A DNA stretch of 64,000 nucleotides from Desulfonauticus submarinus (lineage in GTDB: Bacteria; Desulfobacterota; Desulfovibrionia; Desulfovibrionales; Desulfonatronovibrionaceae): the NCBI RefSeq assembly GCF_900104045.1, contig NZ_FNIN01000003.1, positions 124,001-188,000 of the forward strand, written 5' to 3'. Of the stretch, positions 1-64,000 are shown in pieces. Each line of letters starts with the position of its first letter. Within the stretch, counting starts at the first letter, position 1. A model generated the notes under the pieces. That model was not told the DNA's origin. It saw only the letters and a program-made list of their open reading frames with translations, and made no database searches. The position numbers and the translations under genes are program-made.

Positions 1-1003
1 TCATCTCAAAAGGAAGATTAAGCCATTTATAATTCTTTGCAGGCCATCCCTTTTCTTTTGCATAACTTACCATTTCTTGCCATAACTCATCTGTAACACC
101 TTTATCCTTTTCTTTTATCAATTCTCCTTTATCATCCAATACTGCATTCCCATATTCGTCTACTTTTACACCCCAAGCAAGCATTTGCAAAGCCGTAGCT
201 ACATTAGCCTTAGTAGTAGTAGTCTTTGTAGCAATTTCTCTTAACCTGTCAGAATTGTTTCCAGATGTTCCATGCTGAGCACCAGAAACACCATAAGGCG
301 CAATTGCCTCATGTATCTTTGCTGTCAAATCCACCTGGATACCTGCATTACTATCTTGAATGCCATGAGTGGTACCATTATTTAAAGCAATCCAATCAGG
401 GAAAATATTATTTGCATTTAATCCCTTAATTAAAAAAAGAGCTTCTTCTGGAGTAGATAATCCTTCTTTGCCTTTAATTTCTCCAACTTCTGTCTCATAT
501 CCAGCCCAGGAAGGAACATATTTTGCTAATTCTATATTAGCTAGCAAATTATCTCTATCTGGCAAATGAGAAGCATCTATTGCAATGGAAGTAATCCCAA
601 ATTCAAAAAGAGATGGAATTTGCTTCTTTGCTAATTCAACGTCTTGTTGGCTTTTTATAGTAAAATGGTCTGCATGAATTGCAAGAGGAACAGTTATTCC
701 AAGTTCATTTGCAACTGTATCTACATAGCGAGCAAGATTCCACATATTTATATGGCAATAATTACTTTCTGACTTAGCTATCTCTAAAATAATAGCAGCA
801 TTTGCCTTTTGAGCTGCTAACAAAACTCCTCTTAAAACAAAATAATTACGACAATTAGCTGCAATTGTCATACAATTTCCTTTTTTCAGCATTGCTCTAT
901 CTATAACTTTGCCACTGACCAAAAGTGCTTTACTATGAGGAAAAAGCCTTTTTATCGTGTCTGGTCTACCCAACTCTAAAACTTTTTCATATGTATCTGC
1001 CAT
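1..1003 (-). CDS. fba: Class II fructose-bisphosphate aldolase (3' end cut by window edge)
   Basis: Cleaves or forms fructose 1,6-bisphosphate in glycolysis and gluconeogenesis, using a catalytic zinc. I translated the reverse strand by hand from the ATG at 1003. It stays open for 334 codons to the window edge, so the C-terminus is missing. The zinc-type signature LAIHADHF (His110 and His113) is visible, followed by EVGEIKG and SGAQHGTSGN, the class II zinc and phosphate-binding regions. An AAAAGGAGG-type ribosome site lies just upstream of the ATG. The gene stands apart from its neighbours; the next gene on the same strand is a tRNA. A related ketose-bisphosphate aldolase specificity (tagatose) is possible but less likely for a stand-alone copy. 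Confidence 0.88.
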   Translation of the reverse strand, partial: MADTYEKVLELGRPDTIKRLFPHSKALLVSGKVIDRAMLKKGNCMTIAANCRNYFVLRGVLLAAQKANAAIILEIAKSESNYCHINMWNLARYVDTVANELGITVPLAIHADHFTIKSQQDVELAKKQIPSLFEFGITSIAIDASHLPDRDNLLANIELAKYVPSWAGYETEVGEIKGKEGLSTPEEALFLIKGLNANNIFPDWIALNNGTTHGIQDSNAGIQVDLTAKIHEAIAPYGVSGAQHGTSGNNSDRLREIATKTTTTKANVATALQMLAWGVKVDEYGNAVLDDKGELIKEKDKGVTDELWQEMVSYAKEKGWPAKNYKWLNLPFEM

Positions 1004-1221
1004 CTTAGCCTCCTTTTAATTTTATAGAGTTTCAAATAAAAAAGAAATAACCTCGCTCTTCATTATTATAAAAAAATCCACCTTAAAACTTAATAGCCAA
1101 AGAATAATACTAATATATAGCGTGTCTTTTTACTTTTGCCTAAAAAATTAAACCTTGGCAAGAAAAAGAAAGAGTATTCTTTACAAAAAAATAATTACAC
1201 TTAAAATCTAGAAGTCATAAA

Positions 1222-1263
1222 ATAAAAAAGGCTTCTACCCTCTAAAAGGATAGAAGCCTTTTG
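1222..1263 (-). terminator. Intrinsic terminator after tRNA-Glu
   Basis: GGCTTCTA at 1230-1237 pairs perfectly with TAGAAGCC at 1251-1258. Flanking A and T runs extend the stem. Read leftward, the hairpin is followed by TTTTATTTT, a good U-tract. It lies about 10 bases beyond the CCA end of tRNA-Glu, so it most likely ends the tRNA-Gln/tRNA-Glu transcript. Confidence 0.85.
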
Positions 1264-1272
1264 TCTCTTTGT

Positions 1273-1350
1273 TGGCGTCCCCAAGGGGATTTGAACCCCT
1301 GTTACCGGCGTGAAAGGCCGATGTCCTGGACCGGGCTAGACGATGGGGAC
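1273..1350 (-). tRNA. tRNA-Glu (anticodon UUC), CCA encoded
   Basis: The reverse strand gives a full cloverleaf starting GTCCCCATCGTC and ending GGGGACGCCA, with a 7-base anticodon loop CTTTCAC (anticodon TTC). The T-arm loop TTCAAAT and the encoded CCA (1273-1275) are visible. It follows tRNA-Gln by 15 bases on the same strand, so the two are probably cotranscribed and share the terminator at 1222-1263. Confidence 0.96.
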
Positions 1351-1365
1351 GCATATATAACTTTC

Positions 1366-1439
1366 TGGCTGGGGGACAAGGACTCGAACCTTGACTAACG
1401 GGGCCAGAACCCGTCGTCCTGCCATTAGACGATCCCCCA
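1366..1439 (-). tRNA. tRNA-Gln (anticodon CUG), CCA encoded
   Basis: The reverse strand reads TGGGGGATCGTCTAATGGCA at its 5' end and CCCCCAGCCA at its 3' end. The anticodon stem ACGGG/CCCGT encloses loop TTCTGGC, so the anticodon is CTG. The T-arm contains GTTCGAGTC. It is the first gene of a Gln-Glu tRNA pair with its own promoter-like sequence just upstream (1455-1483). Confidence 0.95.
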
Positions 1440-1454
1440 ATCAAGAGGACATCT

Positions 1455-1483
1455 TCTTTATAGGCAGGACATTCTTCTGTCAA
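1455..1483 (-). promoter_or_regulatory. Promoter for the tRNA-Gln/tRNA-Glu pair
   Basis: On the reverse strand a perfect -35 hexamer TTGACA (1478-1483) is followed after 15 bases by TATAAA (1457-1462), which overlaps TAAAGA at 17-base spacing. The tRNA starts about 16 bases downstream. The tRNA-Leu gene at 49.7 kb has the same TTGAC-N15-TATAAA layout. Confidence 0.7.
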
Positions 1484-1576
1484 GATTTTTTTAATTATAA
1501 TACCAAAATTTTAAAGAGCATTACCTCATCCCGAATGGAAAGAGGCTTTTAAACAAGAAAACAGTCCCCTGTCAAC

Positions 1577-1984
1577 TCATTTTTTATAATGAGCCTCAAC
1601 TTCTATTACTACTCCACCCCTAGGCTTAAATTTACCAACAACTATCATTTCTTTTGGCGAACACGCATTGACTAAATCATCTAAAATCCGATTAACCACT
1701 GTTTCCATAAATGTAGGTTCTTGCCTATAACTAAAAAGATAAAACTTTAAAGACTTGGATTCAATACAACGCTTATCAGGTCTATATTTAATAACAATTG
1801 TTCCATAATCAGGCTGTCCTGTCATAGGACAAAGGGAGGTAAATTCATCACTAATCAAAGTTACCCAATAATCTCTATTTGGGAAACGATTCGGAAAACT
1901 TTCCAATAAATCAGGACTTACTTTAGAGGGATATTCTGTTTTACTCTTTCCCAAAAGTTTTAAATCAGACACGTCATCAAACAT
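1577..1984 (-). CDS. queF: NADPH-dependent 7-cyano-7-deazaguanine (preQ0) reductase, QueF
   Basis: Reduces the nitrile of preQ0 to the amine of preQ1 in queuosine tRNA modification. At 135 residues it matches the short, unimodular QueF type. The catalytic cysteine sits in FTSLCPMTGQPDYG (about Cys52). The family motif ESKSLKFYLFSYR, which binds NADPH and the substrate, follows at about residue 75, and the substrate-binding glutamate region lies near HYKK at the end. The ATG at 1984 has an AAAGGGGAT ribosome site. It stands alone between the tRNA pair and hflKC. The modified anticodons would be Asn, Asp, His and Tyr, none of which is encoded here. Confidence 0.95.
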   Translation of the reverse strand: MFDDVSDLKLLGKSKTEYPSKVSPDLLESFPNRFPNRDYWVTLISDEFTSLCPMTGQPDYGTIVIKYRPDKRCIESKSLKFYLFSYRQEPTFMETVVNRILDDLVNACSPKEMIVVGKFKPRGGVVIEVEAHYKK

Positions 1985-2061
1985 GTTATCCCCTTTAAAT
2001 TTTTATTTTTTGCTTAAATTATATAAGCCAACGTTAATCAAAAATCTAATTTTAACTTATC

Positions 2062-2919
2062 TTACTTACTTTTTTTAAGATATTTAAAAAATTCGCTATC
2101 AGGCGTTAAAATAAACTGGGTTTTGTTTTTTAAACTCTTTTTATAAGCTTCTAAAGAACGATAAAATTGATAAAATTCTGGATCCTTAGAAAATGCCTGA
2201 GCATAAATAGAAGTAGCCAAAGCTTCTCCTTCACCTTTTAAAATTTCAGCCTTTTCTGTAGCTTCAGCCAGCATCACAGTTCTCTCTCTATTGGCCATAG
2301 AACGAATTTTTGAAGCTTCTTCTCTACCCTCAGAGCGATAACGTTTGGCCTGCCGTTCTCTTTCAGCCCGCATACGATTGTATATTGCTCGCTCATTTTC
2401 TGGAGGTAAGTCAGCTCTTTTTATTCTAACATCTAGAATCTCAATTCCATAATCTTGCAACAGCTCATCACACTTCTTAGTTACCCTACGCATGATCTCA
2501 GCTCTTTTAGAAGAGACAATCTCTGTTAAAAGATACTGTCCTAAAGCAACTCTTAGCTGAGCATAAACAATATCATCTATTCTTGATATTCCTCTGGAAA
2601 TCGTACGTACACTTTTATAAAAAAGAAGAGGATTTTTAATTCGCCAGCGAGAATAATTATCTACTACTAAATTCTTTTTATCTTTAGTTAAAATCTCAGC
2701 TGGTGGAGCGTCATATTCTAATACTCTAGAGTCAAAATAAATAACATTTTGGATAAAAGGTAATTTAAAATGAAGACCAGGTTTCAACGCAGAACTAACA
2801 GGTTTTCCTAACTCTAAAACCAATGCTGTTTCTGTTTGGTCTACAATAAAAACTGATTGCCATAGACCAAACAGAGCAACGGCTAAAACTATTAAAAAAA
2901 TAGAACTTAATCGCCTCAT
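2062..2919 (-). CDS. hflC: HflC, SPFH-domain membrane protease regulator
   Basis: With HflK it forms the periplasm-facing ring that encloses and modulates the FtsH protease. A single N-terminal membrane segment (about residues 5-22) precedes an SPFH/prohibitin domain with QTETALVLELGKP. A long charged coiled-coil region (about residues 170-235, rich in RAEREQ) follows. Length of 285 residues is normal. It follows hflK by two bases and is certainly cotranscribed. The ribosome site AAAGGGAG precedes the ATG. No queF function is implied by the neighbouring gene, which is separated by about 77 bases. Confidence 0.95.
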   Translation of the reverse strand: MRRLSSIFLIVLAVALFGLWQSVFIVDQTETALVLELGKPVSSALKPGLHFKLPFIQNVIYFDSRVLEYDAPPAEILTKDKKNLVVDNYSRWRIKNPLLFYKSVRTISRGISRIDDIVYAQLRVALGQYLLTEIVSSKRAEIMRRVTKKCDELLQDYGIEILDVRIKRADLPPENERAIYNRMRAERERQAKRYRSEGREEASKIRSMANRERTVMLAEATEKAEILKGEGEALATSIYAQAFSKDPEFYQFYRSLEAYKKSLKNKTQFILTPDSEFFKYLKKSK

Positions 2920-2921
2920 AC

Positions 2922-3980
2922 TTACTTACTCCCTTTTAATTTACCATTCTCATTCTTCAAAAACAAATAGGGAACAACACTTTTTGCAGCCTTATCACTT
3001 AAAATAATTTTATTAATCTGTGGATTAGATAATATCTTCTCTACTGTCTCTAAGTAAAGACGTTTTCTAGTTACATCTTTTGCGCGTTTATACTCTTTAA
3101 ACACAGATAAAAATCTTGCTGTTTCACCTTTTGCTTTCCGTACTACACTCTCTTTATAGGCCTGTGCCTCATTTAATATCTGAGCAACTTCTCCCCTAGT
3201 TTTAGGTAAAATATCATTTCTATAGGCTTCTGCCTCGTTAATATACCTAATTTTATCCTCTTTAGCACTAGCCACATCCTTAAAAGCATCTATTACTTGA
3301 CGAGGAGGATGAACATCTTGCAATTGCACAGCAACTATTCTAATACCACTATGATAACGATCTAAAATCTCTTGTAATAGCCTTTTAGTATCATTCTGAA
3401 TAATAAGCTTCCCTGTAGTAAGAGCAGAATCAATATCATTATTGCCAATAACTTCTCTCATTGCAGCCTCTGCTGCATCTTTTACTGTCTTTTCAGGATC
3501 TGCAATATTAAAAAGATAATATTGAGGATCTTTTATCTGATATTGAACAATAAATTGGACATCTACGATATTTTCATCTCCAGTAAGCATTAATGATTCC
3601 TCTGGAACAAGTCTATATTGAATATTTTTTGAAATTAAATTTTTAGAAAGAGTTCTAAATCCTATTTCTACCCTCTGGATCCTGGTAACTTTGGGCGTCT
3701 GTACCTTTTCAATAGGATAAGGTAAGTGATAATGCGGCCCTGGAGGAGTAATGCGATTAAACTTACCAAATCGTTGTACTACCCCTACTTCATCTGGTTC
3801 TACAATATAAATACCACTTAAGAGCCACAAAAGAATGCCTATTAACAATAAAACAGACCCTCCAGGCAACTTTGACTTTAAATTACCAATTTTTTTCTCA
3901 AAGGAACTAAAGTCTGGCCCTTTTACTTGAAACGTATTTTTTTCCTTTCGCTGTTGTAATTTCTCCCAATCCCAATTCAT
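2922..3980 (-). CDS. hflK: HflK, SPFH-domain membrane protease regulator
   Basis: Partner of HflC in the complex that restrains the FtsH protease at the inner membrane. The 352-residue product has a charged cytoplasmic N-terminus and one membrane segment (about residues 40-60, LLLIGILLWLLSGIYIV). The SPFH domain begins EPDEVGVVQRFGKF. A long C-terminal helix carries EAEAYRNDILPKTRGE, which is typical of HflK. AAGGGG precedes the ATG. A good promoter (4031-4059) lies upstream, so hflK-hflC looks like a two-gene operon. Confidence 0.95.
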   Translation of the reverse strand: MNWDWEKLQQRKEKNTFQVKGPDFSSFEKKIGNLKSKLPGGSVLLLIGILLWLLSGIYIVEPDEVGVVQRFGKFNRITPPGPHYHLPYPIEKVQTPKVTRIQRVEIGFRTLSKNLISKNIQYRLVPEESLMLTGDENIVDVQFIVQYQIKDPQYYLFNIADPEKTVKDAAEAAMREVIGNNDIDSALTTGKLIIQNDTKRLLQEILDRYHSGIRIVAVQLQDVHPPRQVIDAFKDVASAKEDKIRYINEAEAYRNDILPKTRGEVAQILNEAQAYKESVVRKAKGETARFLSVFKEYKRAKDVTRKRLYLETVEKILSNPQINKIILSDKAAKSVVPYLFLKNENGKLKGSK

Positions 3981-4030
3981 AAAAAACCCCTTCTTGGATT
4001 CAACAATTTTTATTCAGTCAACGACTTATG

Positions 4031-4059
4031 GTATTACATACCCTTTTGTATAGCGTCAA
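4031..4059 (-). promoter_or_regulatory. Sigma-70-type promoter for hflK-hflC
   Basis: On the reverse strand TTGACG (4054-4059) is separated by exactly 17 bases from TAATAC (4031-4036). It is about 50 bases upstream of the hflK start codon and is the only clear promoter in that gap. Confidence 0.55.
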
Positions 4060-4124
4060 TCTCTTATCTTATATATTAGCTATAATTAATTTACTCTACT
4101 GATCTCGATTCAATCAAAAATTAT

Positions 4125-4706
4125 TTATTTTAAAACAAGAGGATGTTTAATAATAGTACCCCAAAAATAAGCTCCCATAGCAGGATCCCCAGGATTTGGA
4201 TGTCTAGCATCAACAATCCCATCAGGTACAGCTGGATGTTGTATTCTCAAATAAAAAGGCATCAAGGGTTTATTAGTCACTACTATTACTACCATATTTT
4301 CATATTTACTTTCTCTTGAATTAGAAAAATTAATTCTATATAGCATATATCTGCCCTGATATTTCTTATTTTGATAAGATATAGCATATCCTGATGAAGC
4401 AAAGGGATTATAACCGGTAAAGATCAAACTTCTAGAAACTCCATCTTGAGGGAATTTAATAGAAATAGTATACCTCTCTCCTCTTTTTACTACATAAGTA
4501 ATTAGCTGTACATATTTTCCCTTATAAGAAGTTAATAAATATCGTTGAATATCTAAAGTATATTGTCTAAGATTAGGATTATTTTTTTGTACAGGGATAG
4601 ATTGAGTATAAAGAACTCCTGACCAGTTCCCATAAATAGGAGCTGCTTCTAATATGCCTAAAAATCCACTAAAAAATAAAACCACAATAATTACAAACTT
4701 GTTCAT
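4125..4706 (-). CDS. Secreted protein of unknown function
   Basis: I do not recognise this 193-residue protein. It begins with a clear Sec-type signal peptide (positively charged MNKF, hydrophobic core VIIVVLFFSGFLG, then EAAP with a likely cut after Ala). The mature part is rich in Tyr, Ser and beta-branched residues, has no cysteine, and looks like a small beta-sheet domain exported to the periplasm or surface. A GGAGAAAG ribosome site supports the ATG at 4706. It lies between hflK (about 145 bases away, same strand) and the divergent mutase gene and is probably transcribed alone. A substrate-binding or lipocalin-like role is possible but not shown. Confidence 0.75.
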   Translation of the reverse strand: MNKFVIIVVLFFSGFLGILEAAPIYGNWSGVLYTQSIPVQKNNPNLRQYTLDIQRYLLTSYKGKYVQLITYVVKRGERYTISIKFPQDGVSRSLIFTGYNPFASSGYAISYQNKKYQGRYMLYRINFSNSRESKYENMVVIVVTNKPLMPFYLRIQHPAVPDGIVDARHPNPGDPAMGAYFWGTIIKHPLVLK

Positions 4707-4989
4707 AACTTTCTCCTTATATTCAAGGGGTCAAAATTATTATTCTACTTTTAAAGATAGCAAACAAAAGAAAATCTAGCAAGGAGTTAAAACAAAAAAT
4801 AATATCTACATTCTCCACAACTTAATATTTTCTAACATATTAAATTTATATAAGAAATTATCTAAAAAGTTTAAACTTTGCGCCATTAACTTTTTATCTT
4901 GTCCCAAGTAAATTAATACATTGATTTTTTTATTTTTTAAATTTAAAAGTTTATAACAAATAAAAAAACAAAAAAAGGAGCTAATAAAA

Positions 4990-6366
4990 ATGAAACCAAT
5001 AAAAAAAGAAATTTTTAGAGCATATGACATTAGGGGTATTGTGGATGTAGACTTTGATCCTGAGTGGGTTGAAACTTTTGGTAAGGCCTGCGGCACCTAT
5101 TTTCGTAAACAAGGAATTAGGCGTGTTGCAGTAGGTCATGACTGTAGACATTCTTCTCCTATTTACCAACAAAGCATAATAAAAGGTTTAACTCAAACTG
5201 GAGTTGATGTAATATTCTTGAATATGGTCGCTACTCCTCTTTTTTATTTTGCTGTTAAATTTTTAAACCTCCAAGGTGGAGTAATGATAACAGCTAGTCA
5301 TAACCCCAAAGACTTCAATGGATTTAAAATTTGGGCTCATGAAAGTACTATTCATACAGATGAAATTCTCAAAATATATGAAATTATGAAGTCAGGAGAT
5401 TTTTTAATTTCTGAGAAACTCCAAGGTTTGGCTACTGAAATGGATATTGTACCTGCCTATATTAATCATTTAACTAGTGATGGCAAACTACCACACCCTA
5501 TAAAAGTTGTAGTAGATGGAGGAAATGGAGCAGCAGGAGAAGTTTGTGCTGAAGTCTTACGTAAATTAGGTGCAGAAGTAATAGAACTATACTGTGAACC
5601 AGATGGAGACTTTCCCAACCATCATCCAGACCCAACAGTATTAGAAAACATAGCTGATTTAAAACAAAAGGTTATAGAAGAAAACGCTCACCTAGGCATA
5701 GGATTAGATGGAGATGGAGATAGAATCGGAGTTTTAGATGAAACAGGAAATATTATTTATGGAGATAAACTTTTAGCTATTTTTGCTAGAGATATTTTAA
5801 AAAAACATCCTGGGGCAACTATCATAGGGGAAGTAAAGTGTTCATACTTACTATATGATGATATCAAAAAACATGGTGGAAAACCCATTATGTGGAAAAC
5901 AGGACATTCTCTTATTAAAGCAAAAATGAAGGAAGAGGGTGCACTTTTAGCTGGAGAAATGAGCGGACATATGTTTTTTGCAGATAAATATTTTGGTTTT
6001 GACGATGCTATATATGCTGCTAAACGTTTAGTAGAAATTATTGCTCAAAACCCTCAAAAACCTCTTAGTACTTATCTAAATGACTGGCCACAAACTGTCA
6101 CTACACCAGAAATTAGAATGCAATGCCCTGATAAAATAAAATTTGAAGTTATCAAAAAAGCTCAAAAATATTTTAAAGAAAAATACACAATAATTGATGT
6201 AGATGGAGTTAGAATTGTATTTCCAGATGGTTGGGGACTCTTAAGAGCTTCAAATACTCAGCCTGTTCTAGTACTTCGCTTTGAAGCAACTAACCAAGAA
6301 AGACTAGAGGAAATAAGAAAAATTATAGAAACACCACTTAAACAATGGATAAAAGAATTATCTTAA
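4990..6366 (+). CDS. Phosphomannomutase/phosphoglucomutase
   Basis: Interconverts hexose 1- and 6-phosphates for sugar-nucleotide synthesis (LPS, polysaccharide). The 458-residue, four-domain alpha-D-phosphohexomutase shows every expected loop. These are the catalytic serine loop TASHNPKDFNGFK (about residue 98), the magnesium loop DGDGDR (about residue 240), the sugar-recognition loop GEMSGH (about residue 320) and the phosphate loop RASNTQP (about residue 419). This is the AlgC/ManB type, with likely dual mannose and glucose specificity. AAAAAAGGAG precedes the ATG. It is followed after one base by an unknown membrane protein gene and then by rnhA. It could supply the UDP-glucose dehydrogenase and the glycosyltransferases further right. 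Confidence 0.93.
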   Translation: MKPIKKEIFRAYDIRGIVDVDFDPEWVETFGKACGTYFRKQGIRRVAVGHDCRHSSPIYQQSIIKGLTQTGVDVIFLNMVATPLFYFAVKFLNLQGGVMITASHNPKDFNGFKIWAHESTIHTDEILKIYEIMKSGDFLISEKLQGLATEMDIVPAYINHLTSDGKLPHPIKVVVDGGNGAAGEVCAEVLRKLGAEVIELYCEPDGDFPNHHPDPTVLENIADLKQKVIEENAHLGIGLDGDGDRIGVLDETGNIIYGDKLLAIFARDILKKHPGATIIGEVKCSYLLYDDIKKHGGKPIMWKTGHSLIKAKMKEEGALLAGEMSGHMFFADKYFGFDDAIYAAKRLVEIIAQNPQKPLSTYLNDWPQTVTTPEIRMQCPDKIKFEVIKKAQKYFKEKYTIIDVDGVRIVFPDGWGLLRASNTQPVLVLRFEATNQERLEEIRKIIETPLKQWIKELS

Positions 6367-6367
6367 A

Positions 6368-6850
6368 ATGAAATACACTAGAAATCACTTAAATCCATTT
6401 TTAAAAGCAGTCCTTTTAGTAATTATATTTAGTGGTACTGCCTTTTTATTTTGGAAAAATTATGAAAATGCTCTTACTAAAATTCAGAATAAACAATCTT
6501 TATGGGATCAAACCAAGACGTTAACAAGTTCAGAAAAACAACTTATCTATGAATTTGTACATTATTTTAAAGATAATTATGGACTTAAACTTAATATAAA
6601 AATCACCAAAGAGCATATCTATATACCTCATCTTGATAAACGCACTATCTTTATTGGAATTTGTCCTACTCAAAAAGAAGTTATCATTAGATTTCCTCCT
6701 ATCTTAGAAAAAGCCTTGGGCATAAATTTTTTACGTTATTTACAAGAAAATTATTTCCAAAACCACTTTAATCCAAACCAATTACCACAAAGACTAGTTC
6801 AATGTCTTCAGTTAATAAAAACAAGGATCCAAGAAATTGAAAGTAAATAA
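6368..6850 (+). CDS. Membrane-anchored protein of unknown function, possibly TPM-like
   Basis: This 160-residue protein has one N-terminal membrane segment (about residues 12-29, FLKAVLLVIIFSGTAFLFW), a helical linker, and a soluble domain of about 110 residues. The pattern YGLKLNIKI followed by FIGICPTQKEVIIRFPP and a terminal helix resembles, to my eye, the TPM (YgcG-type) domain. That is a weak inference. It begins one base after the mutase stop codon and overlaps the rnhA start, so the three genes form one transcript. It has no visible catalytic motif. The short gap and weak ribosome site suggest translational coupling. Confidence 0.75.
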   Translation: MKYTRNHLNPFLKAVLLVIIFSGTAFLFWKNYENALTKIQNKQSLWDQTKTLTSSEKQLIYEFVHYFKDNYGLKLNIKITKEHIYIPHLDKRTIFIGICPTQKEVIIRFPPILEKALGINFLRYLQENYFQNHFNPNQLPQRLVQCLQLIKTRIQEIESK

Positions 6851-7298
6851 CCTGCCAGAAGTTTACCTATTTACTGATGGATGTTCTTTAGGAAATCCAG
6901 GGCCAGGAGGAATTGGCGTTATTTTAAAATATAAAAACAAATCTAAAAAAATTCAAAAGGGATTTACTTCTACTACTAACAACAGAATGGAGCTCCAGGC
7001 CATAATAGAAGGACTTATGGCCTTAAAAAAACCATGTAAGGTTACAGTTTTTACAGATTCTCAATATGTAGTAAAAGCCTTTAATGAAGGATGGTTAAAA
7101 AATTGGCTTAAAAATAATTGGAAAAATGCCTCTAAAAAACCTGTTAAAAATAAAGACCTCTGGGAAAAACTTTTACAACTCACTCAGAAACACACTGTTA
7201 CTTTTGAATGGATTAAAGGACACAACAACCATCCAGAAAACGAAGAATGCGATTCTCTGGCCAAAGCTGCTGCTCAGAAAATAAAAGAGGAGGCATAA
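6837..7298 (+). CDS. rnhA: Ribonuclease HI
   Basis: Cuts the RNA strand of RNA-DNA hybrids. The four acidic residues of the active site are visible in FTDGCSLGNPGPGG (Asp), NNRMELQAI (Glu), FTDSQYVV (Asp) and CDSLAKAAA (Asp). The 153-residue length is normal. The start is a TTG at 6837 inside the end of the upstream gene, with AAGGA about 10 bases before it. No ATG gives a complete N-terminus. The terminator overlaps the stop codon region. The overlap with the upstream gene indicates translational coupling. Confidence 0.94.
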   Translation: MKVNNLPEVYLFTDGCSLGNPGPGGIGVILKYKNKSKKIQKGFTSTTNNRMELQAIIEGLMALKKPCKVTVFTDSQYVVKAFNEGWLKNWLKNNWKNASKKPVKNKDLWEKLLQLTQKHTVTFEWIKGHNNHPENEECDSLAKAAAQKIKEEA

Positions 7299-7317
7299 AA
7301 ACCTCCTCTTCATTTTT
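7285..7317 (+). terminator. Intrinsic terminator overlapping the rnhA stop codon
   Basis: AAGAGGAGG (7285-7293) pairs with CCTCCTCTT (7302-7310) around a loop that contains the rnhA TAA stop codon, and is followed by CATTTTT. The converging gene on the other strand ends at 7345, so it may serve both directions, though the U-tract is better on the plus strand. Confidence 0.75.
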
Positions 7318-7344
7318 ACTCTAAATCAAAAAATCAAACGACTA

Positions 7345-8409
7345 CTAAGCTAAACCAAGACCTTGCTTAATTGCATTAAAGTCAAGTAATGAACCTACCA
7401 ACTTTGTTCCATGCTGAACTTTAATCACATCTCTTAACTTAACACGAGACAAAATTTCATCCATTTTCTTTGCTATAGTAAAAGTATCATCTCTTACTAA
7501 AATAATAGGCACTCCCAATACCTCTGCTCTGGTCATAATAATATCGTTGGGGTAGAGATTACCTGTTAAAATTAGACACTGACAATTTCCTTCCAACGCA
7601 ACTAATTGAACATCAGATCTATCACCGCCTACAATAACTGCAGCTTTAGGATTCTTTTTAAAGTGAGTCATAAAATTTTCTACTTGCATTGTACCAATAA
7701 GAAAATTTTCTACAACTTTATCAGCCTTTTCATTGGCGACAATGATTCTGCCCCCTAAACGTTTGGCCAAATCTCCAATTTTAATTGCACCCATAAGAGG
7801 ATCTTTTGGGATTACCCCTAGAACCTTAACTCCTTTACTCTCAAGAAAAGGAATAATCATAGAGTTTAGCTCTTCCATAAATTGATTCGGAATATCATTT
7901 AAAACGCATCCTAACATATTATCTTTTAGCTCATCTTTTAATACTGCTAGGTAGTCATAGTTCAACTCTTTATCAAAACGATCTATTACAAGAGTTTTAA
8001 AACCAAATTTTTTAACTAAAGTCACTCCATCTACATTACAATATCTACCAGAATACATACTTCCAGAGCCAGAAACCAACATTATATCCTTATCTTTACT
8101 CAACTCCTGATAAGCGGCTTCTATTTTTTCCATCAAATTTTTACATTGTCCACTAAAAGCCTTGATTTTAAAGTCATGATCTACGACTACAGGAGTAAGT
8201 TTTTCTGGATCTTCAGAAAGACCTAAAATTTCTTGCATAAAGAGAGCATCTTCATCTCCTAACTTATCACCAACTCTCTTTGGCATAGCACCTACTGGCT
8301 TCATATAACCTACTTTATATCCCTCTTGCTGAAATTTTAGTCCTAAAGTCATTGTCACTAGGTTTTTCCCAGAATATCCTGAGGTAGAACCAATATAGAG
8401 ACTGACCAT
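7345..8409 (-). CDS. BioD-like P-loop/DRTGG-domain protein related to the N-terminus of phosphotransacetylase
   Basis: The 354-residue product resembles the N-terminal half of long phosphate acetyltransferases, without the catalytic acetyltransferase domain. It has a BioD-like ATPase region from the N-terminus (IGSTSGYSGKNLVTMTLGL, a modified P-loop with Lys15). A DRTGG-type regulatory domain follows from about residue 220 (AAVIVGGDRSDVQLVAL). The family is often annotated as phosphotransacetylase family protein. Function is not established; a role in sensing or regulating acetyl phosphate or acetyl-CoA metabolism is inference. AAAAGGAGG lies upstream of the ATG. It is monocistronic and converges with rnhA. 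Confidence 0.8.
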   Translation of the reverse strand: MVSLYIGSTSGYSGKNLVTMTLGLKFQQEGYKVGYMKPVGAMPKRVGDKLGDEDALFMQEILGLSEDPEKLTPVVVDHDFKIKAFSGQCKNLMEKIEAAYQELSKDKDIMLVSGSGSMYSGRYCNVDGVTLVKKFGFKTLVIDRFDKELNYDYLAVLKDELKDNMLGCVLNDIPNQFMEELNSMIIPFLESKGVKVLGVIPKDPLMGAIKIGDLAKRLGGRIIVANEKADKVVENFLIGTMQVENFMTHFKKNPKAAVIVGGDRSDVQLVALEGNCQCLILTGNLYPNDIIMTRAEVLGVPIILVRDDTFTIAKKMDEILSRVKLRDVIKVQHGTKLVGSLLDFNAIKQGLGLA

Positions 8410-8585
8410 CTTTTTTGCCTCCTTTTAGTTTGCTTTAGCCACTTTTAATTAAAACAAACACATCCCTTCCCCAATCTCTACCTGGTGAGAGGATAAAAAT
8501 CAAAGGTAAAAGGAAGTTGAATTTTTTCCCAATTCCTCCTAAAATTCTTTCACACAAATTATTTTTTATTAGGATAACCTAAAAA

Positions 8586-9281
8586 ATGACAAAATACAAA
8601 TCTCTTTTTAAAATACTAAACTACTCTTTTAAAAATAAAGACTTACTCATTCAGGCACTTACTCATACTTCATATGCTAATGAAACAGGAACTAAAGACA
8701 ATGAGCGACTAGAATTTTTAGGAGATGCTGTTCTAGAACTTGCTATATCCGATATACTCTACAGTCAATTTCCTCAAGCAGAAGAAGGTAAATTAACTAA
8801 AGCTAGAGCATGCTTAGTTAATGAAACAAGCTTAGCTAACCTTGCAAGAAAATTAGAATTAGGAAAATTTATACTTCTTGGAAAAGGAGAAGAACTCCAG
8901 GGAGGACGAGAAAGAAACAGCATACTTGCTGATACTTTTGAGGCAATCTTAGGAGCTATTTATCTAGATAGCAAAAATTTTTCTCAAATTAAAAAGATTA
9001 TCTCTAAACTTTTTTTCCCCTTATTACCCAAAAAAATAAATACTCTCACAGAAAAAAAAGACTATAAAACGCAACTCCAAGAATATACCCAAGAAAAATT
9101 TGGAGATAGACCAATTTATACTCTTATAGAAAGTAGTGGGCCTGACCATGCTAAAATATTTAAAGTCAAAGTTATTCTTCCAAACCCCCAAAAAACAGAA
9201 GTATTTGCTGAAGAGCAAAGCATAAAAAAAGCTGAACAACTAGCTGCTAAAAAAGCCCTTCAACTATTTAGACAGAAATAA
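8586..9281 (+). CDS. rnc: Ribonuclease III
   Basis: Cleaves double-stranded RNA in rRNA and mRNA processing. The catalytic signature NERLEFLGDAVLELAI is at about residues 39-54. The second acidic cluster, ADTFEAILGAIYLD, is at about residue 115. A C-terminal double-stranded RNA binding domain (about residues 160-230) ends in AEQLAAKKAL. Length of 231 residues is typical. It is transcribed alone, faces the converging flagellin gene, and is closed by the strong hairpin at 9288-9320. It is not next to era or lepB, its common neighbours elsewhere. Confidence 0.96.
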   Translation: MTKYKSLFKILNYSFKNKDLLIQALTHTSYANETGTKDNERLEFLGDAVLELAISDILYSQFPQAEEGKLTKARACLVNETSLANLARKLELGKFILLGKGEELQGGRERNSILADTFEAILGAIYLDSKNFSQIKKIISKLFFPLLPKKINTLTEKKDYKTQLQEYTQEKFGDRPIYTLIESSGPDHAKIFKVKVILPNPQKTEVFAEEQSIKKAEQLAAKKALQLFRQK

Positions 9282-9287
9282 TTTCAT

Positions 9288-9320
9288 AGGAGCCTGCTTA
9301 CAAGCAGGCTCCTTATTATT
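9288..9320. terminator. Bidirectional terminator between rnc and flagellin
   Basis: GGAGCCTGCTT pairs with AAGCAGGCTCC (9289-9312) around a tiny loop: an 11-pair GC-rich stem. T-rich sequence follows on the plus strand (CCTTATTATTT). A-rich sequence before it gives T-rich sequence for the minus strand. It sits between the converging rnc and flagellin genes. Confidence 0.85.
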
Positions 9321-9344
9321 TCGTGTCTTTGGTCAAAAAATTGA

Positions 9345-10283
9345 CTACATTCCGCCACCAATGAGTTGCATAGCCATTCTAGGCAAACTGTTTGCTTGAG
9401 CCAACATAGCTACAGCAGATTGGGTCAAGATTTGATTTCGAACGAAATTAGTCATTTCTGTAGCTACATCTACATCTGAAATACGAGATTCAGCAGCTTG
9501 TAAATTTTCTGCCTGAATACTTAAATTAGTAATTGTATTTTGTAATCTGTTTTGCAACGCACCAAGAGCTGCTCTAATTTTATCCTTAGACACTATTGCT
9601 GCGTTAATAGCATCTAAAGCCTTTTGAGCTTCTTCTTGAGTAGAAATAGAATACCCACCTATATAATTAGAGGCATTTATATCTGCATTGTTCCCTAATC
9701 CAAAAGCAGAAGCAGTTGCTGCTCCAATAGCAATATAATAATAATCCTCGGCAGAATCATTACCTGTGCCAAAATGAATTTTTAAAGAACCTGTAGGATT
9801 TAAAACAGAACCATTATGGTCTAAACCCCACTCAGCAGGGTTCGTTCTAGCAGAAGACAAGTTACCATTTAAAAGATAAATACCATTAAAATCTGTAGCA
9901 TTGGCAATTCTAGTAATTTCTGAAGCCATTGCTTGATACTCAGAGTCAATAATCAGACGCTGATCTGAAGTATAAGTTCCTGTAGCTGCTTGCTCTGCTA
10001 ATTCCTTCATTCTAATTAACTTTTCATCAATAACCTGTAATGCTCCATCCGCAGTTTGAATGAGAGAGATTGCATCATTGGCATTTCTAATGCCCTGATT
10101 TATAGAGGCAATATCTGCCCTCATAAGCTCCCTAATTGCTAAACCTGCAGCATCATCTGCTGCCGTACCCACTCGAAGACCTGAAGAAAGCCTTCGCGTG
10201 GAAGTACTTAATCTGCTATAAGCAGCTGACAAATTTCTTGCCGCATTCATAGCCATCATGTTGTGGTTAATGACCAAAGACAT
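9345..10283 (-). CDS. fliC: Flagellin
   Basis: Filament subunit exported by the flagellar type III system. At 312 residues it has both conserved helical ends. The N-terminal D0/D1 region starts SLVINHNMMAMNAARNL and includes SSGLRVGTAADDAAGLAI. The C-terminal region contains AESRISDVDVATEMTNFVR and ends in a hydrophobic helix. The middle (about residues 140-230) is short, so the outer variable domains are reduced. A GGAGG ribosome site is 6 bases from the ATG, and a sigma-54-like promoter lies 35 bases upstream. It is divergent from flaG, and only one flagellin gene is in view. Confidence 0.97.
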   Translation of the reverse strand: MSLVINHNMMAMNAARNLSAAYSRLSTSTRRLSSGLRVGTAADDAAGLAIRELMRADIASINQGIRNANDAISLIQTADGALQVIDEKLIRMKELAEQAATGTYTSDQRLIIDSEYQAMASEITRIANATDFNGIYLLNGNLSSARTNPAEWGLDHNGSVLNPTGSLKIHFGTGNDSAEDYYYIAIGAATASAFGLGNNADINASNYIGGYSISTQEEAQKALDAINAAIVSKDKIRAALGALQNRLQNTITNLSIQAENLQAAESRISDVDVATEMTNFVRNQILTQSAVAMLAQANSLPRMAMQLIGGGM

Positions 10284-10317
10284 TTTTTCCTCCTTTAAGT
10301 TTATTTATAAAAAAACA

Positions 10318-10333
10318 TTCAAAATTAATACCA
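10318..10333 (-). promoter_or_regulatory. Sigma-54-like promoter for flagellin
   Basis: The reverse strand reads TGGTATTAATTTTGAA, which matches TGGYAY-N5-TTGCA with the correct 10-base gap between GG and the -12 G. One key base differs (A for C at -11). The predicted RNA start is about 24 bases before the ATG, leaving room for the ribosome site. Sigma-54 control of flagellins is common in polar flagellates, but this site is only a match by eye. Confidence 0.5.
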
Positions 10334-10343
10334 AAAACATTTC

Positions 10344-10370
10344 TAAAGTTTTTTCTTCTATGGTCGATTT
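10344..10370 (+). promoter_or_regulatory. Sigma-28 (FliA)-type promoter for flaG
   Basis: TAAAGTTT (10344-10351), then exactly 11 bases, then GTCGATTT (10363-10370). The consensus is TAAAGTTT-N11-GCCGATAA, so the -35 element is perfect and the -10 element has 5 of 8 bases. The transcript would begin close to the ribosome site AAAGGAGG at 10377-10384, giving a very short leader, which weakens the call. Confidence 0.5.
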
Positions 10371-10392
10371 AGAAAGAAAGGAGGATAAGGTT

Positions 10393-10737
10393 ATGCAACT
10401 TGAAAAAATCTTTAGCGACGACCAGACCTATTTTCTTCCAAAATATATAAAACAATCTGAATCAACAACTATATCTTCAGCGAACCTAACAACAAAAAAA
10501 ACTAGAGCAATGTCTAATAAAAAAATAAAGGACACTGCTCTACTTCTAAATAATTATTTAAAATCTCAAGGAGTTAAACTAAAGTTAGAAGTAAAAAACG
10601 AAAATAAGCTATTACAAGTCAATTTAATAGATACAAAAACCAATAAAGTAATCCAATCTATCCCGCCTGATACGATTCTAAAAATCGCAAAGCATCTAGA
10701 AAAATTAATAGGCGTATTTATTGATAAAAACTTTTAA
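10393..10737 (+). CDS. flaG: FlaG family flagellar protein
   Basis: FlaG proteins influence flagellar filament length; the molecular mechanism is poorly known. I start the gene at the ATG at 10393, giving 114 residues, because AAAGGAGG is placed 8 bases before it. A longer frame upstream would overlap the flagellin start and promoters. The conserved C-terminal part is clear: LKLEVKNENKLLQVNLIDTK and then VIQSIPPDTILKI. The N-terminal 40 residues are low-complexity and polar, as usual. It diverges from the flagellin gene with a FliA-like promoter between them. Confidence 0.88.
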   Translation: MQLEKIFSDDQTYFLPKYIKQSESTTISSANLTTKKTRAMSNKKIKDTALLLNNYLKSQGVKLKLEVKNENKLLQVNLIDTKTNKVIQSIPPDTILKIAKHLEKLIGVFIDKNF

Positions 10738-10774
10738 TTAAGAGGAGGGAATTTTAAACTTACCTCCTCTTAAT
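10737..10774. terminator. Hairpin between the ends of flaG and flgE
   Basis: ATTAAGAGGAGG (to 10748) pairs with CCTCCTCTTAAT (10763-10774), a 12-pair stem lying between two converging genes. The flanks are A/T rich but lack a long uninterrupted U-run on either strand, so it may be a weak bidirectional terminator or an mRNA 3'-end stabiliser. Confidence 0.55.
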
Positions 10775-10788
10775 CTAAATCTAAAAAA

Positions 10789-12447
10789 TTATCGCTTTAT
10801 CTGAATTAAAACACTTAGCATTCCATCTGTAGTAGTAATAGTCTTACTATTAGCCTGAAATCCTTTTTCAATAGTAATCATTTTTACAAACTCAGTAGCT
10901 AAATCAACATTAGACTGTTCCAAAGAATTAGAAGCAATAGTTCCTTTTCCTCCTGTTCCTGCTAACCCAGTAAGAGGAGGACCAGAAGAACGTGTTTCAG
11001 CAAATAAATTTCCTCCTTCTCTTCTAAGCCCATATTTATTATTAAAATCTGCCAAAGTTAGAGCATATAGCTGTAATATTTGTCCATTAGAATATCTTCC
11101 TGTAATAACACCATCTCTATCAACTGTTATGTTTTGTAAAAAACCAGCAGTATAACCATCTTGAGATTGGTAAATAGTAGTAGAACCTGTGCTGTAATTT
11201 GTAATCGCAAGGGCACTTCTTTCTGGGTCTTGGAATACGTTTAAATTATTTAAATTGGTTCCAATCAGGCTGGCATTATCTGTAGCATCGGCTGTTCCGC
11301 CTGCTGTGTCCCATCCAGCTTCTGATCCAGCTGGAGTCTCTGTTAAATCTCTGTTTCTCAATCCAAAATTCAGTTCAATGTTAGTAGCATCTGTGGAAGA
11401 AGTATAATCTGCATTAGTATTTCCTAAAAAATTAGCAGTGAATAAAGGATAGCCATTTTGAGAAAAATCAGCAGGCGTCCACTCGCTTAAATTTGAAGGA
11501 TCATCTCCTGCTGCTACATTGCTTAAAGTAAAAGCACTCAGGTTTTCGATTTCACCAGCAGAGTTAAAAGTAAGAGAACCAATCATCAATACTCCCTTTT
11601 TGGTGGTATTAGCAGCTCCACTCCAAAAAGTCCTATTATCTTCATCAGGATTTACAGTAACCATATATTCCCAATATCTCCTACCACCCGTATTAGAAAT
11701 ATCATCACTAACAGGATCAAAATATACAGTTAAATTATGAGAAGTTCCATTTTCATCATAAACTTTAATAGTACTCTGATAGGCATATTGAGCATCTCCA
11801 AGAGGAGTATCTTGAGAAGCATCCCAATTATTAAACATAGCAAAAAAAGGATTTGTAGCGTCTGTGGCATGATCTTCGCTTCTAGAATCAAGGTTTACCA
11901 CCATATCAACTCTTGAAGTAGCTTCTGGAGGGGATTGAAAGTTCTCTAAACGAATATCTGTAGGAGTTCCAACAGTTCTTACTCCTGTAGATTGATCAGC
12001 TGTGGTGGCAGATCCACTTGCTGGAGCAGAGCTATCTTCTTGTTGCACTTGCCATCCTTGCACTACATATCCATGGGGATCTACCAAATATCCCTCTTGA
12101 TCAAACCGAAAGTTTCCAGCCCTTGTATAATACTCAATTTCTTCTCCTTTAGGAGAAACAATAAAAAAACCATTTCCTCCTATAGCCAAATCAGTGGATT
12201 CAGTAGTTGTTTCTAATGAACCTTGAGTAAAATCACCATATACTGCCCCAACAGCTACTCCTCTTCCCACTTGTCCTACTCCATTGGCTACGGTGATTTC
12301 CTGACTAAGTGCATCTTCAAAATGCATTCTAGAAGCCTTAAAGCCTACAGTACTTACATTGGCTATATTATTGCCAACTACACTCATACCTTCGCCATGG
12401 ACTTTAAGTCCACTGGTACCTGAATATAAAGCTGCAGTAAGTCCCAT
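10789..12447 (-). CDS. flgE: Flagellar hook protein FlgE
   Basis: Builds the curved hook between rod and filament, exported by the flagellar type III apparatus. The 552-residue product has the rod/hook N-terminal motif VVGNNIANVSTVGFKASR at about residue 24. The matching C-terminal helix starts SNVDLATEFVKMI. The interior is rich in Asp, Asn, Ser and Thr, as expected for exposed hook domains, and is larger than the roughly 400 residues of enterobacterial FlgE. GGGAGGAGG precedes the ATG. It is the last gene of fliK-flgD-flgE. Confidence 0.96.
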   Translation of the reverse strand: MGLTAALYSGTSGLKVHGEGMSVVGNNIANVSTVGFKASRMHFEDALSQEITVANGVGQVGRGVAVGAVYGDFTQGSLETTTESTDLAIGGNGFFIVSPKGEEIEYYTRAGNFRFDQEGYLVDPHGYVVQGWQVQQEDSSAPASGSATTADQSTGVRTVGTPTDIRLENFQSPPEATSRVDMVVNLDSRSEDHATDATNPFFAMFNNWDASQDTPLGDAQYAYQSTIKVYDENGTSHNLTVYFDPVSDDISNTGGRRYWEYMVTVNPDEDNRTFWSGAANTTKKGVLMIGSLTFNSAGEIENLSAFTLSNVAAGDDPSNLSEWTPADFSQNGYPLFTANFLGNTNADYTSSTDATNIELNFGLRNRDLTETPAGSEAGWDTAGGTADATDNASLIGTNLNNLNVFQDPERSALAITNYSTGSTTIYQSQDGYTAGFLQNITVDRDGVITGRYSNGQILQLYALTLADFNNKYGLRREGGNLFAETRSSGPPLTGLAGTGGKGTIASNSLEQSNVDLATEFVKMITIEKGFQANSKTITTTDGMLSVLIQIKR

Positions 12448-12470
12448 ATTACCTCCTCCCGACCAAAATT

Positions 12471-13160
12471 TTAATGATCGGAGTTTACAACCTCTTTTAT
12501 ATTATTAAAGTTTACAACCCTTCCATCCTCCAACCTTAAAACAGTGCCAGTAGTGGTATTTTGCACTCCAGCAACTTTTCCACTAACTTGAGTATCTACT
12601 AATACAGGCTGTCCGTGAATACCCTCAGCAGCAAAAGTCACCTTATATACTCCATTAGGTGCATCCTTACCTGTAAAATCTTTTCCATCCCAATGAAATT
12701 CATAATCTCCTGCTTGCCTTGCCCCTAAATTTGTAGAATAAATAATATTACCGAATTGATCGAAAACATTTACATACATATTTTTAGCTACATCATTTAA
12801 GGAATAATAAACAGTAGAAACTTTATCATCTTCTTTACTTAAACTATCCCCTTTAGCAGTAACTTCTTTTCCTATAAAACCAACTGCGCCTAACATTTGA
12901 GAAGTATTATTTGATTGGACCAATTTATTTATCCCTTCAGAAATGTTATTCATTTGCTCTAAACTTGAAAATTGTGCTAACTGGGCAATAAATTCTTTAT
13001 CATCCATAGGATTTAATGGATCTTGATGCTCTAACTGAGTAACCAGGAGCTTTAAAAAATCATCTTTACCTAAAACTTTTTGTTCTCCTGTAGCCTTATA
13101 ACCACTAGCTTCCATTTCTCGTTCATACGCTCCAATTAAACCGTTAACTGTTCTATCCAT
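12471..13160 (-). CDS. flgD: Flagellar hook cap/scaffold protein FlgD
   Basis: Caps the growing hook so that FlgE can polymerise, then is discarded. The N-terminal export and assembly signature [20 protein letters not shown] is at about residues 28-47. The middle FlgD Ig-like domain includes [20 protein letters not shown], typical of the family. At 229 residues the length is normal. AAAAGGAG is placed 10 bases before the ATG. It sits between fliK and flgE with short gaps, one operon. Confidence 0.96.
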
Positions 13161-13177
13161 CCTACCTACTCCTTTTA

Positions 13178-14788
13178 TTAGGCAAAAAGGCTAATTCCTT
13201 TAGTGGAAAAAATTTCCTCTTCTTCTCTATATAGCACATCATTTGCCAAATTTTCCCTGGTAAAATAATTTTGTCTTGCTAAGAAAATCCTCTGTTTAAA
13301 AAGCTCTCTTTTCATAGACTGATGATTTTCCCCATTTTGAGCAAATGAGAACTGATTACTTTCTTGTAAATTAGCCTTTACTTCTAACTTTTGAACCTTA
13401 AAACCTTGTTGTTCTAAATGAGCTTTTAATTGATGAATATGTTGATTTAAAATATTTCCTGTTTCTTCATGAGAAGTTTTTAAAAGCAGACTCACTTCAT
13501 TTTTATTTACTTGTAAAATCAAACCTACTTGCCCTAAATCTGGAGGATCTAACTTTAAAATAATTCTAGCATTACCTTTAGAAATATTTTGTAAAATCCC
13601 ACTTTCTACTTGGCTCCAAATATGACGCGATAATTTAGAAAAATTTTGTCCTTGCTTTATTTCTATTTTTTTATCTAAACCTTTATTATTAATACCTAAT
13701 ATGTCCAACTTCTCCTGAATCTTTTTTTGAAAATTCTTCTCGCCAGTTTTCTTTAATTTTAAATTTTTAGTATGAGACTGTGTATGACGATAATCTATTA
13801 ACTCCTTTCCATCTTCTATTTCTGTAGATTTCAAATGAACTTTAGAATCTAAAGTCTGTTCTTGAAAAATCTTAATTTTACTTTTTTTAGATTGGCTATC
13901 TTTAGCAGACAGCAATATTTTTATTTCTTTATCTTCTTTTTTGGCATTTATATATTTATCTTTATTTCTCATCTTAACAGATGAACTTTCTAGTTCATCT
14001 TTTTTTAAAACAGAAAATATTCTTTTTAAAATTAATATTTTATTATCATCTACATTTTTTAATGTAATTTTTGAAAAATCTAATTTCTTTTGAGCTAAAG
14101 AATAAAAAGTTAAAATAAAATTTTTAAATCCGCTCTGATCTAAAGTACCATGAAATGGTTTAAGTTGAATATGTAAAGAATTTTTTATTCCTAATAAAGA
14201 AGAAAATGCTTTTAATTCAGCATAAGATAATTTAAATTCATGATTCTTAGGTAGTTTCTCTATCCTTTTAAACACATCCTTCACAAATCTTTTTATTTTA
14301 CCTTTAGACAAAAGCAAAAACATCTTTTTACTTTCATCATCTGAAAAACCTATTTTTTGCAAAAATCCCAAAATAACTTCTTTATCTAAACGATCTACTT
14401 TAGATAAATTTAAAGAAATCTTAATATCTAAACAATGAAGCAACTTTGCCCAAGTTAACTCTCCCTTTTTTACTTTTTCTTCTAACAAAGATAGCTTTTC
14501 TTTAGACACCCCATAAGAGGCTAACTCTTCTCTTATCTGGGAAAAATCTTCCTCTTTTATAATTTGAGAAAATTTTTCACAGTTCTCTGCCAACGTAGAG
14601 ATTTGTTGTGTTCTAGGGGTATTTTGTAGTTGTCCTTTATCCTGTAAGTGACTTTCAAAAAATGTTGTTTTCCCTTGTTCTTCCTGAAAAAGAAGAGAAA
14701 AATTTTTTTCTTGATCGGCTTCCAGTATATCTTTACCTTCAAACCACACAGCTTGGTTAGATTGTTGTAAAAGAGGAAAAATTTGCAT
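13178..14788 (-). CDS. fliK: Flagellar hook-length control protein FliK
   Basis: FliK measures hook length and switches export specificity. I choose the ATG at 14788 (536 residues, MQIFPLLQ) because AAAAGGAG lies 7 bases upstream. A longer open frame to 14932 runs antisense inside dusB and has no ribosome site. The Flg_hook domain is near the C-terminus: [16 protein letters not shown] followed by [14 protein letters not shown]. The long middle is low-complexity, rich in Lys, Ser and Glu, as usual for the ruler part. It is the first gene of fliK-flgD-flgE. Its start codon overlaps the divergent dusB start, so its promoter must lie inside dusB. Confidence 0.9.
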
Positions 14789-14803
14789 GGCTTCACTCCT
14801 TTT
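14771..14803. promoter_or_regulatory. Interlocked ribosome sites and start codons of fliK and dusB
   Basis: The tetranucleotide CATG at 14786-14789 gives the ATG of dusB on the plus strand and the ATG of fliK on the minus strand. The dusB site AAGAGG is at 14771-14776, inside fliK. The fliK site AAAAGGAG (reverse of 14796-14803) is inside dusB. Each leader therefore lies in the other gene's coding sequence. Confidence 0.75.
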
Positions 14804-15779
14804 CTCTAAGTTCAAACAAAAACCATTCCTAATACTTTCCCCTATGGTTGGATTAACACACCTCGCTTTAAGAAAAATCATTAGAGAGTTTGGGGGCTGC
14901 GCTTTACTTTCTATGGAAATGTGCAGTGCCAAGGCATTACCTTATGAAAATAGGGCAACTTCTCCTTATTTTAAATTCTTTGAAGAAGAAAAATATCAGT
15001 TAATATGCCAAATTATAGGAAATAATCCTAAAAAAATGGCTGATGCAGCTAAAAGAATAGAGCAGGAAGGATTATTTGGGATAGATCTCAATTTTGGTTG
15101 TTCTGTATCTCATATTTATAAACAACAAGCAGGCGCTTATCTTTTAGAAAATGTTTCTCTTGCCTCTCAAATAATAGAAGCTGTAAAAAAGGCGGTATCT
15201 ATTCCTGTTAGTATTAAGTTTAGGCTGCCTACTCAATGTACAGAAAAAAAACTTATTCTTTTAGCTAAAATGTTTGAACAAAGTGGAGCAGATTTTTTAA
15301 TTTTTCATCCCAGAATATATCCAGATAGAAGAAACCGCCCCCCTAGATGGGAATATATTTCGGTAGTAAAGCAAAGTGTATCTATCCCTGTTCTTGGCAA
15401 TGGCAATGTGTTTAGCATAGAAGATGTAAAGAAAATGTTTCAGCAAACAGGTTGTGATGGAGTAGCTCTGGGTCGCATTGCAGCTGCTAGACCATTTATT
15501 TTTGCTCAAATCACTCAAGGATTTCAGCCAACAATCCAAACTTATTATTACATAGCCAGAAAAATGTGCTTGTATCTTTTCGAGTTTTACGAACCAACTA
15601 GAGCTCTTCGCTTATTTAAAAAATGGTTGCCATATTTTGGATCTAATTTTGATTTTGGACTAGAACTTATCTCTATCTTATCTAAGGCAAAAGATAAAAA
15701 CGAGATACTCTCTAAATTAAATAAAATACACAACTTAAAAATTCTAAATAGACCAAATTTAATTTTAATTGGACAATAA
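14787..15779 (+). CDS. dusB: tRNA-dihydrouridine synthase (Dus/DusB family)
   Basis: FMN enzyme that reduces uridines in tRNA D-loops. The 330-residue product starts LILSPMVGLTHLALR, the usual FMN-binding N-terminus. It contains DLNFGCSVSHIYKQQAGAYL with the catalytic cysteine and lysine region at about residues 98-118. IPVLGNGNVFSIEDV and DGVALGRIAAARPFIF are phosphate-binding loops of the TIM barrel. The canonical NMGCP reads NFGCS here. The ATG at 14787 overlaps the fliK start. The downstream gene is about 120 bases away, so dusB is probably transcribed alone. Confidence 0.9.
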   Translation: MASLLFSKFKQKPFLILSPMVGLTHLALRKIIREFGGCALLSMEMCSAKALPYENRATSPYFKFFEEEKYQLICQIIGNNPKKMADAAKRIEQEGLFGIDLNFGCSVSHIYKQQAGAYLLENVSLASQIIEAVKKAVSIPVSIKFRLPTQCTEKKLILLAKMFEQSGADFLIFHPRIYPDRRNRPPRWEYISVVKQSVSIPVLGNGNVFSIEDVKKMFQQTGCDGVALGRIAAARPFIFAQITQGFQPTIQTYYYIARKMCLYLFEFYEPTRALRLFKKWLPYFGSNFDFGLELISILSKAKDKNEILSKLNKIHNLKILNRPNLILIGQ

Positions 15780-15902
15780 CTTTTAAATAAAAAAACTTGA
15801 AAAAAAATAAAGTATAGAGCAAAATTCAATCAACTATAACTACATTAAACATTAAAAAATAAATTAAAAAATAAATTTAAATTCCTAATAAGGAGTATAT
15901 AA

Positions 15903-17606
15903 ATGCAAAAAGTAGTAATAATTGGAGGAGTAGCTTTAGGACCAAAAGCAGCTTGCAGATTTAAAAGATTAGAACCAGAAAGCGAAGTTACAATCTTAGA
16001 GCAAGGAGAGTTTATATCCTATGGAGGATGTGGAATACCTTTTTATATTTCAGGAGAAGTAAGTGATCATTTGGAACTCCAAAGTACCTCTTTTCATGTA
16101 GTAAGAGATGTTAGTTTTTTTAAAGAGGCTAAGGATGTAAATGTACTAACTAAAATCAAAGCTCTTAAGATAGATAGAGAAAACAAAAGAGTAAAAGCTC
16201 TTAATTTAAAAACCAATAAAGAAATTTCCTTTGAATACGATAAACTAGTACTTGCCACAGGAAGCAAACCTAGGAGATTAGGGCTAAAAGGAGAAAATTT
16301 AAACAATGTATTTTATGTTAAAGGTCTTGAAGATGCTATTTTAATTCGCCAAAACATAACAAAAGGAGTAAATAAGGCTGTTGTCATAGGAGCTGGCTTT
16401 ATTGGTTTAGAAATAGCAGAAGCCCTTACAGACTTATGGGGGATAGAAACCAGTATAATAGAATGTCAAAACCAAATCCTACCAGGATTTTTAAGCCCTG
16501 AGCTTGCCCAAGTAGCTTCTCATCACCTTAAAGAGCAAGGTGTTAACTTATACACTCAAGAACAAGTCAAAGAAATAAGGGGTAATCAACAAGTAGAAAA
16601 AGTTATTACAAACAAAAGAGAGCTAGAAGCAGATATAGTTATTGTAGCGCCTGGGGTTGTGCCTAATTCAGAACTTGCCCAACAAGCAGGATTGGAAACA
16701 ACCGCTTGGGGAGGAATAATTGTAAATGAATTTTTACAAACATCAGACCCAAATATCTATGCAGGAGGAGATGTTATTGCTTTAAAAAACCTTATAACAG
16801 GAGAGTATGGATACTTTCCTCTTGGATCTTTGGCAAACAGACAAGGAAGAATTATTGGAAGCAATTTAGCAGGTGAAAGAAAAAAATTTAAAGGCGCAGT
16901 AGGTTCTTTTATCCTCAAATTATTTGATTTAGCCATTGCAGGAAGTGGCATTACCCTAAATAAGGCCATAGCATTAGGCAAAAAAGCCAAAAGTGGAATA
17001 GCTATTCAATTTGACAAGGCCCATTTTTATCCAGAAAAAGACCTCACTCTATTAGAGTTAGTAGTAGATGAGCCCAGCAAAAAAATATTAGGTATTCAAG
17101 GAATAAGTTCTAATGGCGATAGCTTAAAGGCAAGAATTGATGCGGTTGCTTCTATTTTATCTTTTGGTCCTACCTTAGAGGATATCAGCAACCTAGAAAT
17201 ATGCTATTCTCCACCTTTTGCAGCTGCTATGGACATCATTAATGTTATAGCAAATGTAACAGAAAACATAGTGGAACAAAAAAATATTGGGGCATTGCCC
17301 AAGGAATTTTTTGATTTTGTTAAAGTCGCTCTTACTTCTAAAGATAAAATTGTTCTTGATTGTAGAGGACAAGATAATGCCAAAGAATGGCTAAAAAAAT
17401 ATCCCCAAATTTGGCTAAACATCCCAACAGAAGAGCTGAGAAAACGAATCCACGAAGTGCCAAAAGATAAAGAAATTATGTTAGTGTGCAATACAGGTGC
17501 TCGCTCTTATGAAGCACAACTTATCCTGAGACAAAATAACATTACCAACACTAAAAATGTAATCGCAGGGATGGGATTTTTAACAAGATATGGTCTTAAA
17601 ATTTAA
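15903..17606 (+). CDS. FAD-dependent CoA-disulfide reductase-like protein with C-terminal rhodanese domain
   Basis: Pyridine-nucleotide disulfide oxidoreductase of the CoA-disulfide reductase/NADH oxidase family. Members reduce CoA disulfides, persulfides, polysulfide or oxygen. The 567 residues have an N-terminal FAD loop (IIGGVALGPKAA), then SYGGCGIPFYI with the single redox cysteine Cys43. An NAD-binding core (VIGAGFIGLEIAEAL) follows at about residue 160, then a dimer domain. A rhodanese domain ends the protein, with active-site loop CNTGARS (Cys529). The family term CoADR-RHD fits. In an anaerobe, sulfur or polysulfide reduction and redox defence are plausible, but the substrate is inference. 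GGAGTATATAA precedes the ATG. The stop overlaps the next, converging gene by 4 bases. Confidence 0.88.
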   Translation: MQKVVIIGGVALGPKAACRFKRLEPESEVTILEQGEFISYGGCGIPFYISGEVSDHLELQSTSFHVVRDVSFFKEAKDVNVLTKIKALKIDRENKRVKALNLKTNKEISFEYDKLVLATGSKPRRLGLKGENLNNVFYVKGLEDAILIRQNITKGVNKAVVIGAGFIGLEIAEALTDLWGIETSIIECQNQILPGFLSPELAQVASHHLKEQGVNLYTQEQVKEIRGNQQVEKVITNKRELEADIVIVAPGVVPNSELAQQAGLETTAWGGIIVNEFLQTSDPNIYAGGDVIALKNLITGEYGYFPLGSLANRQGRIIGSNLAGERKKFKGAVGSFILKLFDLAIAGSGITLNKAIALGKKAKSGIAIQFDKAHFYPEKDLTLLELVVDEPSKKILGIQGISSNGDSLKARIDAVASILSFGPTLEDISNLEICYSPPFAAAMDIINVIANVTENIVEQKNIGALPKEFFDFVKVALTSKDKIVLDCRGQDNAKEWLKKYPQIWLNIPTEELRKRIHEVPKDKEIMLVCNTGARSYEAQLILRQNNITNTKNVIAGMGFLTRYGLKI

Positions 17607-18055
17607 AAAAGTTTTCTATCCAAAAGCAAATGAGAAAAATAACCAAACACAGCTGCTAAATAATAGGGGAAAAATTTAGTAGGCAAATAATGATAAAAAA
17701 TATAAGGCAATATCAAAATAGGGAAAGGCAACAATAACATTGCCCACCACGTATGAGTCCAACTCCTATGCGAACCCAAAGCTGGCAGCATTGCGATAAA
17801 ACCCAAGAGAGCTGCCAGCTTGTATTTAGCCTTTATTATTAAGGCTAAATCAAGACACACTAAAATCGCATAAAATAAATTCTGACCTTTTGAATCTGTA
17901 TCTATATCAGGAAAAAGAGCCCCTAAAACACCTATACAAAATGCCATCGCCACTTCCACAAGGGAAGGACTCCACCACTTTAGCCAAATTGCTAGAAAAA
18001 TTAACCCACCAACAAATAAACCACCAAAACCTATATGACCTTTATATCCTGGCAT
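17603..18055 (-). CDS. Membrane-bound YdjM/DUF457-type predicted metal-dependent hydrolase
   Basis: A 150-residue integral membrane protein with about four hydrophobic segments. It carries the histidine/aspartate pattern of the LexA-regulated YdjM-like family: GYKGHIGFGG at the N-terminus, PDIDTDSKG at about residue 50, SHRSWTHTWW at about residue 93 and FSHLLLD near the end. These residues could bind a metal at the membrane. The substrate is unknown. No clear ribosome site is visible before the ATG at 18055. It lies downstream of the sufB-like gene on the same strand, with a hairpin between them, so independent transcription is possible. Confidence 0.75.
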   Translation of the reverse strand: MPGYKGHIGFGGLFVGGLIFLAIWLKWWSPSLVEVAMAFCIGVLGALFPDIDTDSKGQNLFYAILVCLDLALIIKAKYKLAALLGFIAMLPALGSHRSWTHTWWAMLLLPFPILILPYIFYHYLPTKFFPYYLAAVFGYFSHLLLDRKLF

Positions 18056-18067
18056 AACAAACTCTTA

Positions 18068-18095
18068 AGGCGCTCAAGCAAAAACTTAAGCGCCT
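18068..18095 (-). terminator. Hairpin downstream of the sufC-sufB pair
   Basis: AGGCGCTCAAG (18068-18078) pairs with CTTAAGCGCCT (18085-18095), with one mismatch. It sits 30 bases after the sufB-like stop and before the DUF457 gene. The T-run is better on the plus strand (TATTTTT) than on the minus strand, so its direction is uncertain. Confidence 0.6.
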
Positions 18096-18124
18096 ATTTT
18101 TCCTACTTATTTCTAATCAACCAC

Positions 18125-19300
18125 CTAAAACATATCTTTTTCTGTTTCAGCAATAATTTTATCAATACTTTGTTTTAACTTAGCTGGTAATCCCATGATA
18201 TCTACATTCATAAAACCTCTAACAATAGTAGAAGTTGCTTCATCTTCATCTAATCCTCTTGCCATAAGATACTCTATCTCCTCCTGAGCTATCTTACCAA
18301 CAGCAGCCTCATGGGAAAGTTCTACTCCACTCTTTGTACCTTTTAATTCAGGAATCGCATGAATAATTCCGTCATTTAAAATAAGGCCTTTACATTCTAA
18401 ATGACCTTTTGCAGGCACACTATTCGCCTCTATAATTCCAGGAGCTATTATCTCACCACCAGTTGTAATAGCCCTAGAGATAATTTCACCTCGCGTATCC
18501 TCTGCATTTAATACAATTTTATTCCCAGAATTAATATACGCACCAGGAGGAGCAACTAAAATAGAGTTAAATCTAGCAACAGCTCCTTTACCATTTAAAT
18601 AGATTACAGGAAAAGATTGTACTGATTTTACAGGCTTTAAAAGAATATAATTGCTCTGAAAAACTCCTCCTTCCTCTACAATACCTACTGTTCTTGGTCG
18701 TACATCAACCTGTTCCCCCCAGTTATGAACCATAGTAAAAGTCAATTTTCCACCTTTTTTAATATAAAACTCAGATATGCCTAAATGCAAAGCGCTTTTT
18801 ACTTTATGAGAAGTAGCACAACCTGTGATAATATGTACTTCTGCTCCTTCTTCTATTACTATAATATTGTGTACACTTTGCCCTACATTTTCTCCTTTTA
18901 TAAATAGACAAGATTGTACTGGTTCTGTTATTTTTCTACCTTTTTCAACTTTGATAAAATAACCACCATGTAGTTTCTCTGCAGCTAATTTTGTATATTC
19001 ATCTTTATCCTTATTTACAGCTTTCCAAAAATATTCAGGAAGACCATCGTATTTTTCTAAAGCATCTTTTATATCTAAAATTTCTAATCCTTCTTGCTTT
19101 GTACTACAAGTAGCTTTTGAGTGATTTATATGTAAATACGTTCCACTTCTTTCTACTTCTTCTATATCTACCCCTGCCATCTCTAACTCTTCTCTATCCT
19201 GCTCAGATATTTGATGCAAACCATCTATCTTAACTTCTTCCCCTTCAAACTTAAACTTATCTAATTTTACTTCAGGATTTACCTTTTTTATTTTAGGCAT
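18125..19300 (-). CDS. sufB: SufB-type scaffold of a minimal SufBC iron-sulfur system
   Basis: Core scaffold protein that builds iron-sulfur clusters with the SufC ATPase. The product is 391 residues, shorter than E. coli SufB (about 495), and lacks a separate SufD partner nearby. The beta-helix core is typical of SufB/SufD ([32 protein letters not shown]). The C-terminus ends [18 protein letters not shown] then [12 protein letters not shown] set the start at the ATG at 19300. An upstream in-frame GTG at 19309 overlaps the ribosome site AAGGAG, which is 8 bases from the ATG. It overlaps the sufC end and is closed by a hairpin at 18068-18095. Confidence 0.85.
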
Positions 19301-20049
19301 CTTACACACTCCTTGTATCCAAATTTGCTAATATGTTCTAAAATATCTCTGGGTCTACCTTCACAACAAAGTTGACCATTCATTAAGACCTGGCCTCTAT
19401 CTGCATTAATATAATCCAAAATATAACCAGTATGGGTAATAATAAGACCAGAAACTTGCCGAATTTTCTTTAATTCTTTCATAGGAATATCTGGTCTTGG
19501 TTCCATACCATTACCACTTAAAAGTTCTTTCACAATTTTACCAATAAGAGCCATATTTTCTAAATCCACTCCTGACTCAGGCTCATCAAATAAAAGTAAA
19601 TCTGGTTTTTGAGCCATCAATTGCAAAAGTTCCGAGCGTTTAATTTCTCCTCCAGAAAATCCAGAATTTATATCTCTATCTAAAAAGTCCTCAAAATTTA
19701 CTTTTTGAGCTAATTTTTTCACATCTAAGTCTTTATTTCGAGCACAAAGTCTTACTAAATCAGCTGTTTTTAAACCGTGAATAGTTGGAGGACGTTGAAA
19801 AGACATTCCTATTCCCAAACGAGCTCTTTCATATGTAGGTAAATGAGTAATATCTTTACCTTTAAAAACGATTTTACCCTTTACTACTTCATAACCAGAA
19901 AATCCCATCAGCGTCATTAGTAAACTAGTTTTACCAGAACCATTAGGACCAAATAAAATAAAAGTTTCTCCCGCTTTAATCTCTAAGTTCACACCCTTTA
20001 AAACTTCTTTATCGCCTATTTTAACATGAAGATCTTCAATAATTAACAT
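19288..20049 (-). CDS. sufC: SufC-type ABC ATPase of iron-sulfur cluster assembly
   Basis: ATPase that drives cluster assembly on the SufB-type partner. It has Walker [11 protein letters not shown] (about residue 35), an ABC signature region [13 protein letters not shown] (about residue 132), and Walker [13 protein letters not shown] (about residue 155). These are the hallmarks of SufC. The length of 253 residues is typical. AAAAGGAG precedes the ATG. The gene overlaps its sufB-like partner by 13 bases. There is no sufS, sufU, sufD or iscU gene in view, so the pair is a minimal two-gene SUF machine. Confidence 0.93.
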
Positions 20050-20100
20050 ATATTGCTCCTTTTTTTATTTATAGCTAGAATCCCCTTGCCTAAAAATCCA

Positions 20101-21702
20101 TTAAAATCCTGTTTCTATCTTTTTTATTTTTTCCTCTACTAAAAAAATTTTATTTTTCACCTTACTTGCTTTTAGCTTTACTAACATATTTTTCAAAATT
20201 GCGGCTTTTTTCTGTAATAACTTTAAGTCTCCACTGTTGTCCACTACAAAAGTACACTGTCTTAACTTAACTTCTTGAGAAAATTGCCAACTTTCTATCT
20301 GCGTTATCTTTTCCTCACTCCATCCTCTTTTAAGAAGCGCTCTCCTTCTTTCTTCTTCTGGTCTAAAAACACCAACAAATACCACATTTTCATCTTTTGC
20401 AAATCTACTCTCTAAGTATAAAGGGATATCTCCCACCACAAAAGGTAAAAAATTCCTTGCTCTCACATATTCTTGCCATCGACCAAAAACTAAGGGATGT
20501 ATTATCTTTTCCACTTCCTTTCTTAAATAAGAATTATCCTTTAAACACTTCCATAATTTATTTCTGTCTATCTCTTCATTAAAATTTAAAATCTCATCCC
20601 CCAGCATCTGCCTTAGAAGAAAATAACCATCTTTCCCCTTTTTGTACAGAGTGTGAACTATTTTATCCGCACTAAAAAAATCTTTATCCAAATATTTAGC
20701 TAATTCTGTTTTTCCACTTCCAGGCAAACCAACCAAAATCACTTTTAAAGGCTCTTGAAGTAAAAAGTATAACACTTGTTTAAAATCAAGAGGTAACTTA
20801 CTTTGAAATGTCTTTATTTCTTTATTTGTTAGGCTAAAATTTAAAAAACTCGCATGAAGCATTTGTCTTTTTACTAACTTTTTTAATATCTTTGTCTTAT
20901 AATCTTTAACAATAATTTCTCCACCATATGTTTTATCTCCTAAAATAGGACAGCCTATAGTTGTTAAATGCACTCTTATTTGATGGGTTCTCCCTGTAAA
21001 AATTTTCACTTTTAACAAACTATATTCTCCATCTGTCCAAATTACTTGATAAGCACTTTTAGCTGGTTTTCCTCCTTTACTCCGCACAGCCATTCTTGTT
21101 CTATTTTTTAGATCTCTCCCTAGAGGTAATTCTATTATACCTTGTTCTTTTTGGGGCTTACCTCTAACCAAAGCAAGATAAATCTTATCCACCTTGCGCG
21201 CAGAAAATAATTCCGAAAAATACATTCTACTTTGTTCGTTTAAAGCTACTACAAGCAATCCTGAAGTATCTTTGTCCAATCTGTGAACAATCCCTGGCCG
21301 TTCTCCTCCAATTTTTTTTAAAGAAGGAAAATGATATAATAAAAAATGAACCAAGGTAGGCTGTTTTTCAGATGGTGCAGGATGAACTGTCAAACCAGGA
21401 GGTTTATCCAATACTATAAAATCTCTATCGTGATATACTAAAGATAGTTCTCCTTTTTGAGGAGAAATTAATTCTTTGTTTTCAATATCCAAAGCACAAA
21501 CAATCTTATCATTTATTTTTAAACGATAAGAAGGTTTTATTTGGAAATTATTATTTACGGAACAGAGCTGTTTATCTAATAATGATTTTACTTTACTTCT
21601 TGGAATATTTAATTTTTTACTTAAAAAAATATCAATTCTTTGTTTTTTCTCGCCTTTATAATAAAAAATAAAAGTTTCTCTCTTAGATTCCAAATCAACC
21701 AC
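20101..21702 (-). CDS. Fusion of RluA-family pseudouridine synthase and dephospho-CoA kinase
   Basis: One open frame encodes two unrelated activities. The N-terminal S4-like region (about residues 20-70) and RluA catalytic region (VHRLDKDTSGLLVVALN, with the catalytic Asp at about residue 144) make pseudouridine in rRNA. From about residue 317, ILVGLPGSGKTELAKYL and SADKIVHTLY mark dephospho-CoA kinase, the last step of CoA synthesis. The C-terminal end (VVDNSGDLKLLQKKAA) is typical of CoaE. The frame is continuous with no sign of a shift. The start is a GTG at 21702 with a weak ribosome site. Confidence 0.88.
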   Translation of the reverse strand: MVDLESKRETFIFYYKGEKKQRIDIFLSKKLNIPRSKVKSLLDKQLCSVNNNFQIKPSYRLKINDKIVCALDIENKELISPQKGELSLVYHDRDFIVLDKPPGLTVHPAPSEKQPTLVHFLLYHFPSLKKIGGERPGIVHRLDKDTSGLLVVALNEQSRMYFSELFSARKVDKIYLALVRGKPQKEQGIIELPLGRDLKNRTRMAVRSKGGKPAKSAYQVIWTDGEYSLLKVKIFTGRTHQIRVHLTTIGCPILGDKTYGGEIIVKDYKTKILKKLVKRQMLHASFLNFSLTNKEIKTFQSKLPLDFKQVLYFLLQEPLKVILVGLPGSGKTELAKYLDKDFFSADKIVHTLYKKGKDGYFLLRQMLGDEILNFNEEIDRNKLWKCLKDNSYLRKEVEKIIHPLVFGRWQEYVRARNFLPFVVGDIPLYLESRFAKDENVVFVGVFRPEEERRRALLKRGWSEEKITQIESWQFSQEVKLRQCTFVVDNSGDLKLLQKKAAILKNMLVKLKASKVKNKIFLVEEKIKKIETGF

Positions 21703-21750
21703 ACTCTAAAATCAATTAAAATTAAATTCTTAAGGCATTGAAACCAAAAT

Positions 21751-22626
21751 TTAACTAACTATTTGCGTACCTATGCCAGCTTTGGTAAACATCTCTAAAA
21801 TAATAGAATTCTCTAACCTTCCATCTATAATATGAGTTTTCTCTACCCCTTCTTCTAAAGCCTCTAAACAACATTTTACTTTTGGTATCATACCACCCTT
21901 GATAATACCTTTATCCAATAATTCTATACTTTGTCGTTTTGTTAAAGAAGAAATTACATCCCCATTCTCATTTAAAATACCTGGAACATCTGTTAACAAA
22001 ATTAACTTTGTCGCCTTTAAGCTACTAGCTACTGCACTAGCAACATAATCAGCATTTATATTATAAGTCTCTCCACTTTCATCAACTCCAACAGGTGCTA
22101 AAATGGGAATAAAACCTTCCTTTTGCAAAGAATTAATAAGAGCAGTATTCACAGAAACAACTTCACCTACTTTTCCTAAATCAATAATTTCAGGTGGAGC
22201 ATTTTTTTTATCTATGATCATCTCCAACTTTCTAGCCTTGATTAAAAAACCATCTTTACCTGATAAACCAACAGCTTTCCCGCCCTTTAAATTAACTAAG
22301 TTAACTATTTCTTTGTTAACCTTTCCAACTAACACCATCTCTACCACATCCATAGTGGCATCATCTGTTATTCTAAAGCCTTCCTTAAAATGAGAGGGAA
22401 TATTAAGCTGTTTTAACATTTTTCCTATCTGCGGCCCCCCTCCATGAACAACAACAGGATTTACTCCAATATATTTTAACAAAACAATATTTAGAGCAAA
22501 ACTAGATTTAAGTTCTTCATCTATCATTGCGTGGCCACCATACTTTATCACCACAGTACGGCCATAAAAATCTTTAATATAAGGAAGGGCTTCTAATAAA
22601 ATTTTGGCTTTTAAACTTTCTTCCAT
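21751..22626 (-). CDS. argB: Acetylglutamate kinase
   Basis: Phosphorylates N-acetylglutamate, the second step of arginine biosynthesis. The 291-residue product shows the ATP/substrate loops VIKYGGHAM (about residue 28) and [11 protein letters not shown] (about residue 59), [19 protein letters not shown] (about residue 190), and [15 protein letters not shown] (about residue 243). The length is normal. It is preceded at short distance by a bifunctional-nuclease-domain gene and followed by the RluA-CoaE fusion, probably all in one transcript. No other arginine gene is nearby. Confidence 0.96.
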
Positions 22627-22640
22627 CTCTATCTTTGCCT

Positions 22641-23138
22641 TTACATTTTATATTTTGTTAAATCCAAATCATATTTGGCTAAAATTTCAGACCATTTTTT
22701 ACTCTCTTCATCTTTTAAAACTTCTTGCCTATTTTCTTCCACTAGATGCTTAACTTCTAATAAAATATCTTCTTTGACCATAATTCTCACCTTTGCTCTA
22801 AGAGCTAGAGCAATGGCATCAGAAGGCCTACTATCTATAGATAAACAATTTTCTCCTTTTTTAATTATTAATTTAGCAAAATACGTAGATTCTTTAAGCT
22901 CTGTAATTTGAATTTCTTCTAAAACTCCTCCCATTTCTTTAATTGTATTTAAAAACAAATCATGAGTAAGAGGCCTTGGCATTTTTACATCATTTAAAGG
23001 AATAGAAATAGACATTGCCTCTAGTGCTCCAATCCATATAGGCAAAACATATTTTTCTTCTTTATCTTTTAAAATAATAAGTGGCATTTTAGTAGTTTCA
23101 TCTAAAGCTAATCCAAATACCTTCATTTCTACAAACAT
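22641..23138 (-). CDS. Bifunctional nuclease (BFN/DUF151) domain protein
   Basis: The 165-residue product is nearly all BFN domain (DUF151), seen in bacteria and plants and reported to have DNase/RNase activity in some members. Recognisable segments are [16 protein letters not shown] and [15 protein letters not shown]. The biological substrate is unknown. The ATG overlaps the miaB stop codon (TAATG), so it is translationally coupled. It has no membrane segment or signal peptide. In this setting, between tRNA-modifying MiaB and ArgB, no particular role is suggested. Confidence 0.88.
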
Positions 23139-24460
23139 TATCTCACCTCTCCCACTAAGGAATGTTTCTTAGCTTCAGTTATCCTTACTTTAACTAGTTC
23201 CCTTCTAATGTCCCTAGAACTCTCAATATTAACGACCCTGTTCCACAAATCTCGACCACGAAAATGAAGATTCGTTCCACCTTGGCGTTTACTTATTGTT
23301 TCTATTAAAACTTCTTCTTCTTTTCCTACTACTTGTTTATACTTTTTCTGCGTAATTTTTTCTTGAAGGGCTTGTAGTCTTATCAAACGTTCTTGCTTAA
23401 CTTCTTCTGGAACTTTGTTCTCCATTTTCTCTGCTCTAGTTCCAGGGCGATCAGAATACTTAAAAGAATAAGCATTTTCAAACTCAACAATCTGCAAAAC
23501 TTCTAAAGTTTGTTTAAAATCTTCTTCTGTTTCTCCTGGAAAACCAACAATCAAATCAGTAGTAAAAGAAATATCAGGTCTCGCTAACCTAAGTTTCTCG
23601 ATTAAATCAAGATACCTTTTTTTAGTATATTTCCGTCCCATAATTTTTAAAATTCTATCTGAACCAACTTGCAGTGGTAAATGCAAATGAGGACACAATA
23701 CTTCTAATTCCCCAAATAGTCTAATTACCTCTAAAGATAAATCTTTTGGATGAGAAGTAGTAAACCTAAGCCTTTTTAATCCATGAATTAACGCGACTTC
23801 TCTTAAAAGTTGAGCAAAACTAGTTCCATCTCCATACTTATCTTGGCCATAACTATTTACATTTTGACCTAATAACGTAATCTCTTTTGCCCCTCGTTCC
23901 ACTAAAGTCTTGCATTCTGTTAAAACCTCAGCTTTAAACCTAGACTTTTGCCTTCCTCTAGTAAAGGGAACGATACAATAAGCACAGAAATTATCACAAC
24001 CTTGCATAATATTTACAAATACACTTACATCAGCCTTTTCAGGAAATACCTTTTCCCTCTCTGGATAAAAATCCTCAAAAGAAAGTAAGCTAATTCTTTT
24101 GTGAGGAAAATTTAATAGTTCTTCAATCTTATCTGGAACTAAATATAGTCCGTCTGTACCAAAAACTAGACGCACATAAGGAAAACGCTCAAAAAATCCT
24201 TCTCCTATCTGTTGTCCTACACATCCTCCTACTCCTACAAAAAAACTAGGATTTTGTTCCCATTTCTTTCTAAACCTTCCTATTTCACTATAAACCTTTT
24301 GTTCAGGTTTTTCTCTTACACTACAAGTATTTAGCAAAACAAAGTCAGCTTCCTTCTCTTTTAAGGTCAAAGTAAAACCCCGTTTCTGCAAGCTTAAAAT
24401 TAACCAATTAGAATCTGCCACATTCATCTGACATCCAAACGTAATAACACTAAACTTCAT
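23138..24460 (-). CDS. miaB: tRNA-2-methylthio-N6-isopentenyladenosine methylthiotransferase MiaB
   Basis: Radical SAM enzyme that adds a methylthio group to i6A37 of tRNAs reading U-starting codons. The UPF0004 domain has its cysteines in FGCQMN, TCSVREK and VGGCVGQQ. The radical SAM CxxxCxxC is in MQGCDNFCAYCIVPFTRGRQ at about residue 155. The TRAM domain occupies the last 65 residues. The 440-residue length is normal. The start ATG overlaps the stop of the upstream kinase gene (ATGA). It needs iron-sulfur clusters, which the SufBC pair at 18-20 kb could supply. Confidence 0.96.
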   Translation of the reverse strand: MKFSVITFGCQMNVADSNWLILSLQKRGFTLTLKEKEADFVLLNTCSVREKPEQKVYSEIGRFRKKWEQNPSFFVGVGGCVGQQIGEGFFERFPYVRLVFGTDGLYLVPDKIEELLNFPHKRISLLSFEDFYPEREKVFPEKADVSVFVNIMQGCDNFCAYCIVPFTRGRQKSRFKAEVLTECKTLVERGAKEITLLGQNVNSYGQDKYGDGTSFAQLLREVALIHGLKRLRFTTSHPKDLSLEVIRLFGELEVLCPHLHLPLQVGSDRILKIMGRKYTKKRYLDLIEKLRLARPDISFTTDLIVGFPGETEEDFKQTLEVLQIVEFENAYSFKYSDRPGTRAEKMENKVPEEVKQERLIRLQALQEKITQKKYKQVVGKEEEVLIETISKRQGGTNLHFRGRDLWNRVVNIESSRDIRRELVKVRITEAKKHSLVGEVR

Positions 24461-25041
24461 TGTAGATTATTCCTCTCAAGCCACTTTTTAATAAAAAAAA
24501 TAACCTCTTTTTCTGCTTCTTCAAGACTTAATCTATCATTTTCTAAAATAAAATCTGCATTTGGATTTTCTTCAAAGTCTACATCCACTCCTATCACTTC
24601 TCCAAGACCAGGAAAAATTTTACCTGTTTTTTTTCTTTCCAAAGCCTTAGCATACAGGTTTGCCATTATCTTACCTTCAGGACGATTAGCCTCTCTTTGC
24701 ATGGCTATTTCTAAAGAGCATTTTATATAAATCTCTGCAAAAGGGTTAAACTTTCTCCTAACCCTATCTCTAAACTCCAGTTTATAAGCAGCTCCATCCA
24801 AAATTACTCCTTTTCCCTGCTTTGCCAAATCAATCCCTTCATCACCAAACATTTTATAGGCTAACTCCCGTTCTTCTTTAGTGTATGTAGGATTAGGAAA
24901 ATATTCTTTTCGTTTAACATCCATTTCTAAATATACAATATCCTGTGAACAAAATTTTTGTAAAAACTTAAAAGCTGCCTTGGATAAACTTGATTTACCA
25001 CTTCCAGGCAGTCCTACAAACCATATTATCCACCCTTTCAT
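24457..25041 (-). CDS. Divergent APS-kinase-fold P-loop kinase
   Basis: A 194-residue kinase-like protein. It has P-loop GLPGSGKSSLSKAAF at about residues 10-24. The rest resembles the adenylylsulfate kinase (CysC) fold: a switch-like region around residue 70 and IYIKCSLEIAMQRE near residue 103. The usual DGDNxR substrate motif of CysC reads EMDVKRKE, so APS may not be the substrate. A COG0645-type kinase of unknown substrate is an alternative. It follows an APH-fold phosphotransferase gene by 18 bases and overlaps miaB, so all three are probably one transcript. No sulfate-assimilation gene (cysD or cysN) is next to it. Confidence 0.72.
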   Translation of the reverse strand: MKGWIIWFVGLPGSGKSSLSKAAFKFLQKFCSQDIVYLEMDVKRKEYFPNPTYTKEERELAYKMFGDEGIDLAKQGKGVILDGAAYKLEFRDRVRRKFNPFAEIYIKCSLEIAMQREANRPEGKIMANLYAKALERKKTGKIFPGLGEVIGVDVDFEENPNADFILENDRLSLEEAEKEVIFFIKKWLERNNLQ

Positions 25042-25059
25042 AAGCTACAATGCCTCTTT

Positions 25060-26139
25060 TTACTCCATATATTTATTAATCTTCATATAATCAAAATTCT
25101 CATCTTCTAATACGTTTTGAATAAACCTAAAAAGCCCCTTTCTAACCTCTACGGGATGATTAGGATACCATTCAGGAGAGGCAATTACTAATCCTCTAAA
25201 AACATAAAAAGGAGCAATAAGTTTTAATATTTCTTTATCATTAGTAATGGATAAATACTCTTCCCAAAAAGTTAAATATAACTTCTCAAAAGGTCCAGAA
25301 AGTTTAGGCTGGTCATAAAGTCCAAACAATAAATAATTACAACTCATAGTGGCAACATCATCTGCAGGCTCTCCCCATTCACCTCTACTCCTATCTAACA
25401 CACTAAAATCGAGATTATCACGTACTAACACATTCCAAGGATGAAAATCACCATGCACAGCACTCAAACGATGAGTAAATTTTCTAAACTTCCATCTCCA
25501 ATCAATAAGTCTTTTTTCCAATTTCTGAAATTCCTCTGGAGTAAAATGCTCATAAGGATAAGGGTAGGCATCAATAAGGCCCCAGATACATTCTGAATGT
25601 CCAATAAGATCCCTAATTCTTCTTAAGTATAAATCTTCATCTTTCTTTTTTACAGAATGCACTTTAGCAAGCCAGCGAGCAAACTCTTTGGCTAAAGAAA
25701 AGTCCTCTTCTCTAACATCTCCTTTACGCATTCGCTCTAGATCAAGAAAATAATCATGTCCTTCTACTTTCTCTGTTAAGAGAAAAAACTCTTTAGGTTC
25801 CTTAACAGGAATAAGTCTTCCTCTACTATCAATATAACCTAACCCCATTGGTTTTACATGTTTATCCATACGAGCAGCACAGTCATACTGAAACATTAAA
25901 ATTGCAGCTCTATCCCAATAAAATTGATGCCCATACTTATCTCCCTTCATAGTAGAAAGTACAAAGGAATTAGGTTTACCATTCAATTCAAAATGTACTA
26001 ATAAAGGTTTGCCATAGCCAAAATCCTTCATTCCCTGTTCTTCTAGGGAACCAATCTCTCCTATACCTGTAAGTTTAGCTTGTTCTCCAAAAGCCTGCTG
26101 TAAATAATTCTCTAAAGATTGAAGATCTATCTCTTTCAT
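25060..26139 (-). CDS. APH-fold phosphotransferase of unknown substrate
   Basis: The 359-residue product has the aminoglycoside-phosphotransferase/choline-kinase fold. The catalytic loop VHGDFHPWNVLV is at about residue 224, and the second magnesium-binding segment VLDRSRGEWGEPADDVA is at about residue 245. A substrate-binding C-terminal lobe follows. The likely chemistry is ATP-dependent phosphorylation of a small hydroxylated molecule; resistance to antibiotics is neither shown nor suggested. AGGAGGATAATGAC precedes the ATG. It is followed after 18 bases by the P-loop kinase gene, so the two proteins probably work on one substrate or pathway. Confidence 0.8.
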   Translation of the reverse strand: MKEIDLQSLENYLQQAFGEQAKLTGIGEIGSLEEQGMKDFGYGKPLLVHFELNGKPNSFVLSTMKGDKYGHQFYWDRAAILMFQYDCAARMDKHVKPMGLGYIDSRGRLIPVKEPKEFFLLTEKVEGHDYFLDLERMRKGDVREEDFSLAKEFARWLAKVHSVKKKDEDLYLRRIRDLIGHSECIWGLIDAYPYPYEHFTPEEFQKLEKRLIDWRWKFRKFTHRLSAVHGDFHPWNVLVRDNLDFSVLDRSRGEWGEPADDVATMSCNYLLFGLYDQPKLSGPFEKLYLTFWEEYLSITNDKEILKLIAPFYVFRGLVIASPEWYPNHPVEVRKGLFRFIQNVLEDENFDYMKINKYME

Positions 26140-26182
26140 GTCATTATCCTCCTAAACAATATTTATTGCAAAAATCAAAATT

Positions 26183-26500
26183 TTAGTTCACTTCACTAAT
26201 AATCCAATCTAAAAAAGGTTTAGCACCATCTTCTATAGGTAAAAAAATAATGCACGGACACTCATAAGAGTGCATACTGCAAACCTTTTCTACTATTTTT
26301 TGCTTTAAGTTCCTCTTACTCTTGACTATTAAAATAGTCTCTTCAGATTTATCTATTTCTCCTTTCCACCAAAATAAAGAATAAACTTTAGGATAAATAT
26401 TAGCACAAGCAATTAATTTATCTAAAAGTAATTCTTTAGCAATTTGTTTTGCCTCTTCTATATTGGGTGTAGTAATATACCCTAAAATGCACTCTGTCAT
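26183..26500 (-). CDS. cutA: CutA1 family protein
   Basis: The 105-residue CutA1 protein forms a very stable trimer. It is linked to divalent-metal tolerance in E. coli, but its molecular function is unresolved. Conserved segments are LLLDKLIACANIYPKV (about residue 25) and SLFWWKGEIDKSEE (about residue 41). SYECPCIIFLPI follows near residue 79. The start has a GAGAGG ribosome site. It lies 44 bases upstream of the phosphotransferase gene on the same strand, possibly cotranscribed with it. Confidence 0.92.
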   Translation of the reverse strand: MTECILGYITTPNIEEAKQIAKELLLDKLIACANIYPKVYSLFWWKGEIDKSEETILIVKSKRNLKQKIVEKVCSMHSYECPCIIFLPIEDGAKPFLDWIISEVN

Positions 26501-26615
26501 GTTTTCAACCTCTCAAAAAAAGATAAGCTGAGAGTAAATATTTCCTTTTTACCTGTAAAGAGAAAAGAAAACTTATTTAATGATTTTGAACAACCTATCT
26601 TAACTTAACTAAAAA

Positions 26616-29351
26616 TTATCGACCGACAGGACAAAGATAAAAATAACTGCAAAACAAACAATTTCTAGAATCCATAGTTGGTGAAAACTCCTCACTCTCT
26701 AACATATGTTCTATAACTATATCTATATATCTTGACAGCCGTGATTCAAACTCTATTTGTTTTGGATACTCATTTAATTTAAAAAAAGATCTTTCTTTTA
26801 TCTCAAAATTAGATAATAAAACATAATTAGAAAAAATAGGATATTCGTTATAATTATTCGCTATTAAATATATATAAATAGGCAGTTGAAAATCAAATTT
26901 CTTTTCTTGTAAAAAAGAAAAGTTTATTTCTTTATTTTCCAAAAATAAATTTTTGTTAAACTTAATGTTTCCAGTTTTATAATCAAGAACATATAGGTCA
27001 TCATCTCTTCTTTCCAACCTATCTACTTTACCAATTAACATTATTTTTTTATTTAAAACATTACTTTTAAAAGAAAACTGAAATTCTTTTTCTAAGTCCA
27101 AAATTTTTATTTTGCTATTTTTACTCAACTTTTCTAACCATATTAAATAATTAGATATCCTAGATAAAATAGTCTTTTTAATAAAAAAGGTCCTCTGTTG
27201 TTCAATATTTTGAAAAAAAGAATCATTTTCTAAAACATTATTTATAGACTCTTTTAATTTATTTAAATCAAATTTAAAATCAAAACCCTCTCTTTCTTTG
27301 TAAGGTAAAAAATATGAAAAGAGTATTTGATGAACAACTTTACCTATTTCTAAAGATTCTGAAATTTGCGAAGTTAAAACTCCTAAAATATAACGAAAAT
27401 AAAAACTAAGAGGACAACGTAGATAATGGTTTAGAAGTGTAGCTGAAACATTTTGAGCAAGAAGATTATAAATCTTTTCTTTATCTTCTTTCTTTTTTTT
27501 AATTCCAGAAAATAAATTTAAATCAAAATTTTTTAACTTAATATCCAAAATTTTTATCTCAGGTTTTTTATTATTTTTTTCTTCCTGCCATATAGCCTCT
27601 TCTATATATCTAGATGGCATACTCTTTGTTTCATAAGAAGTAGTAGAAAAATTTTCAGTATAAAGAAAATAAACTTTTTTACATGAACTTACCAATCTCT
27701 TAAAATGATAATTTTGCAAAACTTCATGATGCTCTTTTGAAGGCAGACCTATTGCTTTCCTTATTTCCTCAGGAAATAAAGGATTCTGTTGCTTAAAAGA
27801 TGGCAAACTCCCTTCCTGAGCCCCCAAAACATACAATTTTTTAAAACTTAAAAGTCTACTTTCTAAAAGACCCAAAACTTGCAATCCTTTTAAAGGCTCA
27901 CCTTTTAAAGTTAAAAAAATACTATTTAGCCATTCTAAAATAAAATCCACAGCCTCATTTACTAAAAGTTTTTGTTCTCCCAAAATACTTTTAGAAATTT
28001 TTACCAGTATCTCTTTTTCCCAAAGTTTATAACACCGCTTAAAAAAAGAAAATTCTTCTGGTATATGTTTAACTATATCGAAAACACTTAAAAGAATTTT
28101 ATTCCAAACCAATACTATTTGGTTCAGGTTTATTTTTTTCTGTTCTGCTAATTTAAGTACTGGCTCTAAAAAATTGCGTTCAAGATTTAAATAAAATTCA
28201 AAGTGTTCCTTTAGTATGATTTTTCCTCTTATAAATTCTAAATCTATATACTCTCTAGGAACTTGTGTGATAATTTTTTTTAAATACAACGCAGATTCAA
28301 CATTAATAGCCTTTATATATCCATGAGTTAATAAAGCCTCTATATCTTGAACTCTTATCGCATTTCCTTGCACATATTTAACAACTTCTCCTAAAAAAAG
28401 AAGAAAAGAAAAAAAAGAAGTCCAACTTAATGAATACCCCATAGTAAAATTTACATTCTCATTAGGTAAAACAGATAACAAAGGAAGTAATAAATTAGAA
28501 TCTGCTACTAGAATAGCCTCATTATCTGGATTTTTAGATAATTCTAAACATTTTGGAAGTTTATTTAATATGGTATGAAAATCAGGTCCCACCCAAAATT
28601 CATAGTCAGGAGAATCTTTTGAAACATCTTTAGAAATGATTTTAGGATTAATACCTAAAAAAGAAAACTCTCTTTTTAAAATAGAATGAATGTTACTTCC
28701 TTCTGTTTCCCAAAAACTTACTGCATCATGTTCAACTATAAGATGTTTAAAAATATGTCTTTCTGCTTTTGTTAAAGCAAAAAAACCTGCTAAAATAATT
28801 TTAAAATTCTTTAAATTTTTTTTTAATAAATCAAGATTTTCACTTATTAATCTAAACCTCATGCCAAGAGTATTTTTTAAACGTTTATCTAAACACTTCT
28901 TGATATCTCTATATATATTGGAAAAATTTTTTAAAAAACAATTAACTGTTTCTTGTCCTTCAAAAAAAAATTGTATATTTTCAGGAAAAACTAATTCTTG
29001 TTCTACTTCTTCAAACAAATCATATAAAAATCTCATCCAAGCAAAAGATAAATTTAAATTTTCATATTTTCTTAAAACTTCTGCACAAATACCTATAAAC
29101 TCATAACAATCAATTAAACGATAAGGTAAAATTTGTATAGATTGCTCATTAATAAAGTCTTCTATAGAATAAATCCTTGGCAATAAAAACTCTTTTTGTT
29201 GCAGTTTTCCTAAATAATAACGCAGAAACAAACCAGCACGCCTAGATGGCAAAACTACACATATATCTTGCAAATCAGATAACTTAATCAAATAATTGGC
29301 TAACTGAAGCAAGAAAGTTTGTTCAGAAGGGACAATATAATGTTCTGCCAT
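26616..29351 (-). CDS. AddB-like PD-(D/E)XK exonuclease
   Basis: A 911-residue protein with the AddB/RexB layout. The N-terminal helicase-like part begins CVVLPSRRAGLFLRYYL, where a functional P-loop would sit, but no GKT is visible. The C-terminal RecB-family nuclease domain carries LDYKTGN, the catalytic Asp-x-Lys-like motif, near residue 800. Four iron-sulfur cysteines are in RCPLSFYFR (about residue 655) and NCLFCSYFYLCP at the very end, as in AddB. It likely acts in double-strand break processing. No addA is adjacent in the window. The ribosome site is weak. Confidence 0.82.
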   Translation of the reverse strand: MAEHYIVPSEQTFLLQLANYLIKLSDLQDICVVLPSRRAGLFLRYYLGKLQQKEFLLPRIYSIEDFINEQSIQILPYRLIDCYEFIGICAEVLRKYENLNLSFAWMRFLYDLFEEVEQELVFPENIQFFFEGQETVNCFLKNFSNIYRDIKKCLDKRLKNTLGMRFRLISENLDLLKKNLKNFKIILAGFFALTKAERHIFKHLIVEHDAVSFWETEGSNIHSILKREFSFLGINPKIISKDVSKDSPDYEFWVGPDFHTILNKLPKCLELSKNPDNEAILVADSNLLLPLLSVLPNENVNFTMGYSLSWTSFFSFLLFLGEVVKYVQGNAIRVQDIEALLTHGYIKAINVESALYLKKIITQVPREYIDLEFIRGKIILKEHFEFYLNLERNFLEPVLKLAEQKKINLNQIVLVWNKILLSVFDIVKHIPEEFSFFKRCYKLWEKEILVKISKSILGEQKLLVNEAVDFILEWLNSIFLTLKGEPLKGLQVLGLLESRLLSFKKLYVLGAQEGSLPSFKQQNPLFPEEIRKAIGLPSKEHHEVLQNYHFKRLVSSCKKVYFLYTENFSTTSYETKSMPSRYIEEAIWQEEKNNKKPEIKILDIKLKNFDLNLFSGIKKKKEDKEKIYNLLAQNVSATLLNHYLRCPLSFYFRYILGVLTSQISESLEIGKVVHQILFSYFLPYKEREGFDFKFDLNKLKESINNVLENDSFFQNIEQQRTFFIKKTILSRISNYLIWLEKLSKNSKIKILDLEKEFQFSFKSNVLNKKIMLIGKVDRLERRDDDLYVLDYKTGNIKFNKNLFLENKEINFSFLQEKKFDFQLPIYIYLIANNYNEYPIFSNYVLLSNFEIKERSFFKLNEYPKQIEFESRLSRYIDIVIEHMLESEEFSPTMDSRNCLFCSYFYLCPVGR

Positions 29352-29462
29352 AATTTATACCTTGAAATTTATTTTTGATAATTTATTTTTAAAACAAAGC
29401 ATAACAAATATCAAAAATAATTTCTCATTTAAAGCAGTATCTTAATTATCTATAAAAAAATC

Positions 29463-29490
29463 TTGACAAAAGTCTAAAAATCATTAAGTT
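29463..29490 (+). promoter_or_regulatory. Promoter for initiator tRNA
   Basis: Perfect TTGACA (29463-29468) followed after 16 bases by TAAGTT (29485-29490). The tRNA 5' end is 17 bases downstream. The -10 element is a weak match, but no better one is present. Confidence 0.45.
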
Positions 29491-29506
29491 TTCTCTTCTC
29501 GATTGA

Positions 29507-29583
<77 letters not shown>

Positions 29584-29696
29584 ACACTTTTTTACCTATC
29601 TTTAAAAATATCTTTTCTTGCCTAAAATTAAGCCTCTTGCTAACTATCTAAAAAACTCCCCAATCTAGTGAAATTGAGAAAAGGATAAAATCTTTT

Positions 29697-30797
29697 ATGT
29701 CTCAACAAAAACCTTGTATAGCTCTTTACCTTCCTCGTTTCAGTATCTATGGCGGAGTTGAGCGTTTTGCTTACAATTTGGCAGCTTATCTAAATAAAAA
29801 TAATTTTAAGGTTATTTTTATTTGTGCCCGTAAAGAGATATCCCCTCCCCCAAACGTTAAAATTATTTGTACAGGTAGGCCTCCTCTTTCCAAAATAGGT
29901 AAAATGAGTTGGTATGCTTTTTTTGCCCAAAAAATAAAAAACCAAATCCATGCAGATATTCATTTTAGTTTAGGTAAAACTTTATCTCAGGATATTGTTA
30001 GGGTTGGAGGAGGACCTCTCAAAATATTTTGGGAATTGAGTCAAAAAGCCTACCCTGGCTTTGAAAAAAAAATTAAAATACTTCGACGTAAACTCTCTCC
30101 TGCCAATCAACTAACTTTTTGGTTAGAAAAAAAACAGTTTACTCAAGCTAAAAAAATTATTTGCGTCTCTGATCATGTAAAAGAATGGCTTCTTAAAGCC
30201 TATCCACACATTCCCTTAAATAAAATCACAGTTATCTATAATCTCCCAGATCTAAACAAATTTTATCCTCAACCCATGCGAAAAACTACTTTTAGAAAAA
30301 AGTACAACCTACCCTTAAATAAAAAAATTATTCTAACGGTTGCTACTAACTTTAAATTAAAGGGAATAGAATATTTAATAAAAAGTTTAAAATATCTACC
30401 GACCAATTACTGTTTAGCTGTAGCAGGTAAAAGAAATGCATCTAGTTATCTAAAACTTTCTAAAAAATTAAATCTAACCAAAAGGGTATTTTTCTTAGGA
30501 CAAGTTAAAGAAATAGAATCTCTTTATCCTGCTTGTGACTTATTTGTTCTAAATTCTTTTTATGATGCGTGTTCTAATGCACTCTTAGAAGCCATGGCTT
30601 GTGGTCTTACTGCTATTTCTTCTATTTTTAATGGTAGTTCGGTCTTTTTAAATAGCAATAATTTAATAAATGACCCTGCTAACCCTCAACACATAGCGAA
30701 TGTTATTCAAAATGCTTGTTTCATTCCCCTTAAAATTCCTTCTAACTTAAATATAGGGCTAAAACCATACAAACAAATAATAGAAAGTCTATTATGA
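29697..30797 (+). CDS. Family 4 glycosyltransferase (LPS core-like)
   Basis: A 366-residue GT-B glycosyltransferase likely to add a sugar to LPS core or another surface glycan. It starts LPRFSIYGGVERFAYNLA, the N-terminal glycine-rich acceptor-side motif of WaaG-like enzymes. The C-terminal half has FYDACSNALLEAMACGL, with the EX7E nucleotide-sugar motif at about residues 292-308. It has no membrane segment, so it probably acts at the cytoplasmic face. AAAAGGATAAA precedes the ATG. It overlaps the next gene by 4 bases. The sugar donor cannot be told from sequence. Confidence 0.88.
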   Translation: MSQQKPCIALYLPRFSIYGGVERFAYNLAAYLNKNNFKVIFICARKEISPPPNVKIICTGRPPLSKIGKMSWYAFFAQKIKNQIHADIHFSLGKTLSQDIVRVGGGPLKIFWELSQKAYPGFEKKIKILRRKLSPANQLTFWLEKKQFTQAKKIICVSDHVKEWLLKAYPHIPLNKITVIYNLPDLNKFYPQPMRKTTFRKKYNLPLNKKIILTVATNFKLKGIEYLIKSLKYLPTNYCLAVAGKRNASSYLKLSKKLNLTKRVFFLGQVKEIESLYPACDLFVLNSFYDACSNALLEAMACGLTAISSIFNGSSVFLNSNNLINDPANPQHIANVIQNACFIPLKIPSNLNIGLKPYKQIIESLL

Positions 30798-31531
30798 ACA
30801 GATACTTATCTCCAATTAGAAACTACCGAAAACATATTAAAACTAAAAACGAGTTATGTTTCCAAGTAATTTTAGAAGAAACAGACTTATTTATAGTAGC
30901 TGAAAAAAAATTAGAACTACCAATATTAGAGTATGTATCTTACTTAAGAAAACAAATAAAAACCTATATTGAACTGCACCCAGAATTTCTCACTTCTCTT
31001 ATTCCATTACCTTTAGACTCCAAAGCCCCTCTAATTGTACAAAATATGCTTATTGCTGCTCAAAAATTTCAAGTAGGACCAATGGCTGCTGTAGCTGGAG
31101 CTATTGCCGAACAGGTAGCTACAAAATTCGTAGCCCACTCTCCCAACCTTATTGTGGAAAACGGAGGAGATATTTACATCTATTCGCAAAAATCTAGAAC
31201 AATTGGATTACTTGCCCACCCTAATCAAAATATTTCTCTTGGTCTTAAATTAGATGCTTCTCAATTTCCTTGTGCCCTTTGCACTTCTTCGGGCAAAATA
31301 GGTCATTCTCTTAATTTCGGACAAGGAGATATTGTAGTAGTTATGGCCAAATCAGGAGCAGATGCGGATGCTGCAGCAACAGCATTAAGCAATCTTCTAA
31401 AAACTAAAAAAGACATATCTCCCATTTTAAAAAAAGCACAAGAGTTATCTCCTCTTGGAGTAAAAGGTCTATTTCTCCAATTAGATGAAACAATTGGAGC
31501 TTGGGGAGAGCTAGAATTAATTACATTTTAA
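30794..31531 (+). CDS. UPF0280/ApbE-like protein
   Basis: The 245-residue product matches the UPF0280 family, distantly related to ApbE flavin transferases. It has GPMAAVAGAIAEQVA (about residues 94-108), IVENGGDIYIYS (about residue 118), CTSSGKIGHSLNFG (about residue 163) and SGADADAAATALSNLL (about residue 192). These correspond to ApbE glycine/alanine and metal-binding loops. The exact activity of UPF0280 is unknown; FMN transfer is a family-based guess. The ATG overlaps the glycosyltransferase stop (ATGA). It converges with the dnaA-like gene with about 23 bases between the stop codons. Confidence 0.83.
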   Translation: MNRYLSPIRNYRKHIKTKNELCFQVILEETDLFIVAEKKLELPILEYVSYLRKQIKTYIELHPEFLTSLIPLPLDSKAPLIVQNMLIAAQKFQVGPMAAVAGAIAEQVATKFVAHSPNLIVENGGDIYIYSQKSRTIGLLAHPNQNISLGLKLDASQFPCALCTSSGKIGHSLNFGQGDIVVVMAKSGADADAAATALSNLLKTKKDISPILKKAQELSPLGVKGLFLQLDETIGAWGELELITF

Positions 31532-31554
31532 CTAATATAAAGAATTCTCAATCC

Positions 31555-32898
31555 TTAAATGCTTGTGATTCTCTCCAATGTCTTTTCTATTTGCCTTCCC
31601 AAAGGAGTTTGTCTATTTAATTCTTGTTCTACTTTAGCAATACCTTTTAAGACAGTAGAATGTCTTCGATTAAATCGGCGACCAATTTCTTCTAAACTCA
31701 AGTCTGTATATTTCCTGGCCAAGTAATAAGCAGTATTTCTTGCCCAAACATAATTTTTCTTTCTACTTTTTGATAGCAATGCTTCTATGGGAAGGTCATA
31801 AATTCTGGCCACATTCTTTAATATATATTCCAGGTCTATCACTGTCTCTTTTTCTAATGCATAATGTTTTAGAACATCCCTTGCTAATTCTAAATTAATC
31901 CTTTCTTTTAATAATTTAGCTTTTAAAACTAAATTATTAATACAGCTTTCTAATTGTCTTATATCACTTTGCACTCTACTAGCTATATACTCTCCAACAT
32001 CTTTTGGGATACTAACCTGCATCTTTTTAGATTTATGATCTATTATTCTCAAAATTGTACCCATATCTGGTTTATTAATTACAGCCATAAATCCCTGACA
32101 CAATCTAGAAACAAGCTGAGAGTCAACTCCATTTAATTCTTTTGGCAAAAACATACTAGAAAATACAACTTTCTTGCCCTGAGTTGTTAAAGACTTAATA
32201 GTGCATAAAAACTCATCTTGTAATTTTTCCTTATTTTGAAAAAAGTGAATATCTTCTATCAATAAAATATCTATCTGTTCTCTAAACCTTGCTTTAAATT
32301 GTTCAACCTGTCTCGCTTTAATAGCTAATACTAATTGAGAAGCAAACTCCTCTGCAGTTAAATAAGCAACCTTTACTCTGCTCTTATTAGATTTTTTCAA
32401 AAGCTCCAGTCCCATTGACTGCACTAAGTGAGTTTTTCCCAATCCTGGAGACGAACATAAAAACAGCTGATCAGAAGAAATACATGATTGACAAAAAGTT
32501 CTTGCTGCTAAAAAAGCCAACTCATTACAAGGACCGACCACAAAATCCTGAAATGAATAACGAAAAATACCCTTACCCTCTATTTTGGGTAAAATAGGTA
32601 AAGCCATCTCGCGCTCATCATGTTCACTCAAATCACTTAAAAAAGGAACTTTATGCTTTTTAGTCTTAGCTACTTTAATCTCTATAATTGGAGGTTCTCC
32701 TAAAACCTCAAAGGCAGCCTCTCGAATTGCATTAAACAACTTTTCTCTTACCCAAGAAGCCATAAAGTCATTACGAGCGGTTAAAGTAAGCTTAGAACCA
32801 TCAATTTCTGCCTTTAAGGGTTTAATCCAAACCTTAAAAATCCCTTCTCCAAGACATTTTTCCAAAATATTTTGAATTCGTTGCCATGTGCTCATCAT
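31555..32898 (-). CDS. dnaA: Divergent DnaA-family replication initiator-like ATPase
   Basis: The 447-residue DnaA-family protein has the full four-domain layout. Domain I starts WQRIQNILEKCLGEGIF. Walker A reads SSPGLGKTHL (149-158) and Walker B ILLIEDIHFF (about 211-217). The C-terminal helix-turn-helix begins after residue 400. It differs from the canonical protein: the DNA-contact signature usually read DHTTV is RRHSTV (411-416), and the IDDIQ motif is IEDIH. The neighbours are UPF0280 and cheA rather than dnaN or gyrB. It could be the sole initiator or a second paralog, and the window cannot show which. The start ATG has only a weak ribosome site. Confidence 0.85.
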   Translation of the reverse strand: MMSTWQRIQNILEKCLGEGIFKVWIKPLKAEIDGSKLTLTARNDFMASWVREKLFNAIREAAFEVLGEPPIIEIKVAKTKKHKVPFLSDLSEHDEREMALPILPKIEGKGIFRYSFQDFVVGPCNELAFLAARTFCQSCISSDQLFLCSSPGLGKTHLVQSMGLELLKKSNKSRVKVAYLTAEEFASQLVLAIKARQVEQFKARFREQIDILLIEDIHFFQNKEKLQDEFLCTIKSLTTQGKKVVFSSMFLPKELNGVDSQLVSRLCQGFMAVINKPDMGTILRIIDHKSKKMQVSIPKDVGEYIASRVQSDIRQLESCINNLVLKAKLLKERINLELARDVLKHYALEKETVIDLEYILKNVARIYDLPIEALLSKSRKKNYVWARNTAYYLARKYTDLSLEEIGRRFNRRHSTVLKGIAKVEQELNRQTPLGRQIEKTLERITSI

Positions 32899-33267
32899 AG
32901 TTTCAAACTCTTAAAGAAAAGAATAAATAAACTCAACAAGGAATACCTCGGAAATAACCCCTTTTTTGACTAAAGCAACTTTCAATATAACATATTGATT
33001 TATTTAGAAAAATTATAAACACCAGCCAATTTCTAAGCTATAATACTCTTTTTCAACTTATCTCCTTTTCTCTAGTAAAGCCTTATAGAACTTCAATTGT
33101 CACCAAAGCATCAAAAAGTGTCGCCCAGACAAACTCTATTTTTCTTAAAATTTCTTCAAAATTCTTGTTTTTTCTTCTAGGCACATTAAAATTAATCTTT
33201 ATCTTCAAATTAAGAAACAAAATTCTCTTCTTTTTTTGTTAAAGACCATAAAATTCAACTGGTTGTT
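32899..33267. other. 369-base AT-rich gap between dnaA and cheA
   Basis: Both flanking genes read leftward. I see no open frame, no tRNA, and no repeat. The best DnaA-box-like 9-mer is TTATAAACA, a one-mismatch match and alone, so this is not a recognisable origin. AGCTATAATACTC contains a -10-like element on the plus strand, but with no gene to follow it. The dnaA promoter is expected here. Confidence 0.5.
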
Positions 33268-35910
33268 TTATTGAATAAAAGAATGCCCTTTTTGAGTTGC
33301 TAGTTGATAAATTTCATTGGGGTCTAAAATAAGAATCACATTGCCATCTCCCATAATAGTTGCCCCAGAAATAGCTTGAACATCCCCCAAATATTCGCCT
33401 AAAGACTTAATAACTATTTCCTGTCGTTCTAATAAAACATCTACCACTAATCCTAATTTTCTTTCTCCTACCTGCAAAATAACTACAGGCAACAGTTCTC
33501 TATTTTCCTCTATTTTAGGTAAATTTAGTAGGTCTGCTAAATAAACTAACCCAAGTACTTCTCCTCTTAAAGTAATGGCCTTTCTTTTATTTATCTCACT
33601 TAAACTAGAAGCCAATATTTTGGTAGTTTCTGAAACAGCATCCAAAGGCAAAGCAAAAGTATCTCCTGAAACTTTTATCATAAGGGCATCAATAATGGCG
33701 AGGGTAAGGGGTAAAGTAATCACGAGTTTTGTGCCTTTATCTATCTCTGAAGAAACACTTACATTACCTTTTAACGCTCTTATATTATTTTTAACCACAT
33801 CCATACCCACTCCCCGGCCAGAAATATCTGTCACTTTTTCAGCAGTAGAAAATCCAGGAAGAAAAATTAATTCTATAGCTTGCTGATCATCCATTGCTTC
33901 AGCTTCCTCATAAGTAATAAGTCCTTTTTCCAAAGCCTTTCGACGCATTTTCTCTGGATCAATCCCTCTACCATCATCTTCTACCTCAATCACTACAGAA
34001 TTTCCTCTATGAGAGGCCCTTAACCAAACTTTACCTGGAATAGGCTTTCCCTTGGCCTTTCTTTCCTCTTCTGTTTCTAAACCATGATCCACAGCATTCC
34101 GTAAAATATGAACTAAAGGATCACCTATCAGCTCTATAACGCTCTTATCTAGTTCAGTATCTTCACCTTCAGTAATGAGTTCTACCGGCTTTTTGCTTTT
34201 TCTACTTAAGTCCCTAATTAAACGAGGAAAACGAGAAAATACTGAACGCACAGGCACCATTCTCACTTGCATAATAGTATCTTGCAAAGCATCAGAAATC
34301 CGAGCCATTGCATCAACACTCTCATTAAGTTTTAAAACAATATCTTGAACATTTTGTGTTTCTTCTAATTCCTTTGTTATCTGAGCAAAACGATTCCTAT
34401 TAATAATAAGCTCTCCTATTAAATTCATCAATTGATCTAATTTTGTATGCTCAACTCTAATTGTGCTTATAATTTCTTTTTTCTTTTTTACTATAGGCTT
34501 ACTTTCTTTTTTATTGTTTTCTAATTTTTTTATTTTATTTTCCTTATTCTCTAATTCATCTTTATTATGATCTTCTTCATTCTTGCTAGCAATAGAGGAA
34601 GTAGATATACTTTCTTTATCTTTTTGTTCCTTTGTTTTACTATATTTCTCTCTTTCTCTATCTTTATGTTCACTTTTTTCTTTATATTTTATAATATTTT
34701 TTTCTACTATATCTCTAAGAATTCCCTGTTCTTGATGAAGCAAATCTAACATTAAAGAAAAATCCACATTTTTATTTCTTGCATCATCAATAAGTTTAAC
34801 AATACCTTTAGCATAATCACTAACTTCCTTAAACTCCATATAGGCAGAAGCATTTTGTATAGTCAAAAAAGATCTATACAATCCATCAACTAAATCTCTT
34901 TTTGATGGATCTTTTCTCAAATTATCTAATCCATATACAATATTGTCAAATTGTTGGTCTACTGTGCTTTTATATATTTCTAAATCTTCATCTTCATCCT
35001 TTCTAACCTCTATCTCTTGAGAAGCAGAGCTTATTCTTTTCTCTCTATTTATGTCTTTATCATCAGAATACGCAGCTAAACTTGTTAAAATTTCATCAAT
35101 AGCAACTCTTTCTACCCAGCCAGAATCTCTATCTATACGCCCTATTAAATCACTTATAACATCTACACTTCTTAATAAAATATCAATTAATTCTGAACTT
35201 ATTTCTATTTCTTTATTCCTAGCTTTATTTAATAAAGTTTCAGCCGTATGAGCCAATTTATTTAATTCTTCATAACCAATGATACCACTATTACCTTTTA
35301 AATTATGAAAGGCTCTAAAAATATCATTGATTAGGTCCTCATCTTTAGGATCTTTTTCTAACTTTACAATATTATCATTAAGTTGAGATATAATTTCTTC
35401 TGCTTCTTCAATAAAATCTAGGAGATGTTCTGGACTAATGATTGTTAGTTTATACCCTTCTCCTTCTTTACTTACTATCTGAGTTTCAGAACTTGACTTT
35501 TTATCTTCTGCACATAACTCTCCTTGCATAACATTTTCAATTCTCTTTAAAATTGGTTCTATATCCACATCTCCTTCTTGTCCTTGCTCTTCTAAATTAT
35601 CTAATAATAAACGTAATGTATCTGTAGTCTCTAAAATAATATCCATTATCTCTGGAGTAACCTTCATCTTACCCTTACGCAATTCATCTAAAATATTCTC
35701 TCCTTTATGGGCAAGAGTATTGATCTTCTCTAGGCCTAAAAATCCTGAAGCTCCTTTTAAAGAATGCATAGGTCTAAAGATATCATCTAAAATAGATCGA
35801 TCCTCTGGATTCTTCTCTAGATCTAAAAGTTTAGGTTCTATTGAATCCAAATGATCTCTACCTTCAACTACAAATTCTGTATACACTTCAGGATCGAGAA
35901 ATTCGGCCAT
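33268..35910 (-). CDS. cheA: Chemotaxis histidine kinase CheA with three HPT-type domains
   Basis: Core kinase of the chemosensory array; it phosphorylates CheY and CheB. The 880-residue product begins with two complete phosphotransfer domains, phospho-acceptor His49 (MHSLKG) and His202 (FHNLKG). A third, similar domain has lost the histidine (SFLTIQN, Leu349). An acidic/lysine-rich linker (about 390-480) precedes the dimerisation domain. The ATP-binding part carries NAVDHGLE, DDGRGID, and GRGVGMDVVK. A CheW-like regulatory domain ends the protein. It is the last gene of the operon. GGATAAGGAG precedes the ATG. Confidence 0.95.
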   Translation of the reverse strand: MAEFLDPEVYTEFVVEGRDHLDSIEPKLLDLEKNPEDRSILDDIFRPMHSLKGASGFLGLEKINTLAHKGENILDELRKGKMKVTPEIMDIILETTDTLRLLLDNLEEQGQEGDVDIEPILKRIENVMQGELCAEDKKSSSETQIVSKEGEGYKLTIISPEHLLDFIEEAEEIISQLNDNIVKLEKDPKDEDLINDIFRAFHNLKGNSGIIGYEELNKLAHTAETLLNKARNKEIEISSELIDILLRSVDVISDLIGRIDRDSGWVERVAIDEILTSLAAYSDDKDINREKRISSASQEIEVRKDEDEDLEIYKSTVDQQFDNIVYGLDNLRKDPSKRDLVDGLYRSFLTIQNASAYMEFKEVSDYAKGIVKLIDDARNKNVDFSLMLDLLHQEQGILRDIVEKNIIKYKEKSEHKDREREKYSKTKEQKDKESISTSSIASKNEEDHNKDELENKENKIKKLENNKKESKPIVKKKKEIISTIRVEHTKLDQLMNLIGELIINRNRFAQITKELEETQNVQDIVLKLNESVDAMARISDALQDTIMQVRMVPVRSVFSRFPRLIRDLSRKSKKPVELITEGEDTELDKSVIELIGDPLVHILRNAVDHGLETEEERKAKGKPIPGKVWLRASHRGNSVVIEVEDDGRGIDPEKMRRKALEKGLITYEEAEAMDDQQAIELIFLPGFSTAEKVTDISGRGVGMDVVKNNIRALKGNVSVSSEIDKGTKLVITLPLTLAIIDALMIKVSGDTFALPLDAVSETTKILASSLSEINKRKAITLRGEVLGLVYLADLLNLPKIEENRELLPVVILQVGERKLGLVVDVLLERQEIVIKSLGEYLGDVQAISGATIMGDGNVILILDPNEIYQLATQKGHSFIQ

Positions 35911-35920
35911 ATTTTTCTCC

Positions 35921-36292
35921 TTATCCTAAAAGCATTTTTATATTTCTAACCAATTTTTCTGGCTGAGCAGGCTTTACCATATACAAATTAGCACCTAAGC
36001 CTAAAGCCTTATGAATATCCTTTTCCTGTCCTTCTGTAGATAAAACTATTATCGGCAAATCACGATACATCTCTTGTTCTCTAACAGTTTTAATAAAAGT
36101 AAAACCATCCATTCTGGGCATATTTACGTCACATACTATTAAAGATATATCTGGATTAGAATATAATTTCTCAAGACCATCAAGTCCATCTTCAGCAGTA
36201 GATATCTTAAATCCTTCTTTCTTAATAATAAAAGCAACTAAATTACGCACTGTTTTTGAATCATCAACAACTAAAATATGTTTTTGGGCCAT
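35921..36292 (-). CDS. cheY: CheY response regulator
   Basis: Single-domain receiver of 123 residues that carries the chemotaxis signal to the flagellar motor. The acidic pocket is VVDDSK near residue 8. The phospho-acceptor Asp is in CDVNMPRMDG (about residue 55). The conserved Thr/Ser follows in VLSTEG (about residue 86), and Lys is in MVKPAQP (about residue 108). It lies 10 bases upstream of cheA and touches the cheW-like gene, so the three are cotranscribed. Confidence 0.95.
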   Translation of the reverse strand: MAQKHILVVDDSKTVRNLVAFIIKKEGFKISTAEDGLDGLEKLYSNPDISLIVCDVNMPRMDGFTFIKTVREQEMYRDLPIIVLSTEGQEKDIHKALGLGANLYMVKPAQPEKLVRNIKMLLG

Positions 36293-36988
36293 TTATTCCC
36301 CCTTTTTTAAGGTTATTAGAAAATCTTTTAATTTTTGTAGATCTAAAATATGTACCATTTTATCTTCTTTTTTAATTATTCCTTCCACAAAATTACCTTC
36401 TGTATACAAACCTTTATCAAAATTCCATTCTATTGATTCACTATTAACTCTATACATAGATGCTATTAAATCACTTATAAAGCCAATTTTAATATCATTT
36501 AAATCACATATTAAAATAAATTTTCCTTTTTTACTTTGAGCGTTAAAAAGTCTGGACAAATCAATAACAGGAATTACTTTTCCTCTTAAATTAATAAGTC
36601 CTTTAAAAATTTCTCCTGAACCAGGAATTTTTACAGGTTTTATGTAACGAATAACTTCTTTCACAGATTCTACTGGTAAAGCAAACTCCTGTTTACCCAA
36701 TATAAACCCTACAAATTGAAGCTCTTGTCTTTGCTTTTTTTTATTATCTTGCGTTGCCCCAGACCTAGCAAGCTGTTTTCTTTTATCAAAAACTTTTTTT
36801 TCTTCCTTATGTACCCGACTAAAATTTGGCTGCTTAAAATCTCTATTATTCTTATCTGGATGAATCTGTTTTTTTTCTTCTTGGAGAAAAAATTTTTCTA
36901 AAAGTTCTTTTTCTTCTTTAGCCAACTCTAGATCTCTTTCTTGAGAAAAATCCTGTAAAGTAAAATATTCTTCTAAAACTTTACTCAT
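36293..36988 (-). CDS. CheW-like coupling protein with charged N-terminal extension
   Basis: CheW proteins link receptors to CheA. This 231-residue protein has a CheW domain from about residue 90 (QFVGFILGKQEFALPVESVKE) including FKGLINLRGKVIPVIDL. About 90 residues of Glu/Lys/Gln-rich, probably unstructured sequence precede it, which a plain CheW lacks. Its start overlaps the stop of the ParA-like gene (ATGA). In Vibrio, a ParA-like protein (ParC) and a CheW-like partner with an N-terminal extension (ParP) tether arrays at the pole. This gene order makes the same role plausible here. It could equally be the only CheW. Confidence 0.85.
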   Translation of the reverse strand: MSKVLEEYFTLQDFSQERDLELAKEEKELLEKFFLQEEKKQIHPDKNNRDFKQPNFSRVHKEEKKVFDKRKQLARSGATQDNKKKQRQELQFVGFILGKQEFALPVESVKEVIRYIKPVKIPGSGEIFKGLINLRGKVIPVIDLSRLFNAQSKKGKFILICDLNDIKIGFISDLIASMYRVNSESIEWNFDKGLYTEGNFVEGIIKKEDKMVHILDLQKLKDFLITLKKGE

Positions 36989-37746
36989 TGTCTTAAAATT
37001 TCTTTTGCAAGTTGCAAGTATTGAAAAGCCCCTCTACTTTTAGGAGCATATTCAAAAATAGTTTTACCCTCAGAACTAGCCTCTCTAAAATTTGTATCTA
37101 TAGAGATGACTGTACTAAATAGTTTATCGCCCAATTTCTTTCGAAGCAAATTAAACACCCTTCGCGAAGCCTTAGTTCGTATATCGTACATGGTAGCCAA
37201 AATCTTAAAATTTACATTTCTCTTCAAGGCTATTTTAAGCAACCTAAAGGTATCAAAAATTAACTTTAAACCATGTAAAGCCAAAAAATCTGTCTGAACA
37301 GGAACAATTACCAAGTCAGCCGCGGCCAAGGCATTTAAAAGAATAACTCCTGTATGGGGAGGACAATCTAAAACCACGAAATCATAGTCTTTGGCATATC
37401 TTAATAACCATTTTTTAAGCAACCAACCCCTTCCAGGAGACCCTTTTAAATTCCCTTCTACCTCTGCCAATTTAATATGTGCAGGAACAAAGTCAAAGCG
37501 GAGAGTTTCTTTTTTATAAATCAAACTATCTTGCTGTTTTTCTGAGTTAGGTAAAAAAATGTCTAAAGCAGATGTTTTATAAGTACCAGGGAAAAAACCT
37601 AAATGAACAGTACCACAAGCATGGGCATCTAAATCCAAAACAAGGACTTTTTTACCCAAAATACTTAGGCCACAGCCTAAACTCAAAGCTGTAGTAGTTT
37701 TTCCTACACCTCCCTTTTGATTAGCTATGGCCAAGACTTTAGGCAC
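36985..37746 (-). CDS. ParA-family ATPase of the chemosensory operon
   Basis: A 253-residue ParA/MinD-type ATPase with the deviant P-loop NQKGGVGKTTTALSLG at about residues 8-23. VLDCPPHTGVILLNALAAA (switch II) is at about residue 125. No ParB gene is adjacent, and it sits in a chemotaxis operon, so positioning of a protein assembly (ParC/PpfA type) is more likely than plasmid or chromosome partition. The start is GTG, overlapping the PilZ stop by one base (TAGTG). It is followed by the extended cheW-like gene (overlap of 4 bases). Confidence 0.85.
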   Translation of the reverse strand: MPKVLAIANQKGGVGKTTTALSLGCGLSILGKKVLVLDLDAHACGTVHLGFFPGTYKTSALDIFLPNSEKQQDSLIYKKETLRFDFVPAHIKLAEVEGNLKGSPGRGWLLKKWLLRYAKDYDFVVLDCPPHTGVILLNALAAADLVIVPVQTDFLALHGLKLIFDTFRLLKIALKRNVNFKILATMYDIRTKASRRVFNLLRKKLGDKLFSTVISIDTNFREASSEGKTIFEYAPKSRGAFQYLQLAKEILRQ

Positions 37747-38144
37747 TAGCCTTTACCCCTCTGTTCTTCCAAAAAATCTCTCAATGCCCTTAAATCATCT
37801 TCAAAAACATCAATAAATTTTACTCCTACCTCATAACCATCTATCTTTTTTTCTCCTATCCAAATCACTTCACCTAATGCTACTAACTCCTGTTCTGTTT
37901 CCACTTCAAATACTTTAAAAAAACTAGGATGAAATTTATTCAAGCTTGGTACTCTAATTTTTATTTGTAACTTGTCTCCCTTATCTAATTTACAAGGAAA
38001 TATTAATCTAACCCCACCTTTCCCAATGTCCAAAGAATGCACTTCATACCACTTTTGGTTACCCAAAGGATATCTTAATAAAGATACTTTTACTTTATAA
38101 TTTTTAGGTAGACGAAAATAACGTCTTCTATCTATTGCTTTCAT
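37746..38144 (-). CDS. PilZ domain protein (putative cyclic-di-GMP receptor)
   Basis: A 132-residue single-domain protein. RRRYFRLPKNYKV at about residues 5-17 matches the RxxxR half of the c-di-GMP binding motif. DIGKGGVRLIF at about residue 39 matches the D/NxSxxG half, with Gly in place of Ser. c-di-GMP binding is likely from the motif but not proven. Its ATG overlaps the CheR stop (ATGA), so it is translationally coupled to the methyltransferase. A PilZ protein in a chemotaxis operon suggests that c-di-GMP modulates array output or motor speed. Confidence 0.85.
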   Translation of the reverse strand: MKAIDRRRYFRLPKNYKVKVSLLRYPLGNQKWYEVHSLDIGKGGVRLIFPCKLDKGDKLQIKIRVPSLNKFHPSFFKVFEVETEQELVALGEVIWIGEKKIDGYEVGVKFIDVFEDDLRALRDFLEEQRGKG

Positions 38145-39019
38145 TCTTTTTTGTATACGATACTACCTGGATGATGTATTGGTTTAAAAGACCTAGAAAT
38201 ATTGTGCAATGATTCTGAATGTCCTAAAAATAAATATCCTCCTGTAACTAAATTATCATAAAAAGAAGATATAACATTTTTTTTCACTTCATCACTAAAA
38301 TAAATTATAACATTTCTACAAAATACAACTTGAGATTTTGGAATGCGTTTTATTTGAAATCTATCATTTAAATTAAGTTGAACAAAATCTACTAGTTTTG
38401 CGACCTTAGGAATAATTTGATATTTATCATTACCTATTTGCTTAAAATATCTTTGCAAAATTTTTGGAGGGGTAGTTCTGAGGGAATAAGGTGAATAAAT
38501 TCCCCGTTTAGCAGCTTTCAACACACTACTTGAGAGATCATTAGCTGTAATCTTTATTTTCCACAAATCAATCTCAGACTTAAGAACTTCATGCAGAATA
38601 ATAGAAAGAGTATAAGGTTCTTCGCCAGTAGAGCAGCCAGCGGACCAAATATGAATACTTTTATCATTTTGTTTCCGCTTAGTCTCTACAATCTCCTTTA
38701 AAATAATATCTTGAAACACTTTTAATTGAGGAGGATTTCTAAAAAAACTAGTTTCATTTGTTGTAATAACATCAAATAAACGATTTAATTCCTCTCGCCT
38801 CGAAGGATCATAGCGCAAAAAGTAATAATATTCTCCAAAAGTCTTTAAATTAAGGTCTCTTAGCCTATTAACCAATCTATTTTCTAGTAAATATTTCCTA
38901 TTATCTCCTATATATATTCCTGTTTGAGCATAAATAAAATCTCTTAATTTAGAAAATTCTTCATCGCTTATCTTTATATCTTTACGCAAAGTAACAGTTT
39001 TTGAAAAAAGAGAACTCAT
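38141..39019 (-). CDS. cheR: CheR chemotaxis receptor methyltransferase
   Basis: Adds methyl groups from SAM to glutamates of chemoreceptors during adaptation. The 292-residue protein has the N-terminal CheR helical domain and the SAM-binding motif IWSAGCSTGEEPYTL at about residue 119. VVFCRNVIIYFSD follows at about residue 230 and LFLGHSESLHNIS near the end. No C-terminal tetratricopeptide extension is present. GGAGAAAAATAAAG precedes the ATG. It pairs with cheB two genes upstream in the same operon. Confidence 0.96.
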   Translation of the reverse strand: MSSLFSKTVTLRKDIKISDEEFSKLRDFIYAQTGIYIGDNRKYLLENRLVNRLRDLNLKTFGEYYYFLRYDPSRREELNRLFDVITTNETSFFRNPPQLKVFQDIILKEIVETKRKQNDKSIHIWSAGCSTGEEPYTLSIILHEVLKSEIDLWKIKITANDLSSSVLKAAKRGIYSPYSLRTTPPKILQRYFKQIGNDKYQIIPKVAKLVDFVQLNLNDRFQIKRIPKSQVVFCRNVIIYFSDEVKKNVISSFYDNLVTGGYLFLGHSESLHNISRSFKPIHHPGSIVYKKE

Positions 39020-39021
39020 CT

Positions 39022-40968
39022 TTATTTTTCTCCATCCCTTTGATATTTATCTAAAGCATTTTCCACTGCATCTTGAATTTCATAATCATCTATTTCTAAC
39101 ATATCTAAAAGTGATAAAAAAGCCTTTTCTGTGCGAAGCTCTCCCAATGCCTCTATGGCTTTTAACACTACAATTTTATTAGGATAATTCAAAAAAGAAA
39201 TAATCTTATTTGTAATCTCTTCATTAATTTCTCCTTTTTCAATTAAAGCCTCTAAAGCCCGTATCTTTACCCAATCGTCTACATCATCTAAAGCCTCTAC
39301 AAGATAAGACACAACATCCTTATGGTCACATTTACTCATAAGCTCTACTAAAGTTAGCCTTACTTCATTAGACTCATCTTTAAGCTTACTGCCTACTAAA
39401 TCTAAAACTTCTTGAGACTTTTTACATAACTTAGCTAAAGATTCTAAAGCTACTTTTCTAATATCTACTACTTCATCCTCTAAAGCCTCTTTTACAAGAT
39501 CAATATATTCTTCTGCCCTTAACTCTCCAAAAGCATATATTGCCATAAGTCGATGTAATGGGTCATTATCTTTAAAAAAGTTTTTAAACCCTTTTAAAAC
39601 CTTATCTCCACCTATTTGAATCAAACTATCTAAAGCAGTATCTTTTACATCGTCCCAAGGATGATCTAAAAATTTAAATAATAATTCTACAAATTCCTCT
39701 CTCTTAAGCTTTCCAAAATATCTAAGAGCAGCCTTTAAAACATCGCCATCTTGATGTTTATCCAGTACCTCTAGAAACAACTCCTTGGTTTGAGGAAGGC
39801 AAATAAATTCTAAAGCCAATGCAATTTCTCTTTGAATATCTCTATCTTTTTTCCAAAAAACTTCTCTTAATTTTTCTTCTGCTACTGCTCCTCCTATTTG
39901 CTTTAACACCCTAATAGCAATTAAGTTTCTAGATGGAGAATCATCAAAAAGTGCTTCAAAAAGAGAAGAATTTGGACCAATTTCAGTTAAAGATTCTACT
40001 AACAAATCAACTACATCTTCCTTATGCACAGTATCTACTAAATGTTCTACATTTATTTGCTCAGCCAAATCCAAAAGTTTTTTAGTAGCCCGCTCATCTC
40101 CGATTTTTGCCAAACCAATAATAGCAACTTTTCTTGTATCTTCTTCCTCATCTTCTAAAGTTTCTAACAAGTAACTTAAATAAGACTGCCTGTTCTTCTC
40201 TAAAAAGAGTTGAAACGAGGTCTTACCCAACAATTTATAAAGAGCTTTAAATATTTTTGATTTTAAAGCCTGAGGGACATGTTCTAATTTTTTAGCTAAA
40301 AGAGGAACAGCCTTAGTAAATCCAAGTTCTCCTATTCCTTCCACAATCATAGAAGCCACAAGCTCAGAAGAAGAATCTAATCTCTCTACAAGAATATGAA
40401 TACTATCCTCATCTCTAATTTTCACCAAGGCTTCAATAACTGCAAATTGGACCCATTCCTCATCATCCAAGGCTTTTGCCAAACATTCTACTGCCTCTTT
40501 ATGCCCAATTAATCCTAAACTAACCGCAGCCTGGTATCTTACATTTGGATCTTTATCAGTAAGCAAAGAATTACATAAAGGGGTGATTGCTTTATATGAA
40601 TCAGACCATCCCAAAATATCTGCCACAAAAATTCTAATATCTCTATCCTCATCTTCCAAATAGGGTATTAGAAGCTCTATGCCATCCTTCCCTGTCTCTC
40701 TTAGAATATCCATTGCTTGATTTCGCAAAGCAGCATCATCATCTTTTAAAAGCTCAATTAATGCACCTACAACTTCTTTTCCTCCTATTTTTCTTAACGC
40801 CAAGTCAGCTGCCTCTTGGACCCCTACATTTTCACTTCTAAGCAAAGGGACCAAAAAGGGAACAGCTTCTCTTAAATTCATCTCCCTAGCTTCAAATGCA
40901 CCTTCTCTTTGTTCCTCAGGATTTGGACTTTTTAATAATTCAAGCACTTTTTCCTTTGTGTAATCCAT
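39022..40968 (-). CDS. HEAT-repeat scaffold protein of the chemosensory operon
   Basis: A 648-residue alpha-helical protein made almost wholly of HEAT-type repeats of about 30 residues, recognisable by A-D-L-G-x-I/L-G-D pairs such as AVSLGLIGHKEAVECL and RVKIRALEAL-like units. No catalytic motif, signal or membrane segment is seen, so it is probably a protein-binding scaffold. I set the start at the ATG at 40968 because AAGGA precedes it by about 9 bases. A longer frame to 41004 would begin inside cheB. It lies 19 bases after cheB and 2 bases before cheR. Its partners are unknown, but the position suggests action on adaptation enzymes. Confidence 0.85.
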   Translation of the reverse strand: MDYTKEKVLELLKSPNPEEQREGAFEAREMNLREAVPFLVPLLRSENVGVQEAADLALRKIGGKEVVGALIELLKDDDAALRNQAMDILRETGKDGIELLIPYLEDEDRDIRIFVADILGWSDSYKAITPLCNSLLTDKDPNVRYQAAVSLGLIGHKEAVECLAKALDDEEWVQFAVIEALVKIRDEDSIHILVERLDSSSELVASMIVEGIGELGFTKAVPLLAKKLEHVPQALKSKIFKALYKLLGKTSFQLFLEKNRQSYLSYLLETLEDEEEDTRKVAIIGLAKIGDERATKKLLDLAEQINVEHLVDTVHKEDVVDLLVESLTEIGPNSSLFEALFDDSPSRNLIAIRVLKQIGGAVAEEKLREVFWKKDRDIQREIALALEFICLPQTKELFLEVLDKHQDGDVLKAALRYFGKLKREEFVELLFKFLDHPWDDVKDTALDSLIQIGGDKVLKGFKNFFKDNDPLHRLMAIYAFGELRAEEYIDLVKEALEDEVVDIRKVALESLAKLCKKSQEVLDLVGSKLKDESNEVRLTLVELMSKCDHKDVVSYLVEALDDVDDWVKIRALEALIEKGEINEEITNKIISFLNYPNKIVVLKAIEALGELRTEKAFLSLLDMLEIDDYEIQDAVENALDKYQRDGEK

Positions 40969-40987
40969 ATTCTCCATCCTTAAAGAG

Positions 40988-42085
40988 TTATTTGGGATTA
41001 TCATTGTGAAACATATAGTGATAAATCAAATCAGGCATATCCTCAGGTGCACATACATTATCTGCAATATTTTCTTCTATTACCGCTCTAGGCATACCAT
41101 ACACAACACAACTCTCTTCACTTTGAGCCAAAATACGCCCATCTTTTCTTTTCAACTCTTTAGCTCCTCTTAATCCATCACTTCCCATGCCTGTTAAAAT
41201 TATACCAATACCTCTTCTTCCAACAGCCCTAGCTACAGATGAAAACAAAACATCTACAGAAGGTTTATATAAGGCATCTCTAGGAAACTCACTAATTCCA
41301 ACTTCTATATGGGTTATCTTTTGAATAATTTTTAAATGTCTTCCTCCTGGTGCTACTAAAGCCAATCCTGGCTTTAATGTATCTCCATCTTCTGCTTCCT
41401 TAACATCTAAGGAAGAAGTAGCATTTAGTCTTTTAGCAAAAGGGCCAGTAAAAGCAGGAGGCATATGCTGACCAATAACAATTGCAGCAGGAAAATCCTT
41501 AGGAAGAAGATTCAAAATCTTTTGCACAACGGGTGGTCCTCCTGTAGAAACTCCTATGGCCACTATATCTCGAATTTGCTTCTGTCCTTTATAAGATAAA
41601 ACTTTTTGTTCTGTTTTTGCAAGTAATTTAATATCTTTTTTAACAGATTCAGGTGTTTGTCTCTCTTTTTTTATGTAAATTGCTTTATTTTTGGCTAAAC
41701 TTTTAACTTTAGCAATTAACTCTTGTTCTATTTTTACAATTTCTAAACTAACTTTAGATAATTGTTTAGGAATAAAGTCAGCAGCACCCAGATCTAAAGC
41801 CTTTAACGTAGCTTCTGCACCTTCGGTAGTAAGAGAACTAACCATAATAACAGGGCGGGGATAATTCCTCATGATTTCTTTAAGAGCTGTTAACCCATCC
41901 ATTACAGGCATTTCTATATCCAATGTTACAACATCAGGATCTAACGCCTTAATAAGCTCAAGACATTCTTCTCCATTTTTTGCCGTCCCCACAACATCTA
42001 TATCAATATCTTTTTTCAACATTGTGCTTATTGCTCTCCGCATAAAAGCGGAGTCATCCACTACCAATACCTTAATTTTATCCAT
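40988..42085 (-). CDS. cheB: CheB receptor methylesterase response regulator
   Basis: Removes receptor methyl groups when phosphorylated by CheA, giving adaptation. The receiver has VLVVDDSAFMRR at the start and the phospho-acceptor Asp in VTLDIEMPVMDG (about residue 57). The esterase domain has its Ser in GVSTGGPP (about residue 175), His in IGQHMPP (about residue 202), and Asp in GMGSDG (about residue 300). I start at the ATG at 42085 (365 residues), with AGGG 9 bases before. The in-frame GTG at 42094 overlaps that site. It follows the HD-GYP gene directly. Confidence 0.95.
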   Translation of the reverse strand: MDKIKVLVVDDSAFMRRAISTMLKKDIDIDVVGTAKNGEECLELIKALDPDVVTLDIEMPVMDGLTALKEIMRNYPRPVIMVSSLTTEGAEATLKALDLGAADFIPKQLSKVSLEIVKIEQELIAKVKSLAKNKAIYIKKERQTPESVKKDIKLLAKTEQKVLSYKGQKQIRDIVAIGVSTGGPPVVQKILNLLPKDFPAAIVIGQHMPPAFTGPFAKRLNATSSLDVKEAEDGDTLKPGLALVAPGGRHLKIIQKITHIEVGISEFPRDALYKPSVDVLFSSVARAVGRRGIGIILTGMGSDGLRGAKELKRKDGRILAQSEESCVVYGMPRAVIEENIADNVCAPEDMPDLIYHYMFHNDNPK

Positions 42086-42095
42086 AACCAACACC

Positions 42096-43586
42096 CTAGT
42101 TTAAAAGCCTAAAAACACCTTTAAATTCTGAAACATTTTTAAGTTTTTCTATACCCCTATCTTTTACCAAAAAAAACCATTTATGAACTAAATCTTCATC
42201 CCATTGAGTTCCAGCTCCTTCAAACATTATTTTCTCTACTTTCTCCAAAGGCAAAGCATTACGATAAGACCTATTGGAAGTCATTGCTTCAAAAGCATCT
42301 ACAACCGAAAGTATCTTGACTAATAAAGGAATTTGTTCACCTGTAAGACCCTCTGGGTAACCTTTTCCATCTATTCTTTCATGATGGTGATAAACTAAAG
42401 GCAATATCTCTTTTAAAAATTCAACTTTGTCTAAAATCTCCTTTCCTATTACAGGATGTTGCTTCATTATTTCGTATTCTTTATCAGTTAATTTTCCAGG
42501 CTTGTTTAAAATTTTATCAGGAATACCTATTTTACCAATATCATGGAGCATACCCCCTACATATAAAAGCTCAAGTTCTTTATCTCCTAAGCCTATAAAT
42601 TTACCCAAATTAAATGCATATCTAGCCACATTTTCAGAATGACCCTTAGTATAATAGTCCCTAGCTTCTACTGCCTTAGCATAAGAGCTAATGATTTCTA
42701 AGTTTAAACTCCTAAGACGCTCAAAAAATCTGGCATTTTGTAAACTGCTAGCAGCATGCATACAAAAAATATTAATTAATTGTTTATTTTTGAGTAAAGA
42801 AGATATCTTTTCTTTATTCTCCTTTAATAACAACAATGCACCAATCTTTTCATTTTGCACTGTTAAAGGAATAATTAACAAAGAAAACGTCTTTTTTATA
42901 TCTTTAAATGTATAACTATCATTAAAAAATGTACTATTTTCTTCTAAAACTGTAATCATTTTTTTACTTAATGGAAAAATAAATTGATAATTTTCTCTTA
43001 AAAATTTTCCTCTTATTACTTTTTGTTCTAATTTACCACTCCTAGAACTATAAAATGAAATTATTAAACTATCGGGATTAAAATTCCTTTGGAGATGATA
43101 AATAAATTCATATAAAATACCCTTAAAGTCTTTTATTCTATTTAAAGCACTACTAAGATTCAAAATTCTAACAACATTGCTTAACCTCTGTCTCTCTAAT
43201 CTTCTCCTTCTTTCTTGTAAGACCTTTCTTACCTTAACAATTAAATGAGAAATATTAAAAGGCTTGGGTAAATAGTCAGCCGCTCCCAAACGAATACATT
43301 CCACTGCTACTTCTATAGTGCCAAATCCTGTCATAATTAGAAAATCAGCATCTAATTCTTCCTTTTTAGCCTGCTTTAAAAGTTCGATTCCATTCAAATT
43401 AGGCATTTTAAGATCGCTAACAACTAAATCTATATCCTTCTGTTCTCGCAAAATTTGAAGGGCTTTTTCTCCATCTTCAGCAGTAAAAACTTTATATCCC
43501 TCATCAAGCAAAGCATCTTCACAAATAAGCCTTAAGCTCTCTTCATCATCAACCACTAAAATCTTTTCCTGCTCTTTATCTTCCAT
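42096..43586 (-). CDS. Response regulator with HD-GYP cyclic-di-GMP phosphodiesterase domain
   Basis: First gene of the chemosensory operon. The 496-residue protein has an N-terminal receiver (VVDDEESLRLICEDALLDEG, Asp in VVSDLKMPN at about residue 57). A middle region (about 140-300) looks like GAF, and the C-terminal HD-GYP domain has GGMLHDIGKIGIP (about residue 343) and HHHERIDGKGYP (about residue 395). HD-GYP domains degrade c-di-GMP. Phosphorylation by a kinase, possibly CheA, may control it, but this is inference. CACAAGAGG precedes the ATG. Only 48 bases separate it from the divergent tRNA-Pro gene. Confidence 0.93.
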   Translation of the reverse strand: MEDKEQEKILVVDDEESLRLICEDALLDEGYKVFTAEDGEKALQILREQKDIDLVVSDLKMPNLNGIELLKQAKKEELDADFLIMTGFGTIEVAVECIRLGAADYLPKPFNISHLIVKVRKVLQERRRRLERQRLSNVVRILNLSSALNRIKDFKGILYEFIYHLQRNFNPDSLIISFYSSRSGKLEQKVIRGKFLRENYQFIFPLSKKMITVLEENSTFFNDSYTFKDIKKTFSLLIIPLTVQNEKIGALLLLKENKEKISSLLKNKQLINIFCMHAASSLQNARFFERLRSLNLEIISSYAKAVEARDYYTKGHSENVARYAFNLGKFIGLGDKELELLYVGGMLHDIGKIGIPDKILNKPGKLTDKEYEIMKQHPVIGKEILDKVEFLKEILPLVYHHHERIDGKGYPEGLTGEQIPLLVKILSVVDAFEAMTSNRSYRNALPLEKVEKIMFEGAGTQWDEDLVHKWFFLVKDRGIEKLKNVSEFKGVFRLLN

Positions 43587-43597
43587 CTTTTTGCCTC

Positions 43598-43626
43598 TTG
43601 TGTTTTTTACCTCTGTAAGCTACAAT
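43598..43626 (+). promoter_or_regulatory. Promoter for tRNA-Pro
   Basis: TTGTGT (43598-43603), 17 bases, then TACAAT (43621-43626, 5 of 6). The tRNA starts 9 bases later, so the RNA start is only about 2 bases before it. The site overlaps the leader of the divergent HD-GYP gene. Confidence 0.5.
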
Positions 43627-43634
43627 TATTTCTT

Positions 43635-43712
43635 CGGGATGTGGCTCAGTCTGGCTAGAGCGCAGCGTTCGGGACGCTGAGGCCCGGGGTTCGAATCCCC
43701 GCATCCCGACCA
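43635..43712 (+). tRNA. tRNA-Pro (anticodon CGG), CCA encoded
   Basis: The cloverleaf begins CGGGATGTGGCTCAG and ends ATCCCGACCA. The anticodon stem CAGCG/CGCTG encloses loop TTCGGGA, so the anticodon is CGG. The T-arm holds GTTCGAATC. It is the only plus-strand gene between two long leftward transcription units (chemotaxis and UDP-glucose dehydrogenase). Confidence 0.96.
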
Positions 43713-43716
43713 TTTT

Positions 43717-45063
43717 TTACATTTTTTTGCCGTACATACGCCTTCCTATGCTAAAGTAGGCAAACCCCATCTCCCCCATAAACCGAGGAGAATAAAGATT
43801 TCTTCCATCAAACACAATTGGAGCCTTTAAACTCTTTTTTAATTTATCAAAATCAGGGTTTCTAAATTGATTCCACTCTGTAACCACTGCTAAAGCATCA
43901 GCTTGTTCTAAAGCATCGTATTGTTCATCTACGATTTCTACCAATGAATTATCCTTTAAAACATCTCTGGCTTTATCTCTTGCCACTGGATCAAAAGCCT
44001 TTATTTTCATTCCTAAAGCAGTTAACCTTTCTATTAAAACTAAAGCTGGTGCCTCTCTCATATCATCTGTATTGGGCTTAAAAGCAAGCCCCCATAAGGC
44101 TAAAACTCTATCTTTTACTCCACCTTGGGGTTCAAAATAATTAATAATTTTTAAAGGTAAAACCTCTTTTTGAAGATCATTTACTCTATCCACTGCTTGA
44201 AGTAATAACGGGTCATATCCATATTCTAAGGCAGTTGAAATAAGAGCTTTAACGTCTTTTGGGAAACAAGAACCTCCATACCCCACTCCTGGATAAATAA
44301 AATGATAGCCAATTCTATGATCAGAACCAATTCCCAACCGAACATCTCCCACATCTGCCCCTACTCTCTCACAAATATTGGCAATTTCATTTATAAATGA
44401 AATTTTTGTGGCCAGCATACAATTGGCTGCATATTTTGTCATCTCTGCACTTCTTACAGACATAATAATTAATTTTTCCCTGCTTCTCGCAAAAGGCGCA
44501 TACAGAGTTTTTAGGAGTTCAGCTGTTCTAACGTTGTCAGTTCCCACTATCACCCTATCTGGTTTCATAAAATCATTTACTGCATCTCCTTCTTTTAAAA
44601 ATTCAGGGTTAGAAACTACATCAAACTCTATGCTCACTCCTCTCTTTTTCTGCTCTTCTAAAATCAAACTCTTTACTTTGTCAGCCGTACCTACAGGTAC
44701 TGTTGATTTATCCACCACAATTTTATAGTCTTGCATAAGCTTGCCGATATCTCTTGCAACTTGATAAACATAAGATAGATCTGCACTACCATCTTTCTTT
44801 GGTGGAGTTCCTACACAAATAAAAACAAATAAACTTTCTGCTAAGCCTTCCTCTAAATTGGTGGTAAAAATTAATCTTCCCTCTGCATAATTTCTTTTTA
44901 CTAACTCTTCTAAACCAGGTTCATAAATATGGACTTCTCCTTGTTTTAATTTTTCTACCACCTGAGGATTTATATCCACACAAACTACTTTATTCCCCAT
45001 TTCTGCAAAACAAGCCGCGCTTACAAGACCTACATAACCTGTACCAACAATACATACATTCAT
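43717..45063 (-). CDS. ugd: UDP-glucose 6-dehydrogenase (UDP-glucose/GDP-mannose dehydrogenase family)
   Basis: Makes UDP-glucuronate by two NAD-dependent oxidations of UDP-glucose, for polysaccharide or lipid A decoration. The 448-residue protein has a Rossmann start [17 protein letters not shown]. The catalytic cysteine is in [13 protein letters not shown] at about residue 260. GGIIF-like and [12 protein letters not shown] segments are also visible. I start at the ATG at 45063 with AAGGAGAGG 7 bases before, not at the in-frame TTG two codons upstream. The 377-base gap upstream may hold its promoter. Confidence 0.93.
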
Positions 45064-45446
45064 GAGCAATCCTCTCCTTTATATCAAAAATTACAATTTT
45101 TTGCTTTTAACAAAGCCTATCCTCATAGGTCAACCCAAAAGCCTTATCTACTATCCTATAAATATAATATTCTTCATTAAAAAAATCATTTTTGAATATT
45201 GAAATAAACTTAAAAACTACTTATCCTATAAGATAAAATTTTACTCATTAAGTATCTTTACAGATAAAAAATTGAAAACTAGTTTAAAAATAAAATCAAT
45301 ATTACTTTTACTTTTAAAGATATTAAAAAATTATTTCAAGATTAAAAAACTTTTCCTATTATGATAAATTGATTATATTGCTTTTTCTGCTTCACTTTAT
45401 AAAATAAATTTTTGTCTCTCATTTATCTTGATTTTTAATACATTAT
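45064..45446. other. AT-rich divergent gap between ugd and the PAP2 gene
   Basis: No gene or RNA is recognisable in these roughly 380 bases. The 10-mer TATCCTATAA occurs twice, 70 bases apart (45152-45161 and 45222-45231). The second copy sits within TTATC-CTATAA-GATAA, a small inverted repeat. It separates two genes read in opposite directions and must contain both promoters, but I cannot name a convincing -35/-10 pair for either. Confidence 0.4.
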
Positions 45447-46094
45447 ATGTCATTTTTAAAAGATATGAGTAAAAAGACAATTTTACACTTTTTGCTTTTT
45501 TCTTTACCATTAATAATTCTTTTTTGTCTTATCTACTTCATAGGCAACGAACAAGAAATTTTTTTATTTTTCAAAAAAATACGTATTTCTTACCCAAATC
45601 TAACTATTTTTTTTAAATTTATTACTGAGTTTGGAAATCCTATTTTTTATATTGTATATTCTATTATTCTGCTGAAGGGAATAAAAAGACATAATTTTAA
45701 ACTAATTTACTTTAGTTTAATTTATCTTGTAGTTCAAATCTTAATTTCTTTTTTAGGAGTTAGGATCTTAAAGATTACTCTTGGTCGACAACGTCCAGAA
45801 TTTGGCTCTGCATTTACCTTTTTTTCCTTTGCAGCCAAAAATAATTCTTTCCCTTCTGGGCATACTACTGAAATTTATGGAGCAACTCTTCCCTTGGTTT
45901 TAAAACAAAAAAATATTTTACTCACCTTAAGTTTAGGTATATTTTCTGCTTTAGTAGGGTTTTCTAGAATTTACCTTGGGAAACACCATCCTTCTGATGT
46001 CTTAGCAGGCTACTTTTTAGGAAGTATAGCTGGATACCTTATTTATATCTTATGGAGAAAAAAATGCAAAAAACACAATATGTTAACAAGTTAG
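45447..46094 (+). CDS. PAP2-family membrane phosphatase
   Basis: A 215-residue integral membrane phosphatase, probably acting on undecaprenyl diphosphate or other lipid phosphates. Its signature is complete: KITLGRQRPEFG (about residue 110), SFPSGHTTEIY (about residue 131) and SRIYLGKHHPSDVLAG (about residue 173), the three PAP2 motifs. About six hydrophobic segments alternate with charged loops. The start is uncertain because neither the ATG at 45447 nor the one at 45465 has a ribosome site. It overlaps the ArnT-like gene, so the two proteins probably work together on the same lipid pathway. Confidence 0.85.
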   Translation: MSFLKDMSKKTILHFLLFSLPLIILFCLIYFIGNEQEIFLFFKKIRISYPNLTIFFKFITEFGNPIFYIVYSIILLKGIKRHNFKLIYFSLIYLVVQILISFLGVRILKITLGRQRPEFGSAFTFFSFAAKNNSFPSGHTTEIYGATLPLVLKQKNILLTLSLGIFSALVGFSRIYLGKHHPSDVLAGYFLGSIAGYLIYILWRKKCKKHNMLTS

Positions 46095-47656
46095 AAACTT
46101 TTCTCAACAAACTAACCCATTATCCCCTTCTACTTTTAACAGCAATATATTCTTTACATATTATTTTTACCTTAAATACCAGGGCGCTCTGGTTTTCAGA
46201 TGAAGTACGATATGCAAATGTTTATGAAAATCTAATCAAGGCTAAAAAATGGCTTGTTTTATATCTAAATGGCCAGCCATACCCAGATAAGCCGCCTCTT
46301 TATTTTTGGTTTTTAGCCTTAATTTCATACTTAACATCTCTAAGCGGAGAAACTTTATTTTTTTTAGGCTCAGCAATAAGCGGCTTTTTCTATCTCATTC
46401 TAACTTATTTTTTAGGAAAAGTTACTTTACAAGATACTCAAAAATCTTTCTTAGGAGCATGTTTACTTCTAACTAATTTTTATTTCTTAGGTCTTATTCA
46501 TTATTTTAGAATGGATTTGTTATTTGCCTCATTTATTCTCTTTGCTCACTTAACTATTTATCATTTTATAAAAAGCCAAAAAACTGCTTATCTTTATGCT
46601 GGGTTTGGATTGTCCTTTTTAGCCTTACTTACTAAAGGACCTTTGGGTATTCTTTTTCCTCTGCTCACTCTTTTTTGTTTTAGTTTAGTGCAAAAACAAC
46701 CAAAATTATTTTTTAACAAACATGTAGGATTCGGAATTTTAGGAATTCTTTTGGGCGGATTACTTTGGCTATTAGGAGCTTATTATTTAGAAGGAAAAGA
46801 GTTTATCTCCAATATCCTTTATGACCAAATCTATAGGCGTGCCACTCATACATGGCATCATCCTCATCCCTTTTATCACTATTTATTAGTATTTCCTCTT
46901 GTTGTTTTACCGTGGACCCTTTCTTTTATAAATTTCTCTAAAAAAGAATGGCAAAACTTATCCCACGGAGAATTATTTTTATTGGTATTTTTTAGTTCAG
47001 GATTTACCTTATTATCTTTAATTAGTATTAAAATTGCGATCTATCTCTTACCTCTCTTTGCCCCATTTTTCTTACTTCTGCATAAAAACCTTCAAACAGA
47101 GTCGCAACTTCTTAGCAAAGTAATGGGATATTTTTTTCTCATTCTTGCTATAAGTTTACCCTGGATAAATTTTCTTCCTAATCTTCCTCTCAAAATAAAC
47201 GGTCTATTGGGTTTAGCAGGTATCTTAGCAATTTTAAGTATAATTTTAATAAAAAAGCCAGTTCCTAGTAAAACTTTGCCCATTTTTTTACTTTTAACAA
47301 TGCCCTTAATTTTTATTTATACAGGAAAATATATAGCGCCTTCTCTTGACAAACTCATGAGCCCTAAAGAACAGGCTCTTCAGATAAAAAAATACATTAA
47401 AATGGGTTATTATCCTCTAGCCTATAAAATTTATTCAGGAATTTATACTTATTATGCAAAACACAATATTGAAGAAACCAAAGACTTAACATATGTTGAA
47501 AAAATGCTTAAAGAAAAAAAGAAAATACTCTTGATTATGCCTGAAAAATATTTTAAAAAATGGAAAAGTAAACCTAAAATGATAAATATTGTTCATAAAC
47601 AAAAAATTGTAGAAAAGGTTTACTATCTTATAACCAACCAACCTCAAGAGAGGTGA
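46064..47656 (+). CDS. ArnT-like (GT83) glycosyltransferase, lipid-linked sugar
   Basis: A 530-residue polytopic membrane glycosyltransferase of the ArnT/PMT superfamily. It transfers a sugar from a polyprenyl-phosphate carrier to lipid A or another acceptor outside the cytoplasm. FSDEVRYANVYENLIKA near residue 45 and LNGQPYPDKPPLYFWF near residue 70 match the luminal loop with the catalytic acidic residue. About 11 hydrophobic segments follow, with a soluble tail of about 100 residues. I start at the ATG at 46064 because GGAG lies 6 bases before; the ATG at 46052 lacks one. No aminoarabinose pathway genes are in view, so the sugar is unknown. Confidence 0.83.
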   Translation: MQKTQYVNKLETFLNKLTHYPLLLLTAIYSLHIIFTLNTRALWFSDEVRYANVYENLIKAKKWLVLYLNGQPYPDKPPLYFWFLALISYLTSLSGETLFFLGSAISGFFYLILTYFLGKVTLQDTQKSFLGACLLLTNFYFLGLIHYFRMDLLFASFILFAHLTIYHFIKSQKTAYLYAGFGLSFLALLTKGPLGILFPLLTLFCFSLVQKQPKLFFNKHVGFGILGILLGGLLWLLGAYYLEGKEFISNILYDQIYRRATHTWHHPHPFYHYLLVFPLVVLPWTLSFINFSKKEWQNLSHGELFLLVFFSSGFTLLSLISIKIAIYLLPLFAPFFLLLHKNLQTESQLLSKVMGYFFLILAISLPWINFLPNLPLKINGLLGLAGILAILSIILIKKPVPSKTLPIFLLLTMPLIFIYTGKYIAPSLDKLMSPKEQALQIKKYIKMGYYPLAYKIYSGIYTYYAKHNIEETKDLTYVEKMLKEKKKILLIMPEKYFKKWKSKPKMINIVHKQKIVEKVYYLITNQPQER

Positions 47657-47659
47657 AAA

Positions 47660-48043
47660 ATGAACATTTACCCATCTCTTTCAGCTCTAACGAGTTTTAG
47701 CACCTTGCAGGATGTAAGTGCTAATAATGTGGCTAATATAAACACTCCAGAGTTTAAAGCTAGCAGAGCAGATCTGCAAACAGGTCCAGAAGATAAAGGA
47801 GTATATGTATCTCAAATTATCCAAAGCTCTGAACCTGGCCCCTTAGTAGAAAAAATAGAATTAGAACAAAATGAAACCACTAATTATGTGGAGCAAAAAA
47901 ACGTGTTAGTAGAGGGGAGTAATACGGATCTGGCCACAGAAATGGTAAATCAAATTATAAATGAAAATTCTTTTGCAGCTAATGTAAAAAGTATTCAAAC
48001 CTATGATAACATGGTAGGCTCTATTATCAATATCTTTGCATAA
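47660..48043 (+). CDS. Orphan flagellar rod/hook-like protein
   Basis: A 127-residue protein with both terminal motifs of the flagellar rod/hook family. VSANNVANINTPEFKASRAD lies at the N-terminus, and SNTDLATEMVNQIINENSF and IQTYDNMVGSIINIF at the C-terminus. Between them lie only about 60 residues. FlgB and FlgC (about 130-150 residues) are similarly short, so a FlgC-like rod role is possible. It is 33 kb from the other flagellar genes and follows the ArnT-like gene by only 3 bases, which is odd. An AGAGAGGTGAAAA ribosome site supports the ATG. Confidence 0.85.
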   Translation: MNIYPSLSALTSFSTLQDVSANNVANINTPEFKASRADLQTGPEDKGVYVSQIIQSSEPGPLVEKIELEQNETTNYVEQKNVLVEGSNTDLATEMVNQIINENSFAANVKSIQTYDNMVGSIINIFA

Positions 48044-48228
48044 TAGACTTAAAGTTATTTTTTCCCTGCTGTTAAATTTTTACTAAAAAACCACTTATAT
48101 AAATTTCAAAAATCAGAATTTCATATCATATCCATATGCCATAGCAGTGCTTGTTCCCCTAAATGCCCTTCCTAAACTCTATATTAACTGAGTCTAATTC
48201 AAGTTAAGAAAAAAATTAGGTCACCCTC

Positions 48229-48259
48229 TTGACTATTTTTCTTTTGTTTTTATTTATAA
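48229..48259 (+). promoter_or_regulatory. Possible heat-shock-type promoter of the hsp20 cluster
   Basis: CCCTCTTGACTAT contains a -35-like TTGACT (48229-48234) within a CTTGAC context, like some alternative-sigma heat-shock promoters. TATTTATAA (48251-48259) lies 16 bases on. The first hsp20 start is about 30 bases further. The match is by eye and could be an ordinary promoter. Confidence 0.4.
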
Positions 48260-48289
48260 AAATGAAAATAAAACGTAGGAGGTGAACAA

Positions 48290-48703
48290 ATGGTTATAGA
48301 TTTAGGTACATTTTATGATTTACCAAGACAATTTGATCGTATTTTTGATGAATTTTTTCGTCCAAGTGTTATAAGTCAGAAAAGAATAGCTTATCCACCA
48401 ATTAATATTTATGAAGATGAAGACAATATTTATGTCTACAGTGAGCTTCCAGGACTTGAAATTGAAGATATTGAACTTACATTAACTGACGGTAGCCTTG
48501 TATTAAAAGGAGAAAGAAAAATAGAACAAGGTAATTATTATCGTCAAGAAAGGCCAACAGGAGTATTTCAAAGGATAATAAATTTAAATGTTCCTATTGA
48601 TGCAGATAATATTAAAGCAAAAATGAAAAATGGATTATTAGAAATAATACTCCCAAAATCTACTGCAAATAAACCTAAAAAAATTGAAATAGAAAGCAAT
48701 TAA
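48290..48703 (+). CDS. Small heat-shock protein (Hsp20), first of three
   Basis: Alpha-crystallin-domain holdase chaperone, 137 residues. The N-terminus is short, with FYDLPRQFDRIFDEFF. The core beta-sheet domain covers about residues 40-127 with YVYSELPGLEIEDIELTL, and LKGERKI follows. The C-terminal sheet strand carries the conserved KMKNGLLEIILPKS. It is translated from an AGGAGGTG site. It starts a run of three hsp20 genes spaced 11 and about 28 bases apart, a single transcript. Confidence 0.92.
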   Translation: MVIDLGTFYDLPRQFDRIFDEFFRPSVISQKRIAYPPINIYEDEDNIYVYSELPGLEIEDIELTLTDGSLVLKGERKIEQGNYYRQERPTGVFQRIINLNVPIDADNIKAKMKNGLLEIILPKSTANKPKKIEIESN

Positions 48704-48714
48704 GGAGGAGTAAA

Positions 48715-49083
48715 ATGACTCAAGCAATAAACAAAAAAGAACAAACAAAAGAAATTGTATTTTCTCCATACACAGATATTGTAGAAAAAGAAGAAGGTTT
48801 TTATATTCTCATGGATATACCTGGAGTAGATAAACAGAATTTAGACTTGGACTTAAAAGAAAATGAACTAGAAATAAAAGCAAAAGTAACATGGGATAAG
48901 CCAGAAAAGGCAAAAGATATTCATGTAGAATTTGTGCCAGGGGAATTTCGACGTCAATTTACTATTTCAGAAATTGTAGACAAAGATAAAATTAAGGCTC
49001 ACTTAAAAAATGGAGTACTCAGCCTTTTCTTACCTAAAGCTGAAAAAGCTAAACCAAGAAAAATTAGCATTACTGCAGAATAA
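48715..49083 (+). CDS. Small heat-shock protein (Hsp20), second of three
   Basis: Alpha-crystallin-domain protein of 122 residues with a very short N-terminal arm. The core shows GFYILMDIPGVDKQNLDLDL and LKNGVLSLFLPKAEKAKP at the end. The sequence differs strongly from its two neighbours, so these are not recent duplicates. GGAGGAG precedes the ATG. Such short forms may lack some oligomer contacts and act on partner proteins only, but this is a guess. Confidence 0.9.
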   Translation: MTQAINKKEQTKEIVFSPYTDIVEKEEGFYILMDIPGVDKQNLDLDLKENELEIKAKVTWDKPEKAKDIHVEFVPGEFRRQFTISEIVDKDKIKAHLKNGVLSLFLPKAEKAKPRKISITAE

Positions 49084-49111
49084 ATAAAATCTTAAAAAGG
49101 AGGTGAGAGCC

Positions 49112-49576
49112 ATGTTAGAAAAATTTGTACCAAGTTTAAGAAGAAAACAAGAAAGTGTTCTCACTCCTACGAGCAGTGTATTTGACTTATTTGATCAAAT
49201 GGACAGAATGTTAAGAGAAACTTGGTGGGGCAATGGAGAGTTAAGTACTACTTTTGCTCCTGCAGTAGAAGTGAGAGAAAATGACGATGAGATAATCGTA
49301 AAAGCTGAAATTCCAGGCCTTGATACTAAAGATTTAGATGTAAGGCTAGAAAATAATTACCTTATTTTACAAGGTGAGAAAAAACAAGAATCTAAAAGTG
49401 AAAAAGACAATATTGTAAGAATGGAAGTAAGTTATGGTTCCTTTTATAGGGCAATTCCTTTACCTTCTGAAGTAGATGAAAGTAAAATTAAGGCAAAATA
49501 TAAAAAAGGAGTCTTAACTATTACTTTACCTAAAAGTGAAAAGGCTAAAGCGAAAAAAATTGCTATTGAAGGATAG
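49112..49576 (+). CDS. Small heat-shock protein (Hsp20), third of three
   Basis: A 154-residue alpha-crystallin-domain chaperone with a longer N-terminal arm (LFDQMDRMLRETWWGNG). The core contains IIVKAEIPGLDTKDLDVRL and KYKKGVLTITLPKSEKAKA near the C-terminus. I start at the ATG at 49112, 9 bases after AAGGAGGTG. An earlier GTG frame at 49103 overlaps that ribosome site. It closes the triple gene run and is followed by a bidirectional terminator at 49603-49641. Confidence 0.92.
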   Translation: MLEKFVPSLRRKQESVLTPTSSVFDLFDQMDRMLRETWWGNGELSTTFAPAVEVRENDDEIIVKAEIPGLDTKDLDVRLENNYLILQGEKKQESKSEKDNIVRMEVSYGSFYRAIPLPSEVDESKIKAKYKKGVLTITLPKSEKAKAKKIAIEG

Positions 49577-49602
49577 TTTGCAGAATTCACTATGATAATA
49601 AA

Positions 49603-49641
49603 TAAAAAAAGCTGAAAGCCAAGAGCTTTCAGCTTTTTTTT
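49603..49641. terminator. Bidirectional intrinsic terminator between hsp20 and tRNA-Leu
   Basis: GCTGAAAGC (49611-49619) pairs with GCTTTCAGC (49625-49633) around a 5-base loop. It is flanked by an A-run on the left and an 8-T run on the right, so it can stop the hsp20 transcript rightward and the tRNA-Leu transcript leftward. Confidence 0.92.
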
Positions 49642-49646
49642 ATCTC

Positions 49647-49736
49647 TGGTGCCCGGGGCCAGACTCGAACTGGCACGGTACAATGTACCGAGGGATTTTA
49701 AGTCCCTTGCGTCTACCAAAATTCCGCCACCCGGGC
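49647..49736 (-). tRNA. tRNA-Leu (anticodon UAA), CCA encoded
   Basis: The reverse strand starts GCCCGGGTGGCGGAATTTTG and ends CCCGGGCACCA. The anticodon stem AGGGA/TCCCT holds loop CTTAAAA, so the anticodon is TAA. A long variable arm (CGGTACATTGTACCG) marks it as a class II tRNA. The T-arm contains GTTCGAGTC. Confidence 0.97.
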
Positions 49737-49753
49737 GTCATAGGAAGAAGTCT

Positions 49754-49780
49754 TTTATACCTAAATGATTTCGCCGTCAA
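49754..49780 (-). promoter_or_regulatory. Promoter for tRNA-Leu
   Basis: On the reverse strand TTGACG (49775-49780) is 15 bases from TATAAA (49754-49759), with TAAAAG at 17-base spacing as an alternative. The tRNA starts 18 bases downstream. The layout is the same as at tRNA-Gln. Confidence 0.6.
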
Positions 49781-49950
49781 CTTTTTTATTCAATTTTTAC
49801 TAAATTAAAAATATCACTATCTTAAATTTTTTCGCTCTCTACTCTATCTCTACTCTATTCTAAACCAAAAAACTTTTTATTCATATTATTTATTATTATT
49901 GAAAAATAATTTAAACAGATATACATTTGTTTAGAAAAAGAGATTAGCCT

Positions 49951-50970
49951 ATGATTTTAAAAAAATTTCTTAACCCTGTATTTTCTTGGATCCAAGTTGA
50001 GATTACTTCCAATTGTAATGCTCAATGTACCTATTGTCCTCATACTATTTTAAAACCTTACTGGATAAAAAGAGACATTCCTTTAAATATACTTGAAGCA
50101 CTTAATCCACTTCTAAGGAATGTAGAACTTGTTTACCTTCAAGGCTGGGGAGAACCTCTACTCTATCCTAACCTATTAGAAATGATCTCCTACTTAAAAA
50201 ATAAAAAAATTAAGGTAGGATTAACAACAAATGGGATGTTATTAAATGACAATATGTTAAACCAAATACTCTCTTCAAGGCTCGATATCCTAGCTTTTTC
50301 CCTTGCAGGTACAACTCCTGCGACCAATGATTCTATTCGCAAAGGCACTTCCTTTAAAAAAATTATATCATTAGCTCAAAACATAAAACATTATAAACAA
50401 TTACACAATATTCAGACTCCAGCACTACATTTAGCCTATATAGTATTTAAATCTACCTTTAATGAACTAGAAGGTCTTTTATCTATTATAAAACAACAAA
50501 TTTTTTCAGAAATTGTAATCAATCCTCTTACTTTATGTTTAACTCCAGAATTAGAAAATGAATTAATTTTTATAGAAAATCTTACAAACCAACAAAAAAA
50601 ACTTTTAAATCTTTTAAAAAACATGGCCAAACGTTATAATACAAATTTAGCTATAAATCTTCTCCAAAAACAACATTCTCCATGTACAGAAAATATACAA
50701 TGGTCAACTACGATTGGTTCTAATAAACAAATATACCCCTGTGTTTTTCACATGTTACCAATCAAAGGGAAAACAACACATTACTATTTTCATAAAAAAT
50801 ACTACTTAAAGCCACAAAACTTTGGAGACCTTAATAAAAATTCTTTAAAAGAAATATGGTGGGATAAGAAATATAGACTGTTTAGAAAACATCATTTAAA
50901 AAATAGACTAGAACCATATCAATGTTCTAAGTGCTATAAAAGACATATAAAAAGTGAAATTTTAAATTAA
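49951..50970 (+). CDS. Radical SAM protein with SPASM-like cysteine-rich C-terminus
   Basis: A 339-residue radical SAM protein. The CxxxCxxC that binds the catalytic 4Fe-4S cluster is in EITSNCNAQCTYCPHTI (Cys22, Cys26, Cys29). YLQGWGEPLLYPN and VGLTTNGMLL are standard barrel motifs. Towards the end, CTENIQW, YPCVFHM and CSKCYKRHI give additional cysteines, as in SPASM domains that carry auxiliary clusters. The reaction is not known. It is transcribed alone and converges with the 84-residue gene (overlap of 4 bases). A sugar, peptide or cofactor modification is possible. Confidence 0.8.
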   Translation: MILKKFLNPVFSWIQVEITSNCNAQCTYCPHTILKPYWIKRDIPLNILEALNPLLRNVELVYLQGWGEPLLYPNLLEMISYLKNKKIKVGLTTNGMLLNDNMLNQILSSRLDILAFSLAGTTPATNDSIRKGTSFKKIISLAQNIKHYKQLHNIQTPALHLAYIVFKSTFNELEGLLSIIKQQIFSEIVINPLTLCLTPELENELIFIENLTNQQKKLLNLLKNMAKRYNTNLAINLLQKQHSPCTENIQWSTTIGSNKQIYPCVFHMLPIKGKTTHYYFHKKYYLKPQNFGDLNKNSLKEIWWDKKYRLFRKHHLKNRLEPYQCSKCYKRHIKSEILN

Positions 50971-51221
50971 ATATCTCCATTCTCTTTTATTTTTTTGTCT
51001 TCATAAGGTACTAACTTTCTTCTATACCATTCCAACTTAGCATGTTCCATAGCAGAAGAACACATACTAAGGTTTGCATAACTTTCTCCTATTCTTTCTA
51101 TTAATAAGCAGCTTAGCTTATAAAAACAATAATTTAATTCTCCTTCATTTTTTATAGATTTTGCTATTTCTTCTAAATATTTATCAAACAATTCCCTTTT
51201 ATTTTTGTCAATATAAGGCAT
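50967..51221 (-). CDS. Small conserved-type protein of unknown function (84 residues)
   Basis: An 84-residue, mostly helical protein beginning MPYIDKNKRELFDKYL and ending WYRRKLVPYEDKKIKENGDI. From memory it resembles a small family listed as DUF6899, but I cannot confirm this. It has no membrane segment and no recognised catalytic motif; three cysteines are scattered and not spaced as a metal site. AAAAAAAGGAG precedes the ATG, so it is a real gene. Its start abuts the stop of the beta-grasp gene (TAA then ATG), and the two follow the radical SAM gene, so all three are likely one transcript. Confidence 0.75.
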   Translation of the reverse strand: MPYIDKNKRELFDKYLEEIAKSIKNEGELNYCFYKLSCLLIERIGESYANLSMCSSAMEHAKLEWYRRKLVPYEDKKIKENGDI

Positions 51222-51506
51222 TTAAAATCTCCTTTTTTTAGAATCTTTTATTCCAAGTAAATGTCTATATGGCCCAGGGATTCCTGGCGGAACTAGCCCT
51301 ACTCTGTCTCCATCTTTTAATCTTGTATCAAATGGAACTATTTTCCCATTTACAAAACAAGCTTCTACTTCTTCATCAGATAAATTATAATATTCTAAAA
51401 GATCTTGTATTGTTTTGACAAAAAGAGGAAGTTTAACTTCTGTATTTAAATTCATCTCTTTTAGCTTAAAATATAAAGGACCAAAAGCATTAAATAATAT
51501 CTTCAT
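51222..51506 (-). CDS. MoaD/ThiS-like beta-grasp protein without C-terminal Gly-Gly
   Basis: The 94-residue protein matches the ubiquitin-like MoaD/ThiS fold: LKEMNLNTEVKLPLFVKTIQ, then LLEYYNLSDEEV, VNGKIVPFDTRLKDGDRVGLVPP. Canonical sulfur carriers end in Gly-Gly. Here the chain continues as GIPGPYRHLLGIKDSKKRRF, so thiocarboxylation in the usual way is impossible unless the tail is removed. AGAAGGTAAAA precedes the ATG, inside the end of the radical SAM gene (overlap of 17 bases). Function is unknown. Confidence 0.8.
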   Translation of the reverse strand: MKILFNAFGPLYFKLKEMNLNTEVKLPLFVKTIQDLLEYYNLSDEEVEACFVNGKIVPFDTRLKDGDRVGLVPPGIPGPYRHLLGIKDSKKRRF

Positions 51507-53151
51507 TTTTACCTTCTATAAATTTACTTATCCCACATTGAGAACACTTAAAGCAGTCTTTTTTACACGAACTTGTCTGTTTTTGTTTATAAAAAAATAA
51601 AAACTCTTTGTATAGATATTCTTTATTAATGCCTTGAATAATATTGTCCCAAGGAAATACTGTATCCTTATCTTTTTCTTTTAAATATTGTTTAATTTTT
51701 TTGTATTCTTTTTTATAGGCCTTAATCCAAGAGTTCTCATTTAAGGCAGTTTCAATAAATGAAAAAGTTTGCTCATCTCCTCTAGCTAATACTGCCTGAA
51801 TGTGGGATAAAATAGGTTTTTCTCCACTAAATCTTATTCCTGAAAATTTTTTCACTATTTTTTTAAATTTCTTTATTTTTTCTTCTAAAATATCTAAATC
51901 TTCTACGCCAATCCATTGTAAAGGGGTCCAGGGTTTTGGTACTAAAATGCTAGCACTAATTTGGATTAAATCTAGTCCCTTTTTCTTTTTTCCTTTTGCC
52001 TCTGCTCTAACTTTATTTAATCTATTCAAAAAAATTTCTAGTTCTTTAAAATCATCTTCTTGTTCATTTGGAAAGCCTAAAATAAAATATAATTTTAAGG
52101 TGTTAAATTGTAATTTAGAAATATTACTTACTACTTCCCAAAATTTTTTCTCTGGAAACTTTTTGTTTATAGATTGACGAATTTTAAGACTTATACCTTC
52201 AACAGCCAAAGTAATACTTCTTATACCTTGTTTACGCAAAAAAATAAGAAAGTCTTTGTCTAAGGCTTCGATTCTAAGAGAAGAAAGACTAAATTTTATT
52301 TTATTTTCTGCCAACCAATATAAAAACTCTTTTAAATAAGGCCAATCAGTTAAGGCAGTGCCAACTAATCCAACTTTTTTAGGCTGTACTTTTTTTATAA
52401 TCTCTTTAGCTGTTTTTAAGGAAATTTCCCGAAAAGGGCGATAAATATATCCTGCGGCACAAAATCTACAACCATAAAGGCATCCTCTATTTATCTCCAG
52501 TAAAAAAGTATCTGGGAAAGCACTTTTATTGGACACAAAAAGAGAATATGCAGGAAAAAAAGAAGATTGAAATACCCGTCTTGCTTTTTTTTCTTTTGTA
52601 AGAACACAGTCCCAACTAAGCGCCAACTCTACCAAATCATTTTTTTGAGCACCCTGTAAGTAAGCCCTTTTTAAATTTTGCAAAAGAGGTACAAAATCCT
52701 TTTCACTTTCTCCCACAAACATAAAATCAAAAGCAGGTAACAAGGGAAATGGATTAAGAAAGGCTAAAGGGCCACCACCAATTAAAAGAGGGAAGTGTGT
52801 TCTGTGTTGGGCTTTAAGAGAAAAGTTATGTTTCTTAAGATAACGCAAGATATTTAAAGCATCTAATTCAAAATTAAGACTAAAACACCAAATAGGGAAG
52901 GAGGAGAGAGGAAGATGATTGTCAAGGGATTTAAAATCTTTTTCATCTTCCCCTTGTCCACAAAATCGTTCTACTACAAAATCATCCTCTTTAATCAAAG
53001 ATCTAAAAACAGCTTGCCAGCCCAGCGTAGAAAGAGCTAAGTTTTTTTTCTCAGGAAAAATTAAAGCTATTGGTAACCTTCCTCCCCACTCTCGGGAAGG
53101 AACCTTATCTCTACCCCAAAATAAAATTTCTTTGTCTAAATTAAAACTCAA
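51490..53151 (-). CDS. Radical SAM protein of TIGR03960/B12-associated type
   Basis: A 553-residue radical SAM protein with LPIALIFPEKKNLALSTLGW at the N-terminus, matching the first half of the TIGR03960-like/B12-binding group. The cluster motif is LEINRGCLYGCRFCAAG, with the cysteines at about 224-231. The end has CKKDCFKCSQCG, a second cysteine group. The start is TTG at 53151 with no clear ribosome site and a stop in frame just upstream, so the exact start is uncertain. It precedes the beta-grasp and 84-residue genes by overlap and a touching stop/start. Confidence 0.82.
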   Translation of the reverse strand: MSFNLDKEILFWGRDKVPSREWGGRLPIALIFPEKKNLALSTLGWQAVFRSLIKEDDFVVERFCGQGEDEKDFKSLDNHLPLSSFPIWCFSLNFELDALNILRYLKKHNFSLKAQHRTHFPLLIGGGPLAFLNPFPLLPAFDFMFVGESEKDFVPLLQNLKRAYLQGAQKNDLVELALSWDCVLTKEKKARRVFQSSFFPAYSLFVSNKSAFPDTFLLEINRGCLYGCRFCAAGYIYRPFREISLKTAKEIIKKVQPKKVGLVGTALTDWPYLKEFLYWLAENKIKFSLSSLRIEALDKDFLIFLRKQGIRSITLAVEGISLKIRQSINKKFPEKKFWEVVSNISKLQFNTLKLYFILGFPNEQEDDFKELEIFLNRLNKVRAEAKGKKKKGLDLIQISASILVPKPWTPLQWIGVEDLDILEEKIKKFKKIVKKFSGIRFSGEKPILSHIQAVLARGDEQTFSFIETALNENSWIKAYKKEYKKIKQYLKEKDKDTVFPWDNIIQGINKEYLYKEFLFFYKQKQTSSCKKDCFKCSQCGISKFIEGKNEDII

Positions 53152-53196
53152 AACTATTAATCAGCCTAATACCTAAATACCCTATAATTTATATTT

Positions 53197-54411
53197 TTAA
53201 TCTGCCTGCATTCTAATAAATGTAGGAATTTCAAACTCTTCTTCTTCAAAAACAAAATCCTCTCCTTTTCCAGAATTATCTTCAGTAGGTTGAGTAAAAC
53301 TTTTTCCTCTTTTTCGTAAGTATGCAGGCACTCTTAAATCTTCCTTATTCTCTATTTCAGGAGAATGAGGCTTTACTTGTCTTAATGCCTTTTCATTCTT
53401 TTTCTTTATCTCTGTAAAAGACGTTACCTTTTCTTCTGCAGGAGGTTGTTCTTCTTTATCCTCTATACCTGTAGCAATAACAGTAATTCTCAATTCATCT
53501 CCAATATTTTCATCAAGAACTGCTCCAAAATAAATTTTGGCATCTTCATGAGCAGCTTCGTGAATAATATCTGCAGCTGCACTAATTTCATCAACTGTTA
53601 GATCAGGGCCACAACTAACATTCATCAAAATACCTCTTGCGCCTTCAATAGAAACATCCTCTAACAAAGGACTATTAATAGCCTTTAAAGCTGCCTCTCT
53701 AGCCCTGCCTTCTCCTTGAGCAATACCTGTGCCCATCAAAGCTAATCCCATTTCTGACATTACAGCCTTTACATCAGCAAAATCTAAATTGATTAAGCCT
53801 GGCACCATAATTAGATCAGAGATACCCTTAACTGCATAATATAATACTTCATCTGCCTTTTTAAGCATCTCCAAAAATGTGGCTTTTTTGGAAGCCAAAT
53901 TAAGCAAGCGATCATTTGGAATGGTTATAATACTATCTACAACTTCTTTTAAGTTTTTAATACCCTGTTCTGCAATGGCAAGCCGCCTTTTGCCTTCAAA
54001 ATAAAAAGGCTTAGTTACTACTGCTACAGTTAACGCTCCCATTTCTTTTGCCAATTGGGCTATGACTGGTGCAGCTCCTGTACCTGTTCCACCCCCCATT
54101 CCAGCAGTAACAAAAACCATATCACTGCCTTCTAAAATTTCCTTAATAGCGTCTGCACTTTCTAAAGCTGCTTCCTTTCCTACCTCAGGATTAGCTCCTG
54201 CACCTAATCCCTTAGTTAATTTTTCTCCTAGTTGAATTTTATATTCTGCTTTAGAACTTTTAAGGGCTTGGAGATCTGTGTTCGCGGCAATAAAGGTCAC
54301 GCCACGCATAGCAGAGCAAATCATATTATTAATAGCATTTCCTCCACCCCCACCAACACCAACAACTTTTATTTTAGCATTGCCTTCCATTTCTAACTCT
54401 AAATATTCCAT
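53197..54411 (-). CDS. ftsZ: Cell-division protein FtsZ
   Basis: Tubulin-like GTPase that forms the division ring. The 404-residue protein has [14 protein letters not shown] at the start, the GTP signature [13 protein letters not shown] at about residue 106, and the T7 loop [11 protein letters not shown] at about residue 208. A disordered linker leads to the C-terminal peptide [11 protein letters not shown], which docks FtsA. AAGGAGGAG precedes the ATG. It is the final gene of the division cluster, 62 bases after ftsA. Confidence 0.97.
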
Positions 54412-54473
54412 TGTCTCCTCCTTCCAAAAATTTTAAACTTAGCTCAAATTATGGTCAATTTTATTTTCTAAGT

Positions 54474-55703
54474 TTAACTAATGTCTGAAAACCACTTTTT
54501 CATTCTACCAAGAACTCTGTTAAAAATATTTTTATCTCTAATTCTAAACTTACTTCCCTGAGCTATTTTTTCTGCTCCGTATTTTAAAAGACCAACAGCA
54601 GTAGCATACATAGGACTATTTACCACATCTTTTAGCCCACCTACATTTATAGGGCTAGCAACTCTAGTAGGTAAATTAAAAATTTGCTCTCCTAACTCCT
54701 GAATTCCATCAATTAAAGCAGCTCCGCCAGTAAGCACTACTCCTGCAGCTATAGATTTTTTAAAGCCAGAACGAACCAATTCCTGCTCTACAAGGACTAA
54801 AAGTTCTTCCATTCTTGGCTCACATATTTCTGCTAGAATATGACGTGATAACTTGCGAGAAGGTCTGCCTCCAACACTAGGTACCTCTATAACTTCATTA
54901 TCCCTTACTAAATCAGCTAATGCGCATCCATATTTCACTTTTATTTGTTCTGCTGCTCCCATAGGAGTTCTCAAACCATAAGCAATATCACTAGTTAAAT
55001 TTGTCCCTCCTATTGCTAAAACAGCTGTATGCCTGATAGAATCTTTAGAAAAAATTGCTATATCAGTAGTTCCTCCTCCAATATCAACTAAGGCAACTCC
55101 TATTTCTTTTTCTTCATCTGTAAGTACTGATTTAGCAGATGCCAAAGATTCTAAAACAATATCCTCCACATCTAAGCCTGCTCTATGACAAGAACGAATA
55201 ATATTTTGAGCACTACTTACCGCACCAGTAACAATATGGACTTTAACCTCTAATCGCACTCCAGCCATACCAAGCGGATCTGCAATACCCCGCTGTTCAT
55301 CAACTATAAACTCTTGAGGTAAAATATGAATCACTTCCCTATCTAAAGGAATGGCAACTGCCTTAGCAGCATCTATAACTCTATCCACATCTTTTGAACT
55401 AACTTCACCGCCCTTAACAGCAATTACTCCATGACTATTAAAACCTTTTATATGACTACCAGCTATACCAGTATATACTGAATGTATTTCCCTGCCAGCC
55501 ATTAACTCTGCTTCTTCTACTGCTCTTTGAATAGAGCGAACTGTCTGGTCAATATTAACCACAACCCCTTTACGCAACCCTGTAGAAGGACTTGTACCAA
55601 TACCTATTACATCTACTCCATCTTCTGTTACTTCACCAACTACACAGCAAATTTTTGTGGTGCCAAGATCCAATCCCACTACTAAATTATTGTCCCTGGC
55701 CAT
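54474..55703 (-). CDS. ftsA: Cell-division protein FtsA
   Basis: Actin-like protein that ties FtsZ to the membrane. The 409-residue product has VGLDLGTTKICCVVGEV at the start (phosphate 1), VDIGGGTTDIAIF at about residue 208 (phosphate 2) and VLTGGAALIDGI at about residue 325. A C-terminal amphipathic helix, GRMKKWFSDIS, should insert in the membrane. AAAGGAGC precedes the ATG. It follows ftsQ by 15 bases. Confidence 0.97.
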   Translation of the reverse strand: MARDNNLVVGLDLGTTKICCVVGEVTEDGVDVIGIGTSPSTGLRKGVVVNIDQTVRSIQRAVEEAELMAGREIHSVYTGIAGSHIKGFNSHGVIAVKGGEVSSKDVDRVIDAAKAVAIPLDREVIHILPQEFIVDEQRGIADPLGMAGVRLEVKVHIVTGAVSSAQNIIRSCHRAGLDVEDIVLESLASAKSVLTDEEKEIGVALVDIGGGTTDIAIFSKDSIRHTAVLAIGGTNLTSDIAYGLRTPMGAAEQIKVKYGCALADLVRDNEVIEVPSVGGRPSRKLSRHILAEICEPRMEELLVLVEQELVRSGFKKSIAAGVVLTGGAALIDGIQELGEQIFNLPTRVASPINVGGLKDVVNSPMYATAVGLLKYGAEKIAQGSKFRIRDKNIFNRVLGRMKKWFSDIS

Positions 55704-55718
55704 AAAAAGCTCCTTTGT

Positions 55719-56510
55719 TTAAGGCTTTAAAAAATGTCTCCTATAGGACACCCAAATCTTATTTCCTATTACTATTATCCTGTTAACTTTATTAAGTTCT
55801 CTTTTTGCACTTAAATCTGAAATAACTTTACTTAAAAAAATCGACTCTCTTCTAATATCGTTGTTTTCTAAAAAAATAGCTGTATCAATATCTTTTATAA
55901 AAAATTCTGTCTGAAAACTATCTACTACAATATGTTGTACTTGATCTAAGGAAAAAGGAAATCTTTTTTCTTTAAAAGCAACTATAATATTTTTCAAAAT
56001 ATTTTTATCCATTTCTGTTCTTAATTTTAAAATAGGAAGAGAAATATATTTAGAAGAATAAACTTTAGATATTTTATTGCCATTTATATCAGCGTAAAAA
56101 ATATTATTATCATTATCTAATAATAAAAAACAAGGTTCTTTTTCCTCTACATAAATAGTAATTGTATCTGGCAGTTCTCTTTTTATCAAACAACTTTTAA
56201 TCCAATTATTGGTATAAAGTTTATAATTCAACTCAGAAATATTAATACTTAAAAGATTATCTCCCAAATTTAAATTTAAAAAAGACTTAATATCATTATC
56301 AGTCAATATTTTATTTCCATAAATTTTAATATGCTTTATTGAAAAAAAACTAGTTGTTGTAAGATATGTATAAATTTTTAAAATAAAAAACAAAGATAAA
56401 ATAATTATAAATATAGCTAAAATAAATGAAAATATAACTCGTAAAGATAATTTCCTTTTCTTTTTACTATGTCTTGTAATATAAGATGTTTTCATTGTAT
56501 AAGTTGACAT
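55719..56510 (-). CDS. ftsQ: Cell-division protein FtsQ
   Basis: Bitopic division protein that recruits FtsB/FtsL. The 263-residue product has a basic cytoplasmic tail (HSKKKRKLS), one membrane helix (about residues 26-48) and a POTRA domain starting SIKHIKIYGNKILTDNDIKS. The beta domain ends the protein. It is recognised more by position, between murB and ftsA, than by sequence, since FtsQ is poorly conserved. The upstream ribosome site is weak, and the downstream Met at codon 6 is an alternative start. Confidence 0.88.
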   Translation of the reverse strand: MSTYTMKTSYITRHSKKKRKLSLRVIFSFILAIFIIILSLFFILKIYTYLTTTSFFSIKHIKIYGNKILTDNDIKSFLNLNLGDNLLSINISELNYKLYTNNWIKSCLIKRELPDTITIYVEEKEPCFLLLDNDNNIFYADINGNKISKVYSSKYISLPILKLRTEMDKNILKNIIVAFKEKRFPFSLDQVQHIVVDSFQTEFFIKDIDTAIFLENNDIRRESIFLSKVISDLSAKRELNKVNRIIVIGNKIWVSYRRHFLKP

Positions 56511-56534
56511 ATTATTTCACACAATTTTTTATTC

Positions 56535-57404
56535 TCATAAATTAAGTAGAATTACCTCTAGGTCTAATAAAAATCCATATCGTTTTAAAACCTCTTCTTG
56601 GGCCTTTTTTATTAGATAAATAGCATCTTCTGCTCTTCCTTTACCCAAATTTAATAAAAAATTAGCATGCTTAGTAGAAAAACAAACATCTCCTTTTCTA
56701 ACCCCTTTAAAACCGCATTCATCTAAGATTTGCCCAGCACTTTTTGTAAACGAAGGATTTTTAAATATACAGCCAGCACTTGGATAAGATAAAGGCTGGT
56801 TTTGTTTTTTCTTCAAATACCATTTCTGTGTTTCTTCTTTAACTTTTAAGCTGTCTTTTTTCTTTAAACACATAACAACATCTAAAATTAGATAGTCTCG
56901 TTGACCAAAGTCACATTTTCTATATTCAAGATTTACTTCCTCTTTTTTTATTTCTAAAATCCCATTGGGAGTCCAAACAGTTATTTTAGTCCATACATCT
57001 CCTATACAGTATCCAAAAGAACCAGCATTCATAGAAACTGCTCCGCCTAGACTAGCAGGTATCCCAACCAATCCTTCAATTCCACTCCAACCTTCTTTTA
57101 AGCATATCCTAAGAAGACTTTTTAAGTGATAAGAAGCATCAACCTGTATATATACTTCATTTTTATTTTCTTTTAATATTTTAATTTCCCTATGTTTTAC
57201 TAACTTTACAATATCCCTTTTTACAAAAGGATAAAAAATAACATTTGTTCCATTACCAACAATAAATGGTTTTTTATCTTTTTTATAAAGTTCCTCCAAA
57301 TATTTACAATCATTAATACCTTCTAATAAATATAAATTCCCTCCTTGAGATAATAATCTAATAGAGCTAAACTGACTTAAATCTGGATTTGATATTTTTC
57401 TCAT
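56535..57404 (-). CDS. murB: UDP-N-acetylenolpyruvoylglucosamine reductase MurB
   Basis: Flavoenzyme that completes UDP-N-acetylmuramate. The 289-residue protein has the FAD-binding segments GNGTNVIFY and [20 protein letters not shown], then [12 protein letters not shown] with the catalytic serine equivalent (type II MurB has Ser/Cys there). The length matches the shorter type II form. Its ATG overlaps the murC stop (ATGA). Confidence 0.96.
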
Positions 57405-58756
57405 TTTAAAAAATATTCCCCAACTTTATATACACTTCCTGCTCCAAGCGTTAAGAACAAATCACCAGGCTTTAATATATCTTTTAATTGTTCCCTTACT
57501 TGCTCAAAATTTTCAAAAAACAAAACATCTTTACCCATTTGTTTAATCCCCTGAGCCAGAGTAAAACCACTAATACCAGGGATAGGTTTTTCTGAAGCAG
57601 GATATATTTCTGTTAATAATAGCAAATCTGCTCCTTGTAAGACTTGGCAAAATTCTCCAAAAAGAGCTTTGGTGCGAGTAAAACGATGAGGTTGGAATAA
57701 GACAACAATTCTTCTTTTAGGATAACATTGTCTAGCTGTTTTTAAAGTTGCCTCTATTTCTGTAGGATGATGGCCATAATCATCTACAACCACAATGTTA
57801 TTTTTTTCTCCTTTAATCTCAAATCTTCTACCCACACCTTGAAAACGCGATAGGCCTTTAAATATTTTTTGCTCTGGGATGCCTACTTCTAAAGAAATAC
57901 CAATAGCTGCAAGTGCATTTAAAATATTATGTTCTCCTGGATGAGGCAAACAAACCTCTCCAAGTCTTTTATTCTTCCAAAAAACTTCAAAACAACTTCC
58001 TCGATCACACTCGTTTATTTTAGCTTGTAAATCATTATCTGGCCCAAAACCATAAGTAAGAACAGGCCTTTTTATTTTTGATATAAGCTCTCTAATATTT
58101 GGATCATCGCCACAAACTACATTAAGACCATAAAAAGGAACTGCATTCATAAAACGTAAAAATGCCTTTTTAATTGCTTCTAAATTTGGATAAAAGTCCA
58201 AATGATCTGCATCTATATTTGTTACTACATTCATTATAGGGAAGAGACATAAAAAAGAACCATCTGACTCGTCAGCTTCAGCTATAAAATATTCTCCTTT
58301 TCCTAAAACAGCATTACTACCAAAGGCATTTAAACGCCCTCCAATAATAACAGTAGGATCCAAGCCTGCTTCCTTAAAAATAGTGCCTAAAAACGATGTG
58401 GTGGTAGTTTTACCATGAGTTCCAGCTACAGCAATGCCTGTTTTTAAACGCATAAGTTCTGCTAGCATTTCTGCTCTAGGAATGATGGGAATTTTCTTTT
58501 TTTGGGCAGCCTTAATTTCTGGATTATTGTCTTTTACTGCGGTTGATTTCACTACAACTTGGGCCTTTTGAATATTACTTTCTTTATGTCCAATATAAAT
58601 TTTAGCTCCTAAAGCTCTAAGTCTCTTTACACTAGCTCCCTCTACTAAATCTGAACCACTCACCTTATAGCCTAAATTTAACAATACTTCTGCAATCCCA
58701 CACATTCCAGAGCCACCAATTCCTATCATATGTATTCTTTTTACTTTAATTTTCAT
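57401..58756 (-). CDS. murC: UDP-N-acetylmuramate-L-alanine ligase MurC
   Basis: ATP-dependent ligase that adds L-alanine to UDP-MurNAc. The 451-residue protein has [18 protein letters not shown] at the start, the ATP loop [16 protein letters not shown] at about residue 112, and [16 protein letters not shown] at about residue 326. All are Mur-ligase hallmarks. It overlaps murG by 11 bases and murB by 4 bases. Confidence 0.97.
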
Positions 58757-59816
58757 TTACTAATTTCTCCAACTCCATTACAATATTTTCAGATGCTCTA
58801 TTATACCCAAAACTTTGATATGCATTTGCCATTTGTCTTAATTTATGAGGACTATCCAATAGATCAGTAATAATAGCTGAAAGATTTATTTCTCCCAAAT
58901 AAGGTTGCATAAGTATCATCCCAGCGCCTTGTTTTTCCAATACGCGTGCATTTTTTAATTGATGATCATGAGTAGCATATGGATATGGCACCAAAATACT
59001 TGGCCTTTTTACCACAATAAGCTCCGCAATAGTAGATGCTCCAGCTCTACATAAAACTAAATCAGCAAATTCATAAGCCTGTGGCATATCTTCAATAAAA
59101 GGCTCCACTTTGGCCTTTGGATAAATCTTATCATACACTTTTTTGACCCACTCAAAGTCTTTCTCTCCTGTTTGGTGCCAAATATTAATTTTAGCACTTT
59201 TTAACTCTTTCAAGCAATTTACAATAGCCTTATTAATAACAGTAGCACCTTGACTTCCACCAACTACTAGAAGATTTCTAGAAGAAAAATTCTCCTTTGG
59301 TTTTATTTTAAAAAACTTCTTCTGCACAGGATTGCCTGTTATAATAACTTTTTCTGATGGAAAAAGATGAAACTCATCTACAAAGGACAGAAAAACTCTA
59401 TCTACTCTTTTTCCCAACAAACGATTAGTAACACCAGGAAATATATTTTGTTCATGAATAGCAGTCTTTATCCTCAGCAATTTAGCAGCTAAAACAGGAG
59501 TAAAAGCGGCATAACTTCCAAAACCTAACACTACATCAGGCTTAAATCTTCCAAGATAGAAAATGCTTTTAACCATTGATCCAATTAAAAGTATACCTTG
59601 CCCTATTCCCTTTAAACCTCTTCCTATAACCCCTTTAATGGGTAACCCCAAAAATTTATATCCCTTAGAAGAAACCAATTTTTTTTCAGGTCCGAATTTT
59701 CCACCTATAAACAAAATATCTATTTCTGGGAATCTAGCTTTCAATTCATCAGCTACAGCTAGGGCAGGAAAAATATGTCCACCTGTCCCGCCTGTTGCTA
59801 ATACTACTTTTTGCAT
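58746..59816 (-). CDS. murG: N-acetylglucosaminyltransferase MurG (lipid II synthesis)
   Basis: Peripheral membrane GT28 enzyme that adds GlcNAc to lipid I. The 356-residue protein starts with the glycine-rich loop [19 protein letters not shown], followed by KFLGLPIKG. The C-terminal half has [24 protein letters not shown] and [14 protein letters not shown], the UDP-GlcNAc site. It follows ftsW by 2 bases and overlaps murC. Confidence 0.97.
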
Positions 59817-59818
59817 AT

Positions 59819-60931
59819 TTAACCTTTTCTCTCTAACTTAAGTAAAATACCAACACACAAAAACGAACTTAATAAACTACTTCCCCCATAACTTACAAAT
59901 GGCATGGTTACTCCTTTTGGAGGAAGAACCCCTAACACAACTCCCATATTTAAAAACATCCCAACCAACAAAATTAATCCTAAACCAAAAGCTAATAACT
60001 TGTTTTCTAAATCTTCTTGAGATAATACTATTTTTAGCCATCTCCAAAATAAGATAAGCACAAGCAAAAATACTATACTAAGACCAATAAATCCCATTTC
60101 CTCTCCCAAAATACTTAAAATAAAGTCATTGTGAGCCTCTGGAAGATAAAAAAATTTCTGTTTTCCTTCTCCCAATCCCACTCCTAAAAGACCTCCATTA
60201 GCTAAACCATAAAATGACTGGACTAGTTGATAACCTTTATCTCCTGGATCAGAAAAAGGATGTAAAAAAGCTTCCACTCTTTTAATCCTATAAGAAGCAG
60301 AAAAGATAAAAAACAATAATCCGCCTATACCTGCTATACCTAACCCAAACAATTTTCCTAAAGGTACTCCCCCTACAAAAGCAACACTTAGAAATAACAA
60401 CAGTAAAAAAGCGGCTCCACCTAGATCTGGCTGCAAAATTAACAACGCACTTAAAAATAAAGTAATAACTAAAGGCGGTAAAATGCCAATTCCAAAACTC
60501 TGAATCTTATCCTGTTTATTAGCATAAAAATAAGCTAAATAAAAAACTAAAAATACCTTTACTATTTCCAATGGCTGAAAAGTAAAAAATTTAAAATCTA
60601 ACCACCTTTTAGCATTACCTGCTTCTATCCCTAAAGGGGAACATACTGTTAAAGCCAAAAGACAAATACCTATACTCACAAAGACATATTTAAATTTTAT
60701 CCAAAATTTCACAGGTATTTTTAAAGAAATCAGCATAATTATAATTCCAATAAAAAAGAATATAAGTTGTCTCTCAAAAAAATACAGTTTATTATTATAA
60801 TTTTGTTTAGCTAAAATAGCACTTGAACTAAAAACCATTATCAATCCAATAATAGATAGTCCCAATACAGCTATAAGCAACCAATAATCTATATGACTAT
60901 TTCTATTATAATCTTTAAAGCTGTTGACCAT
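59819..60931 (-). CDS. ftsW: Lipid II polymerase/division protein FtsW (SEDS family)
   Basis: SEDS-family glycosyltransferase of the divisome. The 370-residue membrane protein has about ten hydrophobic segments, with GNAKRWLDFKFFTFQPLEIV and PFVSYGGSSLL. The catalytic aspartate region reads LLILQPDLGGAA. I start at the ATG at 60931; an in-frame TTG at 60937 also has a possible ribosome site. It overlaps murD. Confidence 0.95.
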   Translation of the reverse strand: MVNSFKDYNRNSHIDYWLLIAVLGLSIIGLIMVFSSSAILAKQNYNNKLYFFERQLIFFFIGIIIMLISLKIPVKFWIKFKYVFVSIGICLLALTVCSPLGIEAGNAKRWLDFKFFTFQPLEIVKVFLVFYLAYFYANKQDKIQSFGIGILPPLVITLFLSALLILQPDLGGAAFLLLLFLSVAFVGGVPLGKLFGLGIAGIGGLLFFIFSASYRIKRVEAFLHPFSDPGDKGYQLVQSFYGLANGGLLGVGLGEGKQKFFYLPEAHNDFILSILGEEMGFIGLSIVFLLVLILFWRWLKIVLSQEDLENKLLAFGLGLILLVGMFLNMGVVLGVLPPKGVTMPFVSYGGSSLLSSFLCVGILLKLERKG

Positions 60932-62228
60932 TTTCAAAGTACTTCCTGACTAACATTTTAAATTTATTTCCCCTATCTTTATAGTCTTTAAATAAATCAA
61001 AACTAGATGTTGCTGGTGAAAGCATTACTACTTCTGAGTCTTCTTCTTTTAATAAGTCTTCTCTTAATTCTTTAAATACATCTTCTAAAGTTTCAAACCA
61101 TCTAATAGGACAACAATCATTCAATGAATTTTGGAATATATCTTTACTTTCTCCAAATAAATATATTTTTTTTACTTTGTTTTTTACAATATCACGTAAC
61201 TCCTTTAAGTCTCCTCCTTTAAATATTCCCCCGCATAAAAGTCTAATTGGATTATTAACTGATTCCAAAGCAGCCTTTAGTGAGGCCACCGTTGTGGACT
61301 TAGAATCATTGACAAATGCAATATTTTTCCATTTCCAAAAAAATTCCATTCTATGCTCTGGAGGTCTAAAGTCTTTGCTATATTCTGCAAAGTCTTGTTC
61401 ACTAAATCCTATATACCTCAAAGCTAGAAATGCTGCTTCCATATTAGCTTGGTTATGCTCACCTATTAAAAATTCATGTTGAAAACGATTAGAAGGTATA
61501 AAGTAAACTCTAGAACATGATAAATTCAATTCTTCTATTTTGGGTTTTAGCTCTAAAGGAAAAATTCCTATATCATTTTGTTTTTGTTTAATGAAAAGTT
61601 TTATTTTTGCCTCCCAGTACTCTTCTTCTGTTAAATGGAAATCAAGATGATTGGGAGAAAAATTAAGTAAAATCGCTACTTGAGGCCTAAAAGAATTACA
61701 TCCCTGAAGCTGGAAACTACTAACCTCTAATATCAAAAAATCTACTTGCTCCCCTCCTAATACATACTCACTTAAGGGAACACCTAAGTTTCCTCCAGCA
61801 AAAACCTTTTTCCCTGCCTGTTTTAAAACATGAGCAATAAGCAAAGTAGTAGTGGTTTTTCCATTAGTTCCAGTAATTGCAATAATAGGTTTATCTACAA
61901 ACCAAGAGGCCAACTCTAATTCCGAACAAATAAACGCATTGGAAGGAACAAAAGAACGGATACGATTTAAAGGCACTCCTGGGCTTAAAACTACAAGGTT
62001 TGCTCCTTTAAAATGTGATTTTTTATGTTCTCCTAAAATCAATTTTACATTTTTTTCCTCTACCCAATCTAAGATAGTAGAAGAGATTTTATTTTTATTC
62101 CTCTCTACAAGGCAAACATCTGCTCCTAAAGCCACAAGCAAATTAACTGCAGCTTGACCAGAACGACCACATCCTACAACAACTGCTTTATGTCCTTTTA
62201 ATTGTCCTTTAAAAACAAGTTCTCTCAC
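60915..62228 (-). CDS. murD: UDP-N-acetylmuramoylalanine-D-glutamate ligase MurD
   Basis: ATP ligase that adds D-glutamate to the peptide stem. The 437-residue protein has the Rossmann start VVGCGRSGQAAVNLL, ATP loop AITGTNGKTTTTLLIA (about residue 115) and VNDSKSTTVASLKAAL (about residue 305). The start is a GTG at 62228 with AAGAGGTAAAA in front. It overlaps the ftsW start. Confidence 0.96.
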   Translation of the reverse strand: MRELVFKGQLKGHKAVVVGCGRSGQAAVNLLVALGADVCLVERNKNKISSTILDWVEEKNVKLILGEHKKSHFKGANLVVLSPGVPLNRIRSFVPSNAFICSELELASWFVDKPIIAITGTNGKTTTTLLIAHVLKQAGKKVFAGGNLGVPLSEYVLGGEQVDFLILEVSSFQLQGCNSFRPQVAILLNFSPNHLDFHLTEEEYWEAKIKLFIKQKQNDIGIFPLELKPKIEELNLSCSRVYFIPSNRFQHEFLIGEHNQANMEAAFLALRYIGFSEQDFAEYSKDFRPPEHRMEFFWKWKNIAFVNDSKSTTVASLKAALESVNNPIRLLCGGIFKGGDLKELRDIVKNKVKKIYLFGESKDIFQNSLNDCCPIRWFETLEDVFKELREDLLKEEDSEVVMLSPATSSFDLFKDYKDRGNKFKMLVRKYFENGQQL

Positions 62229-62238
62229 TTTTACCTCT

Positions 62239-63315
62239 TTACCTTAACTTTAAGGTACTCAAAGCTACTAAAGCCAATAAAATAGACAAAATCCAAAAAC
62301 GCACAATTATTTTTGATTCTGGTATTCCCTGTAATTCAAAATGATGATGTAGCGGGGCCATACGAAAAATTCTTTTACCTTTGGTTAGTTTAAAATACCC
62401 AACCTGTAAAATCACAGAAAGAGTTTCTATTACAAAGAGCCCACCCACAATAACTAAAATTAGCTCTTGCTTACATAAAACAGAAATAAAGCCAAGAGTT
62501 CCCCCAAGACTAAGACTACCTACATCACCCATAAAAACATCTGCAGGATAGGCATTAAACCATAAAAAACCCAAACCAGCACCTACTAAAGCCGAGCAAA
62601 ACACTGCTACCTCCCCAACTCCAGGGATATAAGCAATTTGAAGATACTTTGCTAAATTCACATGGCCTGCCACATAAACAAACAATGTAAAACATCCTGC
62701 ACAAACAATACTTGGTCCTATTGCCAATCCATCCAATCCATCTGTTAAATTAACTCCATTAGAAGAACCCACCATAACAAAAACTGCAAAAAAAACATAA
62801 AACCAACCTAAGTCAGGATGTAAATTTTTAAAAAAGGGAACTAATAAACTTGTATTATAACCAGGCCAGTTTAAAAGTAGAGTGACAACACCAATTGAAA
62901 CAATAACCTGTCCTAAAAACTTTCCTTTAGCACTCAATCCTTTATTTCTTTTCTTAATAACTTTTAAATAATCATCATACAAACCAACTAAACCAAATCC
63001 TACAAATACAAATATAGTCAACCAAATATATTTATTAGTCAAATCTGCCCATAAAAATACACTTATTAAAACACAAAAACCTATCAGCAATCCACCCATT
63101 GTTGGAGTGCCTTCTTTTTTCTTATGACACTCTACATCTTCTTGGATATATTGGCTACATCTAATGCTTTTTAACCACTTTATAAACTTTGGACCAAAAA
63201 TAATACTTAACAATAATGCTGTTAATAAAGCATATATACTTCTAAATGTTATATACCTAAATACATTCAAGACAGAATAATGTGACGATAAGGGATATAA
63301 AAGATGATAAAACAT
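62239..63315 (-). CDS. mraY: Phospho-N-acetylmuramoyl-pentapeptide transferase MraY
   Basis: Membrane enzyme that makes lipid I by joining UDP-MurNAc-pentapeptide to undecaprenyl phosphate. The 358-residue protein has ten or so membrane helices, the aspartate pair [13 protein letters not shown] and [10 protein letters not shown], and the histidine motif [11 protein letters not shown] near the end. [10 protein letters not shown] is near residue 70. The ATG overlaps the murF stop (TAATG). Confidence 0.97.
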
Positions 63316-64000
63316 TAATAACCAACCTCAAGTTTAAATTTATTTAATAATTTTTCCAAACCAATAGAACGAGAAGCCTTAAATAAAATCACTCCATCTT
63401 TAAAGTTAGAATTTTTATAAAAAGAAATAAATTCATCCTCGTCATTCACAATAAAGAAATTCTCTCGTCCATAGGTATCCTGAACTAATTTAGCACACTT
63501 ACCTTTATAAAACACTACATCAGGTTTTATTGTTTTCAAAAACAAACCTAACTTATGATGTTCCACTTCTTCTCTTTCACCCAACTCAGCCATGTCTCCC
63601 AGAACAACTGCAAACGAACGATTTTTAGCCAGTTCTTTTGTTGCTAATAAAGAGGCTCTCATTGACATAGGATTAGCATTATATGTATCGTCAATAATAA
63701 TGTATTTATCACTTTCTACAACTTTAAATCTTTGATTAGGTAAATTTAATGATTCTAAACCAGTTAGAATATCTTTGAAATCTAATTTAAAGTAAAAAGA
63801 TAAATATAATACTGCTCTTAAATTTTCTTCAAAATGATTTCCCCAAAAAGGGAGTATTATTGTCCCTTCTTGATTATTATATTTGATTAAAAATTTACCC
63901 TTCCTATCTACTAATCCCATAAATTTAATATCTATATCTTCTCCCTTACTAAAAAACATCTTATTAATGTTATACTTACTCGTAGTTTCTTTCAAAGCCT
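63315..64000 (-). CDS. murF: UDP-N-acetylmuramoyl-tripeptide-D-alanyl-D-alanine ligase MurF (5' end cut by window edge)
   Basis: Adds D-Ala-D-Ala to the UDP-MurNAc tripeptide. Only the central and C-terminal domains are in the window; the P-loop lies upstream, outside. The frame stays open to the right edge. Visible Mur-ligase features are [17 protein letters not shown] and [10 protein letters not shown], followed by a C-terminal domain with [15 protein letters not shown]. It is followed directly by mraY, which fits the standard mur cluster order. Confidence 0.95.

Follow-up and report, generated by a model that had tools for sequence, protein, structure and literature searches.

A MoaD-like protein with a conserved tail in place of the C-terminal Gly-Gly and its apparent link to one clade of aldehyde:ferredoxin oxidoreductases

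The window analysed here is a 64,000-nucleotide stretch of a Desulfonauticus submarinus contig (NZ_FNIN01000003.1, positions 124,001 to 188,000). It contains a minus-strand run of three genes that encode a short radical SAM protein (rSAM), a beta-grasp protein hereafter called T, and a small helical protein of the DUF6899 family (Table 1). An initial annotation of this DNA had described the order and overlaps of these genes and the Gly-Gly-less end of T; coordinates, strand, overlaps and the absent Gly-Gly were re-checked on the sequence, and all match that description.

Table 1. Features of the locus, with positions numbered from the first nucleotide of the window.
Feature	Position	Strand	Basis
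Convergent radical SAM/SPASM protein	49951..50970	+	related to TIGR04317, below cut-off
DUF6899 protein, 84 aa, three predicted helices	50967..51221	-	PF21840, 126.7 bits; alignment; AlphaFold2 model
T: MoaD/ThiS-like beta-grasp protein, 94 aa, without Gly-Gly	51222..51506	-	PF02597, 39.6 bits; alignments; AlphaFold2 model
rSAM: short radical SAM protein, 553 aa, paralogue of TIGR03960	51490..53151	-	PF19864, PF04055
ftsZ	53197..54411	-	sequence; same order in sampled genomes
ftsA	54474..55703	-	sequence; same order in sampled genomes

The T gene begins 17 bases inside the rSAM gene, and the start codon of the DUF6899 gene immediately follows the T stop codon. The Shine-Dalgarno sequence of the DUF6899 gene (AAAGGAG) doubles as codons for the last residues of T, KKRRF (window positions 51222-51245, AAAAAAAGGAGATTTTAA). 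This common start region suggests that T and DUF6899 are translationally coupled, and because the Shine-Dalgarno sequence of the next gene encodes KKRRF, the basic end of T may be a by-product of that coupling. The genes ftsZ and ftsA lie upstream of rSAM on the same strand, with a gap of 45 bases between ftsZ and the start of rSAM. On this strand, no terminator-like site was predicted from ftsZ to the DUF6899 end of the run. Given these two features, the rSAM-T-DUF6899 run may be an extension of the division operon. The same order, with tight spacing or overlap, is found in nine genomes of the host family; because it recurs in the eight besides that of the window, the arrangement is evidently not due to chance. 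An Rfam scan near the locus returned nothing besides tRNAs. One tRNA (49736-49650, minus strand) comes after three tandem plus-strand genes (48290-49576) that resemble those for Hsp20-type small heat shock proteins.

T exceeds the gathering cut-off of the ThiS family PF02597 (22.5 bits) but falls under the cut-offs of all MoaD/ThiS equivalog models, including those for moaD (12.6 bits, cut-off 66.15) and thiS (13.6 bits, cut-off 37.45). Its AlphaFold2 model has an overall pLDDT of 86.4, with low confidence (53-65) for the last 14 residues, and the best PDB folds retrieved are MoaD structures, 1fm0 and 1vjk, led in the Foldseek search by 1fm0_D (E = 2.1e-4). The MoaD/ThiS fold proposed initially is thus borne out as a predicted fold.

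The PPGxPGPYR segment that the initial annotation had singled out belongs to a tail, VPPGIPGPYRHLLGI, that spans residues 72-86 and is followed by the variable end KDSKKRRF. The ten T orthologues of the host family have PPGxPGPYRxLLGI in common, and the tail is kept in 62 T proteins from Desulfobacterota, Campylobacterota and Bacillota. In the alignment of these 62 proteins, the tail, with consensus PxGxPGPYRxxLG, is the most conserved region: mean column conservation is 0.90 for residues 73-85, compared with 0.52 for the body and 0.25 for the last nine residues. PG[PS][YH]R is present in 61 of the 62 rows. A C-terminal Gly-Gly occurs in none of them; instead, the chains carry a conserved extension past the usual Gly-Gly position. 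One of the genome scans for T was seeded with PGPYR and favours tailed members; protein and profile searches that were not seeded in this way recovered the same tails plus a few related Gly-Gly-less tails of other types. T belongs to a family that is widespread among bacteria and has a conserved tail of its own.

MoaD/ThiS carriers use their C-terminal Gly-Gly for adenylation and thiocarboxylation, and adenylation by E1-like enzymes (ThiF/MoeB) requires a free C-terminal glycine. Five further loci (L260-L264) encode Gly-Gly-less MoaD-like proteins with other tails (FHPQSMWPFQYRHGVKM, FPPELAFNTFVSLGFRKE, ASRGIPGPHRFTLGLYHAGK), and in two of these (L262 and L263) the gene directly follows one for a Gly-Gly-ended MoaD. 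These proteins may represent a wider set of tailed, non-carrier MoaD-like forms.

The T gene adjoins a gene for an aldehyde:ferredoxin oxidoreductase (AOR) at 24 loci, which are spread over Desulfobacterota, Campylobacterota and Bacillota. The genes common to these loci encode AOR, T, a Gly-Gly-ended MoaD and ThiF, in varying order; the separate Gly-Gly-ended MoaD is usual and ThiF is often present, so the Gly-Gly-ended carrier has a gene of its own in these operons. To account for AOR linkage across the T tree, at least five separate changes are required. The genome of the window has an AOR-MoaD(GG)-ThiF operon on another contig (C8) that does not include T, and many T genes of the Desulfobacula type are standalone. 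Near the standalone genes of the Desulfobacula/Desulfotignum type (L053-L114), apparent sensor kinase, response regulator and cobalamin genes recur, and the genomes of this group that were tested encode an AOR of the T-linked clade elsewhere.

AOR genes are common across the phylum, and the bare presence of an AOR barely separates genomes with T from those without it (20 of 20 versus 50 of 60; 50 of 50 in a second count). This measure was therefore set aside as too common, and AOR clade was used instead. Scored against the AOR of this genome, full-length AORs encoded next to T reach 633-861 bits, compared with at most 290 bits for other AORs fetched by PF01314 rank, which indicates that the T-adjacent AORs are one kin group. 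A member of the group, at 480 bits or more, was found in all 42 T-bearing genomes tested and in 27 of 38 genomes without T (Fisher P = 1e-4), and at 700 bits the counts are 29 of 42 and 6 of 38 (P = 2e-6); these P values overstate independence since the tested genomes are related, and in a few low-scoring genomes without T the AOR bits were estimated from E-values, which leaves the thresholds unaffected.

Within the host family, all 10 genomes with T encode a close AOR (932 bits or more), as does one of the five that have a visibly vacant T site (P = 0.004). In three genomes of a single genus (G002, G003 and G007), the AOR gene is gone from between rSAM2 and MoaD(GG), while the rest of the cluster is retained (L252, L259 and L254, respectively), and at the ftsZ locus, which is unlinked, rSAM and DUF6899 no longer have T between them. 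This co-loss may be a single evolutionary event. Because MoaD(GG), ThiF and rSAM2 persist in these genomes after the loss of AOR and T, T seems to be linked specifically with that AOR and not with cofactor chemistry in general.

The convergent radical SAM gene was initially thought to be possibly related to the three-gene run, and this suggestion has gained support from sister genomes. Its best NCBIfam match is TIGR04317 (tungsten-cofactor oxidoreductase maturase), at 142-143.7 bits against a cut-off of 380; full-length sister copies are likewise below it (139-159 bits), and no other protein of the window's genome reaches this level. Counterparts of the gene adjoin the AOR-MoaD(GG)-ThiF operon, or what remains of it without AOR, in eight sister genomes. 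Both T and the convergent gene thus have AOR links elsewhere. The AOR operon of the window's own genome has no adjoining counterpart. In the window, T and the convergent gene are neighbours by convergence and are not part of one transcript.

The observed basis for an interpretation therefore comprises the predicted fold, the conserved tail, the lack of Gly-Gly, the recurrent AOR linkage and, within the host family, where the two genes lie apart, the joint presence or absence with one AOR clade. The reading that we favour, with a confidence that stands about evenly balanced, is that T is a non-carrier MoaD paralogue that serves a single clade of tungsten AORs as a dedicated accessory, presumably in their maturation or assembly. 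The initial annotation had offered a non-carrier adaptor as one of two alternatives, and the conserved tail, the 0 of 62 count for Gly-Gly and the AOR linkage make it the better fit. Under this proposal, the sulfur chemistry would fall to the AOR operon's own Gly-Gly-ended MoaD and ThiF. T itself would not be adenylatable because its chain extends beyond the usual Gly-Gly position and presents no free C-terminal glycine, which its operon mate does offer. The beta-grasp body and fixed PGPYRxxLG tail of T might dock on AOR, or on AOR together with the carrier, and this docking would probably take place during assembly or insertion of the tungstopyranopterin rather than during catalysis. In the genome of the window, the T gene would have come to lie between rSAM, an older gene linked to ftsZ, and DUF6899. 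Several observations speak against this reading: T is not next to AOR in the window, some close AORs occur without T, many Desulfobacula-type T genes stand alone, AOR is frequent in the phylum, the genomes compared are related, and the co-loss may reflect one event.

In the main rival reading, T would remain part of the mature AOR as a permanent subunit, either small or regulatory. The specificity of T for one AOR clade fits this idea, and T disappears along with AOR while Gly-Gly-ended MoaD, ThiF and rSAM2 stay, as would be expected of an enzyme partner. However, G015, the sole genome of the five with an empty T site to keep a close AOR, and three Desulfovibrionaceae genomes (G057, G230 and G294) encode close AORs without T, so T is dispensable for some of these enzymes. 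In addition, a review of tungsten oxidoreductases treats the nearby ThiS-like protein as a non-subunit, although tail types are not separated in the portion of that text considered here (PMC13328260). We regard a subunit role as doubtful.

A second possibility is a single complex of rSAM, T and DUF6899, with T delivering or holding the rSAM substrate. The conserved order in nine family genomes, the tight spacing or overlap, and the translational coupling suggested for T and DUF6899 all point in this direction, and the initial annotation had proposed an rSAM system specific to the trio, with a TIGR03960-type enzyme. The TIGR03960 label did not hold, in that rSAM scores 253.5 bits against a cut-off of 462.3 and a canonical TIGR03960 protein is encoded elsewhere in the same genome (668.6 bits). 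Members of the short rSAM subfamily score 573-990 bits, versus about 270 for canonical copies. Assignment to the radical SAM superfamily itself is sound: the protein matches PF04055 at 61.3 bits, and its CxxxCxxC cysteines (C224, C228 and C231) are invariant in the rSAM alignment. A C-terminal cluster adds four more cysteines (C529, C533, C536 and C539).

The distribution of rSAM differs from that of T. Most genomes sampled from the class have the short rSAM gene, which adjoins ftsZ in nearly every one inspected (L194, L196-L208), and most of the 14 sampled class genomes have rSAM after ftsZ with neither T nor DUF6899. Outside the class, T-bearing genomes encode only distant rSAM homologues or none, and in Sulfurospirillum with T no homologue was found at the threshold used. 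Even within the host family, T or rSAM is absent from the run in at least five genomes: rSAM and DUF6899 occur without T in four, T and DUF6899 lie apart from rSAM in one, and rSAM is alone in one. Because rSAM is present class-wide without T, T occurs without a close rSAM, and the family itself has exceptions, the rSAM-T link is, on the genomes sampled, confined to one family and not obligate.

DUF6899 fares no better as a fixed component. The 84-residue protein, initially listed as an unknown, lies well above the gathering cut-off of PF21840 (27 bits), so the databases do have a family for it. Its AlphaFold2 model is a confident three-helix fold (pLDDT 93.5) for which a search against the PDB gave no match, and a search of a phage collection returned two weak matches. 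DUF6899 is found in 12 of 395 phylum genomes, and among those 12 no tailed T match was detected apart from that in the window's genome; it was thus rejected as a constant partner of T. Many T genomes have neither a close copy of the short rSAM nor DUF6899. A literature search returned no paper on TIGR03960 or DUF6899 and nothing of bearing on DUF2344. A dedicated rSAM complex is distinctly unlikely.

The other alternative of the initial annotation was a pro-protein. That trimming would give T a functional glycine end, to be thiocarboxylated as in MoaD, is very improbable. Gly78 does align with the terminal MoaD glycine and is conserved in 98% of rows, but Pro79-Tyr80-Arg81 and Leu84-Gly85 in the stretch to be removed are about as conserved. 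The cut would have to precede a proline and would leave PG rather than GG, and the same operons already encode a Gly-Gly-ended carrier. Recruitment of T into cell division is scarcely credible: ftsZ, rSAM, T and DUF6899 do lie in a single run, and no minus-strand terminator was predicted within it, but T is linked to ftsZ in one family only and elsewhere is located near AOR or alone.

MoaD genes strictly adjacent to AOR were described by Iyer et al. in 2006 (PMC1779556), and a 2026 classification lists, near tungsten oxidoreductases, a ThiS-like protein of unknown function under the name 'WorX' (PMC13328260). In the portions of these two texts considered here, neither separates Gly-Gly-ended from tailed forms. 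We tentatively propose, at somewhat below an even chance, that T proteins make up a class of non-carrier MoaD relatives, not previously set apart, in which the PGPYRxxLG tail replaces the Gly-Gly thiocarboxylate and would help to assemble or load one AOR clade in partnership with the coexisting Gly-Gly-ended carrier. How the tungsten cofactor is inserted into AOR-type enzymes is left open in the literature, as far as the portions considered go. The distinction between a Gly-Gly-ended carrier and a Gly-Gly-less, tailed partner, together with a specific AOR clade, makes this question directly testable. Fitness data from Desulfovibrio vulgaris show that aor and tungsten-cofactor mutants resist chlorate (PMC10102598). 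Chlorate resistance could thus serve as a readout in a species with an AOR-MoaD-T-ThiF operon, where, provided that AOR depends on T, a T mutant would be expected to show the phenotype of an aor mutant.

Among known systems, T most closely resembles the MoaD/ThiS family (PF02597), with which it shares the beta-grasp fold and the N-G-x and D-G-D-x-V-x-x-x-P-P motifs; it differs in that the chain continues as PGPYRxxLG where these carriers end in Gly-Gly. T also has a ubiquitin-like domain similar to that of Ub-Mut7C (PF14451; 28.0 bits, cut-off 23), although the 94-residue protein stands alone without a Mut7-C RNase domain. The short rSAM shares the radical SAM core of the B12-binding TIGR03960 proteins, from which it differs as a 553-residue paralogue below their cut-off, and the convergent protein, like all copies in the host family, is far under the cut-off of its best match, TIGR04317. 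The nearest precedents are the AOR-linked MoaD (PMC1779556) and WorX (PMC13328260), as described in the portions of those texts considered here. Like them, T relatives are encoded by a ThiS-like gene in AOR operons with ThiF, and in 24 loci they show the AOR/WorL adjacency of WorX. Unlike in those descriptions, the Gly-Gly-ended and tailed forms are here separate, coexisting genes, and the T gene of the window is located away from the AOR operon, on a different contig.
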